From the NCBI RefSeq assembly GCF_000959525.1, contig NZ_CP009832.1, positions 558,001 through 622,000 on the forward strand: a stretch of 64,000 nt of DNA, read 5' to 3'. The notes below the pieces were generated by a model. That model was not told the origin of the DNA. It made no database searches and was given only the letters and a program-made list of their open reading frames with translations. The DNA is from Burkholderia multivorans ATCC BAA-247. GTDB taxonomy: Bacteria; Pseudomonadota; Gammaproteobacteria; Burkholderiales; Burkholderiaceae. Positions within the stretch are counted from its first letter, which is position 1. Every line of letters begins with the position of its first letter. Shown here piece by piece: positions 1-64,000 of this stretch. The position numbers were made by a program, and so were the translations under genes.

Positions 1-581
1 CCCCCGCCGCTGGATAAGCGGCGAAAAAAGCCAATGACGGATTTATTCGAAAAGACGGCCGGCCGACTACGTAAAGGTAATCATGGTTTGCTGCCCCCTC
101 TGTGTTTCCGGATATCGGTTGACTTGCCGGTTCGAAATCGCCGGGCGCGTGTTGTACTGAATGGAATGCGCGCGCACGACAGGCGGCGCGCCGTGCACGG
201 GCGCGCGCCTGCTTTGAACCGACGCCCCACGGGGCGGGCCGGGCCAGGCCGCCGGACGGAAGGACGGCGTGGTGTCGCCGTTCCGCAATGTCGCCGTCAT
301 GCGGCTTGAAGGTTTGTCGGCCTGCTCGAAGGATGCGTCAATATACTTGATGGTTTTGGGTAAAGGAAATGAAAAAATTAGAAAGTCAGCCTATTGCGGT
401 TTTTGCGCTTCATTGAATTGCGGATGGAATGAATTAACGATTTGGTTATTTGTGGAATTCCGTAGTTTTAATCTGTTAAGGAACCGGCGGTGCGCTGGAA
501 CTACGAAATCGCTCGCGTGCGGGTGCGGTCGGTACAATGCCGGATCGATCCGACGAATTCGCTGCCGCGAGGAGGCTGTCC
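1..581. other. Intergenic region with an AT-rich patch
   Basis: I see no supportable gene here. Most of the stretch has the usual high G+C, but about 340-485 is clearly AT-rich compared with everything around it. Reading frames across it do not resemble a known protein. A possible -10 element and a ribosome-binding site for the next gene lie at its right end. Confidence 0.6.
533..538 (+). promoter_or_regulatory. Candidate -10 element (TACAAT) for the LEA-type lipoprotein gene
   Basis: TACAAT lies 43 bases before the chosen start codon, in a GGTACAATGC context often seen at Burkholderia promoters. I do not see a convincing -35 at the right distance, so this is a guess from one hexamer and its position. 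Confidence 0.3.
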
Positions 582-1079
582 ATGCTGCGAGCCCTGTTCC
601 GTTTCGCGCCGCTGCGCGCCGTGCTGTTCCTGTTCGCGGCGGCATTCGTGCTCGACGGTTGCGCGAGTCTCACGCGCGAGCCCCTCAGCGTGTCGGTGGT
701 CGGGCTCGATCCGCTCGTCGGGCAAGGGCTCGAGATGCGTTTCAGCCTGAAGCTGCGCGTGCAGAACCCGAACGACACGCCGATCAAATACGACGGCATC
801 GCGGTCGCGCTCGAGCTGAACGGCGCGCCGTTCGCGAGCGGCGTCAGCGATCGCTCGGGCGTCGTGCCGCGCTTCGGCGAGGCCGTGCTCGACGTGCCGG
901 TGTCGGTATCCGCGTTCGCGGCCGCGCGGCAGGCGTGGAACCTGCCCGGCGCCGCCGCGAACGGCGAACTGCCGTATGCGCTGCGCGGCCGGCTCGCGGG
1001 CGGCGTGCTCGGCACGGTGCACTTCAGCGACGCGGGCACGCTGCGCCTGCCCGCGATGCCGGGCTGGGGCGCATCGTGA
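582..1079 (+). CDS. LEA type 2 (WHy-domain) lipoprotein
   Basis: Predicted lipoprotein of 165 residues. The N-terminus is a signal peptide with a hydrophobic run ending in a lipobox (LDGC around residue 20), so the mature protein should be anchored by a lipidated Cys. The rest matches the LEA14/WHy fold: a strand pattern with RVQNPNDTPIKYDGI and an LNGAPFASG turn typical of water-stress and hypersensitive-response proteins. I chose ATG 582 because GAGGAGG ends 7 bases upstream; an in-frame ATG at 537 would put 15 charged residues before the signal peptide. Function in bacteria is not well defined. Confidence 0.8.
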   Translation: MLRALFRFAPLRAVLFLFAAAFVLDGCASLTREPLSVSVVGLDPLVGQGLEMRFSLKLRVQNPNDTPIKYDGIAVALELNGAPFASGVSDRSGVVPRFGEAVLDVPVSVSAFAAARQAWNLPGAAANGELPYALRGRLAGGVLGTVHFSDAGTLRLPAMPGWGAS

Positions 1080-1188
1080 CGCGCCTGTACCGTGCCGTGC
1101 CCGCTTTGCCGCACGATGCAAAGCGCGGTATGGTGTCGTCCGCGCGGCGAATGTCCGCCGCGCCGAAGCCAACCGTAGCCGAGCTCGC

Positions 1189-2322
1189 GTGACCGATTTC
1201 CCCGTTTTCCACTGGACCGACGCCGACGGCGTCGATCATGCCGTGCGCTGGCGCTCCGAAGCCGGCGTACCGCCGCCGAAGCGCGCGGTGCCCGCCGACG
1301 ACCGCCTCACTGCCGACGCCGCCTATCGCCTCGCGTGCGAGGGCACCGCGCTCGTCTGGCAGGGCGATTTCCAGAATGCGCGCCAACTCGTGCAGGCGAT
1401 GGCGCGCCGCGTCGAGCGCAAGCCGAAGAAGGCGAAGGCTGCCGCCGGCGTCGAGGCATTCAACCTGCACCGGCTCGCGCAGTCGCAGCGCGCACGTACG
1501 CTCGGCATGCTGCTGATCCCGCTCGACGCCGACTATACGATCCCGCTGCGCCGCGCGCCCGACGTGCGCGCCGCGTGCGAGGAAGCGTACGGGCCGGGCG
1601 ACGCGCCGTCGATGGTGTCGCTGCGCGAACTGCTCGGGCTCGTCGGCGCGCACGAATGGCGCAAGAAAGGCGTGCCGATTCCGGCGCTCGGCGGCGCGGC
1701 GATTCATCCGCACTACGGCGTGTTCTCGCCGGTGCGCGGCGAATACGTGACGCTCGTCGCGCGCGCGCCGCTGCCCGCGACGTCGGTTGCCTTCGACATC
1801 GGCACCGGTACCGGCGTGCTCGCGGCGGTGCTCGCGTCGCGCGGCGTCGAGCGCGTCGTCGCCACCGATCAGGATCCGCGTGCGCTGGCCTGCGCGCGCG
1901 AGAACCTCGAACGGCTCGGTTACGCAGGCCGCGTCGACGTCGTCGAAGCCGATCTGTTTCCGCCGGGCCGTGCGCCGCTCGTCGTCTGCAATCCGCCGTG
2001 GGTGCCCGCGCGGCCGAGCGCCCCGATCGAGTTTGCGGTCTACGATCCCGACAGCCGCATGCTGCGCGGGTTTCTCGCGGGGCTCGCCGCGCACCTCGAA
2101 CCGGGTGGCGAAGGCTGGTTGATCCTGTCCGATTTCGCGGAGCATCTCGGGCTGCGGCCGCGCGACACGCTGCTGCAATGGATCGACGCGGCCGGCCTCG
2201 TCGTGCTCGGCCGCGACGACATCCGCCCCGCGCACCCGAAGAGCGCCGACGCCGACGATCCGCTGCACGCGGCGCGCCGTGCCGAGCTCACGTCGCTATG
2301 GCGGCTCGGCGCGCGAGCCTGA
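1189..2322 (+). CDS. SAM-dependent methyltransferase (N6-adenine/N5-glutamine type)
   Basis: Class I methyltransferase of 377 residues. A unique N-terminal half of about 190 residues is followed by the Rossmann-like domain with motif I FDIGTGTGVLAA near residue 200 and motif IV NPPW near residue 268, the signature of enzymes that methylate an exocyclic or amide nitrogen (adenine in RNA or DNA, or glutamine in protein). The target cannot be read from the sequence. The start is a GTG; the open frame runs further upstream, but that part overlaps the preceding lipoprotein gene and does not look coding. It lies in the same direction as the next methyltransferase gene, 89 bases away. Confidence 0.8.
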   Translation: MTDFPVFHWTDADGVDHAVRWRSEAGVPPPKRAVPADDRLTADAAYRLACEGTALVWQGDFQNARQLVQAMARRVERKPKKAKAAAGVEAFNLHRLAQSQRARTLGMLLIPLDADYTIPLRRAPDVRAACEEAYGPGDAPSMVSLRELLGLVGAHEWRKKGVPIPALGGAAIHPHYGVFSPVRGEYVTLVARAPLPATSVAFDIGTGTGVLAAVLASRGVERVVATDQDPRALACARENLERLGYAGRVDVVEADLFPPGRAPLVVCNPPWVPARPSAPIEFAVYDPDSRMLRGFLAGLAAHLEPGGEGWLILSDFAEHLGLRPRDTLLQWIDAAGLVVLGRDDIRPAHPKSADADDPLHAARRAELTSLWRLGARA

Positions 2323-2411
2323 GCGCGCGTTTTCGGTAAACTGTCGCCATTCCTCACGATTGCCCGCCGCCGGGCCGTGGTCGACCGACCGCGGCCCGGC
2401 CGCGCTTCACG

Positions 2412-3302
2412 ATGTCCAACAAGACTTACGAAATCCGTCCGGAGCAGTCCGTCGAACTGCTGAAGGAACTGCATATCCTGACCCGCGACGGCAAGATGAA
2501 CCAGGACAGCCGCCGCAAGCTGAAGCAGGTGTATCACCTGTTCCAGTTCATCGAGCCGCTGCTCGCGAACGTGCAGGCCGACCGCGGCGCGGTGACGCTC
2601 GTCGATCACGGCGCCGGCAAGTCGTATCTCGGCTTCATCCTGTACGACCTCTTCTTCAAGCAGCAGCCGGGACACGGCACGCCGGCGTTCGCGTCGCATG
2701 TGTACGGGATCGAGACGCGCGAGGAGCTCGTCGCGCGTTCGACCGAACTGGCCGCGCGGCTCGGGTTCGGCGGCATGTCGTTTCTGAACCTGTCGGTTGC
2801 CGATTCGATCACGTCGCCGAAGCTGCCCGATACGGTCGACGTCGTCACCGCGCTGCACGCGTGCGACACCGCGACCGACGACGCGATCCGCTTCGCGCTC
2901 GCGAAGCGCGCACGGCACATCGTGCTCGTGCCGTGCTGCCAGGCCGAAGTCGCGGGCGTGCTGCGCCGCCACAAGGGCAAGTCGCTCGCGAACGCGCTGA
3001 CCGAAGTGTGGCGTCATCCGCTGCATACGCGCGAATTCGGCAGCCAGATCACGAACGTGCTGCGCTGCCTGCAGCTCGAGGCGCACGGCTATCAGGTGAG
3101 CGTGACCGAGCTGGTCGGCTGGGAACATTCGATGAAGAACGAGCTGATCATCGCGCAGTACAAGAACCTGCCGCGCCGACGCCCGAGCGAGCGGCTGAAC
3201 GAGATCCTCGACATGTTCGGGCTCGCCGAGCTGCGCGAGCGCTTTTTCGTTCCGCAGCGCGACGCGGCGGCCGGCGAAACGGTCGAACAGCACGCCGGCT
3301 GA
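2412..3302 (+). CDS. SAM-dependent methyltransferase (Methyltransf_32-like)
   Basis: A 296-residue protein of the methyltransferase family that includes the METTL25/GSTCD-like domain. Visible are VDHGAGKSYLGF near residue 65 (SAM-binding glycine motif), an acidic YGIETREEL strand end, and the family motif ALHACDTATDDAI near residue 155 followed by VLVPCCQ. The ACD and PCCQ motifs are typical of this family and may act in catalysis or zinc contact. The substrate is unknown. No strong Shine-Dalgarno is seen; the start is chosen from the conserved N-terminus. It may be cotranscribed with the methyltransferase upstream. Confidence 0.75.
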   Translation: MSNKTYEIRPEQSVELLKELHILTRDGKMNQDSRRKLKQVYHLFQFIEPLLANVQADRGAVTLVDHGAGKSYLGFILYDLFFKQQPGHGTPAFASHVYGIETREELVARSTELAARLGFGGMSFLNLSVADSITSPKLPDTVDVVTALHACDTATDDAIRFALAKRARHIVLVPCCQAEVAGVLRRHKGKSLANALTEVWRHPLHTREFGSQITNVLRCLQLEAHGYQVSVTELVGWEHSMKNELIIAQYKNLPRRRPSERLNEILDMFGLAELRERFFVPQRDAAAGETVEQHAG

Positions 3303-3352
3303 CGCCTGCGCGCCCGGCGCGCGTGCGCGCCAATCGGGCGGAGCCGGCGGCG

Positions 3353-3925
3353 CTAGACGTCGTCGCCCGTGCCGCTCATCCACTCGCGCCAGCCGTCGTG
3401 GCCAAGGCGGCGCAGGGTTTCCTGGTTTTTCTCGTAGATCGCGGCGGCGTCCGGAAACGCGTCGACCGCGCGCGCGATGCTGTCCTCGCGCAGCAGATGC
3501 AGGATCGGATACGGCGCGCGGTTCGTGTAGTTCTCGATGTCGTCCGGTTCGCTGCCGTCGAACCGATACTGCGGATGAAAGCTCGCGATCTGCAGCACGC
3601 CGTCGAGTTTCAGCTGCTGCACGAGGCGATCGGCGAAGAACAGCGCGTCGTTGTAGTCGACGAAATCCGCGAACGCGTGCGGATAGATCACGAGCGTCGT
3701 GTCGATCTGCCGCGGATCGGCCGCTTCCAGCGCCCGCAGTTCGGCTTCGAGATCGGCGAGCGCCGTGTCGAGCGCGGTCGCGTCGCTGACCGCATAGCGC
3801 ACCTGATCCTTCACGTACACGCTCTTCGCGAACGGGCACAGATTGAGTCCGATCACCGCCCGCGCGAGCCAGTGACGCGTGGCGGCGACGATTTTGTCGG
3901 TGGATTCGGGGCGGGTGTCGATCAT
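3353..3925 (-). CDS. DUF1415 family protein
   Basis: A 190-residue soluble protein that matches DUF1415: near the N-terminus it has HWLARAVIGLNLCPFAK (a conserved Cys-Pro-Phe), then a helical part, then FHPQYRF near residue 117 and the NRAPYPILHLLRE motif near residue 135. The family is conserved in Gamma- and Betaproteobacteria, but I know of no established function. It converges on the methyltransferase to its left and lies 55 bases downstream of the TetR gene on the same strand, so it could be cotranscribed with that regulator. Confidence 0.85.
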   Translation of the reverse strand: MIDTRPESTDKIVAATRHWLARAVIGLNLCPFAKSVYVKDQVRYAVSDATALDTALADLEAELRALEAADPRQIDTTLVIYPHAFADFVDYNDALFFADRLVQQLKLDGVLQIASFHPQYRFDGSEPDDIENYTNRAPYPILHLLREDSIARAVDAFPDAAAIYEKNQETLRRLGHDGWREWMSGTGDDV

Positions 3926-3980
3926 CGGAAACGGGCGGGAAGGGCGGCAACGGCCGCATTGTAGCGGGCGCGCGCGGCCG

Positions 3981-4601
3981 CTACGCGCAGGCGGCCGCGA
4001 TCAGCTGCGTGACGAGCGCCGGTGCGATGCCGATCGGCGTTTCGCCGTGCCGGTACGTCTGGCTTGCCGCATAGATCCCTTCGATGACGAGCGCGAGCGA
4101 ATCGGCGAGCGCCTTCGGATCGCGCGCGCCGGCCGCTTCGCAGAGCGCGACCAGCCGCTTCATCAGCTGTTCCTTGTTCTGCGCGACGCGCTCGCGCGCC
4201 GGATGCGACGCGTCCGGAAATTCGGCGGCGACGTTGACGAACGGGCAGCCGCGGTAGTCTTTCTGCGTCGCGCGCTCGGCAAGATCGACGAAATACTGGA
4301 TCAGCTGCGCCTTCGGGTCGCCCGGATGCTTCGCGAGGCTCGCGTCGACGCGCTCGAAGAAGCACGCATCCATGCGCGCGAGATACGCGAGGATCAGGTC
4401 GTCCTTCGACGAGAACTGACGATACAGGCTCATCTTGTTGACGCCGGCGAGCTCGACGACCGCTTCGACGCCGACGCTGCGCACGCCTTCCCGGTAAAAC
4501 AGTTCCTGCGCGGCGCGCAGCAGATGCTCCTGTGCGGTGGCGCCGGCGATCGCGCGGCGCGTGCGGCGAGCTGGCGGCTTGGCGGCCTCGATGCCCGACA
4601 T
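3981..4601 (-). CDS. TetR family transcriptional regulator
   Basis: A 206-residue TetR repressor. The HTH lies at about residues 25-70 (LLRAAQELFYREGVRSVGVE, then NKMSLYRQFSSKDDLI), after a basic N-terminal arm. The C-terminal ligand domain contains CPFVNVAAEFPD near residue 118, common in the subgroup that controls efflux or reductase genes. It is divergent from the MFS transporter gene; two near-identical half-palindromes lie between them, so it most likely represses itself and the transporter. The inducer is unknown. Confidence 0.85.
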   Translation of the reverse strand: MSGIEAAKPPARRTRRAIAGATAQEHLLRAAQELFYREGVRSVGVEAVVELAGVNKMSLYRQFSSKDDLILAYLARMDACFFERVDASLAKHPGDPKAQLIQYFVDLAERATQKDYRGCPFVNVAAEFPDASHPARERVAQNKEQLMKRLVALCEAAGARDPKALADSLALVIEGIYAASQTYRHGETPIGIAPALVTQLIAAACA

Positions 4602-4636
4602 GATGACCCTCGACTGCGTGGTGAATTGCTTGACAT

Positions 4637-4686
4637 GTTACCGACTGGTCACTACGATCGCAACACACTTGTGACCGGTCAGTAAC
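4637..4686. promoter_or_regulatory. Paired operator sites between tetR-type gene and MFS transporter
   Basis: GTTACCGACTGGTCAC (4637-4652) and GTGACCGGTCAGTAAC (4671-4686) are near-perfect inverted copies of each other, and each core (ACCGACTGGT, ACCGGTCAGT) is itself a partial palindrome. TTGACA overlaps the left site at 4630-4635. Spacing of 34 bases centre to centre fits two TetR dimers bound about three helical turns apart. That the neighbouring TetR protein binds here is inference from position. Confidence 0.65.
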
Positions 4687-4813
4687 AATGCCGGTCCGGA
4701 CAATGGAAAAAATGCCAAGCATCGGCCCGGGTCAGCCGATGCGGTGTGCGGCGGAGGTGGCCCGGTCAAATGGGCGGCGCGCGGGCGCGTGCCGGCCGAC
4801 TGGAGAACGCGAG

Positions 4814-6097
4814 ATGAACTGGGCAGTGACACGAATCGGCGGGCGGTTCCATTACGGATGGCTCGCGGCGGCGGTGGTATTCCTGATCCTGCTGGCCGCG
4901 GCCGGCACGCGCGCGACGCCGAGCGTGCTGATGGTGCCGCTCGAGCGCGAGCTCGGCTGGAGCCGCGCGGCGATCTCGCTCGCGATCTCGGTCAATATCG
5001 CGCTGTACGGGCTGACGGGGCCGTTCGCGGCTGCCGCAATGCAGCGCTTCGGCCTGCGCCCGACGATCCTGACGGCGCTCGCGACGATGGGCGCGGGCGT
5101 CGCGCTGTCGTCGATGATGACGCAGAGCTGGCAGATGGTGCTGATCTGGGGGCTGATGGTCGGCTGTTCGACGGGCGTCGTCGCGCTGACGCTGTCCGCG
5201 ACGTTCGTCACGCGCTGGTTCCACGCACGCCGCGGCCTCGTGATGGGGATTCTGACCGCGAGCACGGCCACCGGCCAGCTCGTGTTCCTGCCGATGCTCG
5301 CGGCGATCGCGCAGCGTCACGGCTGGCGGCCGGTCGTGCTGGTGGTCGCGCTCGCGGCGGCGATCGTGATTCCGCTCGTCGCGTTGCTGCTGCCCGAACG
5401 GCCGGCGGACGTGAACCTGCGTCCATACGGCGAGCCGGCCGATGCGCCGGCCGCGCCCGACGCGACGAAGGAGAATCCGCTCGCGGTCGCGTTCCGCACG
5501 CTGCTCACGGCGAGCCGCTCGCGCGATTTCTGGCTGCTGTTCTTCAGCTTCTTCATCTGCGGCGCGAGCACCAACGGCTACGTCGGCACGCACCTGATCG
5601 CAATGTGCAGCGACTACGGGATGACGGAAGTGCAGGGCGCGTCGCTGCTCGCCGCGATGGGCGTGTTCGACCTGTTCGGTACGACGCTGTCGGGCTGGCT
5701 GTCCGATCGCTACGACAACCGCGTGCTGCTGTTCTGGTACTACGGGCTGCGCGGGCTGTCGCTGATCTATCTGCCGCATGCGTTCGGCATCGACTTCTTC
5801 GGGCTGCCGCTGTTCGCGATGTTCTACGGGCTCGACTGGATCGCCACCGTGCCGCCGACCGTGCGGCTCGCGACCGACGTGTTCGGCAAGGCGGCCGCGC
5901 CGGTCGTATTCGGCTGGATCGTCGCCGGCCATCAGCTCGGCGCGGCGTTCGCGGCGCTCGGCGCGGGGATGCTGCGGGCGAGCCTCGGCACCTACACGAT
6001 CGCGTCGATGATCTCGGGCGGGCTCTGCATTATCGGCGCGCTGATCGTGCTGCGGATCAACCGCGGACCGTCGCGCGCGGCCGCGCAGGCGGCCTGA
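4814..6097 (+). CDS. MFS transporter
   Basis: Major facilitator transporter of 427 residues with about 12 predicted membrane segments in two halves joined by a charged loop near residue 215 (PAAPDATKENPL). The conserved MFS loop between helices 2 and 3 appears as AAAMQRFGLRPT, and the second-half copy as GWLSDRYDNRVLL. It resembles the oxalate:formate-antiporter-like and monocarboxylate MFS group, but the substrate is not readable. I chose ATG 4814 because GGAG lies upstream and MNWAVTRIGGRFHYGW begins as related proteins do; an in-frame ATG at 4688 would add 42 residues running straight out of the operator. Probably repressed by the divergent TetR. Confidence 0.8.
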   Translation: MNWAVTRIGGRFHYGWLAAAVVFLILLAAAGTRATPSVLMVPLERELGWSRAAISLAISVNIALYGLTGPFAAAAMQRFGLRPTILTALATMGAGVALSSMMTQSWQMVLIWGLMVGCSTGVVALTLSATFVTRWFHARRGLVMGILTASTATGQLVFLPMLAAIAQRHGWRPVVLVVALAAAIVIPLVALLLPERPADVNLRPYGEPADAPAAPDATKENPLAVAFRTLLTASRSRDFWLLFFSFFICGASTNGYVGTHLIAMCSDYGMTEVQGASLLAAMGVFDLFGTTLSGWLSDRYDNRVLLFWYYGLRGLSLIYLPHAFGIDFFGLPLFAMFYGLDWIATVPPTVRLATDVFGKAAAPVVFGWIVAGHQLGAAFAALGAGMLRASLGTYTIASMISGGLCIIGALIVLRINRGPSRAAAQAA

Positions 6098-6242
6098 ATA
6101 CCGCGGCCGCCGCGTGCGGCCGCCTTTGCAGGTGCGGCGATTTGCATTGTCCGACGCGATCGGGCGCGTGTCGCCGCAAGCGGTTATGCTTGCGTTTCGG
6201 CGAGGCGTTCGCGCCCCTTCATCGATGTCAGCGAGGAACCGC

Positions 6243-6848
6243 ATGTCTGTCAAACCTGCTCCCACTACCGTTTCGATTCACGAACTGATCGCGGGCCGCT
6301 GGAGCCCGCGTGCCTATTCCGACGCGCCGATCAGCGCCGCCGACCTGCATGCGGTGCTGGAGGCGGCGCGCTGGGCGCCGTCCGCGTACAACGCGCAGCC
6401 GTGGCGCTTCATCGTGTTCGATCGCACGCGGGACGAAGCCGCGTTCAAGCGTGCGTTCGCGACGCTCGTGCCGTTCAATCAGGGCTGGAACGCACCGGCG
6501 CCGGTCCTGATCGCCGTCACCGCGCATACGCTGACGCCGAAGGGCGAGCCCGCGCCGACCGCGCTGTACGACGCGGGCGCGGCTGCGATGTCGCTCGTGC
6601 TGCAGGCGCACGCGCTCGGGCTCGCCGCACATCAGATGAGCGGCTTCGACGCGAACGCGTTCCGCGAGGCGTTCGAGATCCCGGCCGACGTCGCGATTCC
6701 CGCGATCATCTCGCTCGGCCACTACGGCAACGTCGACAAGCTCGATCCGGTGTTGCGCGATCGCGAGAAGGCGCCGCGCACGCGCCATCCGCTCGGCGAG
6801 ATCGTCTACGCGGGCGCGTGGAAGAAGGGCTTCGAAGCGGCCGCGTGA
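6243..6848 (+). CDS. Nitroreductase family protein
   Basis: FMN-dependent oxidoreductase of 201 residues in the nitroreductase fold. Near the N-terminus GRWSPRAYSD and AARWAPSAYNAQPWRFIV form the usual FMN phosphate and ring contacts; LQAHALGLAAHQMSGFD and AIISLGHYG near the C-terminus complete the dimer-shared active site. Such enzymes reduce nitro groups or quinones with NAD(P)H. A good ribosome-binding site (GAGGAA) precedes ATG 6243; the open frame extends upstream without coding character. It lies 145 bases after the MFS gene on the same strand. Confidence 0.85.
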   Translation: MSVKPAPTTVSIHELIAGRWSPRAYSDAPISAADLHAVLEAARWAPSAYNAQPWRFIVFDRTRDEAAFKRAFATLVPFNQGWNAPAPVLIAVTAHTLTPKGEPAPTALYDAGAAAMSLVLQAHALGLAAHQMSGFDANAFREAFEIPADVAIPAIISLGHYGNVDKLDPVLRDREKAPRTRHPLGEIVYAGAWKKGFEAAA

Positions 6849-7004
6849 CGGCCTGCGCGCGCCGCGGCGGAGCGCGCCGCGGGCGCCGCGCGACCGGCGC
6901 GACGGCCATACGCCGATCGCGCCCGCCCGTTGTGATCGCGCGGGCTTCATGTTAAAAAGCCCGTCCTTTCCGTTTTCGCGCCGGCCATGCGGCGGCTCTT
7001 TCCC

Positions 7005-8255
7005 ATGACTTACTGCGCGATCGATTTCGGTACGTCCAATTCCGCCGTGGCGCTGCCCCACGGCGACGGCATGCGGCTCGCGCCCGTCGAGGGCGACCAT
7101 CTGACGCTGCCCACCGCGATTTTCTTCAACAACGACGAGGAGACGGTCGAATACGGCCGAGCGGCGCTCGCATCGTACATCGACGGCTTCGACGGCCGGC
7201 TGATGCGCTCGATGAAGAGCATCCTCGGTTCGCCGCTCGCCGAGACGACGACCGATCTCGGCGACGGCACCGCGATCGCCTATACCGACGTGATCGCGCG
7301 TTTCCTGCAACACCTGAAGCAGAAGGCCGAGGCGTGCGCAGGCGCGCCGATCCGCCGTGCGGTGCTCGGCCGCCCGGTGTTCTTCGTCGACGACGATCCG
7401 CGCGCCGACCGCCTTGCGCAGAACCAGCTGCAGGCGGCCGCGCAGTCGGTCGGATTCGCCGACGTGCGGTTCCAGTACGAGCCGATCGCGGCCGCGTTCG
7501 ACTACGAGTCGCGCCAGCAGGCGGAGCGGCTGGTGCTCGTCGCCGACATCGGCGGCGGCACGTCCGACTTCTCGCTGGTGCGCGTCGGCCCGGACCGCAT
7601 GACGCGCCTCGACCGCAAGGACGACGTGCTCGCGCATCACGGCGTGCACGTCGCCGGCACCGACTACGACCGGCGCGTCGAGCTGTCGGCGATCCTGCCG
7701 GCGTTCGGCTATCGCGCGCTCGATCCCGAAGGCCGCGAGTTGCCGAACCGGATCTACTTCGATCTGGCGACCTGGCATCTGATCAATACGGTCTATACGC
7801 CGAAGCGGCTCGGCGAGCTGAAGCTGATGAAGCATCTGTACCGCGACGCGCGGCAGCACGAGCGGCTCGTGCGCGTGGTCGAGCAGCGGCTCGGGCATGC
7901 GCTGATGGCGCGCGCGGAAGAGGCGAAGATCGGCGTGGCCGCGGGCGGGGAGACGATGATCGACCTGAACGATGTCGAAGAGGACCTGCAGATCGCCTTC
8001 GACGCGGCGCGCCTGATCGATGCGAGCCGCGAGGACACTGCACGGATCGTCGACGCCGCGCGCGAAACGGTGCGGCTGGCGGGCGTCGCGCCGCGCGACG
8101 TCGGCGCGCTGTACTTCACGGGCGGCTCGACGGGTTTGGCGTTCCTGTCCGGCGCGCTGGCGGCCGCGTTTCCGGACGCGCAGCCGGTGTTCGGCGACCG
8201 CCTCGCCAGCGTCGCGACGGGCCTCGGCATTCACGCGCAGCGACTGTTCGGCTGA
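7005..8255 (+). CDS. YegD-like Hsp70 family protein
   Basis: An Hsp70/actin-fold ATPase of 416 residues that lacks the substrate-binding lid of DnaK, as in E. coli YegD. Phosphate 1 (IDFGTSNSAVA) is at the very N-terminus, phosphate 2 (ADIGGGTSDFSLV) near residue 180 and the adenosine motif (LYFTGGSTGL) near residue 370. Length agrees with YegD proteins (about 420-450). The role is not established; it is thought to be a chaperone-like protein. An in-frame ATG at 6987 is an alternative start. A strong terminator follows. Confidence 0.85.
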   Translation: MTYCAIDFGTSNSAVALPHGDGMRLAPVEGDHLTLPTAIFFNNDEETVEYGRAALASYIDGFDGRLMRSMKSILGSPLAETTTDLGDGTAIAYTDVIARFLQHLKQKAEACAGAPIRRAVLGRPVFFVDDDPRADRLAQNQLQAAAQSVGFADVRFQYEPIAAAFDYESRQQAERLVLVADIGGGTSDFSLVRVGPDRMTRLDRKDDVLAHHGVHVAGTDYDRRVELSAILPAFGYRALDPEGRELPNRIYFDLATWHLINTVYTPKRLGELKLMKHLYRDARQHERLVRVVEQRLGHALMARAEEAKIGVAAGGETMIDLNDVEEDLQIAFDAARLIDASREDTARIVDAARETVRLAGVAPRDVGALYFTGGSTGLAFLSGALAAAFPDAQPVFGDRLASVATGLGIHAQRLFG

Positions 8256-8320
8256 CCGGCCGACGCGCGGTGCGCACGCGCTGCGCGCCGTGCCTGGCAC
8301 GCTCCGACGCGACAAATAAA

Positions 8321-8346
8321 AAGCCCCGCCGAAGCGGGGCTTTTTT
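8321..8346. terminator. Bidirectional intrinsic terminator
   Basis: AAGCCCCGC and GCGGGGCTT form a perfect stem around CGAA, followed by T6 on the plus strand and by T5 on the minus strand. It sits between the convergent YegD-like and csp genes and can end both transcripts. Confidence 0.9.
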
Positions 8347-8366
8347 CACGAAATCTCGCGCAGCAA

Positions 8367-8570
8367 TTACAGCGGGCGGATGTTCGCAGCTTGCAGACCC
8401 TTCGGGCCCGTCTTCACTTCGAATTCGACCTTCTGGTTTTCTTGCAGCGTCTTGAAACCTTCGACGCGGATTTCCGAGAAGTGCGCGAACAGATCGTCGC
8501 CGCCGCCTTCCGGGGTGATGAAGCCGAAGCCCTTTGCGTCATTGAACCACTTGACGGTACCGGTTGCCAT
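8367..8570 (-). CDS. cspA: Cold-shock protein, CspA family
   Basis: A 67-residue single OB-fold cold-shock domain. RNP1 (KGFGFI) and RNP2 (LFAHFS) are intact and the length is exactly that of CspA/CspE proteins. It binds single-stranded RNA and DNA and melts RNA secondary structure. AGGA lies 10-13 bases before the start. It is a single-gene unit with a promoter about 150 bases upstream, leaving a long leader as in cold-induced csp genes. Which of several paralogues this is cannot be told from sequence alone. Confidence 0.93.
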
Positions 8571-8746
8571 GTTACTTGTTCCTAAAAAGATAAAACGGGG
8601 CCGAAGCCCATGGGGTGCGGAAAATCAAGGAAGGGGGTAATGGGACCAACCGGAGTACCGTTGATGGGCGAACTACGAAAGACCAATTCACTCGCCGCTT
8701 GAAATCCTGCGAAGTCCGTTATACGGCTAATCGGGCGCGCGGTCAA
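8571..8746 (-). promoter_or_regulatory. csp promoter and long 5' leader
   Basis: On the minus strand TTGACC (8741-8746) and TATAAC (8718-8723) are separated by exactly 17 bases, close to the sigma-70 consensus. Initiation near 8711 would leave a leader of about 140 nt before the csp start codon. Leaders of this size act as cold-sensing structures in E. coli cspA; whether this one folds that way needs to be tested. The rest of the gap up to 8992 shows no gene. Confidence 0.65.
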
Positions 8747-8992
8747 CCGTATTTCCATGTCCTCAGGGTTATTGCGGATATTTAAGCTTACAAACATTGC
8801 AGAAACGCCGGATTTTTTGTAGGGGGCGATCGATTTTGGCGCCAACTTGGAGGTGCAACCGTTAAACTACGCGCCGCGCGGACCAGGTTGCCCCGATCGG
8901 GTGACCTGTCCCCCCAAGAATGCGTGCGCGGCGCAGTTCGAGCCGATCCCGAACTGCGGGCCGACCATGCTTTTTGAGACACAGGAGAGGAT

Positions 8993-10591
8993 GTGAAGAG
9001 TTCTATACAACGGAACATCGGCCCGTTTGCATTGATGCTGACGGGGCTGGGTTCGATTATCGGCTCGGGCTGGCTGTTCGGTGCCTGGAAAGCCGCCAAG
9101 ATCGCCGGTCCGGCGGCGATCTGCGCGTGGATCATCGGCGCCGTCGTGATTCTCGCGATTGCGCTCACGTACGCGGAGCTCGGCGCGATGTTCCCCGAGT
9201 CGGGCGGGATGGTGCGTTACGCGCGCTACTCGCATGGGTCGCTGGTGGGCTTCATCAGCGCATGGGCGAACTGGATTGCGATCGTGTCGGTGATTCCGAT
9301 CGAGGCCGAGGCATCGATCCAGTACATGAGCACGTGGCCGTATCCCTGGGCGCATGCGCTCTTCGTCAACGGGGAACTGACGACGCCGGGCCTGCTGCTG
9401 TCGGCCGTGCTGGTGGTCGTGTACTTCCTGCTGAACTATTGGGGCGTGAAGGCCTTCGCGCGGGCGAACACCGCCATCACGATCTTCAAGTTCCTGATCC
9501 CGGGCCTGACGATCCTCGGCCTGATGCTGACGAGCTTCCATTCGGAAAACCTCGGCACGAGCTCCGGTGCGAGCTTCGCGCCGTACGGCTGGTCCGCCGT
9601 GCTGACCGCGGTGGCGACGAGCGGCATCGTGTTCGCGTTCAACGGCTTCCAGAGCCCGGTGAACCTTGCCGGTGAAGCGCGCAACCCGTCGCGCAGCGTG
9701 CCGTTCGCGGTGATCGCGTCGATTCTGCTCGCGCTCGTGATCTACGTGCTGCTGCAGATGGCGTACATCGGCGCGGTGAATCCGGCCGACGTCGCGAAGG
9801 GCTGGCAGCACTTCAACTTCTCGTCGCCGTTCGCGGAACTCGCGATCGCGCTGAACCTGAACTGGCTCGCGATCCTGCTGTACGTCGACGCGTTCATCAG
9901 CCCGAGCGGTACCGGCACGACGTACATGGCGACGACCACGCGGATGATCTACGCGATGGAGCGCAACAACACGATGCCGAAGATGTTCGGCAACGTGCAT
10001 CCGCTCTACGGCGTACCGCGTCAGGCGATGTGGTTCAACCTGCTCGTGTCGTTCATCTTCCTGTTCTTCTTCCGCGGCTGGAGCTCGCTCGCGGCAGTGA
10101 TCTCGGTCGCGACCGTGATCTCGTATCTGACGGGTCCGATCAGCCTCATGGCGCTGCGCCGTGCGGCGACCGACATCGAGCGCCCGCTGTCGATTCCGGC
10201 GATGAAGCTGATCGCGCCGTTCGCATTCGTCTGCGCGTCGCTGATCCTGTACTGGGCGAAGTGGCCGCTGACCGGCGAAATCATCCTGCTGATGATCGTC
10301 GCGCTGCCGGTGTACTTCTACTTCCAGGGCAAGTCGGGCTGGACCGGCTGGGGTGCCGACCTCAAGGCGGCATGGTGGCTCGTCGCGTATCTGCCGACGA
10401 TGGCCGTGCTGTCGCTGATCGGCAGCAAGGAGTTCGGCGGTTACGGCTATCTACCGTACGGCTGGGACATGCTGGTCGTCGCCGTGATCTCGCTCGGGTT
10501 CTACTTCTGGGGCGTGAACACCGGCTACCGGACGCAGTATCTCGACGAGCGCGAGTCGCACGACGAGATCCTCGAAGGCATCGGCGCCTGA
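8993..10591 (+). CDS. APC family amino acid permease
   Basis: Integral membrane transporter of 532 residues with 12 or more predicted helices, of the amino acid-polyamine-organocation superfamily. The N-terminus shows the superfamily's helix 1 motif (GLGSIIGSGWLFG), and ALTYAELGAMFPESGG follows in helix 2. NGFQSPVNLAGEARNPSR near residue 225 marks the unwound helix 6 region. The start is GTG with AGGAGAGG just upstream. Substrate is not certain; related proteins are annotated as aspartate or general amino acid symporters. It stands alone and ends at a strong terminator. Confidence 0.85.
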   Translation: MKSSIQRNIGPFALMLTGLGSIIGSGWLFGAWKAAKIAGPAAICAWIIGAVVILAIALTYAELGAMFPESGGMVRYARYSHGSLVGFISAWANWIAIVSVIPIEAEASIQYMSTWPYPWAHALFVNGELTTPGLLLSAVLVVVYFLLNYWGVKAFARANTAITIFKFLIPGLTILGLMLTSFHSENLGTSSGASFAPYGWSAVLTAVATSGIVFAFNGFQSPVNLAGEARNPSRSVPFAVIASILLALVIYVLLQMAYIGAVNPADVAKGWQHFNFSSPFAELAIALNLNWLAILLYVDAFISPSGTGTTYMATTTRMIYAMERNNTMPKMFGNVHPLYGVPRQAMWFNLLVSFIFLFFFRGWSSLAAVISVATVISYLTGPISLMALRRAATDIERPLSIPAMKLIAPFAFVCASLILYWAKWPLTGEIILLMIVALPVYFYFQGKSGWTGWGADLKAAWWLVAYLPTMAVLSLIGSKEFGGYGYLPYGWDMLVVAVISLGFYFWGVNTGYRTQYLDERESHDEILEGIGA

Positions 10592-10642
10592 CGCAAGCAG
10601 TCCGCTCTGCCGCCGGAATCGGCGGCGGCCGAGCGCGCAAGC

Positions 10643-10682
10643 AAGCCCGCCCGAGCAGCGATGCTCGGGCGGGCTTTTGTTT
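10643..10682 (+). terminator. Intrinsic terminator after the APC permease
   Basis: AAGCCCGCCCGAGC and GCTCGGGCGGGCTT form a perfect 14-bp stem around AGCGAT, followed by TTGTTTTG on the plus strand. Confidence 0.9.
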
Positions 10683-10735
10683 TGTGCGTTCCGGGGCAGG
10701 GGGCGGGCAGCGGGGCCGGCGGCCCGCGCGGCCGC

Positions 10736-11527
10736 TCAGGCCGTCGCGCTCGAGAACACGTAGTTCGTCATGGCCAGCACGCGCTGATACGTGCCGAGCG
10801 CCTGGATGCCGAGCCGGTAGTCGTCGTCGGCCGCGCCGAGCGCCGCGAACACCGGCAGCAGATGCTCGTCGGTCGGATGCATCAGCGCCGCGTGCGGCGC
10901 CTGCCTGCGGTAGTCGAGCAGCGCGTCGATGTCGCGCTCGGCGAGCTTCGTCTCGAACCAGTCGGTGAATTCGGCGACGCGCGGATCGGCGTCCTCCGGC
11001 GAGGCGCCGAAATCCGCCGCGCGCAGATTGTGCGTGATCTGGCCCGAGCCGATCACCATCACGTCCTCATCGCGCAGCGGCCGCAGCGCGCGGCCGACCG
11101 CGAAGTGATGCGCGGCGTCCGCGCGCGGCTGGATCGACAGCTGCGCGACCGGCACGTCGGCGTGCGGGAACATCAGCAGCATCGGCACCCACGCACCGTG
11201 ATCGAGGCCGTGCTCGAGCGTCGCGGTCGCGATGCCCGCCGCATTCAGGAGGTCGGCCGCATGCTGCGCGACGTCGGGCGCGCCGGGCGCCGGGTAGCGG
11301 ATTTCATAGAGCGCGCGCGGAAAGCCGTAGAAGTCGTGAATCGTGTCCGGATGCGCGGCAATGCTCGCGACGGGTTGCTGCGTGCCCCAGTGCGCGGACA
11401 GCATCAGCACCGCGCGCGGGCGCGGCAGCTCGGCACCGAGTTCGGTGAATGCGCCGGACGGCAATGCCGGATCGATCGGCAGCGTCGGCGCGCCATGCGA
11501 CAGGTAAAGCGAAGGCAAGCGGTTCAT
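10736..11527 (-). CDS. DODA-type extradiol ring-cleavage dioxygenase
   Basis: A 263-residue metalloenzyme of the class III extradiol dioxygenase family (4,5-DOPA dioxygenase-like, as E. coli YgiD/DodA). The metal-binding histidines are visible in YLSHGAPTLP (His11), MLSAHWG (His46) and EHGLDHGAWVP (near residue 110); HNLRAADFG and the C-terminal MHPTDEHLLPVF complete the site. The family cleaves catechol-type rings. It is a single gene on the minus strand and its natural substrate is unknown. Confidence 0.85.
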   Translation of the reverse strand: MNRLPSLYLSHGAPTLPIDPALPSGAFTELGAELPRPRAVLMLSAHWGTQQPVASIAAHPDTIHDFYGFPRALYEIRYPAPGAPDVAQHAADLLNAAGIATATLEHGLDHGAWVPMLLMFPHADVPVAQLSIQPRADAAHHFAVGRALRPLRDEDVMVIGSGQITHNLRAADFGASPEDADPRVAEFTDWFETKLAERDIDALLDYRRQAPHAALMHPTDEHLLPVFAALGAADDDYRLGIQALGTYQRVLAMTNYVFSSATA

Positions 11528-11745
11528 GTCGGTGGCCTGCTGAAGGGATGTTGCGTTCGACTATAGATCCGCACGAGAGATTGATAAACAGCGGTTCTGG
11601 ATTTTATTGAATCTCTCGAGTTGATAATCGAGCCGCGCATCGGCTCGGCGGCCATCCGCGCCATGAGCGGATGGCTTTCTCCGAACTTGCGCGAAAATCG
11701 GCGAAGATGGCTCGGAAACGGCGAGGTTTCGCCGCGAGAGGCGCG

Positions 11746-12342
11746 CTACTGCGCGTGACGGAGCCCGGCCCACGGCGTCGTGAGCGGCGTATCGGGCGCG
11801 AACAGGTCGAGCACGCGCGTGACGGTCTGGTCGACGAGTTCGTCGATCGTCTTCGGCATTGCATAGAACGCCGGCAGCGGCGGGAACACGATGCCGCCCA
11901 TTTCGGTGACGGCCGTCATGTTGCGCAGATGCGCGAGATTGAACGGCGTTTCGCGCACCATCAGCACTAGGCGGCGACGTTCCTTCAGCGTCACGTCGGC
12001 CGCGCGCGTGATCAGGTTGTCGGACAGCCCGTGCGCGATGCTCGCGAGCGTCTTCATCGAGCACGGCGCGATCACCATGCCGTGCGTCGCGAACGAGCCG
12101 GACGCGATCGTCGCGCCGACGTCGCGCACCGAATGGACGACGTCCGCGCGGCTTTCGACGTCGGACTTCGACAGCTTCAGTTCGTGCTGGATATTGAGCC
12201 AGCCGGCGTTCGAGATCAGCAGGTGCGTCTCGACGCCGCCGGCGGCGCGCAGCAGATCGAGCAGCCGCACGCCGTAGATCGCGCCCGTCGCGCCGGTGAT
12301 CGCGACGATCAGCCGGCGACGCGGCGCGCTGGGAGAGACCAT
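11746..12342 (-). CDS. ubiX: Flavin prenyltransferase UbiX
   Basis: A 198-residue flavoprotein that joins a dimethylallyl group to FMN to make prenylated FMN, the cofactor of UbiD-type decarboxylases used in ubiquinone synthesis. The N-terminal VAITGATGAIYGVRLL binds the FMN phosphate; the conserved VIAPCSMKTLASIAHG lies near residue 90 and RRLVLMVRETPF near residue 125, both hallmarks of UbiX/Pad1. It is the last gene of the minus-strand hemA-prfA-prmC-grxD-ubiX run, 13 bases after grxD. Confidence 0.93.
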   Translation of the reverse strand: MVSPSAPRRRLIVAITGATGAIYGVRLLDLLRAAGGVETHLLISNAGWLNIQHELKLSKSDVESRADVVHSVRDVGATIASGSFATHGMVIAPCSMKTLASIAHGLSDNLITRAADVTLKERRRLVLMVRETPFNLAHLRNMTAVTEMGGIVFPPLPAFYAMPKTIDELVDQTVTRVLDLFAPDTPLTTPWAGLRHAQ

Positions 12343-12355
12343 CGGGGAAGCGGTG

Positions 12356-12667
12356 TTACGCGGCGGCGAACAGTTGCTGCAGCTCGCCCGACTGGTACAT
12401 CTCCATCATGATGTCCGAGCCGCCGATGAACTCGCCCTTGACATACAGCTGCGGGATGGTCGGCCAGTTCGAGAATTCCTTGATCCCCTGACGGATCTCT
12501 TCGTCCTCGAGCACGTTGACCGTCTTGAACTGATCGACGCCGCAGGCCTTCAGCACCTGCACCGCGCGGCCGGAAAAGCCGCACATCGGGAATTGCGCGT
12601 TGCCCTTCATGAAGAGCACGACCGGGTTTTCGTCGACGATTTGCTTGATACGTTGTTGGGTGTCCAT
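12356..12667 (-). CDS. grxD: Monothiol glutaredoxin Grx4
   Basis: A 103-residue monothiol glutaredoxin with the CGFS active site at residues 29-32, the [12 protein letters not shown] lead-in and the [19 protein letters not shown] segment that binds glutathione. CGFS proteins carry [2Fe-2S] clusters bridged with glutathione and act in iron-sulfur cluster transfer. The length is the family norm. It lies between prmC and ubiX on the same strand. Confidence 0.95.
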
Positions 12668-12734
12668 GACTGACCTTGCGTTTGCGGGGCGTTAGATCGA
12701 AATGATAGCGGATTTCAACCGGGCGGGCCGGGCG

Positions 12735-13577
12735 TCAGCGGGGCAAGCGGCCGCCCGTCGTGCGTTCGATTGCGGCGAGATCGGCGAGCGATTCGACCGC
12801 GTCGAAACCGTGCGATGCGAGCAGCGCGCGCACCGCTTCCGCCTGGTCGTAGCCGTGCTCGATCCACAGCGTGCCGCCCGGCTTCAGATGCGCACGCGCG
12901 CCGGCGACGATCGTCCGAATCGCGCTCAGCCCGTCGGCGTCGTCGGTCAGCGCGCCGCGCGGCTCGAAGCGCAGGTCGCCTTGCGACAGATGCGGATCGT
13001 GCTGTGCGATATACGGCGGATTGCTGACGATCGCATCGAAGGCGAGCGCGGGATCGAGTGCCGCGTACCAGTCGCTCTGCAGCCACTGCAGCGGGCCGCC
13101 GGGGCGGCGCGCATCGAGCAGTTTGTCGGCGTTGCGCTGCGCGACCGCGAGCGCGGCGGCCGACCGGTCGAGCGCCCATACGCGCGCATCGGGCCGCTCG
13201 GCTGCGATCGACACCGCGATCGCGCCGCTGCCGGTGCCGAGATCGAGCACGGCCGGATGCGCGAGCCCGTCGATCGCGTCGAGCGCGGCTTCGACGAGCA
13301 GTTCGGTTTCGGGGCGCGGGATCAGCACGTCGGGCGTCACGTCGAACGGGCGGCCGAAGAACTCGCGCATCCCGACGAGCTGCGCGACGGGCTCGCCGGC
13401 CGCGCGGCGCGCTTCGAGCGCACGATAGCGTTCGACTGCCTCTGCATCGAGCGGCCGATCGCCGCGCGTGATCAGCTGCGTGCGCGTCCAGCCGAGCGCG
13501 TGCGCGAGCAGCACGCGCGCGTCGACCGCATCGAGCGGCGTCGCGCGCAGCAGGTCGTCGGCGGTCGGTGCGGACAT
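12735..13577 (-). CDS. prmC: Release factor glutamine methyltransferase PrmC
   Basis: A 280-residue methyltransferase that modifies the Gln of the GGQ loop in release factors. Motif I LDLGTGSGAIAVSIA is near residue 111 and the catalytic NPPY at 186-189. The N-terminal helical domain is present, so it is full length. It lies 10 bases downstream of prfA, whose product is its substrate, an arrangement common in Proteobacteria. Confidence 0.95.
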   Translation of the reverse strand: MSAPTADDLLRATPLDAVDARVLLAHALGWTRTQLITRGDRPLDAEAVERYRALEARRAAGEPVAQLVGMREFFGRPFDVTPDVLIPRPETELLVEAALDAIDGLAHPAVLDLGTGSGAIAVSIAAERPDARVWALDRSAAALAVAQRNADKLLDARRPGGPLQWLQSDWYAALDPALAFDAIVSNPPYIAQHDPHLSQGDLRFEPRGALTDDADGLSAIRTIVAGARAHLKPGGTLWIEHGYDQAEAVRALLASHGFDAVESLADLAAIERTTGGRLPR

Positions 13578-13587
13578 CGTCGCGGCC

Positions 13588-14670
13588 TCAGTCGGCGTCG
13601 CCGAGCGACGCGAGCAGCTCGGCCTGATGCTCGCTGACGAGCGCGCCGATCAGCTCGTCGAGATCGCCGTCCATGATCGCCTCGAGCCGGTAGAGCGTCA
13701 GGTTGATCCGGTGATCGGTCATCCGGCCCTGCGGGAAGTTGTACGTGCGGATTCGCTCGGAACGATCCCCGGAGCCGATCAGGCTCTTGCGCGTCGCGGC
13801 TTCCTTCGCGTGCTGCTCGTGATACTGCTTGTCCTTGATGCGCGCGGCGAGCACCTTCAGCGCGCGATCCTTGTTCTTGTGCTGCGAGCGGTCGTCCTGG
13901 CACTCGACGACGATCCCGGTCGGCAGGTGCGTGACACGCACCGCGGAATCGGTCTTGTTGATGTGCTGGCCGCCCGCGCCCGAGGCGCGGAACGTGTCGA
14001 TCCGCAAGTCGGCCGGATTGATCTCGACTTCGCCGATTTCGTCCGCCTCCGGCATCACGGCGACCGTGCACGCGGACGTATGGATGCGCCCCTGCGTTTC
14101 GGTGGCCGGCACGCGCTGCACGCGATGGCCGCCCGACTCGAACTTCAGCCGCGAATACGCGCCCTGGCCGGCGATCCGCACGATCACCTCCTTGTAGCCG
14201 CCGAGGTCGGACGGACTTTCCGACATCATCTCGACCTGCCAGCGCTGCCGTTCCGCGAAGCGCAGGTACATGCGCAGCAGATCGCCGGCGAACAGCGCCG
14301 ATTCGTCGCCGCCGGTGCCCGCGCGGATTTCGACGAAGATGTTGCGATCGTCGTTCGGATCCTTCGGCAGCAGCATCTTCTGCAGCTCGACCTCGAGCCG
14401 CGCCATCCGCTCGCGCGCGCTGCGGATTTCTTCCTCGGCGAAATCGCGCATCGACGGATCGGCGAGCAATTCCTGCGCGGCCGTCTCGTCGCTGCGCGAC
14501 TGGCGCCACAGCGCATACTGCTCGACGACCGGACCGAGTTCCGCGTGTTCGCGCGTGAGCTTGCGGTACTGGTCGAGATCGGCCGTGACGTTTTCGCGGC
14601 TCAGCAGATCGTTCAGTTCGGCCAGCCGGGTGGACAGCTGGTCGAGCTTGCGTTGCATGCTCGTCTTCAT
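13588..14670 (-). CDS. prfA: Peptide chain release factor 1
   Basis: RF1, 360 residues, recognises UAA and UAG stop codons. The PAT tripeptide anticodon is at residues 188-190 and the GGQ hydrolysis motif at 233-235 within [15 protein letters not shown]. The N-terminal coiled domain is complete. It lies between hemA and prmC, the classic hemA-prfA-prmC order. Confidence 0.97.
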
Positions 14671-14752
14671 GGTGTGGAGCGGCGCTCCCGGGCAAGGAGT
14701 ATTCGGAAAGGATAGGCCGGCCGACGGCCGGCGGCAGTGCGATCGGCCGGCG

Positions 14753-16066
<1,314 letters not shown>

Positions 16067-16077
16067 TTAGCCGCATA

Positions 16078-16839
16078 TTATAGCGTCTCGGCGGATTGCT
16101 CACCTGCGCTGTAGCGGGCGTCCGCGAGGCGCGGGCGGCGATTTGGGGGCTCGATCGGCACGCGATCGAGCTGATAGCCGTAGCCGTACAGCGGCAGCAG
16201 CCGGTAGCCGCGTTCCGGCAGCAGCCGCAGCTTGCTGCGCAGCCGCGATGCGTGCGTGTCGAGCGTGCGCGACTTCATGTCGCGGTGGCGCGCCCACACC
16301 GTCTCGAGGATATGGGCGCGCGACACCGGCCGCGACAGGTTCGCGAGCAGAAGCCGCGCGAAGCGGAACTCCTTCGGCGTGAGCGCGACGGTGTGCTGGC
16401 CGAAGCTGACGAGCAAGTGCGTCGCATCGAACGCGAATTCGCCATACATTTCGCGCGAGCGCACCGGCGGCCGGCGCACGCCCGCGCGCCGGCTCAGCGC
16501 GGTCACGCGCGCCAGCAGCTCGGGCCCGCCGACCGGGCGCACGAGGCAGTCGTCGGCACCCGCGTGCAGGCAGGCGACGATTTCGCTTTCGCGTGACAGA
16601 TGGAAGACGGCGATCGCGGGCAGCCCGGGCAGGACCGCCTGCGCGCGCGGAATGATGTCTTCGGCAGGGCTGTCGCCGGCCCAGCCCGCGACGATCAGCA
16701 TGTCGCAGGTGTCGCCTGCAAGCCATTCGAAGAACGCCGCGGCGGTGGAAAATGCGTGGCAAACGTGACCGCCGATGAAGAGCTGGCGATTCAGGAACGC
16801 GGCGTGGTCCGCGTCCGGATCGATCAGAGCGATTCGCAT
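16078..16839 (-). CDS. Atypical OmpR-type response regulator
   Basis: A 253-residue protein with an N-terminal receiver-like domain (about 1-120) and a C-terminal OmpR winged helix (about 130-225, ALTPKEFRFARLLL, then RTLDTHASRLRSKL). The acidic pair is there (IDPD, residues 6-9), but the strand that should carry the phosphorylated Asp reads CDMLIVAGWAG, with Ala where the Asp belongs, and the conserved Lys-Pro is Arg-Pro (LVRPVGG). It is therefore probably not controlled by ordinary phosphorylation. No histidine kinase gene is adjacent. It is on the same strand as hemA, 26 bases upstream. Confidence 0.8.
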   Translation of the reverse strand: MRIALIDPDADHAAFLNRQLFIGGHVCHAFSTAAAFFEWLAGDTCDMLIVAGWAGDSPAEDIIPRAQAVLPGLPAIAVFHLSRESEIVACLHAGADDCLVRPVGGPELLARVTALSRRAGVRRPPVRSREMYGEFAFDATHLLVSFGQHTVALTPKEFRFARLLLANLSRPVSRAHILETVWARHRDMKSRTLDTHASRLRSKLRLLPERGYRLLPLYGYGYQLDRVPIEPPNRRPRLADARYSAGEQSAETL

Positions 16840-17007
16840 GATGTGTGTTCAATGCGGCAGCCGGTGCGCGCTTGCCATAACGTCGACTGGGCCCCTACAC
16901 TCGAACGTTCGCGGCGCCCGGCTGTCCCGGGTTCGATGGATGATCGATGCTAGCCGCTGGCAACGTTCACGCCTATTGGACGAATCTGAATTTATAGAAG
17001 GCGTCGA

Positions 17008-17262
17008 ATGAACTGGTTTGGGATTGTTGTCCTGGGGGCGGCCGTCGGGCTCGTCGGCCGCTGGCTGCACCCGATGCGGCGTGCGGGCCGGCCGGCGTGG
17101 TGGGCGTCGGTGCTCGTCGGCATCGCGGCGGCCGCCGCCGCGCGCATGCTCGGCAACCTCTCGGGACTGTTTTACGACGGCGAAACGCTCGAATGGCCGG
17201 TCTGTACCGGCGCCGCGTTCGTCGCCGTCGCCGTGACGGTCGCGCTCGCGGCCCGTCGATGA
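17008..17262 (+). CDS. Small membrane protein (GlsB/YeaQ/YmgE-like)
   Basis: An 84-residue protein with three hydrophobic segments (about 3-20, 32-50 and 66-82) and GVRAG/HP turns between them. Size and topology resemble the transglycosylase-associated GlsB/YeaQ family of stress-related membrane proteins, though motif agreement is weak. GAAGG lies just upstream of the ATG. It lies 18 bases before the aminopeptidase gene and could be cotranscribed with it. Confidence 0.6.
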   Translation: MNWFGIVVLGAAVGLVGRWLHPMRRAGRPAWWASVLVGIAAAAAARMLGNLSGLFYDGETLEWPVCTGAAFVAVAVTVALAARR

Positions 17263-17280
17263 AAGCTCTCAGGTGAAATC

Positions 17281-19095
17281 ATGAATGCCCGTCTCCCCGA
17301 AGTCTCGCCGGTGCCGGCCCGGCTCGCGCTGCTGCGCGGCGCGATGGTCCGCGAGGATCTGGCCGCGTATCTCGTACCGTCCGCCGATCCGCATCTGTCC
17401 GAATATCTGCCCGAGCGCTGGCAGGCCCGCCGCTGGTTGTCCGGCTTCACGGGCTCGGTCGGCACGCTCGTCGTGACCGCCGATTTCGCGGGCCTCTGGG
17501 TCGACAGCCGCTACTGGGTGCAGGCCGAAGCCGAGCTCGCCGGCACCGGCGTGCAACTGATGAAGATGACGGGCGGCCAGCAGAGCGCACCGCACGTCGA
17601 CTGGCTCGCGCAGAACGTGCCGGCCGGTGCGACGGTCGGCGTCGACGGCGCGGTGCTCGGCGTCGCCGCGGCGCGCGCGCTGACGGCGGCGCTCAGCGCG
17701 CGCGGGATCGCGCTGCGCACCGATCTCGACCTGCTCGACGCGATCTGGCCCGAGCGGCCGGCGCTGCCCGCCGATCCGGTGTTCGAGCACGTCGCGCCGC
17801 AGGCCGACACGACGCGCGCGAGCAAGCTCGCCGACGTGCGGCGCGCGATGCAGGCGCAGGGCGCGCAGTGGCATTTCGTCTCGACGCTCGACGATCTCGC
17901 GTGGCTGTTCAACCTGCGCGGCGCCGACGTCAGCTTCAATCCGGTATTCGTTGCGCACGCAATGATCGGCATCGAGCGCGCGACCTTGTTCGTCGCCGAC
18001 GGCAAGGTGTCGCCGGCGCTGGCCGCGTCGCTCGCGCAGGACGGCGTCGACGTGCGGCCGTATGGCGACGCGCGGGCGGCGCTCGCCGCGCTGCCGGACG
18101 GCGCGACGTTGCTGGTCGACCCGCGCCGCGTGACGTTCGGCACGCTCGAAGCCGTGCCGGCCGGCGTGAAGCGGGTCGAGGCCGTGAACCCGTCGACGTT
18201 CGCGAAATCGCGCAAGACGCCCGCCGAGATCGCGCATGTGCGCGTGACGATGGAGCACGACGGCGCGGCGCTCGCCGAATTCTTCGCGTGGTTCGAGCAG
18301 GCCGTGAACCGCGACACGATTACCGAGTTGACGATCGACGAGCAGCTGACGGCCGCGCGCGCGCGGCGCCCCGGCTACGTGTCGCCGAGTTTCGCGACGA
18401 TTGCCGGTTTCAACGCGAACGGCGCGATGCCGCATTACCGCGCGACGCCTGCGTCGCATGCGACGATCGCCGGCGACGGGCTGCTGCTCGTCGACTCGGG
18501 CGGCCAGTACCTGACGGGCACGACCGACATCACGCGCGTCGTGCCGGTCGGCACCGTCAGCGATCTGCAGCGGCGCGATTTCACGATCGTGCTGAAGTCG
18601 ATGATGGCGCTGTCGCGTGCGCGTTTCCCGCGCGGCATCCGCTCGCCGATGCTCGACGCGATCGCGCGCGCGCCGATGTGGGCAGCCGGTCTCGACTACG
18701 GTCACGGCACCGGCCACGGCGTCGGTTATTTCCTGAACGTGCACGAAGGTCCGCAGGTGATTTCGCACTACGCGCCGGCCGAGCCGTACACGGCGATGGA
18801 AGAAGGGATGATCACGTCGATCGAGCCGGGCGTGTACCGCCCCGGCCAGTGGGGCGTGCGGATCGAGAACCTGGTCGTGAATCGCGCGGCCGGGCAGACC
18901 GAGTTCGGCGATTTCCTCGCGTTCGAGACGCTGACGCTGTGCCCGATCGACACGCGCTGCGTGCTGATCGAGATGCTGCACGAGGAAGAGCGCGCGTGGC
19001 TCAACGCGTATCACGCGACGGTGCGCGAGCGCGTCGGCCGGCACGTGAGCGGCGACGCGAAAGCATGGCTCGACGCGCGCACGCAGCCGGTCTGA
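17281..19095 (+). CDS. Xaa-Pro aminopeptidase (aminopeptidase P family)
   Basis: A 604-residue M24B peptidase of the large, three-domain aminopeptidase P type: two creatinase-like N-terminal domains (about 1-150 and 160-310), then the pita-bread catalytic domain. Metal ligands are visible in LLVDSGGQYLTGTTDITR (two Asp), GHGTGHGVGYFLNVHEGP (His), EEGMITSIEPGVY (Glu) and IENLVV (Glu). It removes N-terminal residues that precede proline. The extra C-terminal part after residue 540 is typical of the long form. Confidence 0.92.
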   Translation: MNARLPEVSPVPARLALLRGAMVREDLAAYLVPSADPHLSEYLPERWQARRWLSGFTGSVGTLVVTADFAGLWVDSRYWVQAEAELAGTGVQLMKMTGGQQSAPHVDWLAQNVPAGATVGVDGAVLGVAAARALTAALSARGIALRTDLDLLDAIWPERPALPADPVFEHVAPQADTTRASKLADVRRAMQAQGAQWHFVSTLDDLAWLFNLRGADVSFNPVFVAHAMIGIERATLFVADGKVSPALAASLAQDGVDVRPYGDARAALAALPDGATLLVDPRRVTFGTLEAVPAGVKRVEAVNPSTFAKSRKTPAEIAHVRVTMEHDGAALAEFFAWFEQAVNRDTITELTIDEQLTAARARRPGYVSPSFATIAGFNANGAMPHYRATPASHATIAGDGLLLVDSGGQYLTGTTDITRVVPVGTVSDLQRRDFTIVLKSMMALSRARFPRGIRSPMLDAIARAPMWAAGLDYGHGTGHGVGYFLNVHEGPQVISHYAPAEPYTAMEEGMITSIEPGVYRPGQWGVRIENLVVNRAAGQTEFGDFLAFETLTLCPIDTRCVLIEMLHEEERAWLNAYHATVRERVGRHVSGDAKAWLDARTQPV

Positions 19096-19153
19096 CGCGG
19101 CGAACGGCACGGGCCGCGCGGCGGCCCGACGATAACGACGGCGAGGAGCGACG

Positions 19154-19705
19154 ATGACGGATACCGCAGTGATCGTGGTCGACATGCAGCACGGGCTCGT
19201 GCAGCGCGCGACGCCCGCGTACCGGCTCGACGACGTCGTGTCGGGCATCAACCGGCTGACCGCGGCGGCGCGCGCCGCGCGTGCGCCGGTGTGCTTCGTG
19301 CAGCACGACGGCGACGCGGCCGACGACATCGTGCCCGGCACGCCCGGCTGGGAGCTGCATCGCGGGCTCGTCGTCGAGGCCGGCGACTGGCGCATCCGCA
19401 AGCGGATGAGCGACGCGTTTCACGACACGCCGCTCGCCGCCCAGCTGGACCGGCACGGCGTCCGGTCGGTGCTGATCTGCGGCTACGCGACCGAGTTCTG
19501 CGTCGATGCGGCCGCGCGTCGCGCGGCGCTGCTCGGCTACCGCACGACCGTCGTGTCGGATCTGCATACGACGAATACGCGCGCGCACCTGTCGGCGGAG
19601 CAGATCGTCGCGCATCATCACTTCATCTGGGAAAACAGTTCGCTGTCGGGCAACGCGGTGACGCCGCGCCCGCTGGCCGACGTGCTCGCAACGGAGCTCG
19701 CATGA
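19154..19705 (+). CDS. Isochorismatase-family cysteine hydrolase
   Basis: A 183-residue alpha/beta hydrolase of the isochorismatase superfamily. The catalytic Asp is in VIVVDMQHGLV near residue 10, the Lys in RIRKRMSDAF near residue 80 and the Cys in GYATEFCVDAAAR near residue 117, so the triad is complete. Family members hydrolyse small amides (nicotinamide-like, carbamoyl-sarcosine-like compounds); the substrate here is unknown. Its stop overlaps the start of the HAD gene (ATGA), so the two are translationally coupled. Confidence 0.85.
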   Translation: MTDTAVIVVDMQHGLVQRATPAYRLDDVVSGINRLTAAARAARAPVCFVQHDGDAADDIVPGTPGWELHRGLVVEAGDWRIRKRMSDAFHDTPLAAQLDRHGVRSVLICGYATEFCVDAAARRAALLGYRTTVVSDLHTTNTRAHLSAEQIVAHHHFIWENSSLSGNAVTPRPLADVLATELA

Positions 19706-20325
19706 CGATCAAGGCGGTGGTGTTCGATTTCGGCGGCGTGCTGATCGACTGGAGCCCCGAGTATCTGTACCGGAAACTGATTGCCGACGACGCCGAGCGC
19801 CGCTGGTTTCTCACGCACGTCTGCGCGATGGAGTGGGTCGTGCGGCAGGACGGCGGACAGACGATCGAAGAAGGCACGAACGAGCTCGTCGCGCAGTATC
19901 CCGAACACGAAGCGCTGATCCGCGCGTTCTACGCACGCTGGCACGAGATGATCGGCGGCGTGCTCGCGGAAGGCGTCGCGCTCGTCGAGCGGCTCGAGGC
20001 GCGCGGCATGCCGCTGTTCGGGCTCACGAACTGGTCCGCGCAGACGTTTCCGTATGCATGGGAGCACTTCCCGGTGCTGCGGCGCTTCAAGGACATCGTC
20101 GTGTCGGGCCACGTGAAGCTCGTGAAACCCGATCCGGCGATCTACCGCGCGATGCATGCGCGGATCGATCCGCATCTGCCGGGCATCGCGCCGCACGAAC
20201 TCGTGTTCATCGACGACAACGCGAAGAACGCGGCCGCCGCAACCGCGCTCGGCTGGCACGGCATTCACCACACGAGCGCGGCCGCGACCGAAGCGCGGCT
20301 GCGCGAACTCGGCGCGCTCGCGTAA
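19702..20325 (+). CDS. HAD-superfamily hydrolase (haloacid dehalogenase-like)
   Basis: A 207-residue HAD phosphatase. Motif I is VVFDFGGVLIDW with the nucleophilic Asp at residue 8, motif II GLTNWSA near residue 110, the motif III Lys in KLVKPDP near residue 142, and motif IV VFIDDNAKN near residue 175. The FDFGGVL form is common in the YihX-like subgroup (sugar phosphate phosphatases). I chose ATG 19702, which overlaps the isochorismatase stop by four bases. Confidence 0.85.
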   Translation: MTIKAVVFDFGGVLIDWSPEYLYRKLIADDAERRWFLTHVCAMEWVVRQDGGQTIEEGTNELVAQYPEHEALIRAFYARWHEMIGGVLAEGVALVERLEARGMPLFGLTNWSAQTFPYAWEHFPVLRRFKDIVVSGHVKLVKPDPAIYRAMHARIDPHLPGIAPHELVFIDDNAKNAAAATALGWHGIHHTSAAATEARLRELGALA

Positions 20326-20340
20326 GCCGCCGCCAACAAA

Positions 20341-20374
20341 AAACCCCGCGCTTCGGACAGACAGCGCGGGGTTT
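20341..20374. terminator. Intrinsic terminator between convergent genes
   Basis: AAACCCCGCGC and GCGCGGGGTTT form an 11-bp stem with a 12-base loop. On the minus strand a T-rich run follows (facing ettA); on the plus strand only TTTG follows, so it serves ettA better than the HAD gene. Confidence 0.8.
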
Positions 20375-20399
20375 GTGCGTCGGCGGGGCCGCCGGCGGA

Positions 20400-22067
20400 T
20401 CAGCGCGTGATCGGCTTGTAGCGGATGCGCTTCGGCTTCGCCGCTTCCTCGCCGAGACGTGCGCGCTTGTCGGCTTCGTATTCCTGGTAGTTGCCGTCGA
20501 AGAACGTGACCTGCGAGTCGCCTTCGAACGCGAGGATGTGCGTCGCGATCCGGTCGAGGAACCAGCGATCGTGCGAGATCACCATCACCGAGCCCGCGAA
20601 CTCGAGCAGCGCGTCTTCGAGTGCGCGCAGCGTTTCGACGTCGAGGTCGTTCGACGGCTCGTCGAGCAGCAGCACGTTGCCGCCGGAGATCAGCGTCTTC
20701 GCGAGGTGCAGCCGGCCGCGCTCGCCGCCGGACAGGTTGCCGACGATCTTCTGCTGGTCGCCGCCCTTGAAGTTGAAGCGGCCGATGTACGCGCGCGACG
20801 GCGTTTCGTACTTGCCCACCGTGAGCACGTCGGCGCCGCCCGAGATTTCCTCGAACACCGTCTTCGAGCCGTCGAGCGCATCGCGGCTCTGGTCGACGTA
20901 CGCGAGCTTCACGGTCGGGCCCGTCACGATCTCGCCCGAATCCGGCTGCTCCTTGCCCGTGATCATCCGGAACAGCGTCGACTTGCCGGCGCCGTTCGGA
21001 CCGATGATGCCGACGATCGCGCCGGCCGGAATCTTGAAGCTCAGATTGTCGATCAGCAGCCGATCGCCGTACGACTTGCTGACGTTCTTGAATTCGATCA
21101 CTTCATTGCCGAGGCGATCGCCGACCGGAATGAAGATTTCCTGCGTTTCGTTGCGCTTCTGGTATTCCTGGCTGTTCAGCTCCTCGAAGCGCGCGATACG
21201 CGCCTTCGACTTCGCCTGACGGCCCTTCGGGTTCTGGCGCACCCACTCCAGTTCCTTCTTGATCGCCTTCTGGCGCGCGGATTCGGCCGCCTCTTCCTGC
21301 TTCAGGCGTTCCTCCTTCTGGTCGAGCCAGCTGCTGTAGTTGCCCTTCCACGGAATGCCGTGGCCGCGGTCGAGTTCGAGAATCCACTCGGCTGCGTTAT
21401 CGAGGAAGTAGCGATCGTGCGTGACGGCGACGACCGTGCCCGGGAAGCGCACGAGGAACTGCTCGAGCCAGTCGACCGATTCCGCATCGAGGTGGTTGGT
21501 CGGTTCGTCGAGCAGCAGCATGTCGGGCTTTTCGAGCAGCAGCTTGCACAGCGCGACGCGGCGCTTTTCGCCGCCCGACAGGTGCTCGATCTTCGCGTCC
21601 CACGGCGGCAGGCGCAGCGCGTCGGCCGCCACTTCGAGCTGCTGCTCGGGGCTGCCGCCGTCGCTCGACGCGAGGATCGCCTCGTATTTCGCCTGCTCGG
21701 CCGCGAGCGCGTCGAAGTCGGCGTCCGGTTCCGCATACGCGGCGTAGATTTCCTCGAGCTTCTTGTTCGCCTGGAACAGATCGCCGAGACCTTCCTCGAC
21801 CGCCTCGCGCACCGTCTTGCTCGGATCGAGCTGCGGTTCTTGCGGCAGGTAGCCGATGTTCAGGTTCGGCATCGGCGTCGCTTCGCCTTCAATATCCTTG
21901 TCGACGCCCGCCATGATGCGGATCAGCGTCGACTTGCCCGAGCCGTTCAGGCCGAGCACGCCGATCTTCGCGCCCGGAAAGAACGACAGCGAGATGTCCT
22001 TCAGAATCTGGCGCTTGGGCGGCACGATCTTGCCGACCCGGTTCATCGTGAAAACGTATTGGGCCAT
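20400..22067 (-). CDS. ettA: Energy-dependent translational throttle protein EttA
   Basis: An ABC-F protein of 555 residues with two ATPase domains and no membrane part. Walker A motifs are [10 protein letters not shown] near residue 40 and [10 protein letters not shown] near residue 355, with signatures LSGGEKRRV and LSGGERGRL. The linker (about 240-310) is rich in Lys, Arg and Glu and includes the arm that in E. coli EttA contacts the ribosome and L1 stalk. EttA gates entry into elongation according to the ATP/ADP ratio. Length equals the E. coli protein. Confidence 0.94.
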
Positions 22068-22250
22068 TTCGGTGTGAAGTCAGAAGTGGTTGAGACGGCC
22101 GCGCAGCGCGCTGGCGTGGCGGCGTCGGATGATTCGGTACGGAGCGGCCGCGCGATGCGCGGCGGTGTGCCGCGTGCGGCGACGCGAACGGCTATTGTAC
22201 TTCGCCGCCGGCTGTCGCTGGCGCGGCTCGGCCGTTTGGCCGAGGCACGC

Positions 22251-22559
22251 TCAGAGCCACTCGGCGACGCCGCCGTGGCCCGAGCACGTGCCGCGTCGAT
22301 GGCGGCTGAAGCTGTACGCGCCGTCGCGGCATCGCGCGCTCGCGCCTTCCGGCACGCGGCCCGATTTCGAGCGGGCCGGCGCGTGGACGGTCTCGCCGTC
22401 GCGATTGCGATAGGTGTCGTGGCGATCGAGGTCGGCTTCGTTGCCGTACGCGGGCGATGCGCGGAACGCGTGCGCCGGAGCGGACAGCGGCGCGGTGGCG
22501 GCGAACAGCGCGATCGACAAGGCTGCGATGCGCGTCGCGCGGTGGAGCAGGGCGGGCAT
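22251..22559 (-). CDS. DUF3761 exported protein
   Basis: A 102-residue protein with a clear signal peptide (cleavage after APAHA, residue 31) and a C-terminal DUF3761 motif, ASARCRDGAYSFSRHRRGTCSGHGGVAEWL-like, with two Cys likely to be disulfide-bonded in the periplasm or outside. The domain is found in many small secreted proteins and has no known role. It is a single gene on the minus strand. Confidence 0.8.
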   Translation of the reverse strand: MPALLHRATRIAALSIALFAATAPLSAPAHAFRASPAYGNEADLDRHDTYRNRDGETVHAPARSKSGRVPEGASARCRDGAYSFSRHRRGTCSGHGGVAEWL

Positions 22560-22652
22560 GGTCTTCTCGTGATGTTGTTATTGGAGCGGCGCGATGGCCG
22601 TGGGCGGCATGCTAACCGATGCGCGGGAGAAGCGGCGCGGCGCGCGCTGTCG

Positions 22653-22919
22653 CTACGTCGCGCCGGACATCGATGGCGCGTCGCCGGCGCGCGCGGCATC
22701 GAGTATCCAGCGCCGGAACGCAGCCACCTTCGGCCGTTCCGCATGATGCGGCGGGTAGACGAGGTCGTACGCGAAATCGTCGAGCCGTGCGACGTCGGCG
22801 AGCTGCACGAGCCGGCCGTTCGCGAGCTCGCCGCGCACCATCGCAGCCGGCAGCAGCCCCGCGCCTTGCCCGGCGACGATGGCCTGCAGCGGCGGTGACA
22901 AGCCTGCTTCGGCGCGAAT
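22653..22919 (-). pseudogene. C-terminal remnant of a LysR-type regulator
   Basis: About 85 residues that read as the end of a LysR effector-binding domain: AGLSPPLQAIVAGQGAGLLP, LANGRLVQLAD, then AYDLVYPPH and AAFRRWILDAA before a TAG stop. A LysR protein has about 300 residues; the DNA-binding part and most of the effector domain are missing. Upstream the frame soon reaches a stop and no helix-turn-helix is found in any frame up to the gabP-like gene. I read it as the leftover of a deletion. Confidence 0.75.
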
Positions 22920-23012
22920 GGGAGGCGAACGTGCCGGCCAAATGGCGGGAAACGGGCGATGCGAGTTGGCGCGTCGACCGGTGCCGGCACGGGCGGCCGA
23001 ACCGGATCACGC

Positions 23013-23038
23013 GTTGCATCGATGCGCGTCGATGCAAC
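23013..23038. repeat. Inverted repeat, 10-bp arms
   Basis: GTTGCATCGA (23013-23022) and TCGATGCAAC (23029-23038) are perfect inverted copies around six bases. Without a T-run and 300 bases before the permease start, it looks more like a protein-binding site than a terminator. Confidence 0.7.
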
Positions 23039-23065
23039 AAGTGGTTCCATCGAAAATATTCAATT

Positions 23066-23083
23066 GGTTCTTAGTGAAGAACC
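23066..23083. repeat. Inverted repeat, 7-bp arms
   Basis: GGTTCTT (23066-23072) and AAGAACC (23077-23083) are perfect inverted copies around AGTG, inside the AT-rich part of the permease upstream region. It may be an operator; the regulator is unknown. Confidence 0.6.
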
Positions 23084-23336
23084 GTTTGATGCTTACACTG
23101 CATCGCTTCGAAGGCGGCTGACCGAAAGCCGACGGAATCGGCGCGCGCGATGCGCCGGCGCGCTGCGCGCCGCATCGCACCCGCAGCTTCGCAGACTGCG
23201 CGGCGCGCCGTCCCGGAGCGGCCCGGCGGATTCGCGTGCCGCACGCACGCGGTTCCATCCCGGCTCAACAAAGACAATCCCCACGCCGCCTTCACGCGAC
23301 ACCAGTCGTACCGGACCGTTTTTTGGAGAGAGACAG

Positions 23337-24728
23337 ATGAAGGAAAGCAAGACAGGCCTTGGCACCGGCCTGAAGCAGCGGCACGTGACGATGATGTCCA
23401 TTGCGGGCGTGATCGGCGCGGGCTTGTTCGTCGGTTCCGGCCACGCGATCGCGGAAGCCGGTCCGGCATCGATCCTCGCGTATGCGATCGCGGGCGTGCT
23501 CGTCGTGCTGGTGATGCGCATGCTCGGCGAAATGGCCGTCGCGCATCCGGACAGCGGCTCGTTTTCTACCTATGCCGACCGCGCGATCGGTCACTGGGCA
23601 GGCTTCACGATCGGCTGGCTGTACTGGTGGTTCTGGGTGCTCGTGATCCCGATCGAGGCGACGGCCGCCGCGACCATTCTCAATGCGTGGTTCCCGGGCA
23701 TCGCGACGTGGATGTTCGCGCTCGGCATCACGCTGCTGCTGACCATCACGAATCTGTTCTCGGTCAAGAACTACGGCGAATTCGAATTCTGGTTCGCGCT
23801 GATCAAGGTCGTCGCGATCGTCGTGTTCTTGTGTGTCGGCGCTGCGGCGATCGTCGGCATCGTGCCGGCGCCGGCCGTGTCGGGCGTGTCGAACCTGTTC
23901 GCGCATCACGGCTTCATGCCGAACGGCGCCGGTGCGGTGCTCGCGGCGATGTTGACGACGATGTTCTCGTTCCTCGGCACCGAGATCGTGACGATCGCGG
24001 CCGCCGAATCCGACAACCCGCAACGCCAGATCGTGCGTGCGACGAATTCGGTGATCTGGCGCATCACGCTGTTCTATCTCGGCTCGATCCTCGTCGTGGC
24101 GGCGATCGTGCCGTGGAACGACCCGCTGCTGCCGGCGCACGGCTCGTATCAGCGTGCGATGGAGCTGATCGGCGTGCCGAACGCGAAGGCGATCATCGAC
24201 GTGATCGTGCTCGTGTCGGTTGCGAGCTGCCTGAATTCGGCGCTGTACACGGCGTCACGGATGCTGTTCTCGCTGTCGAAGCGCAAGGATGCGCCCGCGT
24301 TCCTGCATCGCACCGATGCGACCGGCACGCCGCGCGCGGCCGTGCTCGCCTCGACCGCGTTCGGCTTCGTGACCGTGATCGCGAACTACCTGATGCCCGA
24401 GCAGGTGTTCGGCTTCCTGCTCGCGACCTCGGGCGCGATCGCGCTGCTCGTGTATCTCGTAATCGCGATCTCGCAGCTGCGGATGCGCAGGACGCTCGAA
24501 GCGACTGGCGCGGATCTGCCGCTGCGGATGTGGATGTTCCCGTGGCTCACGTGGGCCGTGATCCTGTTCATCTGCGGCACGCTGACCGTGATGCTCGTGA
24601 GCGAGGAACACCGGATGGAAGTCGGTGCGACGGCCGTGCTGGCGCTGTTCGTGCTGCTTGCGTCGTGGCTGAACAAGCGAGGTCGCGATGCGCGGGTGGG
24701 GGAGGGGCGGCGCGTGTCGGCGACGTAA
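23337..24728 (+). CDS. Amino acid permease, GabP-like
   Basis: APC-family amino acid transporter of 463 residues with 12 predicted helices. The N-terminus (GLKQRHVTMMSIAGVIGAGLFVGSG) and the MRMLGEMAVAHPDSGSFSTYAD segment match the AAT subfamily, closest in my reading to 4-aminobutyrate (GabP) transporters; FSFLGTEIVTIAAAES near residue 215 agrees with that group. It imports its substrate with protons. GGAG precedes ATG 23337; the open frame upstream is not coding. Substrate assignment is by family resemblance only. Confidence 0.85.
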   Translation: MKESKTGLGTGLKQRHVTMMSIAGVIGAGLFVGSGHAIAEAGPASILAYAIAGVLVVLVMRMLGEMAVAHPDSGSFSTYADRAIGHWAGFTIGWLYWWFWVLVIPIEATAAATILNAWFPGIATWMFALGITLLLTITNLFSVKNYGEFEFWFALIKVVAIVVFLCVGAAAIVGIVPAPAVSGVSNLFAHHGFMPNGAGAVLAAMLTTMFSFLGTEIVTIAAAESDNPQRQIVRATNSVIWRITLFYLGSILVVAAIVPWNDPLLPAHGSYQRAMELIGVPNAKAIIDVIVLVSVASCLNSALYTASRMLFSLSKRKDAPAFLHRTDATGTPRAAVLASTAFGFVTVIANYLMPEQVFGFLLATSGAIALLVYLVIAISQLRMRRTLEATGADLPLRMWMFPWLTWAVILFICGTLTVMLVSEEHRMEVGATAVLALFVLLASWLNKRGRDARVGEGRRVSAT

Positions 24729-24872
24729 CTCGCGTGAACCGGACGGGCGCGGCTGCTGCGCCCGTTCGCGCTGTGCGGCGTAGGCGCGGTGGAATCGAGG
24801 CGTGGCGTCGGGGAGGGCGGGCGTTGGCGGCACACCGCACGCGGCAGCGCGATGAATATCGGCGATAGCGCG

Positions 24873-26027
24873 TTACGCGAGAGAAAACTCCAGAATATCC
24901 TGGCGACAGAGATCCGTGACCAGATCGCGGATGCGGTCCGCATCGGTGTTGGCAAAACCAGAAATCAGTGTTCCGAGGCTGATGCCGGGGCGCTCGACGA
25001 TCAGTCGAATCAGCGTTGCGCCTTGATCGTCCAGATTGACCTTGGTGCCGTTGGCGATCACATAGCGATCGTCGCGGCCAGGCGGCCGATAAGCGCTCAA
25101 GCGAATTCTCGATTCATCTGGGATTGCCGACACCGCTGGGTTCCCCAATGTCTCGAGTGCGAGATCTGTCTCGATACGTATGGCCCCAGTCCTATCGTCG
25201 AGAAAGCGGCGGTAATTCTCTCGGGTGCAAATGAAGTCCTCGAATTGTTGCCCTATCGACGCCAGGACGTTTTTATCGTTCTCCCAGTCACTCAACGAAC
25301 GTCTGGCGTCGAGCAAGTGCGGCATTCGGTTTATCGCCCAACTCAAGTAATCAATGACATAGGCCGGGAAAGTTCCGAATGCAAGATGGAAGGTCGCTTC
25401 ACCGACGGGAAGCGGGTTGTGCCACCAGCCTCGTGGTAGATAGAGCAGATCACCGGCCTCCAACATGACGTCCATATACGGGGTGTCAGGACACGGATAC
25501 AGGCCCTCGTAATCCTTGCTTTGTTGCATGTAAAGCGGTGCCTCGAGTGAGGGCTCGTACAGGACCCACCGCTTGCGCCCGATGAGTTGTATTGCGAAAA
25601 CGTCACGTGTATCCCAATGGCAGCGGAACGAGTCGCGCTCACCGAATGCCAGGTAGGCGCTACTGACCACCTGTCTGCCGGTGAATTCGATGAGTTGTCT
25701 CGATAACTGATTGACCTTCGGTTCAGTGGCGATTTTGTTTGCGATCAATGTCGCGCCCTTGCGCAAATAATCGTAGACAACTGGCTTGATCAGGCGATGG
25801 CGAAGCGTGCCGATGTCCCACCAGCTTTCGATGTATTCGCTCTTTGGTCGGATGCCGTCGAAAGTCAGCTTGAAATCGTCGGAGGCTACGTTGCTGCGTT
25901 CGAAGATTTCATTTACGTCCCGCCAGGAGAAGTTGCGAAGCGATACGGCTCCTTTCATAAGCAAGGGGCGCTTTTCCTGGTAATCGAGTGCGAAGTCTTT
26001 AGGGGAGACGCTGAACGAAATGCTCAT
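24873..26027 (-). CDS. JmjC-domain (ribosomal-oxygenase-like) dioxygenase
   Basis: A 384-residue cupin/JmjC protein with the plan of bacterial ribosomal oxygenases (YcfD/RoxA). The iron site HxD...H is complete: His137-Trp-Asp139 in CHWDTRDVFAIQL and His203 in PRGWWHNPLP; IGRKRWVLYEP follows as in that family. About residues 310-384 form a winged-helix-like tail (RYVIANGTKVNLDDQGATLI) like that of YcfD. Such enzymes hydroxylate side chains (Arg in ribosomal protein L16) using Fe(II), 2-oxoglutarate and oxygen. Here it lies 66 bases after a bacteriocin-like peptide gene on the same strand and has much lower G+C than the chromosome, so I infer it modifies that peptide. No strong ribosome-binding site is seen. 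Confidence 0.82.
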   Translation of the reverse strand: MSISFSVSPKDFALDYQEKRPLLMKGAVSLRNFSWRDVNEIFERSNVASDDFKLTFDGIRPKSEYIESWWDIGTLRHRLIKPVVYDYLRKGATLIANKIATEPKVNQLSRQLIEFTGRQVVSSAYLAFGERDSFRCHWDTRDVFAIQLIGRKRWVLYEPSLEAPLYMQQSKDYEGLYPCPDTPYMDVMLEAGDLLYLPRGWWHNPLPVGEATFHLAFGTFPAYVIDYLSWAINRMPHLLDARRSLSDWENDKNVLASIGQQFEDFICTRENYRRFLDDRTGAIRIETDLALETLGNPAVSAIPDESRIRLSAYRPPGRDDRYVIANGTKVNLDDQGATLIRLIVERPGISLGTLISGFANTDADRIRDLVTDLCRQDILEFSLA

Positions 26028-26093
26028 CGGAACGATTTGATGTTTGGGCTGGTTTCGGGTTCGGTTGGGGAAGGTGATTTAGTTGTAGTTGGT

Positions 26094-26414
26094 TCATGGC
26101 GCGTTGTAGTTGGTGCCCGCCGAGTTGGTCGCATTTTCCAAGAAACCAGCGGCCATTCCACTATAAAATCCAAGCTGACCATTGAGAATGGTCATTGCAC
26201 CGGCTTGCATGAGTGTGGGGGTTGCTGGGCCGGTAAAAAAGCCAAGCGTGGCCCCGGCAAGTATCGCTGAAGCGAGACCGGTGGGGCTCGCTTGTCCGGT
26301 GACCGATGCTTGCCCCAAGTAAATGGCCCCCCCTCCGACACCGCCAAGCGCGGCACCGATTGGCCCTACGGCGCCAGAGACTACCTTCAGTTCTCGAATT
26401 GATAGTTCGCGCAT
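26094..26414 (-). CDS. Bacteriocin-like precursor with double-glycine-type leader
   Basis: A 106-residue peptide. The first 15 residues, MRELSIRELKVVSGA, form a leader like those of class II microcins and bacteriocins, with Gly-Ala at positions -2 and -1 of the expected cut by a C39-peptidase ABC exporter. The core of about 91 residues is Gly/Ala-rich and hydrophobic, has several GxxxG-type spacings (ALGGVGGGAIYLG) and ends in NSAGTNYNAP. No Cys is present. I chose the ATG at 26414 because GGAG lies 7 bases upstream; the frame could open 8 residues earlier. It follows the small membrane protein by 25 bases and precedes the JmjC gene. No exporter is in the window. Confidence 0.72.
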   Translation of the reverse strand: MRELSIRELKVVSGAVGPIGAALGGVGGGAIYLGQASVTGQASPTGLASAILAGATLGFFTGPATPTLMQAGAMTILNGQLGFYSGMAAGFLENATNSAGTNYNAP

Positions 26415-26439
26415 TTCAATTCTCCGAAAAACCGTCATG

Positions 26440-26685
26440 TCAGGGATGTTTGGTAAGTAGTGATTTTGCGATGTTTCCTAAAATTACGGATAAAAATATT
26501 AGGATCATCCAGGGGTTTACTTTTGTTTTTATGATGAACGTCGATATTATTTTGAATAGCCAATACAGGACAATATGGATGGAAATGATGAGTGCGCATC
26601 CAATGAAGAAGTCGATGAAGAAAGCGTCGACTGAACCGGGGGTGAATTTTATGCCGAGAATCTCGGCGTGTGGTTCATTTTTCAT
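26440..26685 (-). CDS. Small membrane protein, candidate immunity protein
   Basis: An 81-residue protein with two long hydrophobic stretches (about 21-46 and 57-76) separated by a short basic loop (IIKTKVN), a polar N-terminus and a basic C-terminus. I do not recognise a family. Size, topology and place directly before the bacteriocin-like gene on the same strand resemble bacteriocin immunity proteins; that role is inference. Its base composition is AT-rich, unlike the chromosome. Confidence 0.6.
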   Translation of the reverse strand: MKNEPHAEILGIKFTPGSVDAFFIDFFIGCALIISIHIVLYWLFKIISTFIIKTKVNPWMILIFLSVILGNIAKSLLTKHP

Positions 26686-27154
26686 GGAGTGATTGATCCT
26701 TGGATTGATGAGGTGCCGAGTGCCTACGGGAAGTGATGGGGGCAGTATTGTGTGCGATCAGATGCTTGTATATAGAACAAATACCAATTTTTATAAATCT
26801 GCGTCGGAAAATGTCTGAAGTCGTAGCTCGATGACGATCGCTGTTTTTTGTTGGAAGTGTGCTGAACGAATTTTCGGGCTGTATCCGTCCGGCGCCATTC
26901 AATTGATCCATCGGTTCGAGTCGGTCTACGGACAGCCGGTGGGCAACGGCTTTGCGATCGGACCAGGACGGAGAAACCAGTCGCCGCATCCGTCGAGCAA
27001 CAATTCCAAGTAAAGGCAGACCAAAAAAGCAAACTGTCGTCGCACCCTCCGCGATTCGTTCTCGCGAGTAAATAGACGATCAACAGATCGGCTATTTGTA
27101 ACCGACATAGTTTCATTTATCGTTCGTCGACCTCATCTCTGAAGGAGTACGACC
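26686..27154. other. AT-rich non-coding stretch between bacteriocin-like locus and MBL gene
   Basis: No recognisable gene. Several short frames of 60-130 codons exist on both strands but none shows a known motif or good start signals. The left half (26740-26860) is the most AT-rich and probably carries the promoter of the minus-strand peptide locus. GAAGGAG at 27141-27147 is the ribosome-binding site of the next gene. Confidence 0.5.
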
Positions 27155-28366
27155 ATGTCGGTACGTCACCTGGTTTCATCCGTACTGGCGGCGAGCGCGC
27201 TGCTCGGCGCGGCATCGTCGAGCATTGCCGGCCCGCTGGCCGTGGACGTCTACAATCCGGGCGCGAAGAGCATCTTTCCGGTGTCGTCGGAGATCGTGTC
27301 GGGCAAGACCGAAGCGATCCTGATCGACGCGCAGTTCCAGCGCAACGACGCGCAGACGCTCGTGAACCGGATCAAGGCGACGGGCAAGACGTTGAAGGCC
27401 GTCTACGTCAGCCATAGCGATCCGGACTACTACTTCGGGCTCGACACGATCCACGCGGCGTTCCCGGACGCGAAGATCGTCGCGACGCCGCAGACGGTCG
27501 CCGCAATCGAAGCGAGCAAGGACGGCAAGCTCGCGTACTGGCGGCCGATCCTGAAGGACAACGCGCCGGCGTCGATCGTCGTGCCGCGGCCGCTCGACGG
27601 CGACACGCTGAGCGTCGACGGCGAGAAGCTGCGCATCGTCGGGCTCGACGGCCCGACGCCGGACCGCACGTTCGTGTGGATTCCGTCGGAGCGCACGGTG
27701 GTGGGCGGAATTCCGGTCGCGGCGAACATCCATGTGTGGATGGCCGATACGCAGACCCCGCTGTCGCGCGCGAACTGGCTCGCGACGCTCGACCGGATCG
27801 ATGCGCTGAAGCCGGTGCGCGTCGTACCGGGCCACTTCCTGCCGAACGCGGACGGCAGCCGGCCGTTCACGACCGGCGTCGCGTTTACGCGCGCCTATGT
27901 GAAGGCGTTCGATCAGGAGGCCGCGCGCGCACGCGATTCGTCGGCGCTGATCGCCGCGATGGAGGCGCGCTATCCGACGCTAGGGGCGAAATCGTCGCTC
28001 GAACTGAGCGCGAAGGTCGCGAAGGGCGAGATGCAGTGGCCTGCGCCGCAGCCGTTTCCGGCAATCGGCAAGGTCGCGCGCGTGGCGTTCGGCGACACGG
28101 TGTTCGACCTGCACTTCAAGGACGACAAGACGATGTCGTTCATCGGCACGGCAGGCCAATTCAAGGGCGTGACCGATACCGTGCAATACACGGCGCACGA
28201 GATTCGGCCGCAGGTGTACATGGTGTACTGGCACGAGCCGTCGACCGGTTCGAACGTCGTGCACGTCGAGGATTTCGCGCGCGGCACGGTGAACACGAAC
28301 ATCGCGACGAAAGACGGGCAGTTTCTCCACATGTCCGGCACGATCGCGATCGTCGGCGGCGAGTAA
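27155..28366 (+). CDS. Exported MBL-fold protein fused to a MoaF-like domain
   Basis: A 403-residue protein with a signal peptide (about residues 1-26), a metallo-beta-lactamase fold (about 35-250) and a C-terminal MoaF-like lipocalin domain (about 295-400). The usual metal motif HxHxDH reads SHSDPDYYFGL (residues 86-96): the second His is Asp and the DH pair is Asp-Tyr, so the standard dinuclear zinc site cannot form. VVPGHFLPN keeps a later His. Reaction unknown; it may hydrolyse with a different metal set or have lost hydrolase activity. A strong ribosome-binding site precedes it. Confidence 0.75.
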   Translation: MSVRHLVSSVLAASALLGAASSSIAGPLAVDVYNPGAKSIFPVSSEIVSGKTEAILIDAQFQRNDAQTLVNRIKATGKTLKAVYVSHSDPDYYFGLDTIHAAFPDAKIVATPQTVAAIEASKDGKLAYWRPILKDNAPASIVVPRPLDGDTLSVDGEKLRIVGLDGPTPDRTFVWIPSERTVVGGIPVAANIHVWMADTQTPLSRANWLATLDRIDALKPVRVVPGHFLPNADGSRPFTTGVAFTRAYVKAFDQEAARARDSSALIAAMEARYPTLGAKSSLELSAKVAKGEMQWPAPQPFPAIGKVARVAFGDTVFDLHFKDDKTMSFIGTAGQFKGVTDTVQYTAHEIRPQVYMVYWHEPSTGSNVVHVEDFARGTVNTNIATKDGQFLHMSGTIAIVGGE

Positions 28367-28417
28367 CGAACGCATGCGGCTGCGACACGGTACCGTCGTC
28401 GCGGCGCGCCCCGCGAC

Positions 28418-28451
28418 GCAAAAAAGAAAAAGCCCGCATCGAGCGGGCTTT
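28418..28451. terminator. Intrinsic terminator between convergent MBL gene and ychF
   Basis: AAAGCCCGC (28429-28437) and GCGGGCTTT (28443-28451) pair around ATCGA. On the minus strand a long T-rich run follows, so it ends ychF; on the plus strand the run is only TTTC. Confidence 0.85.
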
Positions 28452-28475
28452 CTCACGGCAGCATCGAAACGACGC

Positions 28476-29570
28476 TCAGACGTTAAACAGGAAGTTCATC
28501 ACATCGCCGTCGTGCACGACATATTCCTTCCCTTCCGCGCGCATCTTGCCGGCTTCCTTCGCGCCTTGCTCGCCCTTGTACGCGATGAAGTCGTCGAACG
28601 CGATCGTCTGCGCACGGATGAAGCCGCGCTCGAAGTCGGTGTGGATCACGCCGGCCGCCTGCGGCGCGGTGTCGCCGATGTGAATTGTCCACGCGCGCAC
28701 TTCCTTCACGCCCGCGGTGAAGTAGGTCTGCAGCCCGAGCAGCTTGAAGCCGGCGCGGATCACGCGATCGAGACCCGGCTCCGACATGCCCATGTCGGCG
28801 AGGAACGCTTCCTTGTCGGCATCGTCGAGATCGGCGATTTCCGCTTCGATCGCCGCGCACACCGCGACCACCGGCGAATTCTCGCTTTCCGCGTACTTGC
28901 GCACCGCGTCGAGGTGCGGGTTGTTCTCGAAGCCGTCGTCCTTCACGTTCGCGACGTACATCGCCGGCTTCGCCGTGATCAGGCAGAACGGCTTGAGCAG
29001 CGCCTGCTCGTCGTCGGACAGCGCGAGGCCGCGCACGGCCTTGCCCTGGTCCAGATGCGCGCGCACCTTGTCGAGCACCGCGACGAGCTTCGCCGCTTCC
29101 TTGTCGTTGCCGGACTTCGCGGCCTTCGAGTAGCGCGCGAGCGCCTTCTCGACCGTGCCGAGATCGGCGAGCGCGAGTTCGGTGTTGATCACCTCGATGT
29201 CGTCGATCGGGCTCACCTTGCCTGCGACGTGGACGACGTTGTCGTCCTCGAAGCAGCGCACGACGTGCGTGATCGCATCGGTTTCGCGAATGTTCGCGAG
29301 GAACTGGTTGCCGAGGCCTTCGCCCTTGCTCGCGCCGGCGACGAGGCCCGCGATGTCGACGAACTCGACGACGGCCGGCACGATGCGCTCGGGCTTCACG
29401 ATTTCGGCGAGCGCCTTCAGGCGCGCGTCGGGCACTTCGACGATGCCGACGTTCGGCTCGATCGTGCAGAACGGGTAGTTCTCGGCGGCGATGCCGGCCT
29501 TGGTCAGCGCATTGAACAGAGTGGACTTGCCGACGTTGGGCAAGCCGACGATGCCGCATTTGAGGCTCAT
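28476..29570 (-). CDS. ychF: Redox-regulated ATPase YchF
   Basis: An OBG-family P-loop ATPase of 364 residues. Walker A is [14 protein letters not shown] at the N-terminus; the G4 position reads NVKDDG instead of NKxD, which is why YchF prefers [23 protein letters not shown] is the G3 region with switch II. The C-terminal TGS domain (about 280-364) is present and ends in NFLFNV as usual. It binds ribosomes and is linked to the oxidative stress response. Confidence 0.96.
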
Positions 29571-29753
29571 GGAATCCTTCGAACGGATGAAGCGGCGCGG
29601 CCGGGCAGGGCGCGGCGGCGCGGGACAAAGAGGGCGGCCGGCGCTGGGCAGCGCGACGGGCCGGCGTTCAAAGACGCTATTGTACCGTGCCGACGCGCCG
29701 GTTTCCGGCTGCGGAGCGCTCCGGCGCGGCCGCCGGCGCCGCCGCCATCACGC

Positions 29754-29807
29754 CGTCACCGTCGTCACAGCCGTCACAACCGTCACAACCGTCACAACCG
29801 TCACCAC
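29754..29807 (+). repeat. 9-bp tandem repeat, six units (CGTCACAAC type)
   Basis: Six consecutive 9-bp units begin with CGTCAC; three central copies (29772-29798) are identical, the flanking ones differ in the last three bases. They lie between ychF and the ubiH-family gene. Unit number may vary among strains by slippage. Confidence 0.9.
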
Positions 29808-29821
29808 TGCCACCGCCGCCA

Positions 29822-29866
29822 CCGCGGCCACCGCGGCCACCGCGGCCACCGCGGCCACCGCGACCA
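29822..29866 (+). repeat. 9-bp tandem repeat, five units (CCGCGGCCA type)
   Basis: Four perfect copies of CCGCGGCCA followed by one with a single change (CCGCGACCA). It starts 14 bases after the first repeat tract. With lengths that are multiples of three every frame stays open, which creates spurious low-complexity ORFs. Confidence 0.9.
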
Positions 29867-30029
29867 CCGCCGCTGCTGCCGCCAGCGCCCCCGCCCCCAC
29901 CACACGCCCCCAATCGACGTGCGCGCGGCGCAGCAACCGCCCGCGTGCGCCGGCCGGTCGCGCCGCCGCGCGCCGCGATTCCGCTGATTTCCCGCAAAGT
30001 CCGGCCGCGTAAGGGTTTGGCCCCGCGGC

Positions 30030-30035
30030 TATAAT
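30030..30035 (+). promoter_or_regulatory. -10 element (TATAAT), possibly of a leaderless transcript
   Basis: A perfect TATAAT ends 7 bases before the ATG at 30043, so a transcript starting at the usual distance would begin at or next to the start codon. No Shine-Dalgarno is present. No clear -35 is visible. Confidence 0.5.
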
Positions 30036-30042
30036 GCCCGCC

Positions 30043-31212
30043 ATGACTGTCCACCATACCTTCGACGTCGCCGTGGTCGGCGGCGGGCTCGTCGGCAAGA
30101 CGGCCGCGCTCGCGCTGACCCAGTCCGGCTACAAGACCGCGCTGCTCGCGCAGCCGGTCACGCCGCGGCCGGCCGATCTCGCGTTCGATACGCGCGTGTA
30201 TGCGCTGTCGTCCAGCTCGCAGGCGCTGCTCGAGCGGCTGCGCGTCTGGCAGGCGCTCGATCACGGCCGGCTCGCGCCCGTCTATGACATGCGCGTGTAC
30301 GGCGATGCGCACGCCGAGCTGCATTTTTCCGCCTATCAGGCGTCGGTGCCGCAGCTCGCCTGGATCGCCGAATCGTCGTTGATCGAGACGTCGCTCGACG
30401 CCGCGCTGCGTTTCCAGCCGAACCTGACCTGGTTCGACGCGCGCGCGCAGGGCCTCGACGTGCGCGACGACGCGGCCGTGCTCGCCTTGTCGTCGGGGCA
30501 GGTGCTCGAAGCCGATCTCGTCGTCGGCGCGGACGGCGCACACTCGTGGGTACGTTCGCAGATGGGCGCGCGCGTCGAGCGGCGCGATTACCGGCAGACG
30601 GGCGTCGTCGCGAACTTCAAGGCGTCGCTGCCGCACCGCGAAACCGCGTATCAATGGTTTCGCGACGGCGAAATCGTCGCGCTGCTGCCGCTGCCCGACG
30701 GCCACGTGTCGCTCGTGTGGTCCGCGCACACCGCGCACGCGGACGAGCTGCTCGCGCTCGACCCCGCGCAGCTCGCGGCCGAAGTCGAGCGCGTGTCGCA
30801 CGCGCAGGTCGGCACGCTCGAATGCGTGACGCCGGCCGCCGGTTTCCCGCTCGCGCTGCAGACGGTCGACAAGCTGATCGCGCCGCGCGTCGCGCTCGTC
30901 GGCGATGCCGCGCATCTGATCCATCCGCTCGCGGGGCAGGGGATGAACCTCGGCCTGCGCGACGTCGCCGCGCTCGCCGATGCGATCGCGACGAAGGAGA
31001 GCTTCCGCAACCTCGGCGATACGGTGCTGCTGCGCCGCTACGAGCGTTCGCGCCGGGAGGACATCCGCGCGCTGATGGTCGCGACCGACGGCCTGCAGCG
31101 GCTGTTCGCCGTGCCCGGTTCGTTCGCGAAGGCCGTGCGCAATGCGGGCATGGCGTTCGTCGGCGCGCAGCCGCTCGTGAAGCGCTGGCTGGTATCCGCC
31201 GCGCTCGGTTGA
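30043..31212 (+). CDS. UbiH/UbiF/VisC-family FAD-dependent hydroxylase
   Basis: A flavin monooxygenase of 389 residues of the family that hydroxylates the ubiquinone ring. It has the N-terminal FAD fold (VAVVGGGLVGKTAALAL), the middle DG motif (VVGADGAHSWVRSQ near residue 165) and the second FAD motif (ALVGDAAHLIHPLAGQGMNLGL near residue 285). The ring position it modifies cannot be assigned. I prefer ATG 30043; an in-frame ATG at 30034 is part of the -10 element. Confidence 0.85.
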   Translation: MTVHHTFDVAVVGGGLVGKTAALALTQSGYKTALLAQPVTPRPADLAFDTRVYALSSSSQALLERLRVWQALDHGRLAPVYDMRVYGDAHAELHFSAYQASVPQLAWIAESSLIETSLDAALRFQPNLTWFDARAQGLDVRDDAAVLALSSGQVLEADLVVGADGAHSWVRSQMGARVERRDYRQTGVVANFKASLPHRETAYQWFRDGEIVALLPLPDGHVSLVWSAHTAHADELLALDPAQLAAEVERVSHAQVGTLECVTPAAGFPLALQTVDKLIAPRVALVGDAAHLIHPLAGQGMNLGLRDVAALADAIATKESFRNLGDTVLLRRYERSRREDIRALMVATDGLQRLFAVPGSFAKAVRNAGMAFVGAQPLVKRWLVSAALG

Positions 31213-31302
31213 GCGAACCTTCGGCCGCATCGCCGGTCGGACTCGGTTCCGTTACGGCGTACACTGTGCCGTGCATTCCGATAGAGCTGAAGGAACAACT
31301 CG

Positions 31303-32031
31303 ATGAAAAAAACGATCCGCATCGCCTCGCTGGCGCTGGCCGTCACGATGGCGGCGCTCGGCTGCACTGCGCAGGCCGATCAGACCACCGACAAGCTGAA
31401 AGTCACGCTGCAAGCGCGTCTCGGCAACGACGCACCGATCAAGAGCGTGTCGAAATCGCCGGTCGCGGGGCTGTACGAAGTGAACCTCGGCTCGCAGATC
31501 ATCTATAGCGATGCGGCGGGCGACTACGTGCTGCTCGGCGATCTCGTCGACGCGAAGACGCACAAGAACCTCACCGACGCACGCCTGTCGGAGCTCAACA
31601 AGATCGACTTCACGAGCTTGCCGTTCGCCAACGCGATCAAGGTCGTGAAGGGCAACGGCGCGCGCAAGATAGCCGTGTTCTCCGATCCGAACTGCCCGTA
31701 TTGCAAGCGTCTCGAAACCACGCTGCAGTCGGTCGACAACGTCACCGTGTACACGTTCCTGTATCCGGTGCTGTCGCCCGATTCGACCGCGAAGTCGAAG
31801 GCGATCTGGTGCGCGACCGATCGCGCGAAGACGTGGCAGAGCTGGATGCTCGATCATCGTGCGCCGTCCGGCGCCGGCAACTGCGACACGAGCGCGCTCG
31901 ACAAGAATCTCGCGCTCGGCCGCGGCATGAACGTGACGGGCACGCCGACGATCTTCCTGCCGGACGGCCGCCGCCTGCCGGGCGCGGTGTCGGCCGACCA
32001 GCTGAACCAGGCGCTCGCGTCGAGCAAGTAA
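31303..32031 (+). CDS. dsbC: Thiol:disulfide interchange protein DsbC
   Basis: Periplasmic disulfide isomerase of 242 residues. A signal peptide ends near AQA (residue 25), followed by the N-terminal dimerisation domain (about 30-90) and a thioredoxin fold with the CPYC active site at residues 131-134 (SDPNCPYCKRLE). The cis-Pro loop is VTGTPTIFLPDG. Two further Cys (IWCATD and NCDTS) match the structural disulfide of DsbC. It probably acts with a DsbD located elsewhere. Confidence 0.9.
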   Translation: MKKTIRIASLALAVTMAALGCTAQADQTTDKLKVTLQARLGNDAPIKSVSKSPVAGLYEVNLGSQIIYSDAAGDYVLLGDLVDAKTHKNLTDARLSELNKIDFTSLPFANAIKVVKGNGARKIAVFSDPNCPYCKRLETTLQSVDNVTVYTFLYPVLSPDSTAKSKAIWCATDRAKTWQSWMLDHRAPSGAGNCDTSALDKNLALGRGMNVTGTPTIFLPDGRRLPGAVSADQLNQALASSK

Positions 32032-32134
32032 CCGACCGACATGCCGGGCCGCGCGCCCGGCCAGCGAGGGGCGCCCGCGATGCCTGCCGGCGCCTCTCTT
32101 CGTTTCCGCAGCCGCAGTTCGACCGATTGCCACG

Positions 32135-33937
32135 ATGAACCAGCCGATCCGCTATTCGATTGTCCCGAAAGACGTTGCCGCCCACCTGTTCGAAGTGACG
32201 GTGACGGTTTCCGATCCCGATCCCGACGGCCAGCGCTTTTCGCTGCCCGTATGGATTCCGGGCAGCTATCTCGTGCGCGAGTTCGCGCGCAACATCGTGA
32301 CGCTCGACGCGTTCAACGACGCCGGCCGCAAGGTACGGATCGCAAAGACCGACAAGCATACGTGGCAGGCCGCGCCCGTCAGCGGCGCGCTGACGCTGCG
32401 CTACGTCGTCTACGCATGGGATCTGTCGGTGCGCTCCGCGTATCTCGACGAATCGGGCGGTTTCTTCAACGGCACCGCGGTGTTCCTGAACGTCGCGGGC
32501 CGCGACGATGCGCCGTGCGAAGTCGACATCGCGAAACCGGCCGGCGACGTGTTTCGCGCATGGCGCGTCGCGACCGCGCTGCCGGAGGCGCGCGGCACGA
32601 AGCGCTACGGCTTCGGTGCCTATCGCGCGGCAAACTACGACGAACTCGTCGACCATCCCGTCACGATCGGCGAATTCGCGCTCGCGACGTTCGACGCGCA
32701 CGGCGTGCCGCACGACATCGTGATCGCCGGGCGCGTGACGCAGCTCGACATGGAACGGCTGCGCACGGACCTGAAGCGCGTGTGCGAAGCGCAGATCGCG
32801 CTGTTCGAGCCGAAGTCGAAGAAGGCGCCGATGGATCGCTACGTGTTCATGACGCTCGCGGTCAGCGACGGCTACGGCGGCCTCGAGCATCGGGCCTCGA
32901 CCGCGCTGATCTGCAATCGCACCGATCTGCCGGTGAAGGGGCGCCCGGAAACGACGGAAGGCTATCGCACGTATCTCGGCCTCTGCAGCCATGAATACTT
33001 CCACACCTGGAACGTGAAGCGGATCAAGCCGGCGGCGTTCGTGCCGTACGACCTGACGCGCGAGAACTACACGTCGCTGCTGTGGCTGTTCGAAGGCTTC
33101 ACGTCGTATTACGACGACCTGATGCTCGTGCGCAGCGGGCTGATGTCGCAGGACGAATATTTCGCGGCGCTCGGTCGCACGATCGGCGGCGTGCTGCGCG
33201 GCACGGGCCGCCTCAAGCAGAGCGTCGCGGACAGCTCGTTCGACGCGTGGATCAAGTACTACCGCCAGGACGAGAACGCGACGAACGCGATCGTCAGCTA
33301 TTACACGAAGGGCTCGCTCGTCGCGCTCGCGTTCGATCTCGCGATTCGCGCGCAGACGCGTCACCGCAAGTCGCTCGACGACGTGATGCGGCTGCTCTGG
33401 CAGCGCTACGGCCGCGACTTCTATCGCGGCAAGCAGGCGGGCGTCGCCGAAGACGAAGTCGCCGCGCTGATCGAAGAAGCGACCGGCGTCGCACTCGGCC
33501 GTCTGTTCAGCGATGCGGTGCACGGCACGCGCGACCTGCCGCTCGCCGAGCTGCTCGCACCGTTCGGCGTGACGCTCGCGCCGGACCTCGGCGCGCCCGG
33601 TGCGGTCGCGAAACCGTCGATCGGCGCACGTCTGCGCGGCGGCGCCGACTGCACGCTCGCAGCCGTCTATGAAGGCGGCGCCGCGCATCGTGCGGGGCTG
33701 TCGGCCGGCGACACGCTGATCGCGCTGGACGGGTTGCGCGTGACGGGCACGAACCTCGATGCGCTGCTCGCGCGCTACCGTCCGGGCGACAAGGTCGAGG
33801 TCCACGCCTTCCGCCGCGACGAACTGCGCACCGCGAAACTGAAGCTCGACGGCCCGGAGGTGTCGCGCTACCGGCTGACGGCCGCCGCGAGACCGGCCGC
33901 GTTGCTGAAGGCGCGCGAAGCCTGGCTGAAGGGCTAG
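32135..33937 (+). CDS. M61 family peptidase with PDZ domain
   Basis: A 600-residue metallopeptidase of the M61 (glycyl aminopeptidase-like) family. An N-terminal beta domain (about 1-170) precedes the catalytic part with HEYFH at residues 286-290 and the third ligand Glu in WLFEGFTSYYDD near residue 320; a C-terminal PDZ domain covers about 500-580 (GGAAHRAGLSAGDTLIALDG). No signal peptide is seen, so it should be cytoplasmic. It follows dsbC by 103 bases on the same strand. Confidence 0.88.
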   Translation: MNQPIRYSIVPKDVAAHLFEVTVTVSDPDPDGQRFSLPVWIPGSYLVREFARNIVTLDAFNDAGRKVRIAKTDKHTWQAAPVSGALTLRYVVYAWDLSVRSAYLDESGGFFNGTAVFLNVAGRDDAPCEVDIAKPAGDVFRAWRVATALPEARGTKRYGFGAYRAANYDELVDHPVTIGEFALATFDAHGVPHDIVIAGRVTQLDMERLRTDLKRVCEAQIALFEPKSKKAPMDRYVFMTLAVSDGYGGLEHRASTALICNRTDLPVKGRPETTEGYRTYLGLCSHEYFHTWNVKRIKPAAFVPYDLTRENYTSLLWLFEGFTSYYDDLMLVRSGLMSQDEYFAALGRTIGGVLRGTGRLKQSVADSSFDAWIKYYRQDENATNAIVSYYTKGSLVALAFDLAIRAQTRHRKSLDDVMRLLWQRYGRDFYRGKQAGVAEDEVAALIEEATGVALGRLFSDAVHGTRDLPLAELLAPFGVTLAPDLGAPGAVAKPSIGARLRGGADCTLAAVYEGGAAHRAGLSAGDTLIALDGLRVTGTNLDALLARYRPGDKVEVHAFRRDELRTAKLKLDGPEVSRYRLTAAARPAALLKAREAWLKG

Positions 33938-34083
33938 CATGACGAAGCGGAAATCGGGGCGCGATCCGCAATTGTTCTGCTGTTGCAACAATCCGTCGCC
34001 CTGAGCCCGCTTTTTCACGCAAATGCGGCCACGCACAATGGCGTCACTCGCGCTACCGAAGCGCAACCCAACCGGAGCCTGAC

Positions 34084-34680
34084 ATGACGACCATTCTGCA
34101 AATCAATTCGGCGGCGCGTTCGCAAGGCGCGCAGTCCACGCTGCTGTCCAACGAACTGACGGCAAAGCTGCAACAATCGAATCCCGGTGCGAAGGTCGTG
34201 GTCCGCGACCTGCTGGCCGATGGTCTGCCGCATCTCGACGAATCGGTGCTCGGCGCGTTCTTCACGCCGGCCGAGAACCGCAGCGCGGAGCAGAATGCGA
34301 TCGTCGCGAAGAGCGATGCGCTGATCGCCGAACTGCAAGCCGCCGACATCATCGTGATCGGCGCGCCGATGTACAACTTCGGCATCTCCTCGCAACTGAA
34401 GACGTACTTCGACTGGATCGCCCGCGCCGGCGTCACGTTCCGCTACACCGAGAACGGCCCGGAAGGCCTCATCAAGGGCAAGAAGGTGTACGTCGTATCG
34501 GCGCGCGGCGGCAAGTACGCGGGCACCCCGCACGACAGCCAGACGCCGTATCTGCGTTCGTTCCTCGGCTTTGTCGGCATGACCGACGTGAGCTTCATCT
34601 ACGCGGAAGGCCTGAACATGGGGCCGGAAGCGCAGAGCGCGGCGCTGGCCGGTGCACGCGAGGCGATCGCCGCTGCGTAA
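34084..34680 (+). CDS. azoR: FMN-dependent NADH:quinone oxidoreductase / azoreductase AzoR
   Basis: A flavodoxin-like enzyme of 198 residues. [17 protein letters not shown] near the N-terminus binds the FMN phosphate, [24 protein letters not shown] near residue 95 and SARGGKYAG near residue 140 complete the pocket, as in AzoR. It reduces quinones and azo dyes by two electrons at a time and protects against thiol and quinone stress. Single gene with its own terminator. Confidence 0.92.
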
Positions 34681-34726
34681 GGGTTGGACGCGGGCGTCGC
34701 ACGCCCGCGGCTCGATCTGAAAGCAG

Positions 34727-34760
34727 AAAGCGCCGCGTCCCGACAGGGGCGCGGCGCTTT
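34727..34760. terminator. Hairpin terminator between convergent azoR and ung
   Basis: AAAGCGCCGCG and CGCGGCGCTTT form an 11-bp stem; the loop can extend it by GTCCC/GGGGC. The T-run is short on both sides. Confidence 0.7.
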
Positions 34761-34796
34761 GCATTCCGGCCGACGCAGGACGCGGCGCAGCCGCCG

Positions 34797-35693
34797 TTAC
34801 GCGAGCGTTTCGGCGACCTCGGGCAGCCGCCAGTCGATCGGCGTGCGGCCGTGCTCGACCAGATAGTCGTTCGCGAGCGCGAAGTGGCGGCAGCCGAGAA
34901 AGCCGCGATGCGCGGACAGCGGCGACGGATGCGGCGCCTCGAGCACGCAGTGCGCGCTCGCGTCGAACAGCGCACGCTTCGCCTGCGCGTGCGCACCCCA
35001 CAGCATGAACACGAGGCCGCGATGACGGTTCGCGAGCTCGCGGATCAGCGTATCGGTGCACTGCTCCCAGCCGCGCTTGGCGTGGCTCGCGGCCGCGCCG
35101 CGCTCGACCGTCAGCACGGTGTTCAGCAGCAGCACGCCCTGGCGCGCCCACGTGTCGAGACAGCCGTGGCGCGGCGTATCGTGGCCGAAGTTCGCGGCGA
35201 TTTCCTTGAAGATGTTGCGCAGCGACGGCGGTGTGCGCACGGCGGGCGGCACCGAGAATGCGAGGCCGTGCGCCTGCGGCGTGCCGCGATCGTCGCCGTG
35301 ATAAGGGTCCTGACCGAGGATCACGACCTTCACGTCGTCGGGGCTCGTCAGCCGCAGTGCGCGGAACACGTCGGTCGGGTAGATCGTCTTGCCGGCCGCG
35401 CGTTCGTCGTCGACGAAGCGGCATAGCGGCGCATATGCGTCGCTGTCGATGAACGGCTTCAGCACGTCGCGCCATACGGCGGGCAGTGCATCGAATTGCG
35501 CGGCGAGGTGCGGGATGTCGCGCGCGGCATGCGGGGCGGCCGCGGCGCCGGCAGCGATCTTGCCGGCCGGCCGGCGCTCGGCTGCGGGAGCGGCCGGCGC
35601 AGCGGGCCGGAGGTCGGCCTCGGCCGTTTCCGGCACGGGATCGTCGAACAGCGACGCCTGCAGCGGCGTGCGGGAGGTCTTGCGGGTTGCCAT
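34797..35693 (-). CDS. ung: Uracil-DNA glycosylase
   Basis: Family 1 UDG of 298 residues that removes uracil from DNA. The water-activating loop [11 protein letters not shown], the uracil-binding [10 protein letters not shown] and the DNA-intercalating [13 protein letters not shown] are all intact. The catalytic part of about 225 residues is preceded by about 70 residues rich in Ala and Pro that look disordered and are not found in E. coli Ung; related bacteria often carry a similar tail. Start 35693 was chosen as MATRKTS; other in-frame starts lie upstream. It follows the CYTH gene by 13 bases. Confidence 0.93.
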
Positions 35694-35706
35694 GCGTGAT
35701 GCGGGT

Positions 35707-36333
35707 TTATTGCGCGCGCAGCCGGTAGCCGCGCTGCGCCTTGCTGATGTTTTCGGGAGCGAGACCCGGCAGCGCCTGCTGCAGCTCGGCGGCGAGCGTC
35801 GCGAGCGCCGCTTCCGGGCCGTCGAGCAGTTCGAGTTCGATTTCGCTGATCGGTTCGCGGCGCGTGTCGCGGTCCGTGTGGACGACGATCTCGCCGATGT
35901 CCACCGCCGCCTCGACCGTCGCACCGCCGATCGCGACGCGCCACAGCGTACGCGAAAAATCCGTGCGGAACAGCGCGTGTAGCGCGGGCGCCGCGTCACG
36001 CAGCGCGGCGGCGGCTTCCGGCACGTCGCATGCGGCGACGAGCGCGGCGACTTCGAGCGCGTCGCCGGCCACCGGCAGTTCCCATTCGTGGCGGCGGTGC
36101 AGCCCGTGTTCGGCGCTGCCGACCGTCTTGAACGTCTGCAGCCAGCCTTGCGGCGTGCGGCGTACGCGCACTGCGCTTTTCGAACGCGCGAGCGCGAGGT
36201 CGGGCGTGTCGTAATAGACGTTCGACAGCGCGATCTCGCGGCCGCGCTCACCGGTCAGCGTCTCGAAGAAGCGGTGCGCGGCCGGCGCGTGGCCCGCCGG
36301 CAGCGCGAGCTTGATTTCCTTTTCGATCGCCAT
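35707..36333 (-). CDS. CYTH-domain protein (inorganic triphosphatase-like)
   Basis: A 208-residue CYTH protein. The ExExK signature is at the N-terminus ([10 protein letters not shown]); further acidic and basic tunnel residues follow in [23 protein letters not shown] and [13 protein letters not shown]. This matches the YgiF-type triphosphate tunnel enzymes that split tripolyphosphate, but without their CHAD domain. Its start overlaps the trpC stop (TGATG), so it is coupled to the trp operon, whose function it does not obviously share. Confidence 0.87.
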
Positions 36334-37118
36334 CAGAAGAACATCCGTGCGAGTTCCTCGCCCGGCTGGTCGGCACGCATGAACGCCTCGCCGACGAGGA
36401 ACGTGTTGACGTTCGCCGCGCGCATCGTATCGACGTCCGCGCGCGACAGGATCCCCGATTCGGTCACGACGATGCGGTCCTGCGGAATCATGTCGAGCAT
36501 GTCGAGCGTCGCCCGGATCGAGGTTTCGAACGTGCGCAGATTGCGGTTGTTGATGCCGAGCAGCGGCGTCTTGAGCGTCAGCGCCTGCTCCATTTCGTTG
36601 CGGTCGTGCACTTCGACGAGCACCGCGAGGTCGAGCGAGTGCGCATACGCTTCGAGCTCCTGCATCAGCGGCGTGTCGAGCGCGGCGGCGATCAGCAGGA
36701 TCGCGTCCGCGCCCATCGCGCGCGCTTCGAGGATCTGGTACGCGTCGACGATGAAGTCCTTGCGCAGCACCGGCAGGTCGCACGCGGCGCGCGCTTCCTC
36801 GAGATAGCGGACGCCGCCCTGGAAGAACTGCTCGTCGGTCAGCACCGACAGGCACGCGGCGCCGTGCGCCGCATACGAGCGCGCGATGTCGGCGGGCACG
36901 AAATGCTCGCGCAGCACGCCCTTCGACGGGCTCGCCTTCTTGATTTCGGCGATCACGGCCGGCTGGCCGGCCGCATGCTTGGCGCGCAGCGCGCCGACGA
37001 AGTCGCGCCGGTCGCGCGCGGACGCTTCCAGCTTCAGCGCCTCGAGCGGCGTGCTGCGCATGGCGGCTGCTACTTCTTCGCGCTTGACGGCGATGATTCG
37101 GTCGAGAATGTCGCTCAT
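36333..37118 (-). CDS. trpC: Indole-3-glycerol phosphate synthase
   Basis: A 261-residue TIM barrel, the usual length of monofunctional TrpC. It closes the ring of 1-(2-carboxyphenylamino)-deoxyribulose phosphate in tryptophan synthesis. Visible are [12 protein letters not shown] (catalytic Lys), [13 protein letters not shown] (catalytic Lys), LLGINNRNL and VTESGI. I chose ATG 37118; the frame stays open upstream into the trpD end. Last biosynthetic gene of the trpE-G-D-C run. Confidence 0.96.
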
Positions 37119-37146
37119 TGGGGTTCCTGCTTGATTCGTAACGGGG

Positions 37147-38178
37147 TCAGCGCTTGAATTGCTGCGTGAAGCGCACGAGTTCGTCGACTTTCGCACGGGC
37201 CTTGCCGCTCGCGATCGCTTCGCGCGCGAGCCGGATGCCGTCGGCGATCGAGCCGGCGACGTTCGCCGCATAAAGCGCGGTGCCCGCATTCAGCGTGACG
37301 ATCTCGCGCGCGACGCCGGGCTGATTGTCGAGCGCGCCGAGCAGCATCGCGCGCGATTCCTCGGCATTTTCCACCTTCAGCGTGCGGTTCGACACCATCT
37401 GCAAGCCGAAGTCCTCCGGATGGATCTCGTATTCGTGCACCTGGCCGTCGCGCAGTTCGCCGACGAGCGTCGCGGCGCCGAGCGACACCTCGTCCATCCC
37501 GTCCTTGCCGTACACGACGAGCACGTGCTGCGCGCCGAGGCGCTGCATCACGCGCACCTGGATGCCGACGAGGTCGGGGTGGAACACGCCCATCAGCTGA
37601 TTCGGCGCGCCGGCCGGATTGGTGAGCGGGCCGAGGATGTTGAAGATCGTGCGTACGCCGAGCTCGCGGCGCACGGCCGCGATGTTCTTCATGGCCGGAT
37701 GATGGTTCGGCGCGAACATGAAGCCCATCCCGGTCTCGGCGATGGACGCGGCAACCTGGTCGGGCTGCAGGTCGATGTTGACGCCGAGCGCTTCCAGCAC
37801 GTCGGCGCTGCCGGACTTGCTCGATACGCCGCGGTTGCCGTGCTTCGCGACCTTCGCGCCGGCCGCGGCCGTCACGAACATCGACGCGGTCGAGATGTTG
37901 AACGTATGCGAGCCGTCGCCGCCCGTGCCGACGATGTCGACGAAGTTCGAATTGTCCTGCACCTCGACGTGGTTCGCGAATTCGCGCATCACGGTCGCGG
38001 CGGCGGCGATCTCGCCGATCGTCTCCTTCTTCACGCGCAGCCCGGTGATGATCGCGGCCGCCATCACCGGCGACATGTCGCCGCGCATGATGAGCCGCAT
38101 TAGATGCAGCATCTCGTCGTGGAAAATCTCGCGGTGCTCGATCGTGCGCTGCAGCGCTTCCTGCGGAGTAATCGTCAT
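37147..38178 (-). CDS. trpD: Anthranilate phosphoribosyltransferase
   Basis: TrpD, 343 residues, joins PRPP and anthranilate. The PRPP site [14 protein letters not shown] is near residue 85, followed by [21 protein letters not shown]; the catalytic region [11 protein letters not shown] near residue 155 and the metal motif DGMDEVSLG near residue 225 are intact. It lies 12 bases after trpG and 28 before trpC on the same strand. Confidence 0.97.
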
Positions 38179-38190
38179 CGTCGCGCTCCG

Positions 38191-38778
<588 letters not shown>

Positions 38779-38791
38779 GGTCAGTCTCCGG

Positions 38792-40285
38792 TCAGAAGTC
38801 GCTATCGAGGCCGTCCTGGACCTGTTCGGCCGCGCGCAGCACCGCGCGCGCCTTGTTCTCGGTCTCTTGCCATTCGGATTCGGGCACCGAATCCGCGACG
38901 ACGCCGGCCGCCGCTTGCACATACAGGTTGCCGTTGTGGATCAGGCCCGTGCGGATCGCGATCGCGAGATCCATCTCGCCCGAGAACGACAGGTAGCCGA
39001 CGGCGCCGCCGTAGAGCCCGCGCTTGACGGGCTCGAGCTCGTCGATCAGCTCCATCGCGCGCACCTTCGGCGCGCCGGACAGCGTGCCGGCCGGGAACGT
39101 CGCGCGCAGCACGTCGAAGTTCGTCATGCCGGGCTTCAGCTTGCCTTCGACCGAGCTGACGATGTGCTGCACGTGCGAGTACTTCTCGATCACCATCTTG
39201 TCGGTCACCTGCACGGAGCCGATGTCGGCGATGCGGCCGACGTCGTTGCGCGCGAGGTCGATCAGCATCACGTGCTCGGCGATTTCCTTCGGATCGTTCA
39301 GCAGCTCGGTCGCGAGTTCCGCGTCGCGCTCGGGCGTGTTGCCGCGCGGGCGCGTGCCGGCGAGCGGGCGGATCGTGACGATCTGGTCGTCGCCGCGCTT
39401 TTCCTGGCGCACGAGGATTTCCGGCGACGCGCCGACCACGTGAAACTCGCCGAAGTTGTAGTAGTACATATACGGCGACGGATTCAGCGAGCGCAGCGCG
39501 CGATACAGCGACAGCGGATTGTCGCGGTAGGGCTTCGTCAGGCGCTGGCCGACCTGGATCTGCATCAGTTCGCCGGCCGCGATGTATTCCTTCGCCTGAC
39601 GCACGGCGGCCAGATAGTCGTCCTTCTTGAATTCGCGGAACGTCTCGGTGCGCACGCTCGCCGACGTGACGGGCGGCTGCACGGTCGCGCGCAGCCGCTG
39701 CTTGAGCTCGCGCAGGCGCTGCTTCGCCTTGGCGTACGCCTCGGGCTGGCCCGGATCCGCGTAGATGATCAGATACAGCTTGCCGGCGAGGTTGTCGATC
39801 ACCGCGACTTCCTCGGTCAGCAGCAGCTGGATGTCGGGCAGGCCGAGATCGTCGCGCGGCGCGGTGTGCGCGAGCTTCTTCTCGATGTAGCGCACCGCAT
39901 CGTAGCCGAAGTAGCCGGCGAGGCCGCCGCAGAAGCGCGGCAGGCCCGGGCGCTGCGCGACCTTGAAACGCGCCTGGAACGACGCGATGAATTCGAACGG
40001 ATCGCCGTGGTGCGTCTCGACGACCGCGCCGTCGCGCACGACTTCGGAGACGCCGTTGCGGGTGCGCACGAGCGTGCGTGCCGGCAGCCCGATGAACGAG
40101 TAGCGGCCGAAGCGTTCGCCGCCGACCACCGATTCGAGCAGGAAGGAGTTCGCGCCCGCGCGTTCGGGTTGCGCGAGCTTCAGGTAGAGCGACAGCGGCG
40201 TTTCGAGATCGGCGAGCGCTTCGGCGATCAGCGGGATGCGGTTATAGCCTTCGTTCGCGAGCGATTGGAATTCGAGTTCGGTCAT
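38792..40285 (-). CDS. trpE: Anthranilate synthase component I
   Basis: TrpE, 497 residues, converts chorismate and ammonia to anthranilate. The C-terminal chorismate-binding domain has [24 protein letters not shown], the [10 protein letters not shown] metal site and [21 protein letters not shown]. The N-terminal feedback element [18 protein letters not shown] near residue 48 (LLES type) is present, so it should be inhibited by tryptophan. A leader peptide and attenuator precede it. Confidence 0.96.
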
Positions 40286-40506
40286 GTTCCGGTCCTGTTC
40301 GGGACGAGCGGCGCGTGCGCCAGGGATCGTTTGACGCTGCGCGGGCTACCGTCGGCGAAAGGGCGGTCGATCCTGAAGTGCCTGGTGCCGGCCGGCGCGG
40401 CCCGCAGCGTGAACGTCGCGAGCCTGCAGCCGATCCTGAACGCAGGCGTTCGGACACGGTGGAACTCGGGTGGTGCGACGATCGGCGCGCGGATGCGCAG
40501 CGAGAT
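40286..40506. other. Leader stretch between trp attenuator and trpE
   Basis: Transcribed leader of the trp operon on the minus strand. I see no gene or further strong hairpin with a T-run in it; its length (about 220 bases) is more than an attenuator alone requires. Confidence 0.5.
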
Positions 40507-40553
40507 AAAAAACGGCGCTGAAGACGTGCTTCAGCGTACCTCATCGAAGAGGT
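40507..40553 (-). terminator. trp attenuator hairpins
   Basis: On the minus strand, directly after the trpL stop, ACCTC/GAGGT pair around six bases (40538-40553, candidate antiterminator part), followed by GCTGAAG/CTTCAGC around CACGT (40518-40536) and then GCCGTTTTTT, an intrinsic terminator. The T-run ends 221 bases before trpE. Position behind a Trp-rich leader peptide indicates transcription attenuation. Confidence 0.75.
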
Positions 40554-40627
40554 TAGCGCGACCAGCGACGCCAGGGCCAGGCTCCCCGGTCGATGCTGCT
40601 CAGACTCCGTTTTTTATTCAGAAACAT
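40553..40627 (-). CDS. trpL: trp operon leader peptide
   Basis: A 24-residue reading frame, MFLNKKRSLSSIDRGAWPWRRWSR, with three Trp codons among the last eight residues and its stop 16 bases before the terminator stem. This is the layout of a leader peptide whose stalling at Trp codons in tryptophan shortage favours an antiterminator. It starts 18 bases after the gph stop. A good Shine-Dalgarno is missing, so initiation may depend on ribosomes ending on gph. Too short for routine gene finders. Confidence 0.78.
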   Translation of the reverse strand: MFLNKKRSLSSIDRGAWPWRRWSR

Positions 40628-40644
40628 GCGGATGGAAGAAATAG

Positions 40645-41415
40645 TCAGACGGTTGGCTGGCCGGCATTGTGCGCGACGATCGCGCGAGCCGCAGCCAGCA
40701 ACGAATCGACTATACCATCCGAATTTATCGTTTGTATAGGCTTGCCGTGGTTGTAGCCATACGGGACCGTCAGCGTTGCCATCCCGGCCGCGCGGCCCGC
40801 GAGCGCGTCGTTTTCCGAGTCGCCGATCGCGACCGACACGTGCGGCGCGACGCCGAGCGCCTCGCAGGCGGCCAGCATCGGCAGCGGATCGGGCTTCTTG
40901 CGCGCGACGCTGTCGCCGCCGAGCACGACGCCGAAACGATCGGCAAGCCCGTATTGCTCGAGCAGCTCGACCGCGAAGCGGTGCGGCTTGTTCGTCACGC
41001 ACGCGAGCCGGATGCCTGCCACGCGCAGCGCATCGAGGCCGGTCGCGACGTCGGGATAGAGGCGCGTGTGGCGGCCGTTGATCTTCGCGTATTCGGCCTG
41101 ATAGATCGCGAGCGCGTCGTCGAAGCGCGTGCGCACTTCGTCGGCAGTGAAGCGCGGCGCCAGCACGCAATGAATCAGATGCTCGGAGCCCTTGCCGACG
41201 TAGCCGATCACTTCGTCGCGCGACGTGGCCGGCGCACCGAGCTTCGCGAGCATCGCGTTCAGGCCGGCCGTGAAATCGTCGACCGTATCGACCATCGTGC
41301 CGTCCAGATCGATCAGCGCCGCGTCGATGCGCGGCGCGCTCAACCGGATCGTGCGATCGCCGGCGGCGGGCGGCTCGGCGGCGGATGCGGGCGCGGCAAG
41401 CGGCGGCTGAGCCAT
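40645..41415 (-). CDS. gph: Phosphoglycolate phosphatase
   Basis: A 256-residue HAD phosphatase. Motif I is ALIDLDGTMVDTVDDF near residue 35, motif II VTNKPHR, motif III Lys in ARKKPDPLP, motif IV IGDSENDALAGRAAG, all as in Gph. It removes phosphate from 2-phosphoglycolate arising from DNA repair. The N-terminus is about 30 residues longer than E. coli Gph and is Ala/Pro-rich. It is 4 bases after rpe, a common pairing, and followed by the trp leader. Confidence 0.92.
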   Translation of the reverse strand: MAQPPLAAPASAAEPPAAGDRTIRLSAPRIDAALIDLDGTMVDTVDDFTAGLNAMLAKLGAPATSRDEVIGYVGKGSEHLIHCVLAPRFTADEVRTRFDDALAIYQAEYAKINGRHTRLYPDVATGLDALRVAGIRLACVTNKPHRFAVELLEQYGLADRFGVVLGGDSVARKKPDPLPMLAACEALGVAPHVSVAIGDSENDALAGRAAGMATLTVPYGYNHGKPIQTINSDGIVDSLLAAARAIVAHNAGQPTV

Positions 41416-41419
41416 CGCG

Positions 41420-42106
41420 TCAGCTCCGCTCGACGGCCGCGAGGGCGGCGCGCATCTCGTCGATCACCTTTCGGTAGTCGGGCTTGCCGAAGATCGCCGA
41501 GCCCGCGACGAACGTGTCGGCGCCGGCCGCCGCGATTTCCGCGATGTTGTCCGCCTTCACGCCGCCGTCGACCTCGAGCAGGATCTCGCGGCCCGTGCGT
41601 TCGGTGTACGCGTCGATGCGCGCACGCGCTTCGCGCAGCTTGTTCAGCGTTTCCGGAATGAACGACTGGCCGCCGAAACCGGGGTTCACCGACATCAGCA
41701 GCACGTAGTCGAGCCGGTCCATCACGTGATCGAGATAGTTCAGCGGCGTCGCCGGGTTGAACACGAGACCGGCCTTGCAGCCATGATCGCGGATCAGCGT
41801 CAGCGTGCGGTCGATGTGGTCGGAGCCTTCCGGATGGAAGCTGATCAGGTTCGCCCCGGCTTTGGCGAAGTCCGGCACGATCCGGTCGACCGGACGCACC
41901 ATCAGATGCACGTCGATCGGCACCTGCACGTGCGGACGAATCGCTTCGCACACGAGCGGGCCGATCGTCAGGTTCGGCACGTAATGGTTGTCCATCACGT
42001 CGAAGTGGATCCAGTCGGCGCCGGCGGCGACCACGTTGCGGACTTCTTCGCCGAGCCGCGCGAAGTCGGCCGACAGGATGCTGGGAGCGATGCGGAATTG
42101 AGTCAT
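41420..42106 (-). CDS. rpe: Ribulose-phosphate 3-epimerase
   Basis: A 228-residue TIM barrel that interconverts ribulose 5-phosphate and xylulose 5-phosphate. Diagnostic motifs are present: [33 protein letters not shown] (metal His and Asp), VDVHLMV-type strand, [12 protein letters not shown] and EVDGGV. It heads the minus-strand run into gph and the trp operon. Confidence 0.96.
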
Positions 42107-42291
42107 GACAGGGAAGCGGGGACGCTGCGGCGCAAAACCGCCATTCTACCGCCCGCCGGGCGCGGCGCGGCGGCGGGCCGTCCGGTTGCAGCCCGTTTGC
42201 GCATCAAGCAGAATGCCGAACCAAAGCGGCGCGCCTGCCGCGTCCTTCGTCCACGTCGCCGGCGCGGGCCTTACCCTCCAGCGGAAACACC

Positions 42292-42666
42292 ATGAGTCAG
42301 TATCAGTTCACCGTTTCGGTGAAAACCAGCTACTTGCCGGAACAATCCGACCCCGAACGTCGTCAATACGCATTCGCGTACACGCTGACGATCCGCAACA
42401 CGGGGCAGGTCGCCGCGCAACTGATCGCGCGCCACTGGATCATCACCGACAGCGAGAACCACGTGCAGGAAGTGAAAGGGCTCGGCGTGGTCGGGCACCA
42501 GCCGCTGCTGCAGCCGGGCGAACAGTTCGAGTACACGAGCTGGGCCGTGATCGCGACGCCGGTGGGCACGATGCGTGGCGCGTATTTCTGCGTGGCCGAA
42601 GACGGCGAGCGCTTCGAAGCGCCGATCGACGAGTTCGCGCTGCACATGCCGCGCACGCTGCACTGA
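42292..42666 (+). CDS. apaG: ApaG protein
   Basis: ApaG, 124 residues, a fibronectin-like fold. Conserved segments are the N-terminal FTVSVKTSYLPEQSDPERRQYAFAYTLTI type stretch, RHWIITDSENHVQEVKG-like, GVVGHQPLLQPGEQFEYTS and MRGAYFCVAEDGERFEAPI. It occurs next to apaH or ksgA in many bacteria and its function is still unclear (linked to Mg and Co resistance). Single gene divergent from rpe. Confidence 0.95.
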   Translation: MSQYQFTVSVKTSYLPEQSDPERRQYAFAYTLTIRNTGQVAAQLIARHWIITDSENHVQEVKGLGVVGHQPLLQPGEQFEYTSWAVIATPVGTMRGAYFCVAEDGERFEAPIDEFALHMPRTLH

Positions 42667-42713
42667 GCGCACGACGCCGCACGCGGCGCGGCGCGGTGCT
42701 GCGCGCGCCGCGA

Positions 42714-42857
42714 TCAGCGCGGCTGACGGTCGTTGTTGCGGGCGTGCTTCTTTCTGCCCGACGCGGTCCACGCGACGATGAAAACCAGCAGGGCGAGCGC
42801 GAGAAAGGCTTCCAGCGCGAAGATGAGCATCGGATATTGGTCGAGAAAATCTGACAT
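42714..42857 (-). CDS. Small single-pass membrane protein
   Basis: A 47-residue frame, hydrophobic over about residues 9-31 (MLIFALEAFLALALLVFIVAW) with an acidic N-terminus and a very basic tail. It looks like a real small membrane protein rather than a shadow, since the region is otherwise empty and the composition is sensible. No family recognised. It points away from mltA and its ATG overlaps an alternative mltA ATG on the other strand. Confidence 0.5.
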   Translation of the reverse strand: MSDFLDQYPMLIFALEAFLALALLVFIVAWTASGRKKHARNNDRQPR

Positions 42858-42885
42858 GGCGGTTTCCATCAAGAACGGACATTGT

Positions 42886-44010
42886 ATGTGGTTTGGGCGC
42901 CGGGCGGCCGGCTGGGCGGCGGCGGTCGCGATGGCGGCGCTACTCGCCGCATGCGGCGGCGCGCCGACGCGGCCGACGGCGCTGAAGCCGCCGACCGGCG
43001 CGGCGATCGTGCCGGGGCAGGTCGCCGCGAAGCGGCTCACGCCGGTGGCGTGGCAGCAGGTGCCGGGCTGGCAAGACGATTCGCTGATCGGCGCGACGGC
43101 CGCGCTGCGGCAGAACTGCGTGCGGCTCGCGCGGCAGCCGGCGTGGCAGCGCGCGTGCGCGGCCGCCGAGCGGCTCGACGAACTCGACGCGAACGGCGCG
43201 CGCGCGTTTTTCGAAACGTACTTCACGCCGTTCCAGTTCGCGAACACCGACGGCACGCTCGACGGCCTCGTGACCGGCTATTACGAGCCGCTGCTGCACG
43301 GCTCGCGCGTGCGCCGCGGCCCGTATCAATATGCGCTGTACCGCTGGCCGGCCGGCTATCGCGCCGGCGCGGCGCTGCCTGCGCGCGCGCAGCTCGAACG
43401 CTCGGGGATACTGAACGGCAACGAACTCGTGTGGGTCGACGACCCGATCGAGGCGTTCTTCCTGCAGGTGCAGGGCTCGGGGCGCGTGCTGCTCGACGAC
43501 GGCTCGGTGATGCGGGTCGGCTTCGGCGGCACCAACAATCAGCCGTATCGCTCGATCGGCAAGTGGCTGCTCGATCGCGGCGAACTGACGCCGGCGCAGG
43601 CGACGATGCAGGGCATCAAGGCGTGGGCGAAGGCGAATCCGGGCCGCGTCGACGCGCTGCTCGACACGAACCCACGGTTCGTCTTCTTCCGCGAGATGCC
43701 GACGAAGGAAGAAGCGCCGCACGGCGGCGCGGACGGTCCGATCGGCGCGCTCGGCGTGCCGCTCACGCCCGAGCGTTCGATCGCCGTCGATCCGGCGTCG
43801 ATTCCGCTCGGCACGCCGGTGTTTCTGCAGACCACACGTCCACTGACGAACACGCCGATGAACCGGCTCGTGTTTGCGCAAGATACGGGCAGCGCGATCA
43901 AGGGCGGCGTGCGGGCCGACTATTTCTGGGGGCTCGGCGACGATGCCGGCGACCTCGCCGGTCGCATGAAGCAGGTCGGCCGGATGTGGCTGCTGTTCCC
44001 GAATTCGTGA
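42886..44010 (+). CDS. mltA: Membrane-bound lytic murein transglycosylase A
   Basis: A 374-residue lipoprotein transglycosylase that cleaves the glycan strand of murein and leaves 1,6-anhydromuramyl ends. A signal sequence ends in the lipobox LLAACGG (Cys near residue 25). The MltA domain contains VTGYYEPLLHGS and QVQGSGRVLL; the 3D domain carries the catalytic Asp in VFAQDTGSAIKGGVRADYFWG. I chose ATG 42886 because it gives a regular lipoprotein signal; ATG 42856 is possible. Confidence 0.93.
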   Translation: MWFGRRAAGWAAAVAMAALLAACGGAPTRPTALKPPTGAAIVPGQVAAKRLTPVAWQQVPGWQDDSLIGATAALRQNCVRLARQPAWQRACAAAERLDELDANGARAFFETYFTPFQFANTDGTLDGLVTGYYEPLLHGSRVRRGPYQYALYRWPAGYRAGAALPARAQLERSGILNGNELVWVDDPIEAFFLQVQGSGRVLLDDGSVMRVGFGGTNNQPYRSIGKWLLDRGELTPAQATMQGIKAWAKANPGRVDALLDTNPRFVFFREMPTKEEAPHGGADGPIGALGVPLTPERSIAVDPASIPLGTPVFLQTTRPLTNTPMNRLVFAQDTGSAIKGGVRADYFWGLGDDAGDLAGRMKQVGRMWLLFPNS

Positions 44011-44117
44011 GGGTTTTCGTGTCGGTCGTCGTGACGGGCGACGGCGGCGCGTAGCCGACGCGGCGCGCGCCTGTCGGCGAAATCGTTCGGGCGAGGCGGT
44101 TCGCGCCGATGAATAGA

Positions 44118-44150
44118 AAAACGCCCGCCCGGCGTTCGCCGGTCGGGCGC
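44118..44150 (-). terminator. Intrinsic terminator of the paaK transcript
   Basis: CGCCCG and CGGGCG pair at the base and CCGGC and GCCGG above, around a short loop (44123-44150). On the minus strand TTTTT follows at 44122-44118. It lies 62 bases after the paaK stop. Confidence 0.75.
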
Positions 44151-44211
44151 TGCATCGAAATGGCGTTGCGGGCGTCGACGTTCGCTATGCGGCGCGCGAC
44201 GACTTGCCGGC

Positions 44212-45510
44212 TCAGCCCTTGCGCTTGTCGATCACGCGGCGCGCCTTGCCCACCGAGCGCTCGATCCCGTTGACCGGCAGCACGTTGACCACCGCCGTCA
44301 CGCCGATCAGCGATTTGATGTCGTACGCGAGCGCCTGCTTCGCGGCCTGAATCGCGGCGGTGTCGGGCGCCGTTTCCGGGCACGGCTCGACGTTGAGCGT
44401 CAGTACGTCGAGCGGCCCTTCCTTCGTCAGCACGATCTGGTAATGCGGCGCAAGCGCGCGCTGCTTCAGCAGCTGCTCCTCGATCTGCGTCGGAAACACG
44501 TTCACGCCGCGCACAATCATCATGTCGTCCGAGCGGCCCGTGATCTTTTCCATGCGCCGCATCGTACGGGCGGTGCCCGGCAGCAGACGCGTGAGGTCGC
44601 GCGTCCGGTAGCGGATGATCGGCAGCGCTTCCTTCGTCAGCGAGGTGAACACGAGCTCGCCGAGTTCGCCGTCCGGCAGCACTTCGCCGGTGTCCGGATC
44701 GATGATTTCCGGGTAGAAGTGATCTTCCCAGATCGTCGGGCCGTCCTTCGTTTCGACGCATTCCGACGCGACGCCGGGGCCCATCACTTCGGACAGCCCG
44801 TAGATGTCGACCGCGTCGATCTTCATCCGCTGCTCGATCGCGACGCGCATGTCGTTGGTCCACGGCTCGGCGCCGAAGATGCCGATGCGCAGCGAACTAT
44901 GCGCCGGATCGACGCCCTGCCGTTCGAACTCGTCGGCGATCGACAGCATGTAGCTCGGCGTCACCATGATGATGTCGGGGCGGAAGTCCTGAATCAGCTG
45001 CACCTGTTTTTCGGTCTGGCCGCCGCCGAACGGAATGACCGTGAGGCCCGCGCGCTCGGCGCCGTAGTGCGCGCCGAGGCCGCCGGTGAATAGCCCGTAC
45101 CCATAGCTCACGTGCACCTTGTCGCCGGGGCGCGCTCCGGCCGCGCGGATCGAGCGCGCAACGAGGTTCGCCCACGTATCGATGTCGCGCGCCGTGTAGC
45201 CCACCACGGTCGGTTTGCCGGTCGTGCCCGACGACGCATGAATACGCGAGACCCGCTCCTGCGGCACCGCGAACATCCCGAACGGATAGCTGTCACGCAG
45301 GTCGCTCTTCGTCGTGAACGGGAAGCGCGACAGGTCGGCGAGCGTTTGCAGGTCGTCCGGATGCACGCCGGCTTCGTCAAACTTGCGGCGATAGACAGGG
45401 GAGTTATCGTACGCGTGCCGCAGCGACCATTTGAGGCGTTCGAGCTGCAGCGCGGTCAGCTCGTCGCGGGATGCGGTCTCGATCGGCTCGAGCGGTAGCG
45501 GGGTAGTCAT
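44212..45510 (-). CDS. paaK: Phenylacetate-CoA ligase
   Basis: A 432-residue AMP-forming ligase that activates phenylacetate to phenylacetyl-CoA, the entry step of the paa route. The P-loop is IHASSGTTGKPTVVGYT, followed by YGYGLFTGGLGAHYGAER, IYGLSEVMGPGVASEC and the C-terminal RSDDMMIVRGVNVFP. Length and motifs match PaaK. It is the last gene of the minus-strand paaN-J-G-I-K run, 38 bases after paaI. Confidence 0.95.
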   Translation of the reverse strand: MTTPLPLEPIETASRDELTALQLERLKWSLRHAYDNSPVYRRKFDEAGVHPDDLQTLADLSRFPFTTKSDLRDSYPFGMFAVPQERVSRIHASSGTTGKPTVVGYTARDIDTWANLVARSIRAAGARPGDKVHVSYGYGLFTGGLGAHYGAERAGLTVIPFGGGQTEKQVQLIQDFRPDIIMVTPSYMLSIADEFERQGVDPAHSSLRIGIFGAEPWTNDMRVAIEQRMKIDAVDIYGLSEVMGPGVASECVETKDGPTIWEDHFYPEIIDPDTGEVLPDGELGELVFTSLTKEALPIIRYRTRDLTRLLPGTARTMRRMEKITGRSDDMMIVRGVNVFPTQIEEQLLKQRALAPHYQIVLTKEGPLDVLTLNVEPCPETAPDTAAIQAAKQALAYDIKSLIGVTAVVNVLPVNGIERSVGKARRVIDKRKG

Positions 45511-45548
45511 GCGTGTCTCCAGTGTTTGTTATGGGCGTGGCGCCGACG

Positions 45549-46007
45549 TCAGCGGTCTTCCGGTATCACGGTGCCCTTGATCTGCGCGGACTTGCCGCGA
45601 AACATCGCCACCGTTTCGCCGGCGCGGTTCGTCACGCGGATGTCGTAGATGCCGTGCCGGCCGCTGCGTGTTTGTTCGGTTGCCTCGGCGGTCAGCACGT
45701 CGCCGCCGTGCACGGGCCGCAGATACTCGATCGAGCAGCCGGCTGCGACCGTATTGACGTTGTACGAATTGCACGCGAATGCGAACGTCGAATCGGCGAG
45801 CGTGAAGATCAGCCCGCCGTGGCAGATCTGATGGCCGTTCAGGAAATCGGCGCGCACGGGCATCCGCAGGCACGCATAACCGGCGCGCACGTCGACGATT
45901 TCGATGCCGAGCGCGCGGCTGCACGCGTCGGCTTCGTACATGGTCTGCGCAGTCATGCGGGCGAGAGCGTCGGGATCGAGCGTGTCGGTCGTCGGGTTCG
46001 TCGTCAT
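45549..46007 (-). CDS. paaI: Hydroxyphenylacetyl-CoA thioesterase PaaI
   Basis: A 152-residue hot-dog thioesterase. NGHQICHGGLIFTLADSTFAFACNSYN contains the catalytic Asp of the PaaI group and TVAAGCSIEYLRPVHGGDVL follows. In the paa pathway it frees CoA from dead-end intermediates and so relieves CoA depletion. It follows paaG after a single base, so the two are translationally coupled. Confidence 0.93.
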   Translation of the reverse strand: MTTNPTTDTLDPDALARMTAQTMYEADACSRALGIEIVDVRAGYACLRMPVRADFLNGHQICHGGLIFTLADSTFAFACNSYNVNTVAAGCSIEYLRPVHGGDVLTAEATEQTRSGRHGIYDIRVTNRAGETVAMFRGKSAQIKGTVIPEDR

Positions 46008-46008
46008 G

Positions 46009-46800
46009 TCAGCGGCCCTCGAAGCGCGGCGCGCGCTTTTCGATGAATGCGTTGACGCCTTCGGCGTAATCGTGCGACTGGCCGAGCTTGCGCTGCAGGT
46101 CGCGCTCCAGATCGAGTTGCTGGTCGAGCGTATGGGTCATGCCGTCGCGCATCGCCTGCTTGATCGACGCGATCGCGAGCGTCGGTTGCTGCGCGAGCCG
46201 CGCGGCCAGCTCACGGGCCGATGCGGCGAGCGCGTCGTCGTCGACGGCGCGCCAGATCAGCCCCCACTGTTCCGCCTGTTCGGCGCCGAGCTTGTCGCCG
46301 GTCAGCGCAAGGCCCAGCGCGCGCGCCATCCCGACGCGCTGCGGCAGGAACCACGTGCCGCCCGAGTCCGGCACGAGGCCGATCTTGACGAAAGCCTGGA
46401 TGAAGCTGCTCGAGCGCGCGGCGAGCACGATATCGCACGCGAGCGCGAGATTCGCGCCCGCACCGGCGGCCGTGCCGTTGACGGCCGCGATCACCGGAAT
46501 CGGCATGCGCTGCAGCCGCCGGATCAGCGGATTGAAGTGCTCGTCGATCAGCGCGCCGAGGTCGGTCGACGCGCCCGGCGTGAAATCGAGGTCCGCGAGA
46601 TCCTGCCCGGCGCAGAAGCCGCGCCCGGCACCCGTCAGAATCAGTGCGCGCGCACCGGCCGCGCCGACCTCGTCGAGCGCCGACTGCAGCTCGCGATGCA
46701 TCGCGCGCGTAAAGCTGTTCAGCTTGTCGGGACGATGCAGCGTGATCGTCGCCACGCGGGCGGCTTCGTCGATGTCCAGCCGAATTGCCTGATAGGACAT
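46009..46800 (-). CDS. paaG: 1,2-epoxyphenylacetyl-CoA isomerase PaaG
   Basis: A 263-residue crotonase-fold enzyme that isomerises ring-1,2-epoxyphenylacetyl-CoA to the oxepin. The CAGQDLADLDF loop builds part of the oxyanion hole; the two Glu of hydratases are replaced (GAGANLALACD; FIQAFVKIG) and the Asp in GLVPDSGGTW is kept, as in PaaG isomerases. I chose ATG 46800; the frame is open further upstream into the thiolase gene. Confidence 0.93.
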   Translation of the reverse strand: MSYQAIRLDIDEAARVATITLHRPDKLNSFTRAMHRELQSALDEVGAAGARALILTGAGRGFCAGQDLADLDFTPGASTDLGALIDEHFNPLIRRLQRMPIPVIAAVNGTAAGAGANLALACDIVLAARSSSFIQAFVKIGLVPDSGGTWFLPQRVGMARALGLALTGDKLGAEQAEQWGLIWRAVDDDALAASARELAARLAQQPTLAIASIKQAMRDGMTHTLDQQLDLERDLQRKLGQSHDYAEGVNAFIEKRAPRFEGR

Positions 46801-46844
46801 GCAGTGTCTCCGTGATGATTCGTTATAGGTGCGCGCGGAGCCAG

Positions 46845-48047
46845 CTATACGCGTTCGATCGCGAGCGCGATGCCTTGCCCGACGCCGATGCACATCGTGC
46901 AGAGCGCGAAGCGGCCGTTCGTGCGATGCAGCTGATACATCGCCGTCGTCACGAGCCGCGCGCCCGACGCGCCGAGCGGATGGCCGAGTGCGATCGCGCC
47001 GCCGTTCGGGTTCACGCGCGGATCGTCGTCGGCGACGCCGAGCATGCGCAGCACCGCGAGGCCCTGCGACGCGAACGCTTCGTTCAGCTCGATCACGTCG
47101 AACTGATCGATCGTCATGCCGAGTTGCTGCAGCAGCTTCTGCGTGGCCGGCGCCGGGCCGATGCCCATCACGCGCGGCGCGACGCCGGCGGTCGCCATGC
47201 CGATGACGCGCGCGCGGCGGCGCAGGCCGTACTGGTCGGCCGCTTCGGCATTCGCGAGCAGCAGCGCGCACGCGCCGTCGTTGACGCCCGACGCGTTTCC
47301 GGCCGTCACCGTACCGTCCGGGCGCACGACGCCCTTCAGCTTCGCGAGCGCTTCGAGCGACGTTTCGCGCGGATGCTCGTCGCGCGACACGACGAGCGGG
47401 TCGCCCTTCTTCTGCGCAATCGTGACGGGCACGATTTCCTCGGCCAGTGTGCCGTCCTGCTGCGCGCGGGCCGCCTTCTGCTGGCTGCGCAGCGCGAACA
47501 GATCCTGATCGGCGCGGCTCACGTTGTAGTCGACCGCGACGTTCTCGGCCGTCTCCGGCATCGAGTCGACGCCGTATTGCTGTTTCATCAGCGGATTGAC
47601 GAAACGCCAGCCGATCGTCGTGTCGTAGATGTCGGCCTGACGCGCGAATGCGCTCGCGGCCTTGCCCATCACGAACGGCGCGCGCGTCATGCTTTCGACT
47701 CCGCCGGCGATCATCAGCCGCGCTTCGCCGGCCTTGATCGCGCGCGCGGCCGTGCCGATCGCGTCCATGCCCGAGCCGCAGAGCCGGTTCAGCGTCGCAC
47801 CGGGGACGGCGGTCGGCAGCCCGGCCAGCAGCGCCGACATGCGCGCGACGTTGCGGTTGTCTTCGCCGGCTTGGTTCGCGCAGCCGTAAATCACGTCGTC
47901 GACCGCGTTCCAGTCGACGTCGCGGTTGCGCTCGATCAGCGCCTTCAGCGGCACCGCGCCGAGGTCGTCCGCGCGGACGTCTTTCAGGGCGCCGCCGTAG
48001 CGGCCGATAGGGGTGCGAATGGCATCGCAGATATAGGCGTCAGTCAT
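46845..48047 (-). CDS. paaJ: 3-oxoadipyl-CoA thiolase
   Basis: A 400-residue thiolase of the PaaJ/PcaF type that splits 3-oxoadipyl-CoA into acetyl-CoA and succinyl-CoA and in paa pathways also acts on the C8 dehydro compound. Active-site Cys is in [13 protein letters not shown], His in [19 protein letters not shown] and the second Cys in [13 protein letters not shown]. The position among paa genes favours PaaJ over PcaF. Confidence 0.93.
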
Positions 48048-48133
48048 GGCGTATCGGAAGGCGACGAACCCGCCGGATGGCGGATTCGTTCATGGTAGAG
48101 AATGTGGCGGCGTTTGCACGTCCGCCATTCGGG

Positions 48134-49840
48134 TTATACCGGTTGGCCGACTTCCGCGGGCGCCGCCTTCGGCGCAACATGGACGCGGCTCTGAACCACG
48201 CGGAAGCGGTTGGCGACGAATGCGGCATCGGCCAGTGCCGCGTTCGCGGCCGGATTGGCGCCCGTACCGTGGAAGTCCGAGAACGCCGCCGACTGATTGA
48301 CGAACACGCCGCCTGTCAGGTTGAGCGACAGCGCGACGCCGCCGCGCACCGCGGCTTCGTGTGCGGCGTCGATCACGTCGTCGGCCGTGCTGTAGACGGA
48401 CAGCGTCAGCGCGCCGTGCTCGGCGGCGATCTCGCCGGCGAGATCGAGCGACTGCGCGGTCGAGTCGGTCGCGATCACGAACGAGATCGGCCCGAACCAT
48501 TCCTGCGTGAATTTTTCGCGGTCGGCGACGTCGAGCTGCAGCACGAGCGGCGTGCGCACGCGAGCGTCGGGGAAGGCGGGGTGCTGAAGCGTCTGGCTAT
48601 CGAGAAGCACTCGGCCGACTGCGCGCGCGGCGTCGATACGTGCCGTCACGCCGTCGTTCTGGATGGCGCCGATCAGCTCGACCGACCGTGCCGGGTCGCC
48701 GGTGAGTTTCTGCACCGCGCCGGCGATCGCCTGCGCGACTTCGTCGAAGCTCGCATGGCCGTCGGCGGTGCGGATGCCGTCGCGCGGCACATAGATGTTC
48801 TGCGGCGCGGTGCACATCTGCCCCGAGTACAGCGCGAGCGAGAACGCGATGTTCTTGGCGGCGGCTTTCAGATCGTCGGTCGAGTCGATCACGATCTGAT
48901 TGACGCCTGCCTTCTCGGTGTAGACCTGCGCCTGATGGGCGTGACGTTCGAGCCACGTGCCGTTCTGCGTGCTGCCGGTGAAGTCGATCAGCTTGATCTC
49001 GGGGCGCAGCGCGAGGTCCTGCACGAGTGCGCCGTCGTTCGGCTCCGTGGCGAGCAGCGTCACGACGTTCGGATCGAAGCCGGCCTCGCGCAGCACATCG
49101 CGCGCGATCCGCACGGTGATCGCGAGCGGCAGGATTGCGCCGGGATGGGGCTTCACGATCACCGTGTTGCCGGTCGCGAGATCGGCGAACAGGCCGGGAT
49201 AGCCGTTCCAGGTCGGGAACGTGCAGCAGCCGAGCACGAGCCCGGTGCCGCGCGGGACGATCGTGTAACGCTTCTGCATCGCGAGCGGCGGGTTCTTGCC
49301 TTGCGGCTTTTCCCAATGCGCGTCGGCCGGGATGCGGCGCAGCTGGTCCCACGCATAGGCGACGGCCTCGAGCGCGCGGTCCTGCGCATGCGGGCCGCCG
49401 GCCTGGAACGCCATCATGAACGCCTGGCCCGTCGTGTGCATCACGCTGTACGCGATTTCGAAGCTGGCGCGGTTCAGGCGCGCGAGGATCTCGAGGCTGA
49501 CACCGATCCACGCGCTCGGGCCGGCTTCGCGCCACGCCCGCTGGGCAGCGCCGGCGGCGGCGATCAGCGCATCGGGCGTCGACTTCGGATACCGGATGTC
49601 GAGCGCGACGCCATACGGAGAACGTTCCGCGCCGACCGTCTCGCCGCTGGCCGGCTGGTCGAGCTCGAAGGTCTTGCCCAGGTGCGATTTGAACGCGGCT
49701 TCGCCGTCTGCATTGCCGCTTTCCCCGTACACTTTGGGGCTCGGCATTTCGGCGAACGGGCTCCAGTATCCGCGGCTCTCGATGGCGGCGAGTGCGCGTT
49801 TCAGCGTGTCTTCGTGCTTCGTGAACAGTGCATGGGTCAT
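48134..49840 (-). CDS. paaN: Phenylacetic acid degradation protein PaaN (aldehyde dehydrogenase)
   Basis: An aldehyde dehydrogenase of 568 residues of the PaaN type. The NAD fold shows VIVKPHPGAILPL, LIDFTGSTQNG and the catalytic Cys in YSGQMCTAPQNIYVP. E. coli PaaZ joins such a domain to a MaoC-like hydratase that opens the oxepin ring; here the hydratase part is absent, so another protein must do that step. It oxidises the aldehyde made by ring opening. It is the first gene of the minus-strand paa run, divergent from paaF. Confidence 0.92.
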   Translation of the reverse strand: MTHALFTKHEDTLKRALAAIESRGYWSPFAEMPSPKVYGESGNADGEAAFKSHLGKTFELDQPASGETVGAERSPYGVALDIRYPKSTPDALIAAAGAAQRAWREAGPSAWIGVSLEILARLNRASFEIAYSVMHTTGQAFMMAFQAGGPHAQDRALEAVAYAWDQLRRIPADAHWEKPQGKNPPLAMQKRYTIVPRGTGLVLGCCTFPTWNGYPGLFADLATGNTVIVKPHPGAILPLAITVRIARDVLREAGFDPNVVTLLATEPNDGALVQDLALRPEIKLIDFTGSTQNGTWLERHAHQAQVYTEKAGVNQIVIDSTDDLKAAAKNIAFSLALYSGQMCTAPQNIYVPRDGIRTADGHASFDEVAQAIAGAVQKLTGDPARSVELIGAIQNDGVTARIDAARAVGRVLLDSQTLQHPAFPDARVRTPLVLQLDVADREKFTQEWFGPISFVIATDSTAQSLDLAGEIAAEHGALTLSVYSTADDVIDAAHEAAVRGGVALSLNLTGGVFVNQSAAFSDFHGTGANPAANAALADAAFVANRFRVVQSRVHVAPKAAPAEVGQPV

Positions 49841-49883
49841 GACGGCGGCCTGATGAACGTGAGAAGGGTTGGATCGATTAATT

Positions 49884-49903
49884 AACCGACCGGTTGGTCG
49901 GAG
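49884..49903. promoter_or_regulatory. TetR-type operator between paaN and paaF (PaaR-like)
   Basis: CCGACC (49886-49891) and GGTCGG (49896-49901) are perfect inverted copies around GGTT, extended by AA on the left. Palindromes of this ACCGACCGGTCGGT type are used by TetR regulators such as PaaR in Betaproteobacteria. Its place between divergent paa genes makes control of both likely. The repressor gene is not in the window. Confidence 0.65.
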
Positions 49904-49968
49904 AATGGTAGCATCAAACTATTCGCGTGTGCGAGGCGTTTCTCAATTCATTGATCGAGGAGAAATAG

Positions 49969-50745
49969 ATGTCTTACGAGAACATCCTGGTGGAGACGCG
50001 AGGGCGTGTCGGACTGATCACGCTGAACCGGCCGAAGGCGCTGAACGCGCTGAACGACGCGTTGATGGACGAGTTGGGCGCAGCGCTGAAGGCGTTCGAC
50101 GCGGACGACGCCGTGGGCGCGATCGTCGTAACGGGAAGCGAGAAGGCCTTCGCGGCCGGAGCGGACATCGGCATGATGGCCACCTATTCCTATATGGACG
50201 TGTACCGCGGCGACTACATCACGCGCAACTGGGAAACGGTGCGCCAGATCCGCAAGCCGATCATTGCAGCGGTCGCCGGTTTTGCGCTCGGCGGCGGCTG
50301 CGAGCTTGCGATGATGTGCGACATCATCTTCGCCGCCGATACGGCGAAATTCGGCCAGCCGGAAATCAAGCTGGGCGTGATGCCGGGCGCCGGCGGCACG
50401 CAGCGCCTGCCGCGCGCGATATCGAAGGCGAAGGCGATGGACATGTGCCTGACTGCGCGCTTCATGGATGCTGACGAGGCGGAGCGCGCCGGGCTCGTAT
50501 CGCGCGTGCTGCCGGCGGACAAGCTGCTCGACGAGGCGTTGTCGGCTGCGGCGACGATCGCCGAGTTTTCGCTGCCCGCTGTCATGATGATCAAGGAGTC
50601 GGTGAATCGGGCGTACGAGACGACGCTGGCGGAAGGCGTTCATTTCGAGCGCCGGCTGTTCCACTCGCTGTTCGCGACGGAGGATCAAAAGGAAGGGATG
50701 GCGGCGTTCGTCGAGAAGCGTAAGCCGGTATTCAAGCACCGCTGA
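49969..50745 (+). CDS. paaF: Enoyl-CoA hydratase PaaF
   Basis: A 258-residue crotonase. Both catalytic Glu are present ([11 protein letters not shown] and FGQPEIKLG) and the oxyanion loop is AAGADIGMM, so it is a true hydratase. In the paa pathway PaaF hydrates 2,3-dehydroadipyl-CoA; a role as a general fatty acid hydratase cannot be excluded. GAGGAG lies just before the ATG. Divergent from paaN with a shared operator-like palindrome, and followed by a strong terminator. Confidence 0.88.
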
Positions 50746-50824
50746 TGGTGTCGCGCCGCGGTTGCGGTGTTTGTTGTCAACGGCGCGATGGGTAACGCAG
50801 TCGGACCCGCGCGTCGTTGCCCCG

Positions 50825-50860
50825 AAGCTTCCGTGCGCGGCAGCGCACGGAAGCTTTTAA
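50825..50860 (+). terminator. Intrinsic terminator after paaF
   Basis: AAGCTTCCGTGCGC and GCGCACGGAAGCTT form a perfect 14-bp stem around GGCA, followed by TTAAAAATATTTT. It separates paaF from the rRNA operon. Confidence 0.88.
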
Positions 50861-50879
50861 AAATATTTTCACAAACCGC

Positions 50880-50908
50880 TTGCGTGTTGGACGTGGGCTG
50901 CATAGAAT
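50880..50908 (+). promoter_or_regulatory. Upstream rRNA promoter candidate
   Basis: TTGCGT (50880-50885) and TAGAAT (50903-50908) with a 17-base spacer, preceded by an AT-rich tract. It is weaker than the one at 51042 and could be a second rRNA promoter. Confidence 0.5.
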
Positions 50909-51041
50909 CACGCCTCTTTCGCGCTAACGGAAACGCGGCGTGAAAGGGGAAGCGAAGTTGGACGTGTGCTGCAGCATAGAGCGCCCGGCCGACGAAGGAA
51001 GAAGAACCCCGCAGTCGCAACGATGTAGTGAAAAAAGTTGT

Positions 51042-51070
51042 TGACGAACTGCGAAACAGTGTTCATAATC
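51042..51070 (+). promoter_or_regulatory. Main rRNA promoter
   Basis: TTGACG (51042-51047) and CATAAT (51065-51070) with exactly 17 bases between them, preceded by the A-rich GTGAAAAAAG, an UP-like element. It lies about 245 bases before the 16S gene. Confidence 0.8.
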
Positions 51071-51130
51071 TCGCTTCTCTGCTGCTGACAACGCAGCGCT
51101 GCTGAGCAAGACGATCTGCTCGCAGATATG

Positions 51131-51165
51131 TTCTTTAAAAACTAACAGCCGATAAGTGTGGGCGC
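51131..51165 (+). promoter_or_regulatory. Leader boxA and 16S processing stem, left arm
   Basis: TTCTTTAAAA (51131-51140) is a boxA antitermination site. CAGCCGATAAGTGTGGGCGC (51146-51165) pairs with 52873-52892 behind the 16S gene, allowing two G-U pairs, and forms the RNase III stem. Confidence 0.8.
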
Positions 51166-51318
51166 TTGATGTGAGCGAGACCTGATCTTCGGATCGGGAT
51201 AGCAAAAGTATCAAGAGTCTCACACTAAAGTAAGTCAGGTTTATGAAGCAATTCATATGACCTGTCAGCTTTGAGTGAGCGACCGGTTCGAGAGAACCGA
51301 AAACAGTAACAGGTTTGA

Positions 51319-52850
<1,532 letters not shown>

Positions 52851-52872
52851 CAGAGCTATCTCGCGAAGTTGA

Positions 52873-52892
52873 GCGCTCACGCTTATCGGCTG
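52873..52892 (+). other. 16S processing stem, right arm
   Basis: GCGCTCACGCTTATCGGCTG is complementary to 51146-51165 in front of the 16S gene; together they give the long stalk cut by RNase III. Confidence 0.8.
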
Positions 52893-52910
52893 TAATCAAG
52901 ACAGACTCAG

Positions 52911-52987
52911 GGGTCTGTAGCTCAGTCGGTTAGAGCACCGTCTTGATAAGGCGGGGGTCGTTGGTTCGAATCCAACCAGACCCACCA
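52911..52987 (+). tRNA. ileT: tRNA-Ile (GAU)
   Basis: A 77-base cloverleaf with GGGTCTG/CAGACCC acceptor arms, anticodon GAT in CTTGATAAG, GGTTCGAATCC in the T arm and an encoded CCA end. It is the first tRNA of the 16S-23S spacer. Confidence 0.97.
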
Positions 52988-53025
52988 AGTTGTCTGGCGA
53001 GAAGAAACCTGAGTGGTCTCTGTAT

Positions 53026-53101
53026 GGGGGCATAGCTCAGCTGGGAGAGCACCTGCTTTGCAAGCAGGGGGTCGTCGGTTCGATCCCGTCTGCCTCCACC
53101 A
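53026..53101 (+). tRNA. alaT: tRNA-Ala (UGC)
   Basis: A 76-base cloverleaf with GGGGGCA/TGCCTCC acceptor arms, anticodon TGC in CTTTGCAAG, GGTTCGATCCC in the T arm and an encoded CCA end. Second tRNA of the spacer. Confidence 0.97.
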
Positions 53102-53200
53102 CAATCTTCAATGCGAAGTGCTTGGTTCGAAAGCGAACCGAGGATTTGGCATTGGCGATTGAGCCAGTCAGAGTGATGCAGGAAACTGTATCGGCTGTCG

Positions 53201-53210
53201 TTCTTTAACA
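53201..53210 (+). promoter_or_regulatory. Spacer boxA
   Basis: TTCTTTAACA matches boxA, the site that loads the rRNA antitermination complex again ahead of the 23S gene. It lies 100 bases after tRNA-Ala. The remaining spacer to 53446 holds no gene. Confidence 0.75.
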
Positions 53211-53433
53211 ATCAGGAAGAAGTAAGTAATTTGGATAGCGGAAGCGTCTTATGAGATGGACGTGGAAACTATCCGGGTTGTGATTGTATCGATGTATCTC
53301 AAGATGATTCGAACTTCATTGTTCGGCTCAATTTGGAATACGGCACACACGTAGTGTGGGCTCCGCGTAAGTGCTAAAGCACTGACGCTGAGCGACACGC
53401 GAGAACTCAACCTGTAACGACTGTCGACGAGAC

Positions 53434-53446
53434 AGACTCGTTATAG

Positions 53447-53453
<7 letters not shown>
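53434..53453 (+). other. 23S processing stem, left arm
   Basis: AGACTCGTTATAGGGTCAAG pairs with 56319-56338 (one mismatch-like G-U/A-C position each side) and forms the stalk from which 23S is cut. Confidence 0.75.
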
Positions 53454-56326
<2,873 letters not shown>

Positions 56327-56477
56327 TATAACAAGTCTGCCTTGTAGATCGGCGCCGTGCGACAGCACCGGCTGCGATCCAAAGCGACACGTTGGATTCT
56401 CGAGTGCGATACGCACAACCCAAAATTACTGCTTCTTCCCGATTGGTTGCGCTGCGAAGCAACGCAACAACCCTCTT

Positions 56478-56592
56478 TGCCTGATGACCATAGCGAGTCG
56501 GTCCCACCCCTTCCCATCCCGAACAGGACCGTGAAACGACTCTACGCCGATGATAGTGCGGATTCCCGTGTGAAAGTAGGTAATCGTCAGGC
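56478..56592 (+). rRNA. rrf: 5S ribosomal RNA
   Basis: About 115 bases beginning TGCCTGATGACC and ending GTCAGGCT, with complementary ends and the conserved GATGATAGTGCGG loop. It lies about 150 bases after the 23S gene. Confidence 0.93.
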
Positions 56593-56602
56593 TCCCTAAG
56601 CC

Positions 56603-56634
56603 AAAAACCCCCGCCTGATCAGGCGGGGGTTTTT
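56603..56634 (+). terminator. rRNA operon terminator
   Basis: A 32-base perfect palindrome: AAAAACCCCCGCCT, then GATC, then AGGCGGGGGTTTTT. The stem is followed by T5 on both strands, so it works in either direction. Confidence 0.95.
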
Positions 56635-56826
56635 GCATTTGTGGCGCCGGAAATGCGCTGTCGGCCCGAGCGCCGGCCAAATGCGCCGCTGCGATCTCCG
56701 ATTCTTCTCCTCCGACCGGCCCGCCTAGCCCCATCTTCAAATAAAGCCCGCGACCTGTACGGAATGAGCGCTTTATCCGGCAGGTCCACGTAAAATTTGC
56801 GAATCCCCATCTTCGCACCCACAACA

Positions 56827-58902
56827 ATGAACGCCGCCACCCACGTTGCTCGGGCCGTCTGCCCGCATGATTGTCCGGATACGTGCGCCATGCGCGTGAC
56901 TGTCGAGAACGGAAGGGCGATCAAAGTCGCAGGCGACCCCGACCATCCGCCGACGCAAGGCGTCCTCTGCACGAAGGTCAGCCGATATGCGGAGCGTGTT
57001 CATCATCCGGACCGTCTTACCGTGCCGCTGAAGCGCATCGGCGCGAAAGGCGAAGGGCGCTTCGCGCCGATCAGTTGGGACGATGCGTTCGACGAAATTG
57101 GTCGCCGTTTGGGGGACATTGCGACGCGCGCGCCCGAAGCGATCGTGCCGTACAGCTATGCGGGAACGATGGGTCTCGTGCAGGGCGAAGGCATCGCACA
57201 GCGCTTCTTCCACAAGATCGGCGCGTCCCGCCTCGAGCGGACGATCTGCGCGGCGGCCGGCGCCGCCGGCCTGCGCTTCACTTATGGCGCCAGCGTCGGG
57301 ATGCATCTCGAGCATTTCGAGGAAAGCGAACTGATCCTGATCTGGGGCGCCAATCCGATCGCATCGAGCCTGCATTTCTGGACCCGCGCGCAGGAAGCCA
57401 AGCGGCGTGGCGCGCGGCTCGTCGCGATCGATCCGTATCGGTCGCTGACCGCCGAAAAGTGCCACCAGCACATCGCGCTGAAGCCCGGCACCGACGGGGC
57501 ATTCGCGCTCGGCATGATGCACGTGCTGATCACCGAGAATCTGCTCGATCACGATTACATCGCCGACCATACGCTCGGATTCGACGCACTCAAGGCGCGC
57601 GCGCTGTCGTATCCGCCGGAGCGCGTCGCGCAGATTTGCGGTATCGATGCGTCGGAACTGATCGATCTTGCCCGCCGTTACGGCGCGACGCGCAAGGCAG
57701 CGATCCGCCTTAATTACGGTATGCAGCGCGTGCGCGGCGGCGGCAATGCGGTGCGCGCGATCGCCAGCCTGCCCGCGCTGACCGGTGCCTGGCGCGACCG
57801 CGCGGGCGGCCTGCTGCTGTCGTCGTCGGAATTCGCGCCAATCAATCAGCCCGCGTTGTTGCGCCCGGATCTGATCCCCGGCTGGCCGCACAAGCTGCCG
57901 CGCATCATCAACATGAATGCGATCGGCGATGCGCTGCTGCACCCGGGCGATGCGGCGTTCGGTCCGAAAATCGAGGCGGTGATCGTCTACAACTCGAATC
58001 CCGTTGCCGTCGCACCCGACTCGTCGAAGGTCGCGGCCGGGTTCGCACGCGAAGACCTGTTCACCGTCGTTCTCGAGCATTTCAAAACGGATACCGTCGA
58101 TTTCGCCGATATTGTGCTGCCGGCGACGACGCAGCTCGAGCACCTGGACGTCCACAAATCGTACGGGCACACCTACGTGATGGCGAACCTGCCGGCCATT
58201 CCGCCCGTGGGCGAGGCACGGCCGAACACGGAAATCTTCCGCGGCATCGCGCGCAGCATGGGGATCGACGAGCCGGCGCTCTATCACTCCGACGAGGAAG
58301 TCGCGCGCGCGGCGCTTCGATGGGACGACCCTTCGCTCGACAGCGATTGGGACACGCTGAAGCGCGAAGGTTGGCTGAAGCTGAAATTGCCCGATGCGCC
58401 GTTTGCAAACGGCGGGTTCCGCACGCCGTCCGGCAAGTGCGAGTTCTACAGCGCGCGGCTCGAGCAAATGGGTCTGGATCCGGTGCCCGACTATCTGCCG
58501 CCTTTCGAGTCGGCCGAAGCGGCGCCGGAGCTCGCGGCCCGTTACCCGCTCGCGATGATTTCGCCGCCGGCGCGCCACTTCCTGAACAGCACGTTCGTCA
58601 ACGTCGAGAGCCTGCGCAGCACGGAAGGGCAGCCGCACCTCGACATGCACCCGGCGGACGCCGCATCGCGCGGCATTGCGGACGGCGATCTCGTGCGCAT
58701 CTTCAACGACCGCGGATCGATGCAGGCCGTCGCGAGAGTGACGGACCGCGCGCGTGCGGGGCTCGTCGTCGGCTTGTCGATCTGGTGGAAGAAGCTGTCG
58801 CCCGACGGCCGCAACGCGAACGAGGTCACGAGCCAGGCGCTGACCGATCTCGGCAATTCGGCGACGTTCTACGACTGTCTGGTCGAAGTCGAACCCGCCT
58901 GA
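56827..58902 (+). CDS. Molybdopterin-dependent oxidoreductase
   Basis: A 691-residue protein of the DMSO reductase/formate dehydrogenase superfamily. The N-terminal CPHDCPDTC...GVLCTK carries the Cys for a [4Fe-4S] cluster; molybdopterin segments follow (LIWGANPIASSLHFW, KPGTDGAFALGMMHVL, VVYNSNPVAV-like) and a C-terminal MoCo-dinucleotide-binding domain (HPADAASRGIADGDLVRIFNDRG). No signal peptide or Tat motif, so it is cytoplasmic. The substrate is not known; no partner subunit lies adjacent. An in-frame TTG at 56797 is a poorer start. Confidence 0.88.
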   Translation: MNAATHVARAVCPHDCPDTCAMRVTVENGRAIKVAGDPDHPPTQGVLCTKVSRYAERVHHPDRLTVPLKRIGAKGEGRFAPISWDDAFDEIGRRLGDIATRAPEAIVPYSYAGTMGLVQGEGIAQRFFHKIGASRLERTICAAAGAAGLRFTYGASVGMHLEHFEESELILIWGANPIASSLHFWTRAQEAKRRGARLVAIDPYRSLTAEKCHQHIALKPGTDGAFALGMMHVLITENLLDHDYIADHTLGFDALKARALSYPPERVAQICGIDASELIDLARRYGATRKAAIRLNYGMQRVRGGGNAVRAIASLPALTGAWRDRAGGLLLSSSEFAPINQPALLRPDLIPGWPHKLPRIINMNAIGDALLHPGDAAFGPKIEAVIVYNSNPVAVAPDSSKVAAGFAREDLFTVVLEHFKTDTVDFADIVLPATTQLEHLDVHKSYGHTYVMANLPAIPPVGEARPNTEIFRGIARSMGIDEPALYHSDEEVARAALRWDDPSLDSDWDTLKREGWLKLKLPDAPFANGGFRTPSGKCEFYSARLEQMGLDPVPDYLPPFESAEAAPELAARYPLAMISPPARHFLNSTFVNVESLRSTEGQPHLDMHPADAASRGIADGDLVRIFNDRGSMQAVARVTDRARAGLVVGLSIWWKKLSPDGRNANEVTSQALTDLGNSATFYDCLVEVEPA

Positions 58903-58933
58903 GCGAACGGACGCACGCGCGTCGGGCGAGCAT

Positions 58934-58955
58934 CGTCCCCCGTTCGAAGGGGACG
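58934..58955 (+). terminator. Hairpin between molybdoenzyme gene and fadD
   Basis: CGTCCCC and GGGGACG pair around CGTTCGAA. There is no T-run, so it may be an attenuating or binding structure rather than a full terminator. Confidence 0.35.
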
Positions 58956-59039
58956 TCTAACCCTGTTGTCTCGCGACGGGCGACCCGCTACGATGCGTTT
59001 TAGCACGACCATTCGAAAATCCGTGAGGAGACGCGCAGT

Positions 59040-60713
59040 ATGGAAAAAATTTGGCTGAAATCGTACCCGCCCGGCGTTCCAGCCGAAATCGACGCGTCTC
59101 CGTATCCATCCGTTCCCGACCTCCTCGACGAGAGCTTCACGCAATACCGCGACCGTACGGCATTCGTCTGCATGGGCAAGGCGATTACGTACGGCGAACT
59201 CGATGCGCTGTCGCGCCGCTTCGGCGCGTGGCTGCAGTCGCGCGGCCTCGCCCGCGGCGCGCGCGTCGCGATCATGATGCCGAACGTGCTCCAGTACCCG
59301 ATCACGATTGCGGCCGTGCTGCGTGCCGGCTATACGGTCGTCAACGTGAACCCGCTCTACACGCCGCGTGAGCTCGAGCATCAGCTGAAGGACAGTGGTG
59401 CAGAAGCGATCGTCATTCTCGAGAATTTCGCGTCGACGCTGCAGGCGGTGATTGCGAATACGGCGATCAAGCACGTCGTCGTCGCGTCGATGGGCGATCT
59501 GCTCGGCATCAAGGGCTGGATCGTCAACTACGTCGTGCGCAACGTGAAGAAGATGGTGCCGGCCTGGCAGTTGCCGTCCTTTACGCGCTTCAATGCGGCG
59601 CTCGCCGAAGGAGCGCGGCAAACGTTCAAGCCGCCGAAGCTCGGCCCCGACGACGTCGCATTCCTGCAATACACGGGCGGCACGACCGGCGTCGCAAAGG
59701 GCGCGACGCTGCTGCACCGGAACATCGTGTCGAACGTGCTGCAGGCCGGCGCGTGGCATCAGCCTGCACACGACAAGTATCCCGATGTGAAACAGTTCGT
59801 GACGGTTGTCGCGCTGCCGCTCTATCACGTGTTTGCGCTGACCGTCTGCGGCTTTCTGACGATGCGCACCGGCGGCATGGGCGTGCTGATTCCGAATCCG
59901 CGCGACATCGGCGGAATGATCAAGGAGCTGAAGGGCTATCAAATCTCGACGATTCCGGCCGTCAACACGCTGTACAACGCGCTGCTGAATCATCCCGACT
60001 TCGGCCAACTGGATCTGTCGAAGCTCGTGATTGCGAACGGCGGCGGGATGGCGATCCAGGAAGGCGTCGCGAAGCGCTGGTATGAAAAGACTCATACGGC
60101 GATCGTCGAAGGCTACGGGCTGTCCGAAACGTCGCCGGTCGCGACCTGCAATCCGGTCACGGCGACCGAATACAGCGGGACGATCGGGCTGCCGCTGCCG
60201 TCGACCGAAGTCACGATTCGCGACGATGCCGGCAACGACGTCCCGCTGGGCGAGCCGGGCGAGATCTGCATCCGCGGGCCGCAAGTGATGGCCGGTTACT
60301 GGAACCGCCCGGAGGAAACCGCGAAGGTCATGTGTCCGGACGGATTCTTCAAGACCGGCGACGTCGGCGTGATGGATGCGCGCGGTTACGTGAAGATCGT
60401 CGATCGCAAGAAGGACATGATTCTCGTATCCGGCTTCAACGTTTATCCGAACGAAGTCGAGGACGTCGTCGCATCGCATCCGGGCGTGTTCGAAGTGGCC
60501 GCGGTCGGCGTGCCGGACGAGCACTCGGGCGAAGCGGTGAAGCTCTTCGTCGTGAAGAAGGATCCGGCGCTGACCGACAAGGATCTGCTTGCGTACTGCA
60601 AGGAGCGCCTGACCGGCTACAAGCGGCCGAAGTTCGTCGAATTCCGCACGGAATTGCCGAAGACGAACGTCGGCAAGATCCTGCGGCGAGAACTGCGCGA
60701 CGGACGCGCGTAA
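59040..60713 (+). CDS. fadD: Long-chain fatty acid-CoA ligase
   Basis: An AMP-forming acyl-CoA synthetase of 557 residues, the usual length of FadD. The P-loop is LQYTGGTTGVAKGATL near residue 210, the adenine motif GYGLSETSP near residue 360, the fatty acid signature DGFFKTGDVGVMDARGYVKIVDRKKDMI near residue 440 and the catalytic Lys in LPKTNVGKILRREL at the end. It activates fatty acids for beta-oxidation. GAGGAG precedes the ATG. Confidence 0.94.
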   Translation: MEKIWLKSYPPGVPAEIDASPYPSVPDLLDESFTQYRDRTAFVCMGKAITYGELDALSRRFGAWLQSRGLARGARVAIMMPNVLQYPITIAAVLRAGYTVVNVNPLYTPRELEHQLKDSGAEAIVILENFASTLQAVIANTAIKHVVVASMGDLLGIKGWIVNYVVRNVKKMVPAWQLPSFTRFNAALAEGARQTFKPPKLGPDDVAFLQYTGGTTGVAKGATLLHRNIVSNVLQAGAWHQPAHDKYPDVKQFVTVVALPLYHVFALTVCGFLTMRTGGMGVLIPNPRDIGGMIKELKGYQISTIPAVNTLYNALLNHPDFGQLDLSKLVIANGGGMAIQEGVAKRWYEKTHTAIVEGYGLSETSPVATCNPVTATEYSGTIGLPLPSTEVTIRDDAGNDVPLGEPGEICIRGPQVMAGYWNRPEETAKVMCPDGFFKTGDVGVMDARGYVKIVDRKKDMILVSGFNVYPNEVEDVVASHPGVFEVAAVGVPDEHSGEAVKLFVVKKDPALTDKDLLAYCKERLTGYKRPKFVEFRTELPKTNVGKILRRELRDGRA

Positions 60714-60747
60714 CGGCGCAACGCTCGAGCGAGCGGACCGCAGGACG

Positions 60748-60771
60748 AGCCCGGCCTATGCCGGGCTTTTT
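60748..60771 (+). terminator. Intrinsic terminator after fadD
   Basis: AGCCCGGC and GCCGGGCT pair around CTAT, followed by TTTTGTTTG. Confidence 0.9.
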
Positions 60772-60949
60772 GTTTGCCTGCGCGAAAAGCGTCGTCGCAA
60801 TTGCAAGGCCGCCGCTGCGTGGCGCGACGAGGACGCGCATGGCACGGCTCGACGAATGCCGCTGCTGCGGTCACCCGTTGCGCGGTGATCCGCGAGCGGA
60901 TCACGCATCGTCGAGCGCCGAGTTCAAGCGGCCGCAGGCGCGTACGCGC

Positions 60950-60983
60950 GCCGAAAAAAGAAAAAGGCGCCCGAAGGCGCCTT
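60950..60983 (-). terminator. Intrinsic terminator of the porin gene
   Basis: AAGGCGCC (60964-60971) and GGCGCCTT (60976-60983) pair around four bases; on the minus strand TTTCTTTTTT follows. It lies 30 bases after the porin stop. Between it and the fadD terminator I see no supportable gene. Confidence 0.88.
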
Positions 60984-61013
60984 CAATATGCTGCGGCTTG
61001 TCAGACAAGCTGA

Positions 61014-62177
61014 TTAGAACTTGTGACGGATGCCGACGCGCGCTGCGACCTGGTTGCTCGTCGCCGACGGATCGAGACCGTTGATCGAAGCCGTTGCGTT
61101 GATCGGCGTGCCGGTCGGGTTCGTCGGGTCGAGCGTCTTGCCCGAGGCGTGCTGGTACACGCCGATCACGTAGACGTCGGTCCGCTTCGACAGGAAGTAG
61201 TCGACGCCCAGCGAGCCTTGGTGATACTTGGCTGCCGAGTTGCCGTCGATCTTGCTGCCTTGCGTGTAGTCGTACGCTGCGCCGAGGATCAGCGCCGGCG
61301 TCAACTGATACTTGAAGTTGATTTCGCCGTTGTTGAACGTCGCGGTTTGGCCAGTGTACGGGCCGAAGTTGAAGTTCTTGAACTTGACGTTCGAGTACGT
61401 TGCCCCGATCGTCGCTGCGCCGAACGTGTACGCACCACCCGCGCCGATCACCTGATAGGTGTTCGCGTTTGCATATGCGCCATAAATCGGCGAGCTCAAG
61501 ACGCTGTTCGAAGTCGCCGAGCCGTTGTTGAACATGCCGCCGAAGTTGCTCGGCGTACGTGCGTTCAAGTAACCCACACCGAGTACCAGCGGGCCGTTGT
61601 TGTAGCCGGCGCCGAGCGACCAGACCTGATTCTTCGAGAACTGGCCCGCTTGACCGCCGAAGCTATACAGGCCGCCGAACGAGAAACCGCCGTAGGTCGG
61701 GCTCGTGTACTTCACCGCGTTGTTCACGCGGTACGCGTTGTTGAAGTTGTCGAGGTCGCCCGGGTGAGCGGCGATGTAGCCGCCCCACTGGTCGCCTGCC
61801 TCGAGCGGGCCGACGAAGTCGACGACGGAGTCGTACTGGCGGCCCAGCGTGACCGTGCCGTACTGGCTCGACAGGCCCACATAGGCCTGACGACCGAACA
61901 TCAGGCCGCCCTGGCCGAGCCTGCCCGAGTTCACGTCGAAGCCGTTTTCGAGGGTGAAGATCGCCTTCAGGCCGCCGCCGAGGTCTTCGGTGCCGCGCAG
62001 GCCGAAACGGCTACCCTGCATGACGCCGCTGCTCAGACCGTACAGGTGCTGGCCCTTCGCGTTGTTGTTGAAGATGAAACCTTCATCGATGATGCCGTAA
62101 AGCGTCACGCTGCTTTGCGCATGGGCAGCGCCAGCGAACGCGCCCAGCGCGACGAGCGCGAGAAGCGACTTTTTCAT
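61014..62177 (-). CDS. Gram-negative porin (OpcP/Omp38-like)
   Basis: A 387-residue outer membrane porin. The signal peptide is cleaved after GAAHA (residue 20); the mature protein begins QSSVTLYGIIDEG as in Burkholderia and Bordetella general porins, has the loop 3 region typical of the trimeric 16-strand barrel, and ends in the C-terminal Phe (VGIRHKF) recognised by the Bam complex. It allows diffusion of small hydrophilic solutes. I chose ATG 62177, with GGAG upstream; it is strongly expressed in related species. Upstream 62178-62457 is AT-rich and probably holds its promoter. Confidence 0.93.
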   Translation of the reverse strand: MKKSLLALVALGAFAGAAHAQSSVTLYGIIDEGFIFNNNAKGQHLYGLSSGVMQGSRFGLRGTEDLGGGLKAIFTLENGFDVNSGRLGQGGLMFGRQAYVGLSSQYGTVTLGRQYDSVVDFVGPLEAGDQWGGYIAAHPGDLDNFNNAYRVNNAVKYTSPTYGGFSFGGLYSFGGQAGQFSKNQVWSLGAGYNNGPLVLGVGYLNARTPSNFGGMFNNGSATSNSVLSSPIYGAYANANTYQVIGAGGAYTFGAATIGATYSNVKFKNFNFGPYTGQTATFNNGEINFKYQLTPALILGAAYDYTQGSKIDGNSAAKYHQGSLGVDYFLSKRTDVYVIGVYQHASGKTLDPTNPTGTPINATASINGLDPSATSNQVAARVGIRHKF

Positions 62178-62457
62178 TAACGGATCTCCAAGAATCACTG
62201 AATTTTTCTGTCGGGGCGGGTAGTTATGTTTTGCCGGCTGCCCCCGTCAACTTCGCAAGAAGTCGCTCGTAATGTAGCAAAACGGATTTTTGCCACAAAG
62301 CGAAATGCCGTACCGCAACCTCGGCATGTTTCCTTTATGCAACAATGGTTAAAATCACGGGTTAACCGCAATTTCCGCTGAAGAATCAAGTCGTTTACGC
62401 AGCGGGACGCGTGCCTTCGCCATTCGCGGCGGCGGCACATGCAGCCAGGAGAACAGG

Positions 62458-63084
62458 ATGGTGTTGGATGAACTGATCAGCGAATTCGACCGCGGGCTGC
62501 GGTCGCTTACGGGTATCAGCCGGATGAGCCGCCCGGTGCCCGCGCCGGCCGAGGCGCCGGCCGCCGAGCTCACACCGGCCGAGCGCACGCACGCGGCCGG
62601 GCTGATGCGCGTGAATCACGTCGGCGAAGTCTGCGCGCAGGCGCTCTATCAGGCGCAGAAGCTCACGGCACGTTCGCCGTCCGCCAAGGCGATGTTCGAG
62701 GACGCCGCGCGCGAGGAGGAAGATCACCTCGCGTGGACGGCCCATCGCCTCAAGGAGCTCGATTCGCGTCCGAGCGTGCTGAATCCGCTGTGGTACGCGG
62801 GCGCACTCGCGATCGGCGTCGCGGCCGGCACGCTCGGCGACAAGGTGAGCCTGGGGTTCATGGCCGAGACGGAGCGCCAGGTCGAGAGTCATCTCGACGG
62901 CCACCTGTCGGACCTGCCGGCCGGCGATACGGCGTCGCGCGCGATCGTCGAGCAAATGCGCGTCGACGAAGCGAAGCACGGCAAGGCGGCCACGGATGCC
63001 GGCGGCATCGAGTTGCCGCTGCCCGCGCGAATGCTGATGCGCGCCGCGTCGAAAATCATGACGCGCACGGCGTACTACCTGTAA
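62458..63084 (+). CDS. coq7: 2-polyprenyl-3-methyl-6-methoxy-1,4-benzoquinol hydroxylase Coq7
   Basis: A 208-residue di-iron hydroxylase that adds the last hydroxyl to the ubiquinone ring. Ligands are visible in [17 protein letters not shown], the [11 protein letters not shown] helix and the C-terminal [12 protein letters not shown], as in Coq7/UbiM-unrelated di-iron proteins. A Pro/Ala-rich segment of about 20 residues lies after the first 20 residues. AGGAG precedes the ATG. It replaces the UbiF-type flavin enzyme in many Betaproteobacteria. Confidence 0.93.
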
Positions 63085-63469
63085 GATGCGCGCCGGCGGC
63101 GGACGACGTGCCGCGCCGGCCACCCCGTCCAACCCGCCCGTTTCGTCCGCGTTTTCCCGTCCCCGAAAGTCCTGTCCCCGTCCCCGTCTGCCCGGCCCTT
63201 CTCACGTATCACCTTCACAAGTTGCACTAGCTCATTCATTTATAACGGTTTTTGGATAAGGGGCTGCATGAGCATGTGCGCGTAAGTCCTTGTTCTAACT
63301 AACAAAATTCGTCAAAAAAGCGGGCCGCTCCCTTGACCGTGCCACACCCTTCCTCTAAAGTGGGAGACAGTGTGAGAAAGTGTATTTTTGTGTGATTTGG
63401 CGGGCTAATCCGGCTAAATTCTCAGCCTTGAGAGCGGGTGCTTCGGTGCCCTGAACGGGAGAGCGGAAC
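63085..63469. other. Promoter region of the dcw cluster
   Basis: No gene in this 385-base stretch. It contains the mraZ promoter and MraZ boxes (listed separately) and an AT-rich portion at about 63230-63320 that may carry further promoter elements. Confidence 0.7.
63333..63395 (+). promoter_or_regulatory. mraZ promoter with four MraZ boxes
   Basis: TTGACC (63333-63338) and TAAAGT (63356-63361) are 17 bases apart. Overlapping and after the -10 are four direct repeats spaced by 10 bases: GTGGGA (63360), GTGTGA (63370), GTGTAT (63380) and GTGTGA (63390). GTGGGN repeats of this period are the known MraZ binding boxes, so MraZ should repress its own operon here. Confidence 0.85.
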
Positions 63470-63898
63470 GTGTTCCAAGGGGCGTCGGCGCTGACGCTCG
63501 ATGCGAAAGGGCGGATGTCGGTGCCGGCTCGCTATCGCGAAGCGCTGCAAGGACAGGCAGAAGGACGGGTGACTGTGACCAAGCACCCGGACGGCTGCCT
63601 GTTGCTGTTTCCGCGCCCTGAATGGGAGGTGTTCCGCGCCAAGATCGCCGCGCTGCCGATGGACGCGCACTGGTGGCGGCGGATTTTTCTCGGCAATGCG
63701 ATGGATGTCGATCTCGACAGCGCGGGCCGGATTCTCGTATCGCCCGAGCTGCGCATGGCAGCGGGGCTGGAAAAGGAAGTCATGTTGTTGGGAATGGGTA
63801 GTCACTTCGAGCTGTGGGATTCGCAGACCTACATCGCGAAGGAGCAGGCAGCGATGGCGCAGGGCATGCCCGACGCGCTGAAGAACTTCACGTTCTGA
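63470..63898 (+). CDS. mraZ: Transcriptional regulator MraZ
   Basis: A 142-residue AbrB-like DNA-binding protein with two MraZ domains: the first begins [17 protein letters not shown], the second [17 protein letters not shown], each with the DxxGR motif that contacts DNA. It forms rings and represses the division and cell wall cluster by binding the upstream boxes. The start is GTG with GGAGAGCGGA upstream. It precedes rsmH by 23 bases. Confidence 0.95.
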
Positions 63899-63921
63899 TT
63901 GCGGTGACGGAGACGCCCGCG

Positions 63922-64000
63922 ATGGGAAACGAATTGCAGCATCGGACGGTGCTGTTGGACGAAGCGGTCGAATCGCTCGTGACGCGTCCGGACGGCATCT
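63922..64000 (+). CDS. rsmH: 16S rRNA m4C1402 methyltransferase RsmH, 5' end only
   Basis: Only the first 26 residues lie in the window ([26 protein letters not shown]). [11 protein letters not shown] is the typical start of RsmH (MraW), which methylates N4 of C1402 in 16S rRNA. The position behind mraZ agrees. GTG 63904 in the same frame is an alternative start. The rest is cut off by the window end. Confidence 0.88.

What the first reader, a model, noticed from the sequence alone, without database searches (positions are those of the whole stretch)
24873..26685. Possible hydroxylated bacteriocin locus: small membrane protein, Gly-Ala leader peptide and JmjC oxygenase
Three minus-strand genes lie in a row with gaps of 25 and 66 bases, in a patch of lower G+C than the chromosome. 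The peptide has a class II microcin/bacteriocin leader (MRELSIRELKVVSGA), the enzyme has a complete HxD...H iron site and the build of ribosomal oxygenases, and the first gene has the size and topology of an immunity protein. JmjC oxygenases are known to hydroxylate ribosomal proteins; I am not aware of an established system where one serves a double-glycine-leader bacteriocin. If the pairing is conserved this would be a new RiPP class. No exporter is in the window, so export would rely on a C39-type ABC transporter elsewhere.
Basis: partly seen in the sequence, partly recalled or inferred. Interest (0 to 1): 0.85.

Follow-up and report, generated by a model that had tools for sequence, protein, structure and literature searches.

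The report
Microcin paired with tail-modifying JmjC oxygenase
A small gene cassette in a Burkholderia-type genome encodes a probable bacteria-killing peptide next to an oxygenase that may chemically alter the peptide's tail; the pairing recurs in other bacteria, usually with the same kind of tail, which gives biochemists a precise site to test.

Summary
In detail: an 81-aa two-helix ORF, a 106-aa double-glycine-type peptide and a 384-aa JmjC protein, same strand, gaps 25 and 66 bases, low G+C; a relative shows the site without the cassette. New here: peptide cores are mostly unrelated, yet 15 of 15 intact clade-A enzyme loci have an ORF with a C-terminal G-x-x-Tyr tail (mostly G-T/N-N/D-Y, usually twice), even on a 234-aa protein without leader; sister enzymes go with Asp/Asn-Gly tails. 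The split Moraxella enzyme gene has no tailed ORF. Best reading: the enzyme hydroxylates or otherwise oxidises the tail before export. No chemistry is shown. Prior art: Acinetobacter Mcc17978 (cupin-like McaB, called immunity) and E. coli Mcc1229 (MctC), both using catecholate-siderophore receptors. So: new variant of a known kind, not a proven new RiPP class. In this strain no exporter is near and the genome's only C39 exporter is interrupted by an insertion element, so production may be lost.

The parts
26440..26685 (-). 81-aa ORF with two predicted membrane helices; likely immunity protein
   Evidence: small membrane ORFs beside the peptide in related loci; weak similarity to the ORF of L056 (E 0.002, 20 residues)
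26094..26414 (-). 106-aa double-glycine-type (Gly-Ala) microcin precursor
   Evidence: core alike in L010, L046, L056, L057, L058
26370..26414 (-). 15-residue leader MRELSIRELKVVSGA
   Evidence: leader of this type in 18 other JmjC loci, two of them atypical
26097..26120 (-). C-terminal tail AGTNYNAP, proposed site of modification
   Evidence: motif shared by unrelated substrates beside clade-A JmjC enzymes
26079..26093 (-). remains of a second tail copy in the same frame beyond the TGA stop (described only)
   Evidence: sequence; 21-nt tandem repeat D3
24873..26027 (-). 384-aa JmjC (PF08007) protein, predicted Fe(II)/2-oxoglutarate oxygenase, proposed tail-modifying enzyme
25611..25619 (-). 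HxD iron ligands His137 and Asp139
   Evidence: invariant in alignments A1 and A3
25419..25421 (-). third iron ligand His203
   Evidence: invariant in alignments A1 and A3
24888..25091 (-). C-terminal ROXA-like winged-helix region, candidate substrate-binding domain
   Evidence: window E 0.046, below the cut-off; 5 of 15 clade-A members match PF20514, best E 3.6e-13
24727..27089 (.). acquired cassette; boundaries approximate
   Evidence: site without it in G300; low G+C

Best explanation
The cassette is a reduced, horizontally acquired class II microcin locus of a family in which a dedicated JmjC Fe(II)/2-oxoglutarate oxygenase oxidises the microcin's C-terminal tail. Proposed steps: the precursor is made with a 15-residue Gly-Ala leader; the enzyme binds it (its winged-helix end is a candidate reader of leader or tail; inferred) and hydroxylates the tail AGTNY, most likely at the Asn (Asp in relatives), less likely at the Tyr (inferred); a C39 peptidase ABC exporter with a HlyD adaptor cuts after the leader and exports the peptide (genes in cis in 13 of 23 loci, absent here); the two-helix protein protects the producer (inferred). 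Shown here: gene layout, its recurrence, conserved catalytic residues, tail conservation across unrelated cores, the match of tail type to enzyme clade. Not shown: any chemistry, activity or export.
For: GG-leader ORF beside the JmjC gene in 19 of 23 distinct loci found by enzyme similarity alone. All 15 intact clade-A loci have an ORF with G-x-[NDSGV]-Y in its last 16 residues within 3.5 kb on the same strand; over the 22 loci scanned such ORFs are 19 of 599 near and same-strand, 2 of 715 near on the other strand, 8 of 1520 further away (Fisher p 2.7e-7; the motif was defined after seeing the data). Of 31 motif copies in 17 tails, 23 have N or D before the Tyr. Among 23 substrates stripped of leader and last 20 residues (L017 and L012 left out; the leader of L057 was not stripped) only 17 of 253 pairs are alike, 15 of them within the window's own group of six. 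L060 has 234-aa proteins without leader ending in the same tandem tail. The enzyme tree puts tail-A loci (15) and tail-B loci (6) on two sides of a 100/100 branch, 0 of 500 shuffles as clustered. The GG peptide of L023, with no JmjC partner, and McbC, beside a split one, lack the tail. C39 domain confirmed in all 13 cis exporters. Precedent: BipG, a JmjC protein, hydroxylates a RiPP precursor (PMC12707348, passages); mctC is needed for Mcc1229 activity and its authors allow that it modifies the microcin (PMC8853679, passages).
Against: No chemistry measured. In Acinetobacter mcaB alone protects cells and is called immunity (PMC10333792). L017's tail has no Asn or Asp (GGRYSGTVYA), which speaks for Tyr or another chemistry. 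Moraxella L013, not in the tree because its enzyme gene is in two pieces, has no ORF with the tail (0 of 58). In the window no exporter is near, the only C39 exporter of the genome is interrupted, and a stop cuts off a second tail copy, so this copy may be decaying. No Fur box upstream (best 10 of 19, all shuffles as good). AlphaFold model poor (mean pLDDT 48.6). Neighbouring genes are inherited together, so the clade-tail match is not fully independent; L047 sits on a long branch and its place is unsure.
Confidence: 0.68

Rival explanations
1. The JmjC/cupin protein is chiefly the immunity factor, by binding or oxidising the microcin or its target inside the producer, as proposed for McaB.
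For: mcaB alone protected Acinetobacter (PMC10333792, passages).
Against: Separate small membrane ORFs lie beside the peptide (66-81 aa with two predicted helices in 7 of 12 loci examined), one of 76 aa in the Acinetobacter plasmid locus L011; iron site invariant in 15 of 15 clade-A enzymes; Mcc1229 needs mctC for activity while mctDE give immunity.
Confidence: 0.12
2. The enzyme acts on the tail but by another 2-oxoglutarate-dependent oxidation: a cross-link or macrocycle between Tyr and a neighbour, desaturation, or backbone cleavage.
For: Gly and Tyr are the residues present in all 17 tails compared (the search motif itself asks for them); a paper on 2-oxoglutarate-dependent macrocyclisation in RiPPs exists (title only, in a reference list; not held).
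Against: Asp/Asn are the residues common to tail types A and B; the closest solved relatives are hydroxylases, some also named demethylases.
Confidence: 0.15
3. Housekeeping ribosomal oxygenase that sits by chance beside a peptide gene.
For: Nearest solved relatives are NO66, MINA53 and the L16 arginine hydroxylase.
Against: Linkage in 19 of 23 loci; present in few genomes (7 of 299 of the family, own included); the same genome has another, distant JmjC relative elsewhere (L002).
Confidence: 0.03
4. In this strain the cassette is a non-functional remnant (compatible with the best explanation for the family).
For: No exporter in cis, the only C39 exporter interrupted, second tail copy lost behind a stop.
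Against: All three reading frames are open and the iron site is intact; L046 and L058, with complete operons, also end in a single tail copy; the interrupted exporter still matches the whole Pfam ABC_tran model; another ABC system could export.
Confidence: 0.4

Closest known systems
Mcc17978 system mcaABCD, Acinetobacter baumannii ATCC 17978 (PMC10333792)
   Same: GA-leader microcin beside a cupin-like gene, HlyD and C39-type exporter; same gene set as plasmid locus L011, whose enzyme is 39% identical to the window's
   Different: authors treat McaB as immunity and leave modification open; the window lacks HlyD, exporter and a recognisable Fur box.
Mcc1229 operon mctABC, E. coli (PMC8853679; plasmid type of L014)
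   Same: microcin-like protein, ABC transporter and JmjC/cupin protein in one operon; the JmjC protein is required for activity
   Different: enzyme only 25% identical, outside both tail clades; 232-aa substrate with Cys-rich end; ABC without C39 domain
McbABCI bacteriocin, Moraxella catarrhalis pLQ510 (PMC2761928)
   Same: a JmjC relative (48% over residues 5-253) lies upstream of HlyD, C39 exporter, GG bacteriocin and immunity genes
   Different: the JmjC gene is in two pieces; no ORF there has the tail; the words cupin, JmjC and hydroxylase do not occur in the paper
BipG, biphenomycin RiPP pathway (PMC12707348)
   Same: JmjC protein hydroxylating a ribosomal precursor peptide
   Different: acts on ornithine within a small macrocyclic RiPP; the cluster listed there has an MFS transporter and no C39 exporter
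ROXA / YcfD, NO66, MINA53 ribosomal oxygenases
   Same: JmjC domain, HxD...H iron site, ROXA-like winged helix (weak in the window's own protein)
   Different: act on ribosomal proteins (recall); no peptide partner

Membership tests
Class II microcin / double-glycine bacteriocin | short precursor with leader ending GG/GA | tested here: met
   MRELSIRELKVVSGA
Class II microcin / double-glycine bacteriocin | cognate C39 peptidase ABC exporter and HlyD adaptor | tested here: not met
   none in the window; one C39 exporter elsewhere in the genome with its own peptide, interrupted; in cis in 13 of 23 loci
Class II microcin / double-glycine bacteriocin | immunity gene beside the precursor | tested here: inconclusive
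   81-aa two-helix ORF; function untested
Class II microcin / double-glycine bacteriocin | antibacterial activity | not testable with these tools
   needs a bioassay
JmjC Fe(II)/2-oxoglutarate oxygenase | JmjC domain with HxD...H triad | tested here: met
JmjC Fe(II)/2-oxoglutarate oxygenase | catalysis dependent on iron and 2-oxoglutarate | not testable with these tools
   no assay
ROXA-type ribosomal oxygenase | C-terminal ROXA-like winged helix | tested here: inconclusive
   window below cut-off; 5 of 15 clade members match
RiPP with RRE-bearing enzyme | RRE fold (three strands, then three helices) | tested here: inconclusive
   low-confidence model shows two strands then four helices at 322-383; fold search could not run
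RiPP | post-translational modification of the peptide | not testable with these tools
   only inferred from tail conservation
Mcc17978-type (mca) system | microcin + cupin-like + HlyD + C39 exporter operon | tested here: not met
   window has the first two only

The most novel reading that the evidence does not exclude
The JmjC enzymes turn a genetically encoded C-terminal tail into an iron-binding, siderophore-like group (beta-hydroxy-Asp/Asn, or a catechol on Tyr) that lets the microcin enter through catecholate-siderophore receptors: a one-enzyme route to siderophore microcins, with portable tails that can sit on unrelated toxins and, in a Neisseria-like genome, look swappable as cassettes. 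Support is indirect: Mcc17978 enters through Fiu/PiuA and Mcc1229 through CirA (PMC10333792, PMC8853679, passages). Against: no iron-regulation site was found upstream in the window.
Probability: 0.2. Interest if true: 0.87.

Novelty: new variant of a known kind. Interest (0 to 1): 0.62.

Why it matters
It would give a substrate and a site to a group of 'cupin-like' microcin genes whose role is open (immunity or modification), and a short, testable tail motif. If the tail becomes iron-binding, it would explain why two cupin-linked microcins use catecholate-siderophore receptors without the glycosyl-enterobactin machinery of class IIb microcins (that machinery is recalled, not looked up). The motif is also a search handle for further exported antibacterial proteins.

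Tried and rejected
Ribosomal oxygenase reading: rejected on linkage and distribution. Fur or iron-starvation boxes upstream: none in the window (10 of 19, all shuffles as good); of 20 upstream regions only L018 stands out (14 of 19, reached by 1.5% of shuffles; L046 and L023 by 6 and 6.5%), and the published Mcc1229 site was recovered in L014 (13 of 19, 15% of shuffles); so iron control is not shown for this family here. NCBIfam: no family at E 0.01 for any of 15 clade-A enzymes, none at E 1 for the three window proteins. Viral contigs: one distant relative, 27%. Literature searches for a JmjC/cupin enzyme modifying a GG microcin or bacteriocin found no report of hydroxylation among the listings and passages seen (open-licence PMC texts only). 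PMC11798529 (Neisseria bacteriocin-like peptides) was searched for cupin, JmjC, hydroxylase and dioxygenase: no occurrence.

Rows dropped before the 19-of-23 count: L066 and L067 (insertion-broken copies of the Acinetobacter locus), L028 (truncated enzyme merged with a peptide remnant), L029-L031 (matches near 1e-30, short flanks; no leader or tail ORF in the regex check), L014, L015, L059 (distant), L002, L003 (unrelated JmjC of the same genome), L041 (viral, distant; surroundings listed only), and plasmid records that were listed but not opened. Not GG-positive among the 23: L020 (peptide in broken pieces), L047 and L060 (longer proteins without leader), L013 (split enzyme; McbC, 4 kb away, has a leader but no tail). 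Counted although imperfect: L012 (peptide broken into two frames), L017 (leader-like stretch late in a 147-aa ORF), L018 (leader ending SAGN). The tree leaves out L013 (split) and L021 (contig end). The regex first used missed peptides that were found by eye; the tail regex was set after seeing tails.

Full report
What is there. The window holds three minus-strand genes: an 81-aa ORF with two predicted membrane helices (26440-26685), a 106-aa peptide precursor (26094-26414) and a 384-aa JmjC protein (24873-26027), with gaps of 25 and 66 bases and G+C of 0.50-0.54 where the surroundings have 0.63-0.71. The genome is Burkholderia-like: 6.32 Mb in 3 contigs, and the neighbouring metallo-beta-lactamase-fold gene is 85% identical to one of B. 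pyrrocinia; the species was not determined. In the same-genus genome G300 the two flanks lie 191 bases apart (238814-240140 and 240332-241541 on its contig 9, equal to window 23400-24726 and 27090-28300), so about 2.3 kb was gained here or lost there; in none of the 12 other same-genus genomes does a listed match cover the cassette (list cut), and with the low G+C I read it as a gain.

The enzyme. Pfam JmjC_2 at E 1e-27; closest solved structures NO66, MINA53 and the L16 arginine hydroxylase. His137, Asp139 and His203, and Lys152 (a 2-oxoglutarate ligand by recall), are invariant in the 15 clade-A members, window included. The C-terminal region matches the ROXA-like winged helix in 5 of 15 members and falls below the cut-off in the window's own protein. 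The AlphaFold model is too poor to add much (mean pLDDT 48.6).

Does the linkage recur? Relatives were sought by the enzyme alone: 7 of 299 genomes of the family at E 1e-20 (own genome included), 1 locus by pattern scan of the species collection, 118 plasmid records, most of them distant, 7 of 65 genomes of the genus at 1e-25, three of these weak or truncated, 2 of 398 of the phylum sample, 5 of 398 of the genus of P. entomophila, 7 of 399 of the order, 2 of 390 of the other order; each count includes the centre genome, and draws overlap. The system is rare and patchy. I examined 23 distinct close loci (window included). A GG-leader ORF lies beside the enzyme in 19, counting one broken (L012) and two atypical ones (L017, L018); one more has a broken peptide (L020), two have longer proteins instead (L047, L060), and in Moraxella pLQ510 the enzyme gene is in two pieces. 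A C39 exporter, confirmed by Pfam, lies in the fetched stretch in 13 of 23 (L011, L012, L013, L017, L019, L040, L046, L056, L057, L058, L061, L064, L065). L021, L062 and L063 show a HlyD gene only (L021 ends at a contig end); L047 and L060 have ABC transporters without a C39 domain; the window, L010, L016 and L020 show neither, L018 only a distant HlyD at the edge of the stretch. In L046, L056, L057, L058 and L065 the order is HlyD, small membrane ORF and peptide (either order), JmjC, exporter.

The tail. The last residues of the peptides are alike where the rest is not. Clade-A tails: window AGTNYNAP; L010 AGTNYNNAAGTNYN; L016 GVDYCGCSYQ; L011 AGNDYCEDGGNY; L040 SGANYQDGSNYQK; L056 AGTDYAGTGYQ; L057 AGTNYGAGGTNYN; L062 TGNGYSDGCDYC; L065 SGTSYNEAGTNYN; L046 and L058 AGTNYNR; L017 GGRYSGTVYA; L061 three peptides, SGNDY...SGNNYGG, SGNNYDGTNY and DGNNYDGTNY; L012's last piece ends GTDYC. 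Of 253 pairs among 23 substrates stripped of leader and last 20 residues, 17 are similar, 15 of them within the window's group (window, L010, L046, L056, L057, L058). In L060 two 234-aa proteins with no leader (the one scanned has no Pfam match) end in DGTNYADGTGYQ next to the enzyme. ORFs with the motif: 19 of 599 near on the same strand, 2 of 715 near on the other, 8 of 1520 far, Fisher p 2.7e-7, with the warning that the motif was set after inspection and that at least one far hit belongs to the L061 array. Tail B (Asp/Asn-Gly rich, for example TNDDGDG, DDGNDGDGY, GADGDGE, GNDADGQ, NGQDQD) goes with six other enzymes in the tree, which separates the two groups on one 100/100 branch (15 and 6 loci, 0 of 500 shuffles as clustered; L047's long branch makes its place unsure). 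Against the pattern: none of 58 ORFs of Moraxella L013 has tail A. The GG peptide of L023, with no JmjC partner, and McbC of L013 lack it.

How it probably works. The simplest account is that the tail is what the enzyme acts on and that the core is free to change. JmjC enzymes are known to hydroxylate Asn, Asp, His, Arg or Lys (recall); Asn/Asp precede the Tyr in 23 of 31 copies and are also the shared residues of tail B, so beta-hydroxylation of Asn/Asp is my first choice. Against it: L017's tail has neither, and every tail has Gly and Tyr, so Tyr oxidation or a cross-link stays open. Leader cleavage and export by the C39 transporter follow from class II microcin biology (PMC10333792, passages). 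The 66-81-aa ORF with two predicted helices beside the peptide in 7 of 12 loci examined is the likely immunity protein.

State of this copy. The only C39 exporter of the genome (contig 3 at 3377179; the cassette is at about 584000) has its own GG peptide, a possible immunity gene and HlyD. Its reading frame runs into an element with a transposase-type ORF (L023 12177-13211; rve and HTH domains), and a stretch resembling the last conserved part of an ABC domain lies beyond it; what remains still matches the Pfam ABC_tran model to its end, so loss of function is likely but not shown. Behind the window peptide's TGA stop the same frame carries remains of a second tail copy. So the cassette may be inactive here, though two relatives with complete operons (L046, L058) also end in one tail copy.

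What is known. Mcc17978 of A. baumannii is a GA-leader microcin encoded with a cupin-like gene, HlyD and a C39-type exporter; it enters through Fiu/PiuA, is induced by low iron, and mcaB alone protects, which its authors read as immunity; modification is left open (PMC10333792, passages). Its published Fur site is absent from L011. Mcc1229 needs the cupin gene mctC, enters through CirA and TonB, is Fur-controlled, and has immunity genes mctDE; its authors allow that MctC modifies the microcin (PMC8853679, passages). The plasmid of L014 is of that type: its cupin begins MNNLIKKEIIE, as does a primer of that paper for the gene after mctB, and the paper's Fur site was recovered upstream of its first gene. 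A 2025 survey of RiPP recognition elements notes RRE-like domains fused to PF08007 in fish and algae and RiPP-like contexts of bacterial relatives (PMC12710340, passages and two of three parts of the reference list). BipG is a JmjC hydroxylase of a RiPP precursor (PMC12707348, passages); a related cupin-like protein PbsQ and the JmjC protein BpmG are mentioned in PMC12257519 (passages). None of the passages I read describes the shared tail or hydroxylation of a GG microcin; the searches are listed in Tried and rejected and cover open-licence papers only.

Judgement. The new element is the portable tail and its match to the enzyme clade, which makes a precise experiment possible. The bolder reading, an enzymatically made siderophore-like tail, rests on two published receptors and on chemistry by analogy; I give it 0.2.

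Noticed in passing
L061:8714-15133: Genome G1373 (Neisseria-like by its enzyme): one full JmjC gene followed by two partial copies (residues about 202-382), each followed by a small membrane ORF, and at least three tailed peptides: looks like a cassette array for swapping microcins together with the enzyme's C-terminal half.
   Followed up: partly
L060:9827-12622: Two 234-aa proteins (one scanned, no Pfam match) with nearly identical C-terminal stretches and the GTNY tail, each with a 205-aa partner (one scanned, weak DUF5625): a possible tailed effector and immunity pair beside a JmjC enzyme.
   Followed up: partly
L047:10840-11454: 204-aa protein that looks lysozyme-like to the eye (no Pfam match), ending NGQDQD, beside a JmjC enzyme and a type 1 secretion adaptor in P. 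entomophila.
   Followed up: partly
L011:6456-6686: Unannotated 76-aa ORF with two predicted helices just upstream of the Acinetobacter microcin; a candidate immunity gene not in the annotation.
   Followed up: no
L014 and L059: Distant JmjC + ABC transporter + about 232-aa protein with Cys-rich end (Mcc1229 type) also in a Pseudomonas genome (G998).
   Followed up: partly
L023:7846-13406: Second GG-peptide locus of this genome with the only C39 exporter, interrupted by an insertion element near its 3' end.
   Followed up: partly
window 51000-57000: Low G+C stretch with tRNA-Ile and tRNA-Ala, most likely a ribosomal RNA operon.
   Followed up: partly
L028:1456-2666: Truncated JmjC gene merged with a remnant of a tail-B peptide in G102, followed by a gene that by eye resembles the CAAX-protease-like gene of L018.
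   Followed up: no
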